Positions 1 through 35,272 of a DNA stretch of 35,272 bases are shown here, piece after piece (position 1 is the stretch's first letter; each line of letters opens with the position of its first letter). Both the position numbers and the translations under genes were made by a program. The notes beneath the pieces are model-generated. The model was not told where the DNA came from and did not search any database. It was given only the letters and a program-made list of their open reading frames with translations. The DNA is from a virus, in the IMG/VR virus record IMGVR_UViG_3300020451_001948, positions 1 to 35,272 of that record; one strand, written 5' to 3'.

Positions 1-325
1 ATCTAGTATGATACTTATCTAAATAGTCAACAAACATTTTCCAAGAATGTTCTTGAGAAGGATAGGATCTCCATTTATCCATAATATCTGCCTTAGAACA
101 TCCTGCTACTTTTGCATGAAAATCTACAACGTCTGTCGTATATTCGTAATCTGGATCTTTAGCAATTGTTTCTGGTTTAAAATGAACATTAAATTCAGAA
201 TTTGGTATGACTTCTAATTTCATAGGGTCTACCATGACAGCAGCCAATTGTACTGGACTACAAACTTCTGGATTAACACCATCTGTTTCAAAATCAAATA
301 CACAAATTTTATTATAATTAATCAT
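1..325 (-). CDS. DnaQ-like 3'-5' exonuclease, partial (C-terminus beyond left edge)
   Basis: Reading leftward from an ATG at 325, the frame stays open to the window edge (108 codons). The start reads MINYNKICVFDFETDGVN, where DFETDG is exonuclease motif I (Asp and Glu metal ligands) of the DEDD/DnaQ superfamily. Motifs II and III would lie outside the window or in the unaligned middle. Enzymes of this family remove mismatched nucleotides from DNA 3' ends. Placed two genes downstream of a C-family polymerase, this is most likely the proofreading subunit acting in trans, as epsilon does in bacteria. It overlaps the preceding 61-residue gene by 8 bases, so the two are probably translationally coupled. 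The family call is solid from motif I and position; the exact partner is inference. Confidence 0.8.
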   Translation of the reverse strand, partial: MINYNKICVFDFETDGVNPEVCSPVQLAAVMVDPMKLEVIPNSEFNVHFKPETIAKDPDYEYTTDVVDFHAKVAGCSKADIMDKWRSYPSQEHSWKMFVDYLDKYHTR

Positions 326-503
326 TATCTGCAACTTCTACTTCGTGTATGGGTACAACAAAACCTTTAACAGCACTATTGCTTGTCAATTTACAATTAT
401 GGACTTTACAACATGTTACTCTAATATCATCAATTTTTACATACTCTTGACCTTCATGGGTAAAAACAGTACCCACAGATACATCCTTAAATTTTTCTTT
501 CAT
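318..503 (-). CDS. Small hypothetical protein (61 aa) between polymerase and exonuclease
   Basis: I do not recognise a function. The 61-residue product begins MKEKFKDVSVGTVFTHEGQEY and has the alternating pattern of a small beta-rich domain. It holds adjacent cysteines (TCCKVHNCKL) that might bind a metal, and an acidic tail. Its ribosome binding site GAGGAG (515-520) lies inside the last codons of the polymerase gene, 11 bases before the ATG. The stop overlaps the start of the exonuclease gene. This embedding shows that the end of the polymerase reading frame here is a normal gene boundary, not a sequencing error. An accessory role in the replisome is possible from position only. Confidence 0.65.
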   Translation of the reverse strand: MKEKFKDVSVGTVFTHEGQEYVKIDDIRVTCCKVHNCKLTSNSAVKGFVVPIHEVEVADND

Positions 504-505
504 AA

Positions 506-2383
506 TTAAACAGTCTCCTCTTTGAGTAAATCTCGAATTGTCATAATTTTATCAAGCATAGCTACACCTAATATGTCAAACTTGATAATACCGATAGATT
601 CTAAATCTTGCATTTCCATACCAGCAATCATCTGTTTATTTTTCGAATCATATACCATAGGACAAACATCACTAAGTGCTTGAGAACTAATAGCAATACC
701 AGCAGCATGTTTGGACTGATTAGACTTAACTCCCTCTAATCTTATAGCCTGTTCAAAGCGTTTGGCAAGTGGTCCTTGTAATTCCCCTTTATCGTCTACA
801 AAACACCATTGTTTAAGTTTGTCTCCGCTATTTTCTAAAGTCCATCTTATAATCGATGCTTCGCCAGTATCTTCTTTCATTTCCTGTAATTGATCAGCAA
901 TTCGTGCTTCATCAGGAATGCTTTTGGTAATTTCATTCATCTCAGCAAAAGATACATTACCATAAACTCTTAACACATCCTTTAACGCTCCTCTACCCTT
1001 AATAGTATTAAAGGTAATCATTTGAGAAACTTTGTTTTCACCATATTTATCTTTGATATACTGAATAATTTTCTCTCTTTTATAGATAGGAACATCTACA
1101 TCAATATCAGGCATAGATATATGTTCTGCAGTATTACGTCCAGCATTATAAAATCTATCAAACATAAGATTATATTTAATGGGATCTATATCTGTAATTC
1201 CAATCAGATAAGACACCAAACATCCAGCAGCACTACCTCTACCTGGCCCCGGTAGCCAGCTATTATCTCTAACGTGATTAACTATATCTTGAACAATTAA
1301 GAAGTAGCTAGATAAGTCCGCCCCTTGTAAAACATCAAGTTCATACTTAATTCTTTCTATATAAAGATGATGTTCTGATTCTGGAATCACTGTAGCTATC
1401 TTTTCTTTCCATCCTTCCCTGCATAGCTGTCTAAGATATTCTGCATCAGTATATCCTTTTGGACATGAAAAAGGAGGAAGATTAGGTTTACTAAGAATAT
1501 CATATTCTTCGCACATAGAATCTACCAAATTGGTGTTTTCTATTTCTTCTTCAGTATGCAGTTCTTGAATTTCTTCTTGTGATAAAATATGGTAATTGTC
1601 AGATGTAAAAAAGCACTTCATAGGCACATCTTCGTCTAAACTCAATTTGCGATTGATCTCAGTAAATGTAGTTTTTAAATTATTACACAGTAGTATCCTC
1701 TGATCTACAGCATCACTTTTCTTACAGTAGTGTGCGTCAGGAGTGCATATAACTTTTGTGTTTGTTAATTTAGATAACTTTCTAATACAATCTGTTAAGT
1801 GTATTTGTGGTTCATTATTATCTCTATCCATCAATTGTGCTTCTAGAAAAAAGTTTTCTTCGCCAAAGATATCTTTACATTGACGAATATGCTCTTTACC
1901 TATGTTTTCCCAATCAGAAACGACAGCATCATTTTCCATAATCTTATTAGCAATAGTGGAACCTAAATGACCACAAATTCCGATCATATTACCATCCATT
2001 ATTTCACCCAATCTTTTAAGATCTAGTCTGGGCTTAAAATAATAATGCTCCGGACGATTAGATTCTGATACTATCCGAATCAGGTTTCTCCAACCATCAT
2101 AGTTTTTGGCTAGTATTAAAAAATGACTAAGTGTACGATTTTCTTTATGCTTGATGGTCGCATCATTATCGCAAATATATAATTCGCAACCCAAGATGGG
2201 CTTGATGCCCCTCTTTTTCATAGCACCATAAAATTTAATTGCTCCAGCTATATTGCCATGATCTGTTAAAGCACAAGACTTAACGCCTATTTCTTCACAA
2301 CGATCAGCAATTTGTTCTGGTTTAGATAAACCATCCAATAAACTGTACATACTATGTACATGCAAAGGTATATATTTTTTCAT
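506..2383 (-). CDS. dnaE: DNA polymerase III alpha subunit (C family), N-terminal half with PHP and palm domains
   Basis: This 625-residue protein copies DNA. The PHP domain is at about 1-270, with HVH at 8-10, LTDHGN at 39-44, GCELYI near 65-70 and PDAHY at 215-219, so the metal-binding set looks intact. The palm carries GPGRGSAAG at 379-387, the aspartate cluster PDIDVD at 425-430, SQMITF at 453-458 and IKFDILG at 600-606, the last holding the third catalytic aspartate. The protein then ends at KEETV, about 20 residues on. Bacterial DnaE is roughly 1160 residues, so the fingers, beta-binding and OB-fold regions are missing. No intein half is seen at the end. The start at 2383 has AGGA just before it. 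The rest may be a separate gene beyond the left edge. Confidence 0.93.
   Translation of the reverse strand: MKKYIPLHVHSMYSLLDGLSKPEQIADRCEEIGVKSCALTDHGNIAGAIKFYGAMKKRGIKPILGCELYICDNDATIKHKENRTLSHFLILAKNYDGWRNLIRIVSESNRPEHYYFKPRLDLKRLGEIMDGNMIGICGHLGSTIANKIMENDAVVSDWENIGKEHIRQCKDIFGEENFFLEAQLMDRDNNEPQIHLTDCIRKLSKLTNTKVICTPDAHYCKKSDAVDQRILLCNNLKTTFTEINRKLSLDEDVPMKCFFTSDNYHILSQEEIQELHTEEEIENTNLVDSMCEEYDILSKPNLPPFSCPKGYTDAEYLRQLCREGWKEKIATVIPESEHHLYIERIKYELDVLQGADLSSYFLIVQDIVNHVRDNSWLPGPGRGSAAGCLVSYLIGITDIDPIKYNLMFDRFYNAGRNTAEHISMPDIDVDVPIYKREKIIQYIKDKYGENKVSQMITFNTIKGRGALKDVLRVYGNVSFAEMNEITKSIPDEARIADQLQEMKEDTGEASIIRWTLENSGDKLKQWCFVDDKGELQGPLAKRFEQAIRLEGVKSNQSKHAAGIAISSQALSDVCPMVYDSKNKQMIAGMEMQDLESIGIIKFDILGVAMLDKIMTIRDLLKEETV
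515..520 (-). promoter_or_regulatory. Ribosome binding site embedded in the 3' end of the polymerase gene
   Basis: GAGGAG on the minus strand, 11 bases before the ATG at 503. It sits within the last codons of the polymerase half (residues Lys-Glu-Glu), so it marks the designed end of that gene and the start of the 61-residue one. Confidence 0.55.
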
Positions 2384-2398
2384 TTTCCTATCTCAAAG

Positions 2399-3397
2399 TT
2401 ATTCCGCACTTCCCGGTGCTTTGTAATGTCCTATATTATAACCTTCAGCCTGATACTCGTCAATCACGTTATCCATACCTTTAATGGTTACATCATGTTT
2501 TATTTGTTCACACTTAGTCATTGTGTCTCCCATATTCATTAATTGACCTTCTCTATATTCAACGATTGGAAGATATGGACTATCCTCAAAGGTAGTTTTA
2601 CCAAAATGACACAGCTTGGTACATTTCCAACTCTTATTGAGAGGAGGATTCATAGTGTCTCTGATAGTTTCAAACTTTCTCTTCAGCATCATTTCTACTT
2701 GGTATAAATTATCTTTACTAAAACAAACAGAAAACATTCCGCCATCATTAATAAAATCAATAGACACCATAATATTTTCAATATCAGGATAAAGTTTATG
2801 TACTGCATAATAATATAACATCAACTGCGGATCATCATGTAGTTTCTTTAGGGTTTTTTCTTGACCTGTAGCCCAATCTAACCTTCTGCCTGTTTTCCAA
2901 TCAATAACTTCATATGTGTTATCGTTGACTTTAGTAATTAAATCAATTGTTCCTTTGATAGACAGCTGACCTTCTAAATGTCCTTCTTTAGTGTCATAAC
3001 TATATTTAGCCCATTCTTTATCTATTGTGATATCAAAGTGTTGTTCAGGTTCGACTATTTCTCTGTTTCGAGGGTCAAACATACCATCGCCATATTCAAT
3101 AGCTTTATAAACCCACTTATGACAATCTTTATAGTCTCTGTCCGTCCACTTATGATGTGTAAACTGAGACGTATAATAGTGATATACCTGCTCTGTCATA
3201 TGATCTAGATTATAGTTTGTAATATCTACTGGACCTATAATATCATCTTCAAAATATCTATTATTATTTTGTATGTTTAATTTAACAAAAGCTAAGATTT
3301 CTAAAACCTTATGGACAATAGTTCCTTTGTCTGCTTTTTTATTAGATGGTGACCTATGACCTAGATTGTATTCTATAAAGTATTGCATAGGACACAT
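2399..3397 (-). CDS. Cas4-like PD-(D/E)XK nuclease superfamily protein
   Basis: The 332-residue product resembles phage RecB/Cas4-type nucleases. CPMQYFIEYNLGHRSP near the N-terminus and KGTIVHKVLE after it give the conserved cysteine and the GTxxH motif. Further on, IKGTIDLI followed by YEVIDWKTGRRLDW gives the catalytic Asp and the D-x-K core. C-terminal cysteines (SWKCTKLCHFG) may complete an iron-sulfur cluster site as in Cas4; that is inference. The ATG at 3397 has no good ribosome binding site, and family-like residues RSSSYGTHS lie upstream of it in frame. The true start is therefore probably a non-ATG codon at 3427 (ATT) or 3439 (ATA). Likely role: DNA end processing during recombination or replication. 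Confidence 0.82.
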   Translation of the reverse strand: MCPMQYFIEYNLGHRSPSNKKADKGTIVHKVLEILAFVKLNIQNNNRYFEDDIIGPVDITNYNLDHMTEQVYHYYTSQFTHHKWTDRDYKDCHKWVYKAIEYGDGMFDPRNREIVEPEQHFDITIDKEWAKYSYDTKEGHLEGQLSIKGTIDLITKVNDNTYEVIDWKTGRRLDWATGQEKTLKKLHDDPQLMLYYYAVHKLYPDIENIMVSIDFINDGGMFSVCFSKDNLYQVEMMLKRKFETIRDTMNPPLNKSWKCTKLCHFGKTTFEDSPYLPIVEYREGQLMNMGDTMTKCEQIKHDVTIKGMDNVIDEYQAEGYNIGHYKAPGSAE

Positions 3398-3435
3398 GGA
3401 ATGTGTACCATACGAACTACTTCTAATGTATGTTA

Positions 3436-4032
3436 CTATAATGGTAAAATTCCTTTATCTATTAGAAAGTCATGAATAATTTCGTTTTGCTTTCCAATAG
3501 TTAATTCATCATTATCAATAACCAAATTAAAGTTTGTAGCATCGTACCTGTTAGCGTCTAATGACTCTTCGCTTGCGTGTGTTGAGTTGTATGGATTTCT
3601 ATTAAGTTTAATAACTAGACCATCATTATTTTTAATAGCTTCGACCTCATTAGGAAATCGGCAGTCTGCGATAATTGCTAAGTCTGGTTTTTCTTTTTCT
3701 ATTAATCTGATGGTAGCTGCTGACCAAACATTATGTTGCATTTTCCTAAATATGTCTGTGCCAACATATTGCATAACTTCCCTAGCAGTCATCTGTCCGC
3801 TACTGTCAGGGGCATAGTGTCTATAGCAATCTACACGTTCGTTTTTGGATTCGTCTGGACCATAACATTGAGAATAAGTTAAACCCAAGACATCCATACA
3901 TAGTTGTTTTAATGGGTCTGCAAAATTATATATTCTAGCTACGCCCAATCCGCGATTTTCAAAAATATTTTTTACAAATTCAGCAGATGTGGTTTTACCA
4001 GATTGTTTTCTGCCAGCAAATGATATAATCAT
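3436..4032 (-). CDS. Deoxynucleoside monophosphate kinase (dNMP kinase)
   Basis: A 198-residue P-loop kinase with Walker A GRKQSGKTT at about 7-15 and the phage dNMP kinase signature FADPLKQLCMDVLGL. A later segment, LAIIADCRFPNEVEAI, matches the DxRFxNE motif of the family. Such enzymes phosphorylate dNMPs to dNDPs and work with the ribonucleotide reductase and dCMP deaminase encoded further upstream. The ATG overlaps the primase stop by 4 bases (ATGA), so expression is probably coupled. The length fits the family. Confidence 0.85.
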   Translation of the reverse strand: MIISFAGRKQSGKTTSAEFVKNIFENRGLGVARIYNFADPLKQLCMDVLGLTYSQCYGPDESKNERVDCYRHYAPDSSGQMTAREVMQYVGTDIFRKMQHNVWSAATIRLIEKEKPDLAIIADCRFPNEVEAIKNNDGLVIKLNRNPYNSTHASEESLDANRYDATNFNLVIDNDELTIGKQNEIIHDFLIDKGILPL

Positions 4033-5189
4033 ACTACACCTCTTATATAATCTTTGATTTCCGTATCAATTTCTTCTGAAGTCATATCAGCAATATCTGC
4101 TTTAGTAATAGACGGGACAAATACTCTATATGTATTTTGACATTTTTCTTTAATTTGTTCTGCTGCTTTTCTACCAGCATCATCATTATCGGTTAAAACT
4201 ATAATAGTCATTGCTCCTGATGAGTCCAGAATAATCTTTTGACGGTCACTTAATGCCGCACCAAAAATACCTAGACTATTATGTATGTTATTTTCTTCTA
4301 ATTTCCAGACATTGCCAGGACTTTCTACTAAAATAGCAACACCTGTATCTTTTATATGTTTTTGAGCAAACCAAAAATTATACAAAGAATTTTGACTTTT
4401 AAAATTAGCACTATGTTTCCATTTAGAATATAAATATTTTTGATGATCTTGTGGACAATCATTATCAGGATCATGAAAACATCCACATTTATCACATTTC
4501 TCAAAGATGCTTCTACCTGAACAGCCTATCATATACGTATAATCAGGATCATAAATAGGTGCAACAACTCTGTTAGACATTTCTCTATTAGGATTATCAC
4601 ATAAACCTATATCATACTTATCTAATATCGCTGGAGTAAATCCCCTATTAATATAATATTCTGCTGGTATTTTTAATAAGCCTCTAATACGATTTCTGGT
4701 TAAGCAGTTAGTCGTGTCTACTTTTACATTATTTTTTATATGACTAACAGCGTTTGTAAATCTATTTTTATTTCTAGTCTCTGTAGATACTTTAATATCC
4801 TTTAAGTCCTTCTTCAAAAAAGAAGTAATAAATTCTATAGTTTGTTTAAAAGTTACGGTTTTATCACCCTCTTCACTCCACTGATGTTTTCTATTAGACA
4901 ATAAACCTCTAACAAAACCTATGATAGATCCCTTAAAACATTTTTCGCATCCGTGTGTTCTACATTTCCAATTTCCTCTATAGGAGTCTCCTTCAACATA
5001 TAGGTTTAAAGCACTCTCATTATCCCCTTCGTGTATAGGACATGCCATACTGATCATTTTACCATGATCTTTATAGTCCAATTCAAAGTGTTCCAATAGA
5101 TCTTCTATATTATCACAAAGGTCGTCGCACAAAACTTTTAGTTTTGCTTGATCATTCAAAGGGGATTTCTTGGTCATCAGCATTGTCAT
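4029..5189 (-). CDS. dnaG: DNA primase, DnaG/TOPRIM type
   Basis: This 386-residue primase makes RNA primers for lagging-strand synthesis. An N-terminal zinc-binding domain carries ACPIH (Cys50, His53) and KCRTHGC (Cys76, Cys81). The TOPRIM domain carries ILVES (Glu289) and LTDNDDAG (Asp334, Asp336). Between them is a second cysteine cluster, CDKCGCFHDPDNDC (232-245), which may bind another zinc. Three in-frame ATGs occur at 5189, 5183 and 5177; the GAGG motif touches the first and is 6 bases before the second, so 5183 is the likelier start. The gene overlaps the end of the helicase gene by about 30 bases, a tight helicase-primase pair. Confidence 0.88.
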   Translation of the reverse strand: MTMLMTKKSPLNDQAKLKVLCDDLCDNIEDLLEHFELDYKDHGKMISMACPIHEGDNESALNLYVEGDSYRGNWKCRTHGCEKCFKGSIIGFVRGLLSNRKHQWSEEGDKTVTFKQTIEFITSFLKKDLKDIKVSTETRNKNRFTNAVSHIKNNVKVDTTNCLTRNRIRGLLKIPAEYYINRGFTPAILDKYDIGLCDNPNREMSNRVVAPIYDPDYTYMIGCSGRSIFEKCDKCGCFHDPDNDCPQDHQKYLYSKWKHSANFKSQNSLYNFWFAQKHIKDTGVAILVESPGNVWKLEENNIHNSLGIFGAALSDRQKIILDSSGAMTIIVLTDNDDAGRKAAEQIKEKCQNTYRVFVPSITKADIADMTSEEIDTEIKDYIRGVV

Positions 5190-6615
5190 CCTCTACTATA
5201 AATCCATCATTATTATTTTTATTATTACTCATTACTTCTAATTTAGTTTTACCCTCAGTAATCTTAGCACACCAGCCTTTCATATTACAATTGATATAAT
5301 CGTTATCATCAAGACCTCCACCGTGCCTACTAATTAAAGGAACTAACTTCCTATTGCCGTTATCTGCTCCATCTTCAGCAATTTCTTCAGATGTTTTGCG
5401 TTTAAATATACTGAAATTACTACACAGCCAAACAATTCTGTCTGAACCAGAGGCTGTATCTGTACTTTCTTTTGTAATACCATCTCTATTTAATTGTATA
5501 AAAGCAACTACAGGTACCTTATATCTTGTAGCAAAATTATGTAAGGCGGTCATCATAAAGCCAAGGACTTGATATTCTTTCATATCCTGACTCATTCCAG
5601 CACTATCCATTAATTTTAAATAGTCATAAAATATAACACAATCTTTAGCAGTGCCATCTTCATTCAATCCAACTTCTTTAATTAGCCATCTTCTCATAAT
5701 AGATAGTTGATCTTCAAATGGTTTGCCAGCAATAGACTTATAGAATAATCTGGTGTTTTTTAGATCTTTGACTGCTTCTTTTACCTTCATGTCTTTATTG
5801 GGTGTTTGCGCAAATCTGCCTGTTTCAATATCATTAATTTCGATCTCTGTCATCATTGCCATAACTCTATTGATATGGTCTTCTTTGGTCATTTCTGTGT
5901 CCATATTCAAAACAGGAATTTGTAACTTGTTAGCAATATGAAAACCCATATTGTCAGATAGTAATGTTTTACCAGTTTTAGGTCTAGCAGCAATGACATT
6001 GACTGTACTTCGTCGCAATCCTCCACCAATAGCTTGATCGTATACTGGAAAACCTGTAGGTATGCCCACTTGATCTACTTTATTGTCTACTAAACCTTGT
6101 ACATATTCGTCTAGGTCATCACTAATAGAAACAGGATTATTATCAACATCATTAAGCATATTAGTAAAATCAAATACAGTATCCTCTGCTATACCTAGAA
6201 TACTACCGATAGACTCAGTTCCTGTGACATCTAAAATTTTATCCTGAGCTTTGTCTAATTGTTTTCTTAATAGTCTTGCTATTTCTAGCTTACGAATTTT
6301 TGCAGCAAATTTTCGAACATTATCTAGATTAACAGGAAAATCTAAGACAGCCTTAAGATGTTGTACCTCTTCCTTTTTATTAAATACATTAGAAAGACCT
6401 AACTCTTCAGCAGTAGAGAATATCAATGCTACATCAACAGAAACCTTATGGTCTCTTTCAAAAATTGTTTTTAAGCATTGAAAAATAATCTTATTACTAT
6501 CTACAGTAAAAGAAGTATCCTGAACTATATCTGCGATATCAAGATACGCATCATCTCCGTACTGACATACTCCAGCTAATACTGCTCTTTCTGCTGCTGT
6601 ATCCGAAAGCACCAT
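5152..6615 (-). CDS. dnaB: Replicative DNA helicase, DnaB-like
   Basis: A 487-residue RecA-fold helicase that unwinds DNA at the fork. The N-terminal domain begins SDTAAERAVLAG, the usual DnaB opening. The core has GFPVYDQAIGGGLRRS, Walker A AARPKTGKTLL (about 209-219) and Walker B DCVIFYDYLKLM. The start at 6615 overlaps the preceding stop as TAATG and has AAGGAG 9 bases upstream. An ATG at 6636 in the same frame precedes that AAGGAG and is unlikely to be used. The gene is followed directly by the primase, the expected primosome arrangement. The acidic C-terminus (VEDDNADDQEIPFE) could be a partner-binding tail; that is inference. Confidence 0.92.
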   Translation of the reverse strand: MVLSDTAAERAVLAGVCQYGDDAYLDIADIVQDTSFTVDSNKIIFQCLKTIFERDHKVSVDVALIFSTAEELGLSNVFNKKEEVQHLKAVLDFPVNLDNVRKFAAKIRKLEIARLLRKQLDKAQDKILDVTGTESIGSILGIAEDTVFDFTNMLNDVDNNPVSISDDLDEYVQGLVDNKVDQVGIPTGFPVYDQAIGGGLRRSTVNVIAARPKTGKTLLSDNMGFHIANKLQIPVLNMDTEMTKEDHINRVMAMMTEIEINDIETGRFAQTPNKDMKVKEAVKDLKNTRLFYKSIAGKPFEDQLSIMRRWLIKEVGLNEDGTAKDCVIFYDYLKLMDSAGMSQDMKEYQVLGFMMTALHNFATRYKVPVVAFIQLNRDGITKESTDTASGSDRIVWLCSNFSIFKRKTSEEIAEDGADNGNRKLVPLISRHGGGLDDNDYINCNMKGWCAKITEGKTKLEVMSNNKNNNDGFIVEDDNADDQEIPFE

Positions 6616-6992
6616 TACCCAGCACTCCTTGAACAAGCGTTACATTTGTATCTTTCCGGAGTATCTGTTAGCACGGCAGGATTAACCTCTTCTGTTTTCC
6701 CACAAACCCTACATGTGACTTTGATTGTCTTAAATTTTCTGGTTCTAGGGGTAGGACCATACTTATTTAATTTTTTATCAATCTCAATGTCTGCTTTATG
6801 CAAATTCTTTTCTGCCATACTATCAAATTTGTTCTCTATAAACTGTGGCCTTCTACTACCTCTAGTCCTAATCGGACCTTCAGATTCAGTATTTTGTTTA
6901 GGTTCTGGGACGCTATCAGATTCTTCTGGTAACATATTTTTTAACATATCAATCATTTGTTTGATTTGATTTTCCGAAAGGTTCTCACCCAT
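6615..6992 (-). CDS. Zinc-ribbon protein of unknown function (125 aa)
   Basis: I do not recognise the family. The N-terminal third is probably helical (ENQIKQMIDMLKNML) and is followed by a polar linker rich in Glu, Ser and Pro. The C-terminal 40 residues form a likely zinc ribbon with CRVCG and CNACS about 25 residues apart. The stop overlaps the helicase start by one base (TAATG), and the gene itself overlaps the upstream 166-residue gene by 8 bases. A single-stranded DNA-binding, loader or regulatory role beside the helicase is possible but rests on position alone. Confidence 0.6.
   Translation of the reverse strand: MGENLSENQIKQMIDMLKNMLPEESDSVPEPKQNTESEGPIRTRGSRRPQFIENKFDSMAEKNLHKADIEIDKKLNKYGPTPRTRKFKTIKVTCRVCGKTEEVNPAVLTDTPERYKCNACSRSAG
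6625..6630 (-). promoter_or_regulatory. Ribosome binding site that decides the helicase start
   Basis: AAGGAG on the minus strand, 9 bases before the ATG at 6615. It lies downstream of the alternative in-frame ATG at 6636, so the shorter helicase start is preferred. Confidence 0.6.
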
Positions 6993-7485
6993 TTTTTACC
7001 ATCCCTTTTGCTCTTTGTATAGAAATTAAAATGTCTGAAAGATTTTTTAATGAACTAGATAAGTAAGTTAAACGATCCATACGTTGTTTAGCAAATGTCA
7101 CAATTTTATTTAATTGGTTTGCTTTATCATTGTGTTTAATAGCTTGAGAAGATTTTTCTATGTATCCATAACCTTTATAGTTATTAATTTCATCTGCAAT
7201 TGTAATCTTTATTTCATTTTCAGCCCAATTCATACGAGCCTGTTCACGATTTAAAGTTCTCTGAACATGGAAACCGTATTGTCCAATTCTATATGCAATC
7301 TCTGCACATTGTACTATATCCAATTTTTCAAGTACATTCCTATTCATTGTTAAATATTCTTGTAACTCTTCTTCTGGTAGACTATCATTAGAATAGTTAG
7401 GAAGACCAATACCCTTTTCATAGTCATCTAAAACACTATCCCAAAATTCGACCTGCTCTTTAGAGGTCTTCACTGTATTCGTCAT
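6985..7485 (-). CDS. Hypothetical helical protein (166 aa), possible recombination mediator
   Basis: No recognised motif. The protein looks almost entirely alpha-helical, with a basic, aromatic middle (AYRIGQYGFHVQRTLNREQ) and a long C-terminal helix ending near LSDILISIQRAKG. Size, helical content and position beside RecA and the helicase recall the T4 mediator UvsY, but I see no firm sequence match, so that is a hypothesis. The ATG at 7485 has GGAG 8 bases upstream, a good start. It overlaps the nuclease gene upstream by 26 bases and the zinc-ribbon gene downstream by 8. Confidence 0.5.
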   Translation of the reverse strand: MTNTVKTSKEQVEFWDSVLDDYEKGIGLPNYSNDSLPEEELQEYLTMNRNVLEKLDIVQCAEIAYRIGQYGFHVQRTLNREQARMNWAENEIKITIADEINNYKGYGYIEKSSQAIKHNDKANQLNKIVTFAKQRMDRLTYLSSSLKNLSDILISIQRAKGMVKNG

Positions 7486-7894
7486 TTAAAATTCTCCGCT
7501 TCCACTGTTCAATATCTTCATTATACGGTAACTCAATATATTCAATATCATTTAATTCACACCATTCTTGTTTTTCTCTATCTCGTTGTTTGTGTTTTGC
7601 AAATCCCATCATAGTTTGATGAAAGTGAGGAATAAATTTGTAATGTTGTTCTCCATGTACTTCTATACATTTATTATTTAGTGGTAAGAAAAAATCTAAA
7701 TAAACCGTATGTCCCTTTTTTAAAGGTATAGTAATTTCTTCACAAACTTGTAGAGTAGGAAAACATTCTTTAATTAGTTGTCTTGCTGCGATATGGTATT
7801 TAGATCTAGTGTTTCTACCAGAAGCGCGAGTAATGCCTCTAGATAGATTTAACTTGACCATACTTCCATCTAGGTCAACAACAGTCCTGCTCAT
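7460..7894 (-). CDS. PD-(D/E)XK-like endonuclease (Vsr/DUF559-like)
   Basis: A 144-residue protein with the restriction-endonuclease-like pattern YLDFFLP, then KCIEVHGEQHY, then FAKHKQRDREKQEWCELNDI and IEYIELPY. The Asp, the Glu-x-x-Gly-x-x-His block and the following Arg/Lys helix resemble Vsr and DUF559 endonucleases, which cut DNA one strand or one site at a time. Its ATG overlaps the recA stop (ATGA), so it is coupled to RecA and probably acts in recombination or repair. The precise substrate cannot be told. A homing nuclease is an alternative, but the conserved operon-like placement argues against it. Confidence 0.62.
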   Translation of the reverse strand: MSRTVVDLDGSMVKLNLSRGITRASGRNTRSKYHIAARQLIKECFPTLQVCEEITIPLKKGHTVYLDFFLPLNNKCIEVHGEQHYKFIPHFHQTMMGFAKHKQRDREKQEWCELNDIEYIELPYNEDIEQWKRRILNDEYSEDL

Positions 7895-8904
7895 ACTGTT
7901 AGTCCCATCATTTCCTTTAACTCTTTATGCAACTGATCTGCAACTTTAGGATTAGCCGTTAAGTAATCCCTAACTTTTGCTGCCCCCTGAAACTTAGGTG
8001 TATCCTTAACAGATATTAAAGTATACCAAGCACCGCCTTTTTTAATAATGCCTAAATCAGCACATAATTCTGTTAACTCATGCACACCATCTATACCATG
8101 TCCATAACGTAAATAACTAACGCTTTTACCTCCGGGTGGACCAAGAGCAGAAGTTACTATCTTCCATGTGACCTTTTGACCAATTTGTGGTCCTGTAGCT
8201 GGTTCATTCCATGCTTCTACTTGTTCGGCCCATAGCTTCACATCAGTTTGATAAGCTACTGCTTGACCAGATTTTTCTTTAAATGCTTTGCCATATCCTG
8301 TGGGATTGCCCATGAGATGTGTAATACCAATGACAATATTTTTATTAACGGGAATAACATTTGCAACCTTACGACAAAACTTTGCTAATAGTTTAGCACC
8401 GTCTGCACGTTGCATCTTATCCATACTGGATGTAATTTCTGCCTCAGTGCATAAAGCAGAATATGAGTCTATAATAATAATAGATCCGGGAATCTCATTA
8501 ATAATACGCTCTGCAATTGCTAGATACTCTTCTCCATGTAAAATCTTACCTTGTTGAGAACCTATAATTTCAAATCTGTCTAAATCTAAACCTGCTATGC
8601 CTTGTAAGTCTCTTTTCTTCAATCTACCTTCAATATTTAGGTAAAACGCTTGACGGGGTTTTTCTAAGCTTCCTTGATATTTTTTGTCTAATGCAGTTGC
8701 TGTGAAGTCTAATGATGATGTTGTTTTGCCACATTTCGGCTGACCAGTAAAGATTACAAAGCTACCCTCTGGTATGCCACCACCCAATCCAAGGTCTAGT
8801 GCTGGACTGACCGGAATAATAATTTGATCTTTATCTACAATAGAATTACCTGATAAAACTACTTCGTCACCAAATTGTTTTTTAATATCTTCTTTAAGTG
8901 CCAT
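7891..8904 (-). CDS. recA: RecA/UvsX-like recombinase
   Basis: A 337-residue strand-exchange protein. Walker A is GQPKCGKTT (about 54-62), Walker B is SIIIIDSYSAL, and FYLNIEGRLKKRD holds the glutamate that corresponds to the catalytic Glu of RecA. THLMGNPTGYGK and the following KSGQAVAYQ correspond to the loop L2 region. ATP-dependent filaments of such proteins drive homologous pairing and recombination-dependent replication. The start has GAGG 9 bases upstream. It is a little shorter than E. coli RecA, with a reduced C-terminal domain. It heads the recombination set of nuclease and possible mediator. Confidence 0.9.
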   Translation of the reverse strand: MALKEDIKKQFGDEVVLSGNSIVDKDQIIIPVSPALDLGLGGGIPEGSFVIFTGQPKCGKTTSSLDFTATALDKKYQGSLEKPRQAFYLNIEGRLKKRDLQGIAGLDLDRFEIIGSQQGKILHGEEYLAIAERIINEIPGSIIIIDSYSALCTEAEITSSMDKMQRADGAKLLAKFCRKVANVIPVNKNIVIGITHLMGNPTGYGKAFKEKSGQAVAYQTDVKLWAEQVEAWNEPATGPQIGQKVTWKIVTSALGPPGGKSVSYLRYGHGIDGVHELTELCADLGIIKKGGAWYTLISVKDTPKFQGAAKVRDYLTANPKVADQLHKELKEMMGLTV

Positions 8905-9331
8905 TATCTAAATCCTCTAGCTTGGAAATTATACCTTTTTTAGTTTTTGGTTTACTATATGAAACTTCTGATTTTCTATCTACTTCTTTAGTAAATGATT
9001 TATTTTCGGCATCCAGTTTCTTCTGTTCCTGTTCTATCATATCAGGAAGATGGGGTGCTCGCAACGAGTAAATCTTCTTACCTTTTACTGTTAACAATGC
9101 TTTTACTATTGCCTTATCTGAATAGGTCTTAAGAAGCTTATGAGCAGAACCTATTTGGTTTTTAAAATACTTTTCCCATTCTTTAGACAACCAGAATCTA
9201 TAATGTAAGTCCTTCTTGTCTTTTTGCGCTTTTCTTTCACAAACAAGCTCTGTGATATACTGAGCAGGAGAAACGGATTTACCATTGGAGTATTTTGAAA
9301 TGTAGCTATTCTTTTTTGTCGTCATCTTCAC
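8894..9331 (-). CDS. Hypothetical protein (about 145 aa)
   Basis: Function not recognised. The middle part (YRFWLSKEWEKYFKNQIGSA, then AIVKALLTVKGKKIYSLRAP) is well ordered, with aromatic and basic residues that could contact nucleic acid. The C-terminal third is lysine-rich and probably disordered. The longest frame begins with GTG at 9331; the ATG at 9325, giving MTTKKNSYISKY, is an equally good choice with GAAG directly upstream. The 3' end overlaps the recA start by 11 bases. Its strict association with recA suggests a DNA transaction role, which is inference. Confidence 0.55.
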   Translation of the reverse strand: MKMTTKKNSYISKYSNGKSVSPAQYITELVCERKAQKDKKDLHYRFWLSKEWEKYFKNQIGSAHKLLKTYSDKAIVKALLTVKGKKIYSLRAPHLPDMIEQEQKKLDAENKSFTKEVDRKSEVSYSKPKTKKGIISKLEDLDNGT

Positions 9332-9722
9332 TAATGCTAATTTTTTTTGCGCAATCTCCTAGTTCCTGATCAAATTTATTTACAAACTCATTAACTTTTA
9401 CCTGATAGTCTACTCCAGAAGGTATAGGTATGTGATATGCATTATCAGTTACTTGAGTGATTTCTTGAAAATTACAATTTTCATCTAAGGCTGTCATTTC
9501 TATTTTTAGAGATATATATAGTTCTCTGTCGTAATTAGTAATATGTCGTGGCTCTAAAGGATGATCACTAAGCACATCCTGACCACCAAAATACTTATCA
9601 GGATTTGCTTTAACATCCTCTTGAGTTTGCTCTAGTTTTTTTTGAAATTTTATATTTATAGACTCAAGAACTTCTAGTTCTTCTTTAGATAAGTCTAGTG
9701 AATCAAGCGGATCATTATCCAT
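9306..9722 (-). CDS. Hypothetical acidic protein (138 aa)
   Basis: Function not recognised. The chosen start at 9722 gives MDNDPLDSLDLSKEELEVLE, a typical acidic helical N-terminus. A longer frame to 9788 would add a low-complexity hydrophobic leader and overlap the upstream gene by 74 bases. The body holds a probable helical stretch and a beta-rich second half (AYHIPIPSGVDYQVKVNEFV). The C-terminus is strongly acidic (EDDDKKE). It overlaps the HTH gene upstream by 8 bases and the next gene downstream by 20 to 26. Confidence 0.55.
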   Translation of the reverse strand: MDNDPLDSLDLSKEELEVLESINIKFQKKLEQTQEDVKANPDKYFGGQDVLSDHPLEPRHITNYDRELYISLKIEMTALDENCNFQEITQVTDNAYHIPIPSGVDYQVKVNEFVNKFDQELGDCAKKISISEDDDKKE

Positions 9723-10050
9723 ATGGTTTAAAAATATTGGGGTTATCTGGAGCAGGTTTGTCCCTGTGTGCTTTGGTAATAGCATCATTTTGTTCTGAAG
9801 CTGCCTTAGTCATCACAGAAACCTTATGAGATCCGGAATTGCTCTCTGTAATCATCAAATTAGATGATCTAGGATCTTTAGAAACTACGCTAGACTTGGT
9901 TTTAATACCGTTATCATTGGTAGTATTTTTAACAGCATTTTTTATTTGAGCATCTGTCAATTCTAATTCATTAGCAATTTTACTGACAGCCCAACCCTGA
10001 CTATGCAACCACATAGCAGCATATTTCTGTGTCCTATTAATTCTACCCAT
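9715..10050 (-). CDS. Small HTH-like DNA-binding protein candidate (111 aa)
   Basis: Residues 6-42 read like a helix-turn-helix of the resolvase or sigma region 4 kind: YAAMWLHSQGWAVSKIANEL followed by ELTDAQIKNAV. The rest is polar, lysine- and serine-rich and probably disordered, ending in PDNPNIFKPYG. A regulatory or DNA-architectural role is plausible, but no family can be named. The start is clear: GGGAG lies 7 bases upstream, and the ATG overlaps the previous stop as TAATG. Confidence 0.58.
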   Translation of the reverse strand: MGRINRTQKYAAMWLHSQGWAVSKIANELELTDAQIKNAVKNTTNDNGIKTKSSVVSKDPRSSNLMITESNSGSHKVSVMTKAASEQNDAITKAHRDKPAPDNPNIFKPYG

Positions 10051-10445
10051 TATTCAATCTCCCTTTCTGCATTATGAAACCAGCTTAAATTTTTAGTACT
10101 TAAAAATTGTATATACCAGTTAAAAGCTTTTTCGTTAACTGTTTTAAATTTATCATTAGACTTACATATTCTATCTAGAAAATCATTTGTTTTTTCTTGA
10201 CCGTAGATAGACATTGGATTATACAGCTTGCCATCAGCAGATGTTCTAATCATATGTTTATATGTTCCATCTTTTTTCTGAAGCAATTTAGCATACACCT
10301 CATCATTTTCAACAGATTTGATTGGTTTGTCTTCTACCAAATCATCTTCTTGGCCAGACAAAGTATAAAAGACAGATGTAAGGTCTTCATCATTTATATT
10401 GGTTTCTCGTTTGTAAATATTATCTTGCTGTTGGAAAAATGCCAT
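10050..10445 (-). CDS. Hypothetical protein (131 aa)
   Basis: Function not recognised. The N-terminal 50 residues are acidic and polar (NINDEDLTSVFYTLSGQEDD). The C-terminal 60 residues look folded and helical, with KTNDFLDRICKSNDKFKTV and a tryptophan-containing end (NWYIQFL, LSWFHNAE). GGAG lies 5 bases before the ATG. It sits in a run of short unknown genes between recA and phoH that share tight spacing and so are probably one transcript. Confidence 0.52.
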   Translation of the reverse strand: MAFFQQQDNIYKRETNINDEDLTSVFYTLSGQEDDLVEDKPIKSVENDEVYAKLLQKKDGTYKHMIRTSADGKLYNPMSIYGQEKTNDFLDRICKSNDKFKTVNEKAFNWYIQFLSTKNLSWFHNAEREIE

Positions 10446-10446
10446 A

Positions 10447-10800
10447 TCATCTCCATTTAGGTTTATACTTGGGTTTTGCCATTCTTGACATCCCTTTAGG
10501 TAATTCTTTAGTTAATTCATCTTTAAGTTTATTGTCTTGATATTTAGTATGCTTGTGATCTAATGCTGCCTTCTGATCGGCTGTTAATTTATCCCTGTTC
10601 CTGTTTGCTAAATCTCCGACAGTCTTAAGTTCCGAATCAGATTTGACCACAGAACTCCTTAGTGTCAGCATATCATCATAGTCTCTACCACACACTTTGT
10701 TACAAGATGGACACTTTTGTTTTTCTTTGTAACTGCTTATACTGGACACCAGATCAAAAGACCCCGCGCAAGTTTTGCAGAAATATGTGTAGGTTGGCAT
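10447..10800 (-). CDS. FmdB-type zinc-ribbon protein (117 aa)
   Basis: The N-terminus MPTYTYFCKTCAGSFDLVSS followed by KCPSCNKVCGRDY matches the FmdB regulatory-protein zinc ribbon, with two CxxC pairs about 20 residues apart. The C-terminal half is lysine-rich and probably helical or disordered. FmdB-type proteins are small and their biochemical role is poorly known; phage versions may regulate transcription. The start overlaps the HNH nuclease stop as TAATG. Confidence 0.68.
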   Translation of the reverse strand: MPTYTYFCKTCAGSFDLVSSISSYKEKQKCPSCNKVCGRDYDDMLTLRSSVVKSDSELKTVGDLANRNRDKLTADQKAALDHKHTKYQDNKLKDELTKELPKGMSRMAKPKYKPKWR

Positions 10801-11375
10801 TATTCTGTAAAGTCTTTAACGTAAAGTTCCCATTCGGTTGGAATATCTTTCCTTATAGTAAGTAGCTGATGGTTGACATGCAAGTATTTTTTACTTTTCT
10901 TTGGTATATATGGTTCATTTTTAAGTTTCATACCGGCTTGTCTTAAAGTTTTATTACCTTTTTTAGCATTACACTTATAACATGCTGTAACTATATTAGT
11001 CCAACTTGTAGCAGATTTTCTGGAAAATGGCCATTTAGATTTTGGTATTACATGATCATACGTTAATTGACTTATAGCAGGTGTGGCTCCACAATATTGA
11101 CACGAATAATCATCTCTAATAAAAAGATTTTTACGAGAAAAAATTACAGGTTGACCTATTAATTTAAAATATTTAGTAGTTCTTACTACAGCAGGTATTC
11201 TGCACTTGCCATTAGCCCCTAAAACTATATCGTCCTTATAATGATCTATAATTTCTATACCAGAATATTCTGAGTGAGTATATCTAAATGACCATACCAT
11301 AGCTTTTCTCCAACCGATAATACCGATTGGAGAATAATCAGCATTTAAAACTAAACAATCTTCATGATTTATCAT
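10800..11375 (-). CDS. HNH endonuclease
   Basis: A 191-residue nuclease. It opens with CLVLNADYSPIGIIGWRKAM, the N-terminal motif of a common bacterial and phage HNH group. The HNH core has CQYCG, then LTYDHVIPKSKWP and TNIVTACYKCNAKKGN, giving two CxxC zinc pairs and the catalytic His of DHVIP. Such enzymes nick or cut double-stranded DNA with one metal ion. The ATG overlaps the phoH stop (ATGA). It could be a free-standing homing enzyme, but full integration in the operon suggests a resident function. Confidence 0.8.
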   Translation of the reverse strand: MINHEDCLVLNADYSPIGIIGWRKAMVWSFRYTHSEYSGIEIIDHYKDDIVLGANGKCRIPAVVRTTKYFKLIGQPVIFSRKNLFIRDDYSCQYCGATPAISQLTYDHVIPKSKWPFSRKSATSWTNIVTACYKCNAKKGNKTLRQAGMKLKNEPYIPKKSKKYLHVNHQLLTIRKDIPTEWELYVKDFTE

Positions 11376-12088
11376 AATCTATGAACAATATCAGCTATAA
11401 TAGGATTACGAACAATATCTGATGTTTCTAGTCTAGAAAAACCTACACCATCCACACCTTGTAATCTTTCAATAATAGATTGTAAACCACCTTGTCTTGG
11501 ACTTTGTAAATCAGATTGATCTAAGTCACCCGTTAAGACCATTTTACTGTCTATACCAATTCTTGTAAGCAGCATTTTTAACTGATCATAAGAAGCATTT
11601 TGGCATTCATCAGCAATAATAAATGATTCATGAAAACTTCGACCTCTCATTAAGCCCAAAGGCACTATCTCAATTTGTCTAAGAGATTTTAATTTCTTAA
11701 AATGATGCATTTGTAAGAAATAGTCTATCTCATCAAATAACGGCAATAAATATGGATGCAGCTTATCTTCTGCTGAACCGGGTAAAAAACCTAATTTTTC
11801 ACCAGCTTCCACAATGGGTCTGGTAATAACGATTTTTTTAACCTGTTCATCTAATAGATATTCTAATGCCATACCTACAGCAATATGTGTTTTACCGCTA
11901 CCGGGTACTCCTTGACAAAAGGAAATAGTGTTTTCAGCAACCGTTCTAATATAATCTCGTTGATTTAAACTTCTAGGCTTTAACCTATTTTTAAATCCAA
12001 TTGTTATATCTTCTGGTTTTTCAACACTTTGTTTATTTCCCTGTATATGTATAGTACCCTTATTGGAATTTTTTTTTCGTTTTCTCAA
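11372..12088 (-). CDS. phoH: PhoH-like ATPase
   Basis: A 238-residue P-loop protein. QRDYIRTVAENTISFCQG leads into Walker A GVPGSGKT, and FIIADECQNASYDQLKMLLT carries Walker B, with LTGDLDQSDL after it. These are the hallmark blocks of PhoH, widespread in marine phages; the cellular role is uncertain and may be RNA-related helicase/NTPase activity. The start is TTG at 12088 with a strong GAGGT 6 bases upstream. The N-terminal 30 residues are basic. It follows the ribonucleotide reductase gene after a 24-base gap. Confidence 0.87.
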   Translation of the reverse strand: MRKRKKNSNKGTIHIQGNKQSVEKPEDITIGFKNRLKPRSLNQRDYIRTVAENTISFCQGVPGSGKTHIAVGMALEYLLDEQVKKIVITRPIVEAGEKLGFLPGSAEDKLHPYLLPLFDEIDYFLQMHHFKKLKSLRQIEIVPLGLMRGRSFHESFIIADECQNASYDQLKMLLTRIGIDSKMVLTGDLDQSDLQSPRQGGLQSIIERLQGVDGVGFSRLETSDIVRNPIIADIVHRL

Positions 12089-12094
12089 AGTTTT

Positions 12095-12100
12095 ACCTCG
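12095..12100 (-). promoter_or_regulatory. Ribosome binding site supporting a TTG start of phoH
   Basis: CGAGGT on the minus strand, 6 bases before TTG at 12088. No ATG or GTG lies at a suitable distance, so this site decides the start. Confidence 0.55.
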
Positions 12101-12112
12101 CTAGGACAAAGA

Positions 12113-14311
12113 TTAAATCAGACAAGCGCCACCGGCACAACTAATTTCCTCTATCCCTACGGTATTATCCTCAGTTTCCAGTAGTTGTGTATAATCAACT
12201 TTTGTAAAGCTCTCATAGAGATCTCTATATCGTTTCCAATTATAAACATCTTTCATGCAATAAGTGACACGCTTTAAGTCTCCATCAAAATACTTATTAG
12301 CAAATCTATGCATTTTTAATGCGAATAACTTCTTGTCCTCTGAATCTTTTTCTCCTTCTTGGCTAAGAGTAATATAATCGCATGCTGACCATAGATTATT
12401 TGCGAAGGCATTTAAGCCTAATTCAATTAATCCAGAACACCATAACGCTGCATCTCCATATTCTTTGACGATCTCCCTACTTGTATAAACTGTAGTAAAG
12501 GGAGCTTGTGGATAGTCTTTATCTCCACTTTGTGGAATAAGACTAATACCAGCAAAGAATTTTCTGTTATTATAAATAAATTTGGTTACAGCTTCCCATT
12601 CGTCAGGTTGCACAGTAACCGTGTTACTTACATTATGACTTAAAAAATCTTGAGTACATAAAGACCTGTTCTTTCCAGAATGAACCCAGTTTTTTTGAGC
12701 ATCTTTTACAACACCCAACATTTCTACCGCTGGTAGTTGGTTCTTGAGTTTTGATCCATCAGGTACTTCTATAGGAAATTTAACAACCTCGTCTGTATCA
12801 TTTGCTGACCAAGATGATTTTTCACATGCTTGTGGATTATAACTTTTAAAGTATTGATAGGGAGGCTCTAAAATATTAGCCTGTACATGTCTAATATATC
12901 TTTTTGCATGATGGGGATGGATACCTGAACTAGTACCTAACATACTACTACTAGTACCTTCAGGTTTTAGACAAGTAACTCTTGCTGCTTGGTTAATACT
13001 TATTTTTTTGGCTAATTCTTTATTAGTATCAACAGCAATCTTAGCACCCTTTTTTAATACTTTTTCAGTTAGTACCAATTCATGCTTTTCCATAATCCCA
13101 GTTAGAGACACACCCAATAAAGCTTCTCTTTCAAAAATAGCATTTGTTGTATCTCCTAAATATTCTAGGTTTGTAAAACCAGCTTGTAGTGTTCCAATAA
13201 TCGCAGCAGCCTTACATCTTTCATAAAAGTCTTCTTCGTCAATAACAGAAGAACAATTAATGGTAGAAAGATTACAGCCTTGCCAGCCAGATTTACCTGT
13301 TTTTTCATCGACAGGCCACATGCCTACCTCAACGCAGGGATTAAATGTCATTTCGGTAGAATCACTCCAGATGAAGCCCGGTTCACCAAATTCTTTAACC
13401 GATTCCATAAGTTCTGAAAACTGTTCATATGTAGTATCGTCTTTTAACAATAGAGCCGAATTGTTACTTCTCGCTCTTTGTGGATTATCTACATACCAAT
13501 TACCTGTTTTAGCTTTGGCCATCTCTTCGTCATCTGCACTGAATAAGGCTAACGACGCACTTCTACGAACACCACCAGATAGTACAGCATCGCTGCTGTG
13601 CATAATAATATCATAAGCATCGATAGGTCGTAATTTTTTTTGTTTGTTTTCAATACATGTCTCCAATAATTCTCTAATTTTTTCCAAACCGTTTTGTAAT
13701 GGCTCAAAACCAGGAGCCTTACCTACGCCAGAAGATAACTGAGCACCCTTTTCTCTAATGTTGCTGTAATCAAAAACTATATACAAATCTTTATATTCTT
13801 TAAATTTTTCTTCAGCAGGCTTATTAAAATAGGAACTTAGTAAAACGCCTAGAGCATCTGCCCAGCCTTCGATACTATCTTCTATTTTATATTTTACACC
13901 TTTACGTTTATCTTTTTTGTTCATAGAAAGATTAGGCAATTTTGCAACATGATGCTTTTGAACACTAAATCCTGTGCCGCTACCACACAATAATAACCAG
14001 AAACACTCTTGGAAAAATCTTAAACGATCGCAATATGAGCTGGTACAGTTATATATTTTAGCGTGACGTTTGAGAATCGGTTCTCCGCCGAATTGTAAAG
14101 CCCTTTGGCTTCCTAGTACCTTCTTTTTAAGCATTAAGTCATAAGCCCAATCAATCTGTTCAGAAACGTCTTTATCAGCATATTGCTTATGCATCATTCC
14201 TTTAACACGATCTACTGCTTCTTTCCAGGTTTCTCTACGATTTTCGCTTTCTATCCAACGGGCATACTTACTAACAAAGGTATAATTCTGTAATTCATTT
14301 AACGCCGACAT
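12113..14311 (-). CDS. nrdJ: Adenosylcobalamin-dependent (class II) ribonucleotide reductase
   Basis: This 732-residue enzyme, close in size to the monomeric RTPR of lactobacilli, reduces ribonucleotides to deoxyribonucleotides using vitamin B12. YNCTSSYCDR (Cys89) and GWQGCNLSTIN supply the redox pair, NPCVEVGMWP supplies the thiyl-radical cysteine and its glutamate, and the tail EEISCAGGACLI has the CxxxxC pair that re-reduces the site. LLCGSGTGFSVQ is the family glycine-rich segment. The start at 14311 has AAGGAG 6 bases upstream. It follows dCMP deaminase after the only sizeable noncoding gap. Class II enzymes need no oxygen and no small subunit, but require B12 from the host or its surroundings. 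Confidence 0.92.
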   Translation of the reverse strand: MSALNELQNYTFVSKYARWIESENRRETWKEAVDRVKGMMHKQYADKDVSEQIDWAYDLMLKKKVLGSQRALQFGGEPILKRHAKIYNCTSSYCDRLRFFQECFWLLLCGSGTGFSVQKHHVAKLPNLSMNKKDKRKGVKYKIEDSIEGWADALGVLLSSYFNKPAEEKFKEYKDLYIVFDYSNIREKGAQLSSGVGKAPGFEPLQNGLEKIRELLETCIENKQKKLRPIDAYDIIMHSSDAVLSGGVRRSASLALFSADDEEMAKAKTGNWYVDNPQRARSNNSALLLKDDTTYEQFSELMESVKEFGEPGFIWSDSTEMTFNPCVEVGMWPVDEKTGKSGWQGCNLSTINCSSVIDEEDFYERCKAAAIIGTLQAGFTNLEYLGDTTNAIFEREALLGVSLTGIMEKHELVLTEKVLKKGAKIAVDTNKELAKKISINQAARVTCLKPEGTSSSMLGTSSGIHPHHAKRYIRHVQANILEPPYQYFKSYNPQACEKSSWSANDTDEVVKFPIEVPDGSKLKNQLPAVEMLGVVKDAQKNWVHSGKNRSLCTQDFLSHNVSNTVTVQPDEWEAVTKFIYNNRKFFAGISLIPQSGDKDYPQAPFTTVYTSREIVKEYGDAALWCSGLIELGLNAFANNLWSACDYITLSQEGEKDSEDKKLFALKMHRFANKYFDGDLKRVTYCMKDVYNWKRYRDLYESFTKVDYTQLLETEDNTVGIEEISCAGGACLI

Positions 14312-14435
14312 ATTCGCTCCTTAGAAATTCTATGATTTTGGCCTGTAGAGAATTGATTCTGTCATACACATATGATAAATCATTGGGTTAGAGTTTGCAA
14401 GGCCATAAAGAAAAAAATTACTTATCTTAACAAGA
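14312..14435 (-). promoter_or_regulatory. Noncoding leader of the ribonucleotide reductase gene: candidate promoter and folded RNA
   Basis: This is the only gap above 60 bases. Read on the minus strand it contains TTGCAA (14395-14400) and TATCAT (14372-14377) spaced 17 bases apart, a fair sigma-70-like promoter. The same stretch can fold: TGGCCT/AGGCCA arms at 14400-14405 and 14339-14344 enclose a nested hairpin with stem TCATA/TATGA and loop TGTG (14362-14375), flanked by GATT/AATC. Near the deaminase stop, ATCTT-GTT-AAGAT followed by a T-tract could be a weak terminator. The promoter and the outer stem use overlapping bases, so they are alternatives. No known riboswitch motif was seen. Confidence 0.35.
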
Positions 14436-14903
14436 TTATACACCGAAGGTTTTTGCTGCCCAAGAAAAGTCTGGGTTAACTTTTTCTACCGTTATTTTTG
14501 TTTGGTGTACAAACATGTCAAATATTTTTTGTGCTTCCTCATCAAAAAGTTTAGTTCCGTGACTATCCATCATGACAACTTTTGTAATTCCGTGTTGCCA
14601 CAAGGCCATTATACAGTCATTACAACATTGTCCTGTAACGTATGCTATACCATCTTCTGGTCTAGTAAGACAATTAGCTAAAGCATTACGCTCCGCATGG
14701 ATCATCCAATGATATTTGTCTGGTCTATGTGTAGGTAGGGCACTATCATCTACGCCTCTGGGGAAGCCATTATACCCTGTTGATAAAATATGGTTGTCTC
14801 TATCTGTAATAACACAGCCATGTTGAGTGTGCATATCATGACTTCTGTGAGCAACTACTTTTGCTATACCCATAAAATAAGAAGTCCAATTAATCCTATT
14901 CAT
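14436..14903 (-). CDS. dCMP deaminase
   Basis: A 155-residue zinc enzyme that converts dCMP to dUMP, the precursor of thymidylate. The zinc ligands are in WMIHAERNAL (His69, with proton-shuttle Glu71) and CCNDC (Cys94 and Cys97). In the usual PCxxC motif the proline is here a cysteine. HTQHGCVITDRDNHILSTGY and NGFPRGVDD match the substrate-binding part of the family. The gene overlaps the end of the fused glycosyltransferase gene by 8 bases, so nucleotide metabolism and the glycan block are joined in one transcript. Confidence 0.87.
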   Translation of the reverse strand: MNRINWTSYFMGIAKVVAHRSHDMHTQHGCVITDRDNHILSTGYNGFPRGVDDSALPTHRPDKYHWMIHAERNALANCLTRPEDGIAYVTGQCCNDCIMALWQHGITKVVMMDSHGTKLFDEEAQKIFDMFVHQTKITVEKVNPDFSWAAKTFGV

Positions 14904-16521
14904 TATTTATGTTTCCTAATAGTTTTGAATAATGTATAATAGCATCATGACCAAAGTGCCAAGCATTAATACCTTCTGACAGTCCTATGTCTGAATTACT
15001 AGCTACAGATTTATTAATATCAATTACCGGATATAAAAACGAACCTAGCAAATCAGTTTGACATACATACCCCATAAACTTATCTACAGGGCAGGTGATA
15101 GCAGGCTGTTCTGACCATTTATACTTATGGAGTTGTAAATCTAGCTTAGTATCTAAATAATTTAAATTATTATATTTTTTTACCCCTAGCTTACTAAATA
15201 GAAAGGGAGAGTGTGTTAGTGATAATAAAGTATTTGCTCCCTGTTTAGATATTATGTAAGATTCAGCACCATCAAAAACAGGATTGTCATCTCTGTCAAA
15301 TCTCACTCTTTTTGATAATTGTATAAGATCGTAATTACCTATCAATAAATTAGAGTCTAGCAAATGGTTAACAGAGTTTGTGTCTACGTCATCCTCCAAC
15401 ACTAGTGCATAATCTATGTTTTCTTCTACTATTTTTTTCCACAACAAATAATGGCTTAGATAAGCTCCATATGCACCTTTGTGTACATGAAAATAAATTG
15501 CAACTTCTAGATCTACAGGATCATAACCTAAATTATATTCAGTATACTTCTGTATATTATCGGTGGTTTTGATTGCATCAAATCTTTCCACATTTGGTAT
15601 ACCACTACAGTATTCCCATCTGTCGTTTCTATGTTCAAGATTAATGCAATATATTTTATCTATAGTTTTTTGATTTGTAAACACGACTTCAGATTGATCA
15701 TTTAGTTTGTAGCCCTGTCTTAGAGGTTGCACATATGGATCTATTAAACATATTATTTTGTTGGAGTAATGAATAGTATCTTTGTCTGGAACAGGTTCGT
15801 GATCTACATGCTCAATATATTTTTCGATATCAAAGAATATAATTTCCTTGAGTTTTGTGTTTTCTTCAAACGGATGAGGTCTTTGTCTAAGACGAGCATA
15901 AAAATCTAAGTCATCGTAACCCCAACCATTTAAATCTTCTCTATAATATACGTTTTTTGATTTTGGAAACATACAGAAGCCAGATAGTCCTTTATTGCTA
16001 AAATTATGATCTGCATGGATAAAGAAAGTTTGTAAATGTGGCTCTGTAAAGTAGTCCAAAAAACTAGGATCTTTACAGGCATGATCAGCGTCTATTTTAA
16101 TAATATTATTATTAGTACAACAATCCGCAGCAAGGTTGTATGCTTGACCTAAATTAAATTTATCTTTGCCTGTGACTGTAACAATTTCAATTTGAGCATT
16201 GTCTTTCCAAGATTTAAAAGAAGGATTTTCTGATATGGGTTCATCGGAATCATAATCAACCACAATGTATTCTGTAATTTTATTTATACATAACCAAGAC
16301 GGTAAAGTTTTAACTAAATTCTCTGTTCTATTTTTGCAAGCTACTATTAGTGAAAAGGTGTCTTTTTTGGGACAGTATTCTCTATCTTCTTTATGACCAA
16401 ATTTAAGCCAATGTTCAATAGCAGCTGTTTCATCTGTGACTCCATCTTTTTGCAAATCTTTATTGACAGCCAGATAATGCTGCCAATTAAAATCTTTGGG
16501 TAATTTTATATTATCGGTCAC
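14896..16521 (-). CDS. Fused glycosyltransferase: GT2-type domain plus GT25-type domain
   Basis: A 541-residue protein with three parts. Residues 11-50 (NWQHYLAVNKDL to HWLKFGHKEDREY) form the short YLxxNxDL...HWxxxG module often attached to glycosyltransferases. Residues 55-270 are a GT-A fold: FSLIVACKNRTENL, the DxD motif IKIDADHA (144-146) and NGWGYDDLDFYARL, which matches the C-terminal part of galactosyl/GalNAc transferases. Residues 287-450 are GT25-like: KIYCINLEHRNDRW, GAYGAYLSHYLLW and YALVLEDDVD. The start is GTG at 16521, overlapping the rfbC stop by 11 bases. One chain may add two successive sugars; acceptor unknown. Confidence 0.8.
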   Translation of the reverse strand: MTDNIKLPKDFNWQHYLAVNKDLQKDGVTDETAAIEHWLKFGHKEDREYCPKKDTFSLIVACKNRTENLVKTLPSWLCINKITEYIVVDYDSDEPISENPSFKSWKDNAQIEIVTVTGKDKFNLGQAYNLAADCCTNNNIIKIDADHACKDPSFLDYFTEPHLQTFFIHADHNFSNKGLSGFCMFPKSKNVYYREDLNGWGYDDLDFYARLRQRPHPFEENTKLKEIIFFDIEKYIEHVDHEPVPDKDTIHYSNKIICLIDPYVQPLRQGYKLNDQSEVVFTNQKTIDKIYCINLEHRNDRWEYCSGIPNVERFDAIKTTDNIQKYTEYNLGYDPVDLEVAIYFHVHKGAYGAYLSHYLLWKKIVEENIDYALVLEDDVDTNSVNHLLDSNLLIGNYDLIQLSKRVRFDRDDNPVFDGAESYIISKQGANTLLSLTHSPFLFSKLGVKKYNNLNYLDTKLDLQLHKYKWSEQPAITCPVDKFMGYVCQTDLLGSFLYPVIDINKSVASNSDIGLSEGINAWHFGHDAIIHYSKLLGNINNE

Positions 16522-16996
16522 AGCAGTTTTGATCTTTATCAGAAATGGTTGTAGGAGGAATTGGCCAGTTTATATCATAGTCACTATAACAATATGCTTC
16601 ATCCATAGCTTTGTCATATTCGTGATCCTGTTGATAAACCAGCACAGAATCTGTCATAGCTATAAAAGCATGTCCACAGTATGGAGGAATATATAGACTA
16701 TTAAGTACGGTTTCATGTAAAACCACCCCAAAATAATTGTTATAAGTTGGGCTATCTGGTCTTAAATCCACACAAACATCATAGACATTGCCTTTGACAC
16801 AAGTGACTAATTTGGCATAAGGAGTCCTGTGTACGCCTCGTAACACGCCCTTTTTAGAAAAGCTATAGTTTGTTTGAACAGGTTTAAAGTGAGGCAGAAA
16901 TGAGCTTTTAAAGGTTTCAGAAAACACACCTCTTTTATCTTGAAACTTGGTGGGCTCAATCCATATACAGTCAGATATCATTGTTGAATGTATCAT
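16511..16996 (-). CDS. rfbC: dTDP-4-dehydrorhamnose 3,5-epimerase family (RmlC/RfbC)
   Basis: A 161-residue cupin-fold sugar epimerase. VLRGVHRTPYAKLV carries the catalytic His (about 56) and a conserved Lys, VYDVCVDLRPDSPTYNNYFG is the family core, and LYIPPYCGHAFIAM follows. The enzyme would epimerise the 4-keto sugar made by RfbB two genes upstream, toward dTDP-rhamnose or another deoxysugar. The family also includes 3- or 5-only epimerases and related ketoisomerase-like members, so the exact product is uncertain. Its ATG overlaps the preceding stop by 4 bases. Confidence 0.82.
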   Translation of the reverse strand: MIHSTMISDCIWIEPTKFQDKRGVFSETFKSSFLPHFKPVQTNYSFSKKGVLRGVHRTPYAKLVTCVKGNVYDVCVDLRPDSPTYNNYFGVVLHETVLNSLYIPPYCGHAFIAMTDSVLVYQQDHEYDKAMDEAYCYSDYDINWPIPPTTISDKDQNCCDR

Positions 16997-17883
16997 TGAA
17001 CTCGCTCCCTTTGCTGCTTAAGATGTTCTTCTTCACTTAAAAAGGTTTGTAGAGTAGGCAATATGGTCGCAACAGGATGATTAACAACATGATAGTGACA
17101 TAAACCACCAACATTTTGATAAAGAATATTTTTATGGCTCCCATCACCAACTTTATATTGATGAACAAAATTAACTATATTTTCGGTTTCAATATCCGAC
17201 AACAAATGATATGGTTGCAGATTATTTTCTTTAACGGTTTTAGCAAGCATATGTTCGCAGTCACAATTTTGTATAGCTTCCCAAGGAGTTATTGTTGGGT
17301 TGTCCTTTTGCTTTTCTTCAAATTGATCCTTTAAACTAATTGTTTCTTCGTATGATGGACACCAGTTTTTAATTTTATTTTTAATGATATAATAGTTAGT
17401 TTGGGGATAAAAGTATGATTGATCTTTTATGTCTGCTATTAATTGCTTTTTGGTTGTATCTGCAAAAGCAGCATAGCCAATATTATTTACATAGAAAAAA
17501 TCTTTAGATTCATCTATTTCTACATCAAAAATACTCTCATCTGCTAGAACATCATCAGATAGTTTCCAAATGTATTCATAGTCTTTGTTTTTGCTATAAT
17601 CAAAAATTTTTCTATCATTATCGAAAGTGCCAAAAGTATGACCTAGATTTTCACTATACAGAACTTCAACTGTTGGTTTTCTTAAAATGTCATCTATATC
17701 TTCCTGAAAACGATCAACCCATTCTTTATCTCCATTAACACTATAAATAATAGTATCGAATTCTTCTATCCAAGCACTATTATATTTTGCAAATTCCCAA
17801 GCACGATTTACACTACGACCATCATCTATTGTATCTACCAGTGCTAATAAAGATTTAGAAACTATATTTTTTAGATTGATCAT
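16993..17883 (-). CDS. Probable glycosyltransferase, GT-A-like (296 aa)
   Basis: I cannot name a family with certainty. The arrangement EEFDTIIYSVNGDKEW, then VLYSENLGHTFGTF, then YEYIWKLSDDVL is that of a GT-A transferase: a nucleotide-binding strand, a helix and a DxD-like SDDV motif near residue 110. Further on, WEAIQNCDCEHMLAKTV may help hold donor or acceptor. The gene overlaps the 3' end of rfbB by 29 bases and the start of rfbC by 4, so it lies between two dTDP-sugar enzymes. It probably transfers the sugar those enzymes make; this is inference. Confidence 0.6.
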   Translation of the reverse strand: MINLKNIVSKSLLALVDTIDDGRSVNRAWEFAKYNSAWIEEFDTIIYSVNGDKEWVDRFQEDIDDILRKPTVEVLYSENLGHTFGTFDNDRKIFDYSKNKDYEYIWKLSDDVLADESIFDVEIDESKDFFYVNNIGYAAFADTTKKQLIADIKDQSYFYPQTNYYIIKNKIKNWCPSYEETISLKDQFEEKQKDNPTITPWEAIQNCDCEHMLAKTVKENNLQPYHLLSDIETENIVNFVHQYKVGDGSHKNILYQNVGGLCHYHVVNHPVATILPTLQTFLSEEEHLKQQRERVQ

Positions 17884-18859
17884 TTAACACCCATTCAATT
17901 GTAGTTTGTAAAGAAGTCTGAAAGTCAATAGGTTGTTGCCATCCCATATTTCTAAGCTTAGAACCATCTAAACTATATCTCTTATCATGTCCAGGTCTAG
18001 CTTTATCACAATCTACATATTGTAATCGTGCTTCTTTGCCCATAAGTCCAGCAATAGCTTTAACTAGATCATCATTGTGTTGTTCTGTATCTCCAACAAC
18101 ATTATAATGGGCTCCCGGCTTACCATGCTTTAATAAGAATAACGTAGCATTAGCTGCATTACGAGCATGTAACCAATGTCGTTGTCCTACATATAAAACT
18201 TTATCTCCATCCATCTTAGCGTGGATAGGTATGATTTCATCATTATGTATTTTACTAATAGCTTTAGCTACTAGCTTTTCTTTATGCTGTCTAGCCCCAT
18301 ATAAATTCATTGTATAGGTACTAATAATTGGTAGATTATATGTATTCCAGTAAGCAATACCGGCTGCACCTTGTCCAGCTTTACTTGCACTATAGGGATT
18401 ACTTGGTCTCCATCTATCGTCTTCTTTAAAGTCATAATTATCTGGGGCAGGGCCAAATACTTCATCGGTTAGATAGTTGATAAATAAAGCACTAGGATTA
18501 GTCCTTCTATACCATTCTAGTAAATTAACCGTACCCATTACGTTATCTTCAAAGAATTGTTTGGGGTGTATAATACTACGATCTACATGACTATTAGCAG
18601 CAATATGTACAATGTAATCAACCTCACCAATAGATTCTTCTATGTGAGGAGGAATATCAAATTTTAAATCATGATAAATTAATTTAATTCTATCTGCATG
18701 TTCTCTAACATGTAGGCTTTCTAATAATCTTTCCAAATCACCCACGTAGGTTAATCTACATAGACATATAATATTCCAATCTGTATTGACTAAAAGTTCT
18801 TCTACAAAATGAGAACCTAAAAAACCTGCTGCTCCTGTAACTAAAATTGATTTAGGCAT
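17855..18859 (-). CDS. rfbB: dTDP-glucose 4,6-dehydratase (RfbB/RmlB)
   Basis: A 334-residue short-chain dehydrogenase/reductase. NAD binding is at VTGAAGFLGSHFVEEL (7-22), YIVHIAANSHVDRSI is the family block, the catalytic Asp-Glu pair is in LTDEVFG, and NPYSASKAG has the Tyr-xxx-Lys pair. The residue before TDE is Leu rather than the usual Ser. It converts dTDP-glucose to the 4-keto-6-deoxy sugar. Neither RfbA, which makes dTDP-glucose, nor RfbD, which finishes rhamnose, is seen in the window. AAGGAAAG lies just before the ATG. Confidence 0.88.
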   Translation of the reverse strand: MPKSILVTGAAGFLGSHFVEELLVNTDWNIICLCRLTYVGDLERLLESLHVREHADRIKLIYHDLKFDIPPHIEESIGEVDYIVHIAANSHVDRSIIHPKQFFEDNVMGTVNLLEWYRRTNPSALFINYLTDEVFGPAPDNYDFKEDDRWRPSNPYSASKAGQGAAGIAYWNTYNLPIISTYTMNLYGARQHKEKLVAKAISKIHNDEIIPIHAKMDGDKVLYVGQRHWLHARNAANATLFLLKHGKPGAHYNVVGDTEQHNDDLVKAIAGLMGKEARLQYVDCDKARPGHDKRYSLDGSKLRNMGWQQPIDFQTSLQTTIEWVLNDQSKKYSF

Positions 18860-19640
18860 TTTCTTTCCTTGTTAATAACTTAGAATTGTTTTCTGGATTA
18901 TGTTGTGCAAACTGACCCCATTTGTGTTTGAAAAATAGGTGACAATTTTCTTCGTCCTGTTGTGATTTAGCAATTCTCTCAGGGGTTTTATGAGATATGG
19001 AAACAAAATGATAAAAGTATAGTTGATAACTTCTAAGCATTTTTAATCCGTTCATTTCACATTTCATAAAAAGCTCCCAATCTGCTACCATGCCCGGTAA
19101 ACCGGGATAATCACTATCAAAGCCTCCACATCTTAAAAAATTAAATTTATCAATATATATAGGATATGTAGATCCTGTGTCTTCGATTAAGTCCTGACGT
19201 AAAGTTGGTTCATACTCCCAAAATTTTTCTAGACTAAAATCTTCAATTGTTCTTCCCAAATCATGTATATGAAACTGAGGGAATATACTATTATATGGTT
19301 CTATTTGATTGGGTGCAACCACAGCGTTGCTTATATCTATTTTTGACAATATTGTATCCCAATCTTTAGGAAACACATTATCATCATTTACAATTAAAAT
19401 ATTATCATATTGTGCTGTATATATTCCAAAATTTGCTGCCTTGGAAGTACCTACATTCTTATCTAAAATTAATGAATGTATTTGACCAGAATATTTTTCT
19501 AGTACTTTTTTATTAATATCAAAATGCCCATCTATAACTACTACTATCTCATTTAGTTGACTCTGTCCCTCTATGGCAGAGTGTAGGCATAGATCTAGAG
19601 CTTCTGGAGTATTCAGGGTTGGAACAATAACACTAATCAT
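18852..19640 (-). CDS. Glycosyltransferase family 2 (262 aa)
   Basis: A classical GT2 opening, MISVIVPTLNTPEALDLCL, is followed by NEIVVVIDG, then LDKNVGTSKAANFGI and ILIVNDDNVFP, where NDD is the metal-binding DxD-type motif near residue 90. The later FLRCGGFDSDYPGLPGMVADWELFMK is the acceptor-side segment of the family (GGFD..., D-WE). It should add one sugar from a nucleotide donor to a growing glycan. No membrane segment is seen, so it works in the cytoplasm. It overlaps rfbB downstream by 8 bases. Confidence 0.85.
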   Translation of the reverse strand: MISVIVPTLNTPEALDLCLHSAIEGQSQLNEIVVVIDGHFDINKKVLEKYSGQIHSLILDKNVGTSKAANFGIYTAQYDNILIVNDDNVFPKDWDTILSKIDISNAVVAPNQIEPYNSIFPQFHIHDLGRTIEDFSLEKFWEYEPTLRQDLIEDTGSTYPIYIDKFNFLRCGGFDSDYPGLPGMVADWELFMKCEMNGLKMLRSYQLYFYHFVSISHKTPERIAKSQQDEENCHLFFKHKWGQFAQHNPENNSKLLTRKENA

Positions 19641-20271
19641 ATAATTTGTAATAATCTCCTAGCTTAAATTTTATATTCTGATTTATAGATCCTATTTCAC
19701 TAGGTATATAATTATGATATTCTATAACCCTAAAGTCAACACTGACACGACTTTGGCCTGTTTGATTAATCATATTCCCATGAGTTAAATTAGAAGCATC
19801 CCAGCGTATACATTCCCCATATTTGCAATGCATAGCCGTAAAATCTTTTTTGTCTTCTTGTGACTCTACCCATATAGTATTGCTATCGAAAGCATTTGTA
19901 AAGGGTAAAAAGAAATTTAGTTCTTTGACTTGTAGTGCCCAATTAGCATCCCTATAATTTTTATCTTTATGATATTCGCCTATAGCTACATTATTAGGAT
20001 AACATATTCTAAACGTCGGATACCTTTGCACTACAATTTTATTATTATATAGTGGTCTTACATATTCCTGTATAAAAGCCTCATAAAGAGAAAAGAACTC
20101 AGGTTGTTTCATCCACTTATAGAATTGTTCATGATGTTTAGTGAGTTGATCATGAGATCTGTCTAATACAGATATATCGTTGGTTATATGATTTAGATTA
20201 TCTACTTGAAAAACAGAAGATAGCTTATCACTAAAATTAAATTTATTAATATCATAAGCAAACCTAAACAC
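19633..20271 (-). CDS. StrG-like protein, probable Fe(II)/2-oxoglutarate oxygenase fold
   Basis: A 212-residue protein resembling the StrG group first named from streptomycin gene clusters. IVVQRYPTFRICYPNNVAIG leads into EYHKDKNY, with a His-x-Asp pair. ELNFFLPFTNAFDSNTIWVES is the core block, and NLTHGNMINQTGQSRVSVDFR provides the distal His and the Arg expected to hold 2-oxoglutarate. These residues suggest an iron-dependent hydroxylase, with a sugar or its carrier as possible substrate. The start is GTG at 20271 with GGAGG 4 bases before it. Its place amid glycosyltransferases suggests glycan tailoring. Confidence 0.65.
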   Translation of the reverse strand: MFRFAYDINKFNFSDKLSSVFQVDNLNHITNDISVLDRSHDQLTKHHEQFYKWMKQPEFFSLYEAFIQEYVRPLYNNKIVVQRYPTFRICYPNNVAIGEYHKDKNYRDANWALQVKELNFFLPFTNAFDSNTIWVESQEDKKDFTAMHCKYGECIRWDASNLTHGNMINQTGQSRVSVDFRVIEYHNYIPSEIGSINQNIKFKLGDYYKLYD

Positions 20272-20956
20272 TCTTCCTCCAATTTACTAAAGGAGACAAC
20301 CATCTTGTTTCTCCATGAGTAGCAAAACTAGGTATAGAAGACAGAATATTTCTGCCCTTTTGATTTAATTCAATAAACATTTTAAAATCATTAGGGTGTG
20401 TACCATTAGTCCAACGTCTTAATACTTCTTCGTCCTGTCGTAGACACTCAACCCTTGTAGCAAAAGTCATAGTGGTAGAGTTTGTGATTTTCCAATGCGT
20501 AGAATGAGTCAAGAAAACTTTAGTATTTTCTGCACCTCCTTGACAGTAAGGATTACCTCCAAGACTAGGGTCTAAATATTTATCAGGATGATCGTATAAG
20601 GTTACATACGCAACACCAAAATCTAATCCTTCTTTTAAAACATTATAACTATTAGGCAAATGTAAGTAATCATTTTCTACAAAATACACATAATCACTAT
20701 CATTTAATTGCAATGCTTTATCAAGCGCTAAATTAAAAGTACCAGCACCATGACCTATGCTAACCTTAGTGATATTATCTGCTTTAATATACCTACAAAT
20801 CATATTGTAAGTATCATCAGAAATATTATCTGCTATTACATCTATATCATCAGAATTAAAATGTTGACAAAAATTACGCAGACAGTTCTCATTGTTAATA
20901 TAGTCAGGTTTAACCTTATCATATCCAGAGTCGCTAATTCTATAGAATATCTTCAT
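20264..20956 (-). CDS. Probable glycosyltransferase, GT-A-like (230 aa)
   Basis: The start at 20956 gives MKIFYRISDSGYDKVKPDYI and overlaps the upstream stop as TAATG; a longer frame to 20986 lacks support. KVSIGHGAGTFNLALDKAL is a donor-side helix and YVYFVENDYLHLPNSY holds an END motif in the DxD position. SLGGNPYCQGGAENTKVFLT and THWKITNSTTMTFATR follow. The overall order is that of a GT-A transferase; no exact family can be given. It lies between a methyltransferase-like gene and the StrG-like gene. Confidence 0.62.
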   Translation of the reverse strand: MKIFYRISDSGYDKVKPDYINNENCLRNFCQHFNSDDIDVIADNISDDTYNMICRYIKADNITKVSIGHGAGTFNLALDKALQLNDSDYVYFVENDYLHLPNSYNVLKEGLDFGVAYVTLYDHPDKYLDPSLGGNPYCQGGAENTKVFLTHSTHWKITNSTTMTFATRVECLRQDEEVLRRWTNGTHPNDFKMFIELNQKGRNILSSIPSFATHGETRWLSPLVNWRKSV

Positions 20957-21504
20957 TATAAAATAACAAGTCCTGTCCCAGACCAATGTCCTATATCTGT
21001 AAGGTCATACTTTTCGTGACTAATGCCATTCCAAAAATTTTTCATTTCTTGATTAAGATTAATATCATCTAGTAATAATTTACCATGCCAATTATTATCA
21101 ATTAAAAAGTCTAATATTTTTTGTTCAGTTACGCCGGTATGATCTATATCCAACATGATAAATGGAGAACTATGAATGTCTTCTATTGGCTGTTCCATAA
21201 AATTACCAATAATCCATTCAATATTTGACGGTTCATTTTTAACAGTTTTAACGTCTACTATATCAAAACTTTTAATTATATTATTAGAATTATAAGACAT
21301 AGCAACAGCAGAACATCCACGATACGTACCTATGTCATATAAAAGAGTCTGGTTATACAAAGTACTTATATAAGCCAATAACAAGTAGTGTTCTTTTCCA
21401 GGACCTAATAAAAAATAGCCCCTAGATTCTAAGTTCTGTATTACTGGAGCTAAATCTAATAGATTAATTTCTTCTTTTTGTATATCTGTTATATTAAACA
21501 TCAT
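20956..21504 (-). CDS. SAM-dependent methyltransferase-like protein (182 aa)
   Basis: Rossmann-type methyltransferase pattern: LLYDIGTYRGCSAVAMS is motif I with the glycine-containing SAM-binding loop, KSFDIVDVK is the acidic residue after strand 2, and FIMLDIDHTG with KLLLDDIN are strands 4 and 5. The group resembles sugar or cephalosporin hydroxylase-type methyltransferases (Methyltransf_24, CmcI-like). It may O-methylate a glycan residue. Two adjacent ATGs (21504, 21501) begin the frame. The gene overlaps the upstream GT2 gene by 11 bases. Confidence 0.65.
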   Translation of the reverse strand: MMFNITDIQKEEINLLDLAPVIQNLESRGYFLLGPGKEHYLLLAYISTLYNQTLLYDIGTYRGCSAVAMSYNSNNIIKSFDIVDVKTVKNEPSNIEWIIGNFMEQPIEDIHSSPFIMLDIDHTGVTEQKILDFLIDNNWHGKLLLDDINLNQEMKNFWNGISHEKYDLTDIGHWSGTGLVIL

Positions 21505-22252
21505 CTAATACCTCAAATTCCATATCGTTAACAAAACACTTGCCATTAAAAGGTCTACTAAACTCTTCTTCTATTAAAGGTATCCAGTTTCTGTCTTTGT
21601 TGTGACCCCATGATTTGACCTTTTGTATCATTTCATCTTTTGTTCTTACCCAACTATAGTGATGTATCATAGGATTACCATCAGTGCCAACGACCATACG
21701 CTTTTTATTACAATTCATAAGTTCATGATACTGTTCTCTGCCGGTGGGTAAAGTTTGCACAACCATTGCTCCATCATAGCAAATGAAATCTTTGTTTATA
21801 AGCACTATGCTATCTTCTGTAGTATTAGATCTATAATTCTTTTCTCTAAAATACCAATAGTTAGCAAGTTTCATAGAGTCATAATTTGCATACTCTTTGG
21901 TTTCTAACCACTCTGTAAAATTATTTACGTCTATAATTTCATCAGTATCTAAAAATAGTATGTAATCACAATCATGACTAGTATTTAAAATACCGTTAAC
22001 TCTACATTGAGCTTCCCAAAAAAAAGTCGGATAACCTGGACTCCACGATGTAGTAATTAACTTTGCATTTTTGTAACTCTCAATAATTTTATGACTATCC
22101 AATACAGATTGTTCATTCTCCAGTTGTCCATTCCAGAATCTATCACAAGTAACAACAATAACTTCATTTGATACTTCACAGGCAGAAGACAGACACTCAT
22201 CCAGCCATCTGTGATCTATAGTAGAATATAATAATACCGTAGATAGTTTCAT
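21494..22252 (-). CDS. Glycosyltransferase family 2-like (252 aa)
   Basis: KLSTVLLYSTIDHRWLDECL is a GT-A opening, EVIVVTCDRFW is strand 2, and DYILFLDTDEIID holds the DxD motif near residue 100. Later SMKLANYWYFREKNYRS and a His/Trp-containing segment (IHHYSWVRTKDEMI) resemble GT2-type transferases of lipopolysaccharide cores. It is cytoplasmic, with no visible membrane span. The gene overlaps the next upstream methyltransferase gene by 4 bases (ATGA). Confidence 0.75.
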   Translation of the reverse strand: MKLSTVLLYSTIDHRWLDECLSSACEVSNEVIVVTCDRFWNGQLENEQSVLDSHKIIESYKNAKLITTSWSPGYPTFFWEAQCRVNGILNTSHDCDYILFLDTDEIIDVNNFTEWLETKEYANYDSMKLANYWYFREKNYRSNTTEDSIVLINKDFICYDGAMVVQTLPTGREQYHELMNCNKKRMVVGTDGNPMIHHYSWVRTKDEMIQKVKSWGHNKDRNWIPLIEEEFSRPFNGKCFVNDMEFEVLDDV

Positions 22253-22884
22253 TTAATTGTTTTTAAATCTGTTAGTTCTTGCAGGTCTAGTAGTTGTGTT
22301 TTATTTTGGCTAAAAACTTCCCAAGGCATATTGATACCTTTTTTAGACACTGGCTTTAAAGGTTCATTAGATTTAACTATGCCAATTCCAAAATCTGTAT
22401 CGTAAACAAATGCATGAGGATTAGCTTCTTTAACTAATAGAAAAGCTTTCCACACATCACCATTCCAGCAAATGCTTGCTCTAGGTACTTGCTGACTGAT
22501 TTCATCTACAGGATTACAATCATGAAATAAGATATATCCACCTTGATTAAGATGTTTAATACTATTATTAAAATCCTTCACTACTTGATCAGAGACATGT
22601 AATCCGTCAATTAATATAACATCGTATGATTCATCGCATATATCAAAAAAATCATCTGAGGTCATCTTGTGTGTTATTTCAGGAATACTAAGACCTTCAG
22701 ATCCTGGGTCGACTCCGTGTTTTAAATCACAGACAACTTGCTTAAAAGTAAATCCATCAAATATACCAATCTCTAAATATTTAGTAAAAGAATTAGTATC
22801 GATTAAATGATTAATTATATTACTTCTGCGAAACACACTATTTACATTTTTTTGACAAGCATCAGTTTTTGTATTATCTATCAT
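22249..22884 (-). CDS. Class I SAM-dependent methyltransferase (211 aa)
   Basis: FTKYLEIGIFDGFTFKQVV is motif I (E-x-G-x-x-x-G), GVDPGSEG the strand 2 acidic region, YDVILIDGLHVSDQVVKDF motif IV, and GGYILFHDCNP motif V. This is the Methyltransf_24 arrangement, common in glycan gene clusters. A conserved HD in the last motif suggests a metal-assisted reaction. The substrate is probably a sugar hydroxyl. It overlaps both neighbours by 4 bases, so translation is coupled across three genes. Confidence 0.76.
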   Translation of the reverse strand: MIDNTKTDACQKNVNSVFRRSNIINHLIDTNSFTKYLEIGIFDGFTFKQVVCDLKHGVDPGSEGLSIPEITHKMTSDDFFDICDESYDVILIDGLHVSDQVVKDFNNSIKHLNQGGYILFHDCNPVDEISQQVPRASICWNGDVWKAFLLVKEANPHAFVYDTDFGIGIVKSNEPLKPVSKKGINMPWEVFSQNKTQLLDLQELTDLKTIK

Positions 22885-23516
22885 CTTTGTATGGTTTCAT
22901 ATAGGGTGTTCTGTGTTCTTTGTTTTTCTATGTCTTTATGATGTATTATAGCATATCTAGGGTTGGCTGGCAAGGCAGCAGCATTTTCAAACCCTGTTAA
23001 TTGTTCATGTACATTACCAACCCATTTAATTTTACCATTATTCTTATATATTCTAGGTTGATAATCTGGCCAGTTAATCCAGCCATTATTATTAATATTC
23101 CAGCCATATTGTTTAACATCATCTAAAGTATAGTTTTTTACAGTATTGACGCGAGGTAAATGATAAAGGTCATTATTATTATTAATAGCTTCTTTCCAAC
23201 TATTAATAGTATCAATAGAAGCAAATTCATCAGCATCAAAATTAATAATATAGTCTTTTGTAGCAAGATTGTTTGTGAAGTTTTTCATATCTGCAAATTT
23301 TTTATCAAAATGATAACGAACATATTGATCTGCTATAGGATAAGCATATTCCCGAATCTGTGTATCTATATCTGTAAACTTTTCTTTTTCTTCTCTAAAA
23401 GTATGTACTATAATTATTTCATCATTAGGATCGGTTCTTATCTGCTCTAGTAAAGGTAGTAGTGTCTTTAATTCTTTTAGTTCATTATAAACTGTTACAG
23501 TATAAGATATTCTCAT
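22881..23516 (-). CDS. Glycosyltransferase family 2 (WaaE/KdtX-like, 211 aa)
   Basis: RISYTVTVYNELKELKTLL and DEIIIVHTFREE are the donor-binding half. KNFTNNLATKDYIINFDADEF has the DAD metal motif near residue 97. WPDYQPRIYKNNGKIKWVGN followed by VHEQL matches the acceptor side of WaaE/KdtX-type lipopolysaccharide core glucosyltransferases. The AAGGAAA site lies about 7 bases before the ATG. This is the first transferase gene of the main glycan block, directly after the beta-helix gene and a 16-base gap. Confidence 0.8.
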   Translation of the reverse strand: MRISYTVTVYNELKELKTLLPLLEQIRTDPNDEIIIVHTFREEKEKFTDIDTQIREYAYPIADQYVRYHFDKKFADMKNFTNNLATKDYIINFDADEFASIDTINSWKEAINNNNDLYHLPRVNTVKNYTLDDVKQYGWNINNNGWINWPDYQPRIYKNNGKIKWVGNVHEQLTGFENAAALPANPRYAIIHHKDIEKQRTQNTLYETIQR

Positions 23517-23532
23517 ATAGATTTTCCTTGAT

Positions 23533-25035
23533 CTAGTTTAGATAAATAGGATCATTCACATTAAATTCAGATGGCCATAGTTTTGCTGTAGGTGTGGTAT
23601 ATTTATAATCACCCCACTGTATGGAGGCTCCAGGGAAAAATAAAATTTGATTACCATCTGATTCCTCGCTCGCACCATTGGAAAACCTGCTCATTTTCAT
23701 AGTCCCAAAATTAAATACAGTTGCTCCTGAAACAGCTGTTCCTCCCCGTAGATATATCCTATCAGCAGTTATTGTTCCTCTATTAGTAACACCACCTAAA
23801 GCCACACCATGCGAACGCACGCTTCCTAGAACATTCCAAAATCCAAACCAATTGTGTTCACCTTCAACACCATAATTAGGTAGAGAATCAGTGAATATAC
23901 TGACGGAACTATAAAGTTCTGTTGTGGTTATTAAATCTGTAGCAATAAAAGGACCACCATTCATATAAGCAGGAACTATTCTTTCTGGAATAGGAGGTGT
24001 CTTATTTGGCATAGCGGGCAAAAGGGTGCCAGATGAATCAAATCTGCTCCCCTCGATATCAATTGAGTCTATGCTACTGAAATTTGATTTTATGCCTCTA
24101 GCTCTAAGAATGGCTACGCGATTTGCTCCTACGCTATGGATTAGCTGCCCTCCGTGTATCTCGCTTATCCTTCCCCGTACAACTAGAAAATCAGGATCTC
24201 CATGAAAACTACCCTCAACAGCCTTAAAATCCTGTAACGAACAGTCTTGCTTAAACTTTACTGCTAAATCAAAAGGTTCTCTAGGAATACCTTTTACTTG
24301 ACCGCCTCCTACATAGGAGAAATCATATGTGTCTATAATTGAGTTTTTAATCACCGAATTTGTAACGCTCAGTGTAGGAACCACTTTACCTGCAGGGTTG
24401 AGAGAAAGATTAGTACCAGTTACGTGGCATTTTATATTACAATTTTGTATGACAGATGAATTTGTTAATTTAAGACCACTAGATCTTAATTCAGAACTGG
24501 ATAATTCACAGTTGCTTAGTGTTACACCACCGGTATCTCTAAGTTTATCTAATTCTACAATTTGACCAGACATATTCGAAAGTGTCGCTCCAGAAACATA
24601 CAGTTGCGTTATCTTTGTATGACCGTTAGAACCAGCCATATTTATATTGACCTGCGATTTTATTGGCGCTGATAACTTACCTAATTTAAAATTGCCTTCA
24701 TGCGATCCTACATTCTCTATAGATAAACTTGCTTTTGGATGTGACACAGCAATTTCTTCTATACTGGTATCTGCAATTGGATTTATTGTAATGGAGCCAC
24801 CATCAGGATTATTAATAGTGCCCTCAAACATGGGCATGGTAAAATTCAATTTGCCAACATCATTAATACATTGATTGCTAAAGTTCAAAGTTACTAGTGC
24901 TTTACGCGTTAGATCATTAAATAAAAAGTTATAGTCTTGACCGTTTTCTGCTATTATTTTTGCAGGGATGGTTGCGCTAACATCTTGGTACAACAGATCC
25001 ATATTACATAATTGTATATTTTTACTAAATGACAT
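23533..25035 (-). CDS. Probable beta-helix virion protein (tail spike or adhesin-like, 500 aa)
   Basis: The product is rich in Ser, Asn, Gly, Ile and Val, with repeated short strands such as GVTLSNCELSSSELRSSGL and LKLTNSSVIQNCNIKC, the pattern of a right-handed parallel beta-helix. Such domains form phage tail spikes or adhesins, sometimes with glycan-cleaving activity; I see no catalytic motif. The start at 25035 gives MSFSKNIQLCNMDLLYQD, with AAGGATA upstream and a 4-base gap from the previous stop. An upstream ATG at 25140 in the same frame lies inside the previous gene and is unlikely. It probably belongs to the virion and sits next to the glycan cassette. Confidence 0.62.
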   Translation of the reverse strand: MSFSKNIQLCNMDLLYQDVSATIPAKIIAENGQDYNFLFNDLTRKALVTLNFSNQCINDVGKLNFTMPMFEGTINNPDGGSITINPIADTSIEEIAVSHPKASLSIENVGSHEGNFKLGKLSAPIKSQVNINMAGSNGHTKITQLYVSGATLSNMSGQIVELDKLRDTGGVTLSNCELSSSELRSSGLKLTNSSVIQNCNIKCHVTGTNLSLNPAGKVVPTLSVTNSVIKNSIIDTYDFSYVGGGQVKGIPREPFDLAVKFKQDCSLQDFKAVEGSFHGDPDFLVVRGRISEIHGGQLIHSVGANRVAILRARGIKSNFSSIDSIDIEGSRFDSSGTLLPAMPNKTPPIPERIVPAYMNGGPFIATDLITTTELYSSVSIFTDSLPNYGVEGEHNWFGFWNVLGSVRSHGVALGGVTNRGTITADRIYLRGGTAVSGATVFNFGTMKMSRFSNGASEESDGNQILFFPGASIQWGDYKYTTPTAKLWPSEFNVNDPIYLN

Positions 25036-25039
25036 AATC

Positions 25040-26824
25040 TTAACTATCCTTATAGTATATAGTTTTTTCTTTAAATTGTTCTTTCCAATGAGACACAGGA
25101 TAAAACTGTTCGTAATTAAGACTTTGTGCTGGAAAACCATTATTTAAAGACATAGCAAGTAGCAATCCACAAGCTCGTTGTTGTTTAGTACAATAGTAAG
25201 GACTGCACCTACCTTCATAATCAGCACCACATCCTTTGTGTTGGTCTGCAACATACTGATCGGTGCAATCATTGGTCACCGTATTAATACATACTGTTCT
25301 TCTACAAGCATAATGATCGCTTGTAGGATAATAATTTATTAAACATTTAAGATGACTTTCTGTGACTAGAAAACTACCTGTAGGTAGTGGACCCCATGAC
25401 GGATGACCGCCACTGTTCCATTCTCCAAATGGTAATTGTAATACATAAACGCATTCAGGGTAATCAATTTTAGTATCATCATATCCAATAATATTATATG
25501 TATGATAAAATACACGATCAGGATAAGAGACTCCTGTAGAATCTCTAGTGTTACTAAAACCCGTGTTAGTTAAAAGCATTACTCCATAACCATTGTATAC
25601 CAAATCTTTAACTCTTTTAATCATCCAATCAGTATCAGTATTAATAGTTATACTGTCTGTACTGGCCTGTATTGTTGCTTTTAAAATTATAGATATTGTT
25701 TTAGCCCGTTCTATTTCAACAGTATCGGTATCAGTTGATGAGTTTGTATTATAATTAAAATCATTAACTTTCTGAAAATGTGAAAAGAATATATCATCAA
25801 GACTAATTGGAGGTGCGGTACCATCACACTGATTGGTAAAATCTGCGTATCCATGATATATTTTTCGTTGGAGTATACCTACATGTTTAAGTATTTCTCC
25901 TAATCTACCATTAGCAATTGTTCCATCAAAACGTCCATCATCGGATTTAAGCCAATATGAAAAATCCATATCTCTATCCACAATAGATCTAGCACCACTA
26001 TTTTGACATTCATTTATATGATATATACTACCCTGTTTGCAACAAGGATGATTAGGATCAGTAATTTCTCCGGTATTAGGATCTGTTGGGCATTGCTCAT
26101 AAGCATAACATTTAGGGTCTTCTCCTGTAATATTAGGAGATGGCGTCCAACATCCATGATGAGCACCCGGCGCTCCTCTACCTCCAGAAGTAAGAGGAAA
26201 ACAAAGCATACCTGGGTCACCCACAAAATCAGATAGTATGTCTCCACCTGGATCATCACTACTAGCACCAGAAGCACTAATAGGTTCTCCTGCACCTACC
26301 TTTCCTCCCGGTCCTCGATAATACATAGATGCTACTTTATTTATTAAGTCAGGACCACACATTAATAAACAGTCAGGTAATGATCTGTGAGCAAAATATT
26401 CTAAATATTCTGTGGCCATTCGATGAGTCCACTTGTCAGTTGTACCTGCTGATGTATGATAACAAGCCCTACTTAAATCACAACAATTTCTGACTGCATA
26501 TGAAGTGCCTGCTTGAACACTAGGTTGACGCTCTTTATATGCCTCTATATCTAATGCCTGTAAAAATTTAAACGTAGGAGATAACTTATTAGCACCTGTA
26601 CCAACAATTTCGCTATATCCCGGAGCATTTTCTACACACGGATATTTAACTAATTTAAGAAAATTAACTATACGCAATAGGTTCATGGGTGTTCCTGCAC
26701 CCATATCGTTGCCACCTAACTGATTATACAATTCTGACGCAGTTATCTGTGTAAAGGGAGTAGGTAAAGAACTAATGCAGGGGTTGGTACTGTATTCTTT
26801 ATATAATTCGTCTGGACTAAGCAT
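25040..26824 (-). CDS. Cysteine-rich papain-fold protein with apparently lost catalytic Cys and Asn
   Basis: A 594-residue protein related to phage papain-like (C1) peptidases. VQAGTSYAV (103-111) aligns with the QxGxCxA nucleophile motif, but Ser108 replaces Cys. FYHTYNIIGYDD (439-450) keeps the His. VLQLPFGEWNSGGHPSWGP (461-479) corresponds to NSWG...NSGGHP, but the Asn is gone. It shares SGGHP-x-WGP-x-P-x-GSFL and an NGFPxQxL tail with the peptidase at the right edge, so the two are paralogs. It has 24 cysteines, many in inserts at 208-273 and 507-552, which implies disulfides or metal binding. No signal peptide is visible. A structural or binding role in the virion is likelier than proteolysis. 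Confidence 0.62.
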   Translation of the reverse strand: MLSPDELYKEYSTNPCISSLPTPFTQITASELYNQLGGNDMGAGTPMNLLRIVNFLKLVKYPCVENAPGYSEIVGTGANKLSPTFKFLQALDIEAYKERQPSVQAGTSYAVRNCCDLSRACYHTSAGTTDKWTHRMATEYLEYFAHRSLPDCLLMCGPDLINKVASMYYRGPGGKVGAGEPISASGASSDDPGGDILSDFVGDPGMLCFPLTSGGRGAPGAHHGCWTPSPNITGEDPKCYAYEQCPTDPNTGEITDPNHPCCKQGSIYHINECQNSGARSIVDRDMDFSYWLKSDDGRFDGTIANGRLGEILKHVGILQRKIYHGYADFTNQCDGTAPPISLDDIFFSHFQKVNDFNYNTNSSTDTDTVEIERAKTISIILKATIQASTDSITINTDTDWMIKRVKDLVYNGYGVMLLTNTGFSNTRDSTGVSYPDRVFYHTYNIIGYDDTKIDYPECVYVLQLPFGEWNSGGHPSWGPLPTGSFLVTESHLKCLINYYPTSDHYACRRTVCINTVTNDCTDQYVADQHKGCGADYEGRCSPYYCTKQQRACGLLLAMSLNNGFPAQSLNYEQFYPVSHWKEQFKEKTIYYKDS

Positions 26825-27743
26825 AATCGTAGTTTATTAAATATTTGTTACTAAGTTTTTTATATAGTTTTATTATTGATTGATTTTGATTTTTCCAACT
26901 AATTTCCATATGATTATCGTTATCATCCAATATACAGCCATAGATATCAGGGTTCTCTTGTATATAGCACTCATTATTATAAAGTTTTATGAGATGTAGT
27001 CTACGTGTTTTGAGTCTGGGATTAATTATAATTTGGGTTTTACATGGTGCTCCACATATTGTTTTGTTGTTGTATTCTGCCATATACCCAAAAAGTCTTT
27101 CCATACTATGCACGTAAGTTCCTCCGTTGTCGTCTTTTATCAAGCCAATTTCTTGAGATAATAATCTTTTTAATTTAGGCTGATTAACAAATGGTAATAA
27201 TAGTTTAGTTTTTATTGCAAAAATATTACCACCAATAAAACTCTTTATTCTTAGTCTGCTATAATCTAGGTCAACAATATCTGTTATTTCAGCTATTTTA
27301 CTAACATTAGTATATTCATTATTTCTCATGATCATACAGTTAGAACCTACTATACCTATATGATTCTGACTCAATCTGTCTACTGTCCACTTAAAGTTGT
27401 CTTTATATAGAATATCATTGCACAGCAGAACTCTCCAATTGACTTGTCTGTTCATACCCCAATTATTTTTTTTGGAATGTAACTTAAAGAGATATTGATA
27501 ATCAGTACATTTTTCTAGTAGATTTAAAGTAGGCAAAATATCTGTGCCTCCATTATTTAAATAATCTACAGAGACATTAGAGAAATTATCCTTAAATAAA
27601 GATTCGACTCGATGATTGTCGTGGTCTTTACATAGTCCTAGAAATATATCTACATATTTTTCATGAGGCTTTAATAGTTTGACAAATTCATCTGCTAAAT
27701 CTGTATGATATAACCAGAGAATAACTGCTGATTTATTTACCAT
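26817..27743 (-). CDS. RgpF-like glycosyltransferase (rhamnan synthesis F family)
   Basis: A 308-residue protein. SVDYLNNGGTDILPTLNLL followed by YQYLFKLHSKKNNWG and NWRVLLCNDIL is the RgpF pattern (N-x-G-x-D-x-x-P, K-L-H-x-K-K, W-R). KSFIGGNIFAIKTKLLLP continues the fold. RgpF proteins transfer rhamnose or similar sugars in bacterial cell-wall and O-antigen polymers. This fits the RfbB and RfbC genes nearby. Unusually, the gene lies between a small membrane-protein gene and the papain-fold gene, away from the main glycosyltransferase block, overlapping both neighbours by 8 to 11 bases. Confidence 0.75.
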   Translation of the reverse strand: MVNKSAVILWLYHTDLADEFVKLLKPHEKYVDIFLGLCKDHDNHRVESLFKDNFSNVSVDYLNNGGTDILPTLNLLEKCTDYQYLFKLHSKKNNWGMNRQVNWRVLLCNDILYKDNFKWTVDRLSQNHIGIVGSNCMIMRNNEYTNVSKIAEITDIVDLDYSRLRIKSFIGGNIFAIKTKLLLPFVNQPKLKRLLSQEIGLIKDDNGGTYVHSMERLFGYMAEYNNKTICGAPCKTQIIINPRLKTRRLHLIKLYNNECYIQENPDIYGCILDDNDNHMEISWKNQNQSIIKLYKKLSNKYLINYDYA

Positions 27744-27984
27744 CCGTTAGTTTATTATATAAGACTATACTAAGCGAAGCTCCTGCAACGCCCATAAAAA
27801 TACCTGAAGGTTCTACTGTATTATAAGAACCCAACAAATATAGTACAGCACCTCCCATATAAGATCCTGCCACACCGAGAGCGATGGTTTTAAAGAAACC
27901 AAAGTTTTCTTCTCCCGGTATAATAGCTTTAGCAATAGAACCGACAAATATACCGTATACACACCATATTATTAAACTAATCAT
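27733..27984 (-). CDS. GlsB/YeaQ/YmgE (transglycosylase-associated, Tam) family membrane protein
   Basis: An 83-residue integral membrane protein. IIWCVYGIFVGSIAKAIIPG, IALGVAGSYMGGAVLYLLG and a third segment (SGIFMGVAGASLSIVLY) make three membrane spans with the Gly-rich packing of the family. The function of the bacterial relatives is unclear and is tied to envelope stress. In a phage it could modify the membrane during infection or take part in lysis; a holin-like role is speculation. ATGA overlap with the gene before it. Confidence 0.75.
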   Translation of the reverse strand: MISLIIWCVYGIFVGSIAKAIIPGEENFGFFKTIALGVAGSYMGGAVLYLLGSYNTVEPSGIFMGVAGASLSIVLYNKLTDGK

Positions 27985-28361
27985 TTCTTAGTCATCTCCA
28001 TTAGGGTTAAAACTTCATCATCCGTGATACGGGCTCCTTTATCAAAGATCGCACGAACTAATGGTCTACCATATGTTCTATAATCTTCGGGTTTTAATTC
28101 TTGTCTAATCATTTTACGCAATTTCATTTTAGGAAACCAACCTCTATATTCACATATCTCTTTAATATGTTGTTTGTATATCAAAAGCTGATCTTCATCT
28201 TGTTTATTTTTATTGCATTCTTGTATGACTCGGATACAGTTTACCAAAATAGCTACCATCATAATAATCATGATGACGCTACCGAATTTTTCTTTTGGCA
28301 ACTCCTGCGTTCCCAGAATATCTAATGCAATTTTTTCTAATTTTTCATTAGGCTTACTCAT
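27981..28361 (-). CDS. Single-span membrane protein of unknown function (126 aa)
   Basis: A short polar N-terminus is followed by a clear membrane segment, SVIMIIMMVAILVNCIRVIQ (about 28-47). The C-terminal 75 residues are soluble, basic and helical (GWFPKMKLRKMIRQELKPED, then TDDEVLTLMEMTKK). No family is recognised. The ribosome binding site is weak. It lies in a run of four small membrane or exported proteins, a common layout for lysis or envelope-targeting genes, but no spanin, holin or endolysin motif is seen. Confidence 0.58.
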   Translation of the reverse strand: MSKPNEKLEKIALDILGTQELPKEKFGSVIMIIMMVAILVNCIRVIQECNKNKQDEDQLLIYKQHIKEICEYRGWFPKMKLRKMIRQELKPEDYRTYGRPLVRAIFDKGARITDDEVLTLMEMTKK

Positions 28362-28381
28362 ATAACCAACTACCTTTCTAA

Positions 28382-28615
28382 TTAAGGCTCACAATATTGA
28401 CAATTAATTTTGGCGATACCATCACCACTCAAATACCATCCCTTACCTTTGCAAACAGGACAGTCTTTACGTTTATATTTTTCTACTACATCATCTTTCT
28501 GCGATGCTTTTACAATACCACCAGCAAGTGTAACAACGGCTGTCGTACTATATTCAGGTGCTGCTGCAAAAACCAAAGAACCTATCAGTAGTGTACCGAA
28601 AATAAATTTAATCAT
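28382..28615 (-). CDS. Small exported protein with DnaJ-type CxxCxGxG zinc motif (77 aa)
   Basis: The N-terminus MIKFIFGTLLIGSLVFAAAP is a likely signal peptide or anchor, with an AxA-type cleavage site near residues 17-19. A weakly hydrophobic middle follows. The C-terminus CPVCKGKGWYLSGDGIAKIN with CQYC has two CxxC pairs and the GKG of a DnaJ zinc repeat. The combination of export and a zinc or thiol-redox motif is unusual. It begins 2 bases after the stop of the 52-residue gene. Function unknown; interaction with periplasmic proteins is one possibility. Confidence 0.6.
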   Translation of the reverse strand: MIKFIFGTLLIGSLVFAAAPEYSTTAVVTLAGGIVKASQKDDVVEKYKRKDCPVCKGKGWYLSGDGIAKINCQYCEP

Positions 28616-28617
28616 GT

Positions 28618-28776
28618 TTACTTAATCCATTTATCTAGTAAGTCCCTTAGTGGTCTTCTCTTTTTAGGAGGAGATACCACATCTGTATTAGGACTAAAAA
28701 TTTTAATAATACTTAGAATAAAGCTAGTAATAATAGCAATTAATCTATTTAATGCAATCTTATCTAAAAATCTCAT
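28618..28776 (-). CDS. Small membrane protein (52 aa)
   Basis: ATG at 28776 to TAA at 28618-28620. The product begins MRFLDKIALNRLIAIITSFI, continues through a hydrophobic stretch to about residue 27 (one probable membrane span), and ends in a basic segment (PPKKRRPLRDLLDKWIK). A strong GGAGGT lies 5 bases upstream, and the stop is 2 bases before the next ATG, which supports a real gene despite the size. The hydrophobic span plus basic tail could be a small holin-like, anchor or anti-host peptide; none can be proven from the sequence. Confidence 0.6.
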   Translation of the reverse strand: MRFLDKIALNRLIAIITSFILSIIKIFSPNTDVVSPPKKRRPLRDLLDKWIK

Positions 28777-28781
28777 AGTTT

Positions 28782-28787
28782 ACCTCC
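28782..28787 (-). promoter_or_regulatory. Strong ribosome binding site of the 52-residue gene
   Basis: GGAGGT on the minus strand, 5 bases before the ATG at 28776. It is the best match to the anti-Shine-Dalgarno sequence in this part of the window and is the main support for the short gene. Confidence 0.6.
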
Positions 28788-28806
28788 AATATTATATACA
28801 CTATAA

Positions 28807-31800
28807 TTAAGGTAATGGAATATTAAGTCTAGCTAGATATTGACTGACTTGACCAGTAACTTTGAGGTTGATAACATCACCAGCAGAATATGCTGTGCTG
28901 TTAGATGCTCCGATAGTCTTGTTGTCAGTTACTTGATTAGGATGGGTTGCAGAGAATGAAGCAACTGAAGTCAACGCTGTTGGCTGACCAAATTCGATAG
29001 TTGCGGTTCCATCAGGTTGTGCATCAAGGGATACACTGTGACCAACTTCATCTGTTAGATCATAACAGAATGTGATAAACATTGTTTCACTAAGTGTGCT
29101 TGTTGAATCTCGGTCAACAGTAGCAAAGCTCGTATTATCATCTACATTTGTGTTTGAAGCTGAGATAAAGGTAGAAGTAGTAACCCTAGCCTCTGAACTA
29201 GTTTTTCTTACCATACCTGTACTGTCACTACCACTTAATGCATCGTCATCTACTAAACATCTATATTCATTTTCTGTAGTATTTTGTGTTAACCCTGTAA
29301 GGGATAATGTTGAACTAGTTTTTCCAGCCATATCTGTCCAAGTGTAACCGTTAGAAGATTCTTGCCATTGATAATACAATGTAGCTGAACTGTTACGAGC
29401 AACAGCTGTTACTGATAATGTTACAGCACCGTTATTGGTAGGAATGTAGTTTCGTGCGTAATTACGAGTTATCATAGTCTTACCATTGATTTGACTACCA
29501 GTAGGCTGACTTGTAATATCAATTTCTTGTACTGTGAGAGTAGCAGAGTTACTGATAGCTTCTACATCATTACCGAATCCATTTAGTCTAACTTTTAGTC
29601 TCCATAATGATTGATCCTCTCCAGCATAATCTAAAGTTCTATAGTAGCGAGTACTGTCATAAACAGATGAATCGTTAGTGATAGTAGTTAAGCTAGTACC
29701 CGCTTTGACCTGTGAGTAGCTTGCTCCTCCATTAGTACTAATTTCCCATATATAATATAATGTAAATGGACTACCAGCGGTTTGAGTAGCTGAACCACTC
29801 CAACTTGCAATTCCTCTAGCAATCGTCTGATCAGAAGGATGTCCAGTGATAGTAATAGTAATACAATGTAACTGTGCTGCGTTACTGTAGACCGTACCAA
29901 ATCCTGATGAGCTGAACTTAGCTCTGTACAGATTACCATCATCACTAGGACATGATAATCCAGTGAGATTTAGGCAATTAGATGTTTCATCAGTAATGTC
30001 AGAGTAACTTGCTCCTCCATTTGTACTAACTTGCCATTGAATATCAATTGTAGTACCGCTAATATTAGCAGAAGCATATGCACAGAATTGTGCTGTTCCA
30101 TCACTAGCAAGTGGTGCGGCATCTGGCTGATTGTATACAGTAAGAGTAGGTGGTTCTGTAGTAAGTGTAGCATAATTACTCGTGGTCGTTGTAAGTCCAT
30201 CATAAGCAGTTACTTTAACTCTATATCTCTTGCCATTATCTGCTGGATATTGCATACTAGTTAAACTTAAAGTAGCACTATTCTTTCCTGCCATATCAGT
30301 AAAGTTTGTGGTTCCAGCAGGAGCTTCTTGCCATTGGTAATGAGGATCAGTATAATCATTTACTCTTGCAGCCGCTGTGAAGGTTGCAGCCCCATTATCT
30401 GCGGTTTGATTTGTAGGCTGTGTAGTAACAGTAATTGTTGGTGCCTGTTCCATATTTTCACATTTTATATATCTAGGATTATTAACTGTTACGGCTACTT
30501 GAGCAGAGCGTTGTGGGCTTTCTATATATCTATATACTGTCTCTCCTATGGAATGTCCATCAGCTTCACTAGTAGCTGGACCTAGATTTTTTTTATATCT
30601 TCTGGTATATTTGGTTTGTTTTATACTATATTTGATACCTATACACCCATTGATATTATAAGTAGAAGAACTTATACTAGGTGTTACAATACCTTGAAGA
30701 CTCATAGCCTTTTGAGCACCCAAAGTGTAGGGATTACTACTGGGGTCATATGTCAGCATTATCGGACTAGTGTTATTTGTATCAAGTTGAGTGCTATCTG
30801 CTTTTAGATGTGGATTATCATAACGCAATACATTATTATAGGTACTAGTTCTGTATTTTTCAAAAACAAATTCACCTGTACCATAGACTATTGGAGAAAT
30901 GCCGTATACATTATTATAGCTCGTACTTTGCTTTTGGTCTGCTGTTATAAATGTTATAGGATTATCATCTAAAAGACTAACACTATTACCACTAATAGTG
31001 ACTGAAAATTCTATTGGGTAAGCATCTGCTTCTATAGTAACTCTGTCAGGCTCCCACAAATCATAGTTTGAATTAACAGAATCTGTAATCCCTCCCAAAG
31101 TTTCTGCTGTAGTTGTTATTGCAGCTAATTCATCTTCTTTTAAAGTTGATGTAGAAGTAAGTCCAACAGTTGGTGGTACTGTTACAGCTATACAATCATC
31201 ATTTAATCTTAAATGTAATTCTGTTAATAAAGTTAAATTATCATAAGGTCTCATGTGTTTTACATTACAATAACTGATAAAAGCTCCACCATCTAAATAA
31301 TGTTGAGTTGTTAAAGAAGTAGTACCTGTACCAACATTATGAGTAAAAGTTTCAGTACTGGTATTATGTTTAATTTTATCTAAAGAAAATAAATCATAAC
31401 GATGATGATCATCTGGTTCAATATTATAACCTATACCGTTTAAAGCATTACTAAAAGTATTACCTCTAACAATATTAAGTCCAGTAGCATCGATATTGTA
31501 TTTATAAGGCCAATCGTTTTCTATGGTATAACTTATTCTGTTTCCATCATCTCCCACATTAAGCCCTGTTACAGAAATGATGCCTGAATTATATGGGCTA
31601 CCTAAATGGTTAGACTTGCTAAAATCATTGTCCCAAGCACCATTAGTATTATTCATTTTGGTGGCAGCTTCTGAGCTTGAATCAAATTGAATATCAATAA
31701 GATTACCACGAATAACATTTAATCCAGTTTGTGATATGATACCACTATAAGGCCATTGACTGTCTAAATCTACTCTAACATTATTGCCCCACGGATGACC

Positions 31801-34113
31801 GTGATAAGCATTTAACTTTACTGTATGTAAAACATTACGACGAGGCCAAACTTCATGTTGTACATAATTTTCAATTAGATTACCAGTAGTTTGAACTACA
31901 TTAAGTCCTGTGGTAGAAATAATACCACTGTTATATTTTGGACCTAATCTAGTAGTGCCATTAGGATTTTTGTAATTAAAATCAGCATCAGTATCAGTAG
32001 AAAATTGAATTTCTACGTGATTACCAGCCGTAGCATTTAATCCAGTATTATAATATACTCCTGTATATGGCCATACATCTTCGTATTCTTTAACGATTAA
32101 ATTTTCAGTTCGTGCATTGACACCTGTAATAGAGATGATACCAGAATGATACTTGTTACCTAAATGATTATTTTTATTAAATGTATTTAACCAACCAGCA
32201 TTTCTACTATGCATAGCTGTAGCCGCTTCAGACGTACTATTAAATTGAACATCAATTAAATTACCACGCACAACATTAAGACCTGTCTGTGATATAACAC
32301 CACTGTAAGGCCACTGATTAACATCAAAGTCTACTCTTATAAGGTTTCCGTAAGGTGCCCCACTATATGCATTTAAACCAGTAACAGAGATAATACCAGA
32401 ATGGTATCTTTCGCCTAAGTGAGTGCTTTTATTAAAACCTTCTAACCAATTACCATTTCTGCTGTGCATTCCTTGAGCAGCTAAGGAGTTGGATTTAAAT
32501 CTTACATCTATTAGATTACCCTGAATAACGTTAAGTCCTGTCTGCGAGATGACACCACTATACGGCCATTGATCAACATCAAAATCGACTCTCATTAAGT
32601 TGCCATATGGATGTCCACCATATACATTTAAACCAGTAGTAGATACAATACCTGAGTGATATTTATTACCTAAACGATTTGTGGTGAAATTTCTATCCCA
32701 TGCACCTCTTCTATCATCCATACCTACAGCGGCTTCGCTTGTAGCTTGGAAAACAATATCCATATTATTGCCAACAATAGTGTTTAAACCCGTTTGAGAA
32801 ATAACTCCACTGTATGGCCATTGGTCAACATCAAAGTCAACTCTCATTAAGTTTCCATAGGGTGCGCCACTATAGGCATTAAGACCTGTCATTGAGATAA
32901 TGCCTGAGTGATATTTGTTTCCCAAATTATTTGTTTTACTAAATCCATCGTGCCAACCTCCATCTTTGCTGTTCATCCATTGTGCAGCTTCGCTGGTTGA
33001 TTGGAATTGTATATCTATATTATTTCCCATAATGGAGTTTAAGCCTGTCTGCGAAATTACTCCGCTATAAGGCCACTCATCTACATCGAAATCTACCCTC
33101 ATCAGATTTCCGTAAGGAGCACCACTATAAGCATTCAATCCTGTAGTAGATATTATACCTGAATGATATTTATTGCCTAGATTACTAGTTTTATTAAACT
33201 CATCATGCCATCCACCATCTCTGGCATGCATACCTACAGCGGCTTCGCTAGTAGCTTTGAACACTATGTCCATATTATTACCGACAATAGCATTAAGACC
33301 TGTCTGTGAAATGACTCCACTGTATGGCCATTGGTCTACGTCGAAGTCTACTCTCATTAAGTTTCCATAGGGAGCCCCGCTATATGCATTCAAACCAGTG
33401 ATTGAAATAATACCTGAGTGATATTTGTTGCCTAGATGATTGGTTTTACTAAATCCATCAAGCCAACCGCCATTTTTACTGTGCATCCAAGCAGCAGCCT
33501 CGCTACTTGCGTCAAATTGTACATCGACTAGATTTCCTTGAATAGAGTTAAGACCAGTGGTAGATAAAACTCCACTATAAGGCCACTGATTCACATCGAA
33601 ATCAACCCTCATTAAATTTCCATAGGGAGCACCGCTATAGGCATTTAAGCCTGTTACAGATATGATTCCAGAATAAAAAGGTTCTTCTAAATTTGCTTCT
33701 TTATTAAAACCATCATGCCACCCTCCATCTCTTCCATGCATACCTGTAGCCGCATCAGAAGTTTTACTAAATTGTACATCAATTAGATTTCCCTCAATAG
33801 AATTCAAGCCTGTGGTACTAATAGTTTGTTCATGAGGATGCGTGTCAGCATAATCATACCTCATTAAATTACCAGTAAGTGGAGTATGATTAATAGTTAA
33901 TATATTTAATCCACTATTATAAAAAGTACTGATACCTGACTGTGGATTTGTTAAAAGATTTAGTCTTACGACATATCTTCTAATATAAGAAAGTGGCATC
34001 TTAGTATTACGAGGGAAAGCACCTTCTTCAAGGTGTCCTGTTACTACCACTATAAGGTCTTTGTCTAACGCATATGGCGATAGCGACAGTTGCGTTATTT
34101 TACTATCAGCCAT
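28807..34113 (-). CDS. Giant tail-fibre or adhesin protein (1768 aa) with 85-residue repeats and Ig-like domains
   Basis: Residues 1-60 (MADSKITQL, then DLIVVVTG and TKMPLS) form an N-terminal module shared with the protein encoded just upstream, probably the virion attachment end. Residues about 68-880 carry alternating blocks of 53 and 32 residues, each ending SG-I/V-I/V-S-x-TGLN, with an 85-residue period that holds from 155 to 664 and then degenerates. A unique region (900-1220) follows. Four Ig-like domains lie near 1224-1319, 1321-1416, 1417-1528 and 1529-1645, with YQW...L-SLT signatures. A beta-rich C-terminal end follows. This is a long adhesin for host surface polymers; the receptor is unknown. 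AAGGAT lies just before the ATG. Confidence 0.85.
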   Translation of the reverse strand: MADSKITQLSLSPYALDKDLIVVVTGHLEEGAFPRNTKMPLSYIRRYVVRLNLLTNPQSGISTFYNSGLNILTINHTPLTGNLMRYDYADTHPHEQTISTTGLNSIEGNLIDVQFSKTSDAATGMHGRDGGWHDGFNKEANLEEPFYSGIISVTGLNAYSGAPYGNLMRVDFDVNQWPYSGVLSTTGLNSIQGNLVDVQFDASSEAAAWMHSKNGGWLDGFSKTNHLGNKYHSGIISITGLNAYSGAPYGNLMRVDFDVDQWPYSGVISQTGLNAIVGNNMDIVFKATSEAAVGMHARDGGWHDEFNKTSNLGNKYHSGIISTTGLNAYSGAPYGNLMRVDFDVDEWPYSGVISQTGLNSIMGNNIDIQFQSTSEAAQWMNSKDGGWHDGFSKTNNLGNKYHSGIISMTGLNAYSGAPYGNLMRVDFDVDQWPYSGVISQTGLNTIVGNNMDIVFQATSEAAVGMDDRRGAWDRNFTTNRLGNKYHSGIVSTTGLNVYGGHPYGNLMRVDFDVDQWPYSGVISQTGLNVIQGNLIDVRFKSNSLAAQGMHSRNGNWLEGFNKSTHLGERYHSGIISVTGLNAYSGAPYGNLIRVDFDVNQWPYSGVISQTGLNVVRGNLIDVQFNSTSEAATAMHSRNAGWLNTFNKNNHLGNKYHSGIISITGVNARTENLIVKEYEDVWPYTGVYYNTGLNATAGNHVEIQFSTDTDADFNYKNPNGTTRLGPKYNSGIISTTGLNVVQTTGNLIENYVQHEVWPRRNVLHTVKLNAYHGHPWGNNVRVDLDSQWPYSGIISQTGLNVIRGNLIDIQFDSSSEAATKMNNTNGAWDNDFSKSNHLGSPYNSGIISVTGLNVGDDGNRISYTIENDWPYKYNIDATGLNIVRGNTFSNALNGIGYNIEPDDHHRYDLFSLDKIKHNTSTETFTHNVGTGTTSLTTQHYLDGGAFISYCNVKHMRPYDNLTLLTELHLRLNDDCIAVTVPPTVGLTSTSTLKEDELAAITTTAETLGGITDSVNSNYDLWEPDRVTIEADAYPIEFSVTISGNSVSLLDDNPITFITADQKQSTSYNNVYGISPIVYGTGEFVFEKYRTSTYNNVLRYDNPHLKADSTQLDTNNTSPIMLTYDPSSNPYTLGAQKAMSLQGIVTPSISSSTYNINGCIGIKYSIKQTKYTRRYKKNLGPATSEADGHSIGETVYRYIESPQRSAQVAVTVNNPRYIKCENMEQAPTITVTTQPTNQTADNGAATFTAAARVNDYTDPHYQWQEAPAGTTNFTDMAGKNSATLSLTSMQYPADNGKRYRVKVTAYDGLTTTTSNYATLTTEPPTLTVYNQPDAAPLASDGTAQFCAYASANISGTTIDIQWQVSTNGGASYSDITDETSNCLNLTGLSCPSDDGNLYRAKFSSSGFGTVYSNAAQLHCITITITGHPSDQTIARGIASWSGSATQTAGSPFTLYYIWEISTNGGASYSQVKAGTSLTTITNDSSVYDSTRYYRTLDYAGEDQSLWRLKVRLNGFGNDVEAISNSATLTVQEIDITSQPTGSQINGKTMITRNYARNYIPTNNGAVTLSVTAVARNSSATLYYQWQESSNGYTWTDMAGKTSSTLSLTGLTQNTTENEYRCLVDDDALSGSDSTGMVRKTSSEARVTTSTFISASNTNVDDNTSFATVDRDSTSTLSETMFITFCYDLTDEVGHSVSLDAQPDGTATIEFGQPTALTSVASFSATHPNQVTDNKTIGASNSTAYSAGDVINLKVTGQVSQYLARLNIPLP
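29179..30444 (-). repeat. Four Ig-like domain segments in the fibre gene
   Basis: The encoded residues 1224-1645 show four similar blocks with QP/HP-x-x, then ...YxWQ/WE..., then L-x-L-x-x-L/M and Y-R-x-K/C. Internal matches such as TNGGASYS (blocks 2 and 3) and TDMAGK (blocks 1 and 4) show that they arose by duplication. Ig-like domains on phage virions usually help weak attachment to surfaces or glycans. Confidence 0.6.
31474..33813 (-). repeat. Tandem 255-base repeat array encoding the 85-residue fibre repeat
   Basis: The TGLN of the GLNAYSGAPYGNL-type block recurs at residues 155, 240, 325, 410, 494, 579 and 664, an 85-residue (255-base) period, with one step of 84. Later copies, to about residue 880, are shortened or altered. 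The amino-acid sequence is strongly conserved, whereas the codons differ between copies. Confidence 0.8.
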
Positions 34114-34123
34114 AGTTTATCCT

Positions 34124-34918
34124 TTAAATAACTTTTTCGGCTTTGAACCAGCTACCTTTCTTCAATACAGCATTAGTTGCTGAATCTGCACTATCATGAG
34201 CAAATTTAAAAGTGGCAGTATCTGATTCATTATTAGTTGTTTCAACCATAAAGGTATTTACTAAGGTGACAGTTTGATTATTAAGTGTTGAATTTAGACT
34301 GTCTGTTAAAGCGCCAGATCTACTAATAGGATTAATAGTATTTGTAACTACTCCTTGTGTATTAGCATTAGTATCTAGAAAATTCCAAGTACCATACATT
34401 TGAGTAGGATTATTTACTCTAGTAGTTCCTGTGATTTCTACAAATCCAGAAATTGTTGTATTGGTTTCATTATTCACAACGACTGTTCCTAACTCACACA
34501 AATATTTAGAATTTGCAGCCAAAGGAATAACTAAGTCCGTACTAGCTACAGTCGTTCTATCAACTGCTACTAAGTCAGCAGACTGAAATTTAACATTTTG
34601 TTCTACCAAACCACTTACTGCACTATTGAAATCAGTAATATGTGCTGCTACATGAGTGTGATCGGTATACGCTAAACCAGTTGTATTGATTTCTATTGTA
34701 TTTTTAGTAGTAGTTGAAGTTGATGGTACTAAGAAAATACCTGTATTTGCTGTAATTAATTCTTCTATGTTAACAATATTGTTCATTAAACCAGACAAAG
34801 GAAACTGTTTGGTTGTCAATGTAGAGCCACCTACACCTACCCCTGTAACTACTATCATTACATCCCCACTGGCAACACTTGCGGCTTCAGCTAATTCCGA
34901 TATTTTACGATCTGCCAT
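34124..34918 (-). CDS. Short fibre-like virion protein (264 aa)
   Basis: MADRKISEL, then SGDVMIVVTG and TKQFPLSG match the N-terminal module of the giant fibre (see 28807). NTIEINTTGLAYTDHTHVAAHITDFNSAVSGL is the TTGLAYxDHTH collar-like pattern of marine-phage structural proteins. The C-terminal 130 residues are Thr- and Asn-rich beta structure. The gene has the same AAGGAT ribosome binding site as its neighbour. It is probably a baseplate or fibre component, perhaps sharing a docking site with the giant fibre. Confidence 0.72.
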   Translation of the reverse strand: MADRKISELAEAASVASGDVMIVVTGVGVGGSTLTTKQFPLSGLMNNIVNIEELITANTGIFLVPSTSTTTKNTIEINTTGLAYTDHTHVAAHITDFNSAVSGLVEQNVKFQSADLVAVDRTTVASTDLVIPLAANSKYLCELGTVVVNNETNTTISGFVEITGTTRVNNPTQMYGTWNFLDTNANTQGVVTNTINPISRSGALTDSLNSTLNNQTVTLVNTFMVETTNNESDTATFKFAHDSADSATNAVLKKGSWFKAEKVI

Positions 34919-34975
34919 GATGATCCTTTCATAGAATACATTAGAGAGTTTATGTTGTTTTAATACACCTGCGAA

Positions 34976-35272
34976 TTATAAATAATCTACAAAACCATAA
35001 TCAGGTAGTTTTTGCGGTGGAAACCCGTTAAAATCGCTAAAAGCGTAGGCCCCATTTTGTCTTAACATACCAGCAGCTACATCTGCATGGATCAAAAAAG
35101 AACCATCTGGAATTGGACCCCATTCTGGATGTCCTCCACTATTAAATTTACCCCAACTATTTTGTACTAGAAAAGCAGGTTCTTTACCTGTATCATCGCA
35201 AGCTGTCCAGGCCATTGCGTGATTCCAGCCTCCAGATTTTCTTGCGAATCCCTTACTATCTCTTTTACTAGA
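34976..35272 (-). CDS. Papain-like (C1) cysteine peptidase, partial (C-terminal part only)
   Basis: The frame is open to the right edge, so only the last 98 residues are seen. SGGWNHAMAWTACDD holds the catalytic His and FLVQNSWGKFNSGGHP the catalytic Asn of papain-type enzymes. PIPDGSFLIHADVAAGMLRQ and NGFPPQKLPDY complete the phage-specific tail. The nucleophile Cys would lie outside the window. The gene lies next to fibre genes, so it could act in virion maturation or on host surface protein; both are inference. Its paralog, with the active site altered, is at 25040-26824. Confidence 0.75.
   Translation of the reverse strand, partial: SSKRDSKGFARKSGGWNHAMAWTACDDTGKEPAFLVQNSWGKFNSGGHPEWGPIPDGSFLIHADVAAGMLRQNGAYAFSDFNGFPPQKLPDYGFVDYL

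What the first reader, a model, noticed from the sequence alone, without database searches (positions are those of the whole stretch)
506..2383. C-family DNA polymerase ends right after its third catalytic aspartate
The protein has an intact-looking PHP domain and all three palm aspartates (PDIDVD at 425-430; IKFDILG at 600-606) but stops about 20 residues later, without fingers, beta-clamp site or OB domain. The next gene's ribosome binding site is embedded in its last codons, so the end looks genuine. The downstream 505 bases encode two other proteins, not the missing half. A phage replicase split at this point, with no intein half at the junction, would differ from the known intein-joined split DnaE of cyanobacteria.
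Basis: partly seen in the sequence, partly recalled or inferred. Interest (0 to 1): 0.75.

Follow-up and report, generated by a model that had tools for sequence, protein, structure and literature searches.

The report
Phage DNA polymerase in two genes
A lineage of uncultivated, often very large phages makes its only recognisable DNA-copying enzyme as two separate proteins cut between the catalytic core and the fingers, with a proofreading-exonuclease gene between them and no protein-splicing element at the cut; the split itself is real and fixed across the lineage, but it is a new form of a kind of split already known.

Summary
Confirmed. The 625-aa protein (506-2383, minus strand) is an intact N-terminal half of a DnaE-type Pol III alpha (PHP + palm, all active-site aspartates) that stops 19 residues after the KFDILG motif, at a genuine stop. 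The window is a whole IMG/VR contig whose end hides the partner. A contig 99.9% identical over window 511-11341 (L002) runs on past position 1: small ORF, complete DEDDh exonuclease, then a 537-aa C-half (fingers, HhH, OB), then SSB. Among 109 distinct relatives none is fused; 97 show the C-half downstream on the same strand, with the exonuclease always between. The cut maps to E. coli DnaE 575|585. No intein or Rfam intron at the junction, whereas inteins were detected at other sites in C-halves of some relatives, so the search could see them. In 13 records (113-231 kb) this is the only polymerase of families A, B or C found. Selection is strongly purifying on both halves. Best explanation: a permanent, non-covalently assembled two-subunit replicase (assembly inferred, not shown). 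Split Pol III alpha is known in jumbo phages (PHP-less, unlinked genes, beside PolB) and cyanobacteria (intein-joined). A Bacillota phage is split at the same linker, probably independently. New variant of a known kind.

The parts
506..2383 (-). dnaE-N: N-terminal half of DnaE-type Pol III alpha (PHP + palm), 625 aa; ends after the strand (600-607) and helix (608-621) that carry and follow the third catalytic Asp
   Evidence: AlphaFold2 model pLDDT 87.6 / pTM 0.86, best PDB matches Taq/Mtb/E. coli Pol III alpha
318..503 (-). 61-aa small ORF (phrog_2183-like, function unknown), detected between the halves in 89 of 97 relatives
   Evidence: start has an SD inside the last codons of dnaE-N
2..325 (-). 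5' part of a DEDDh exonuclease gene (epsilon/DnaQ-like), cut by the contig end; complete in relatives (228 aa)
   Evidence: (RNase_T, phrog_192 'DNA polymerase exonuclease subunit'), for the complete homologue; between the halves in 97/97 relatives
1..1 (.). contig end; the C-half (fingers, HhH, OB, 537 aa) and SSB lie beyond it. Homologues: L002:11703-13316 and L002:13454-13825; L003:12745-14358
   Evidence: L002 matches window 511-11341 at 99.9%
2399..3397 (-). PD-(D/E)XK (Cas4/RecB-like) nuclease, same operon direction
3436..4032 (-). deoxynucleoside monophosphate kinase
4029..5189 (-). DnaG-type primase (Toprim)
5152..6636 (-). DnaB-type replicative helicase

Best explanation
The phage's replicative DNA polymerase is a DnaE-type Pol III alpha permanently encoded as two subunits. 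Alpha-N carries the PHP domain and the complete palm; alpha-C carries the fingers, the HhH region and the OB domain. They are translated from neighbouring genes of one replication operon (helicase, primase, dNMP kinase, nuclease, alpha-N, small ORF, DEDDh proofreading exonuclease, alpha-C, SSB) and, by inference, assemble non-covalently across the former palm-fingers linker into one active enzyme, probably with the exonuclease bound at the PHP domain as epsilon is in bacteria. Shown: both halves exist, are complementary and complete at the cut, are syntenic, are under purifying selection, and are the only A-, B- or C-family polymerase found in the large records. Inferred: physical assembly, catalysis, and the role of the exonuclease.
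For: Complementary halves: the N profile ends, and the C profile starts, at E. coli DnaE 575 and 585. 109 distinct relatives, 0 fused, 97 with the C-half downstream, exonuclease between in 97/97, SSB after C in 85/85. L002, 99.9% identical to window 511-11341, carries the C-half. Both halves give confident models matching bacterial Pol III alpha. Invariant catalytic residues. dN/dS about 0.035-0.04 for N and about 0.06 for C between close relatives. One N and one C each, and no PolA or PolB, in 13 records of 113-231 kb. No intein in N or C at the junction and no Rfam RNA there. In L033 and L046 the halves are 3.5-4.1 kb apart with unrelated genes between, so adjacency is not needed. The clade is monophyletic at 100% on N, C and joint trees.
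Against: No complex could be modelled (the tool takes single chains of natural sequence), and nothing is experimental. All large records are of unstated completeness, so a second polymerase is not formally excluded. The window's own C-half is off the contig; L002 diverges from the window exactly downstream of dnaE-N (72% in the small ORF, 94% in the exonuclease start), so it is a very close relative, not the same molecule.
Confidence: 0.87

Rival explanations
1. The halves are joined covalently after translation (cryptic or highly diverged split intein, or ligation), as in cyanobacterial DnaE.
For: Split DnaE elsewhere is intein-joined; true inteins occur in this clade's alpha-C: contiguous in L031 and (by size) L153, split with a standalone nuclease ORF in L046 and L067.
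Against: The N tail is only 17-26 aa past KFDxLG, too short for an intein-N half, and the C head holds no intein-C motif; Pfam intein models fire at other positions in relatives but not at this junction.
Confidence: 0.03
2. RNA-level joining (trans-splicing or an intron holding the small ORF and exonuclease).
For: Phage genes are often interrupted by introns; other phage polymerases are broken with endonuclease genes between the pieces (KLEB27-3 and MMB025).
Against: No Rfam match in the region; the intervening genes are conserved replication genes with their own starts; dnaE-N has its own stop and dnaE-C its own conserved start; the distance varies from 0.83 to 4.1 kb.
Confidence: 0.02
3. The N-half is a decayed remnant or a repurposed PHP protein and the true replicase is elsewhere.
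Against: Invariant palm residues, purifying selection on both halves, and no other A-, B- or C-family polymerase in 13 large records.
Confidence: 0.03
4. Assembly or frameshift artefact.
For: Single metagenomic contig.
Against: Same stop position in 109 distinct relatives from many samples.
Confidence: 0.01

Closest known systems
Bacterial DnaE-type Pol III alpha (E. coli, Taq, Mtb; PDB 2hnh, 2hpi, 7pu7)
   Same: PHP, palm, fingers, HhH and OB in the same order, about 24-33% identity in structure alignments, same fold of both halves
   Different: Two polypeptides; no C-terminal tau-binding domain after the OB; no recognisable internal clamp-binding motif; a new ~25-aa head with a CGC motif on alpha-C
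Minimal split Pol III alpha of group 2.2 jumbo phages (PMC7824862, 2021)
   Same: Pol III alpha nucleotidyltransferase core split into N- and C-terminal proteins in large phages
   Different: That version lacks PHP and the other domains, its genes are far apart, and it accompanies a family B polymerase; here PHP and OB are kept, the genes are in one operon, and no PolB is found
Cyanobacterial split DnaE (Ssp/Npu DnaE)
   Same: DnaE encoded by two genes
   Different: Intein halves splice the protein; the cut lies at Y|CFNKSHS in the region corresponding to alpha-C, well downstream of this cut (site from general knowledge); no intein here
Rossellomorea phage phiT1 gp20 + gp18 (PV767480)
   Same: Split at the same palm-fingers linker, one small ORF between, no intein seen
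   Different: 33% identical; groups with unsplit Moorella phage MTATph1 (weak support 63-72), so probably an independent split; no exonuclease between and no CGC head
Other fractured phage DnaEs (Jayan, KLEB27-3, MMB025, Beyoncage, FreddieHg, Weasels2)
   Same: DnaE in two ORFs, sometimes with a nuclease gene between
   Different: Cut at other places: before PDIDVD, inside fingers, or between PHP and palm; Jayan's split is recent (PS1 is nearly identical and whole)

Membership tests
C-family (DnaE-type) DNA polymerase III alpha | Pol-beta-like palm with three catalytic carboxylates (PDxDxD and the KFDxLG Asp) | tested here: met
   D426, D428, D430, D603 invariant in 37 sequences; PF07733 full length
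C-family (DnaE-type) DNA polymerase III alpha | N-terminal PHP domain without an inserted exonuclease (DnaE, not PolC) | tested here: met
   PF02811 at 7-183; better matches to DnaE than to PolC structures
C-family (DnaE-type) DNA polymerase III alpha | Fingers domain, HhH and OB present in the same genome | tested here: met
   L003 C-half PF17657, PF14579, with PF01336 weak (4e-4); C-half model matches Pol III alpha over ~520 columns. In relatives, not in the window itself, which ends first
C-family (DnaE-type) DNA polymerase III alpha | Internal beta-clamp binding motif | tested here: not met
   No QxxLF-like motif at the equivalent site in 34 C-halves apart from isolated single-sequence matches; no beta clamp (PF02768, PF00712) in the 13-record sets. 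A processivity feature, not part of the catalytic fold
C-family (DnaE-type) DNA polymerase III alpha | Single polypeptide | tested here: not met
   0 of 109 fused
Intein-joined split DnaE | Intein-N after the N extein and intein-C before the C extein | tested here: not met
Group 2.2 jumbo-phage minimal split Pol III alpha (PMC7824862) | No PHP or other domains; accompanied by family B polymerase; unlinked genes | tested here: not met
   PHP present, PolB not found in 13 records, genes linked
Active two-subunit polymerase | Physical association and catalysis by alpha-N + alpha-C | not testable with these tools
   needs complex modelling or biochemistry

The most novel reading that the evidence does not exclude
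The split was not merely tolerated but built into a dedicated two-subunit architecture: alpha-C acquired a clade-specific N-terminal beta-hairpin with invariant or near-invariant cysteines (C8-G-C10 and C35, perhaps a zinc knuckle) that docks on alpha-N and/or the exonuclease encoded between them, so that polymerase assembly, proofreading loading or replicase activation is controlled at the join, in a clamp-independent replicase.
Probability: 0.25. Interest if true: 0.7.

Novelty: new variant of a known kind. Interest (0 to 1): 0.52.

Why it matters
It shows that the apparently indivisible active site of a bacterial-type replicase (palm and fingers) can be permanently divided between two proteins in what looks like the main enzyme of a whole phage lineage, without protein splicing. 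It offers a natural split point for engineered split C-family polymerases, a test of whether alpha can work without tau-binding and clamp-binding elements, and an annotation trap: each half alone looks like a truncated polymerase.

Tried and rejected
Sequencing error or frameshift (rejected: 109 distinct relatives share the stop). Intein at the junction (rejected by Pfam scans, with inteins found elsewhere in relatives as a positive control). Intron (no Rfam match). Another replicase in the genome (PF00136, PF00476: none in 13 records). Clamp search: PF02768 and PF00712 none; PF09116 (gp45-type) was uninformative because no control rang. Scan of viral contigs with phiT1 gp20 found no relatives. 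Deep branching of the phage DnaE tree is poorly supported, so the sister group of this clade, and hence full independence of the phiT1 split, stays open. Some literature is not held (e.g. gkw322, PMC2677866), so prior mention of this clade cannot be excluded.

Full report
What was checked. The ORF at 506-2383 (minus strand) is 625 aa and ends in a normal stop; the next gene's ribosome binding site sits in its last codons. Pfam finds a PHP domain (7-183) and the whole DNA_pol3_alpha domain (315-606, profile 1-260 of 260). By alignment with gut-phage, Geobacillus-phage and E. coli enzymes, the PHP metal-ligand positions look filled (H8, H10, D17, H42, E67, H87, H139 in place of the usual Cys, D216, H218); this is inference from the alignment.

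Where the rest is. The window is a complete IMG/VR record of 35,272 bases, so the missing half could only be read in relatives. IMG/VR scans gave 80 relatives, then 80 more with overlap. L002 is 99.9% identical to window 511-11341 and continues beyond position 1: small ORF, full DEDDh exonuclease, a 537-aa C-half, then SSB. Over 109 distinct complete N-halves, none is fused to the C-half; 97 have the C-half downstream on the same strand (gap 830-4110 bp, median 867), always with the exonuclease between, in 89 with the small ORF detected, and with SSB after it in 85 of 85 cases with enough sequence. Of the 12 without a visible C-half, 7 contigs end within 1 kb, and 5 (L034, L038, L040, L042, L128) end 1.9-4.0 kb downstream; in L038 and L128 the sequence after the exonuclease is an inserted block like the one that precedes the C-half in L033 and L046.

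The cut. Profile alignment to E. coli DnaE (L096) puts the end of alpha-N at residue 575 and the start of homologous alpha-C at 585, the linker between the helix after the third aspartate and the fingers. Unsplit phage relatives have a short linker there. The alpha-N model (pLDDT 87.6) ends with the strand 600-607 carrying D603, the helix 608-621 and four loose residues. The alpha-C model (pLDDT 89.8) matches Pol III alpha over about 520 columns. Alpha-C starts with about 25 residues that unsplit homologues lack, with a CGCxF motif in 93 of 97; in L036, L129, L137 and L152 the called start lies after it. Alpha-C ends at the OB domain: there is no tau-binding C-terminal domain, and the region that holds the clamp motif in E. 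coli is replaced by a longer segment without a QxxLF-like motif.

Is it the replicase? In 13 records of 113-231 kb there is exactly one alpha-N and one fingers domain, no family B and no family A polymerase, no beta clamp domain in the sets tested and no delta-prime-type clamp loader. Completeness of these records is not given, so absence is evidence, not proof. Neighbouring genes are helicase, primase, dNMP kinase and nuclease upstream, exonuclease and SSB downstream. dN/dS is about 0.035-0.04 for alpha-N and about 0.06 for alpha-C between close relatives, so both are under strong purifying selection.

Joining mechanisms. No intein signature lies at the end of alpha-N or the start of alpha-C. 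The same search does find inteins elsewhere in alpha-C of relatives: a contiguous one with an HNH domain in L031 (and a same-sized insertion in L153), and a split intein in L046 and L067 at NK|SHS/GVSYA, four residues past the cyanobacterial DnaE intein site, with a free-standing nuclease ORF in the gap in L046. In those two phages the polymerase is encoded in three pieces, two of them presumably spliced. No Rfam family matches the junction region. In L033 and L046 unrelated genes separate the halves by 3.5-4.1 kb. Non-covalent assembly is therefore the best reading; it was not tested.

Evolution. The clade is monophyletic with 100% support on N, C and joint trees, so the split predates its diversification (down to about 51% identity in alpha-N). 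Phage phiT1, 33% identical, is cut at the same linker with one small ORF between; it groups with an unsplit Moorella phage, but backbone support is weak. Other phages break DnaE at other points, and Bacillus phage Jayan has done so recently relative to the nearly identical, unsplit PS1.

Comparison with the literature. A comparative study of jumbo phages (PMC7824862) described a minimal Pol III alpha lacking PHP, split into proteins from distant genes and accompanied by PolB. The present system keeps PHP and OB, is encoded in one operon with its proofreading exonuclease, and appears to be the sole polymerase. Papers on C-family diversity mention intein-split cyanobacterial sequences (PMC3919608) or, in the passages found, no such split (PMC12926913), and the passages found in a paper on polymerase swapping in phages do not mention one (PMC11348598). 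In the isolate-phage collection no record is above 60% identity to the window protein, so the clade is essentially uncultivated.

Verdict. The finding is a lineage-fixed, intein-free, two-gene Pol III alpha cut between palm and fingers: a new variant of a known kind, with a clear biochemical test.

Noticed in passing
L046:15967-18850, L067:12730-15677: Alpha-C is itself broken by a split intein (N part with Hint/Intein_splicing, C part ending GIATSN|SHS/GVSYA) with a ~0.9-kb gap holding, in L046, a free-standing DUF559/REase-like nuclease ORF; the polymerase is thus encoded in three pieces.
   Followed up: partly
L031:12726-15092, L153:6740-9079: Large insertion near alpha-C residue 100: in L031 a contiguous intein with an HNH domain (Pfam); L153 has an insertion of the same size at the same place.
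   Followed up: partly
L033:13175-14248, L038:14173-15216, L046:12725-15080, L128:7978-8961: DUF1559-type (and in L046 DUF1501) proteins, families typical of Planctomycetota by general knowledge, sit after the exonuclease (before alpha-C in L033 and L046); suggests planctomycete hosts for that subclade. One relative (L185) lies instead in a Flavobacteriales MAG bin, so the host is unsettled.
   Followed up: partly
window 318-505: Identity to L002 drops from 99.9% to 72% in the small ORF and 94% in the exonuclease start: a likely recombination breakpoint just at the end of dnaE-N; the small ORF is variable.
   Followed up: no
L085 (Bacillus phage Jayan) versus L084 (PS1): Nearly identical DnaE, but Jayan's is broken just before PDIDVD with a small ORF between: a very recent fracture.
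   Followed up: no
L092, L093, L094 (actinobacteriophages): DnaE split between PHP and palm in Beyoncage, FreddieHg and Weasels2, another recurrent cut site.
   Followed up: no
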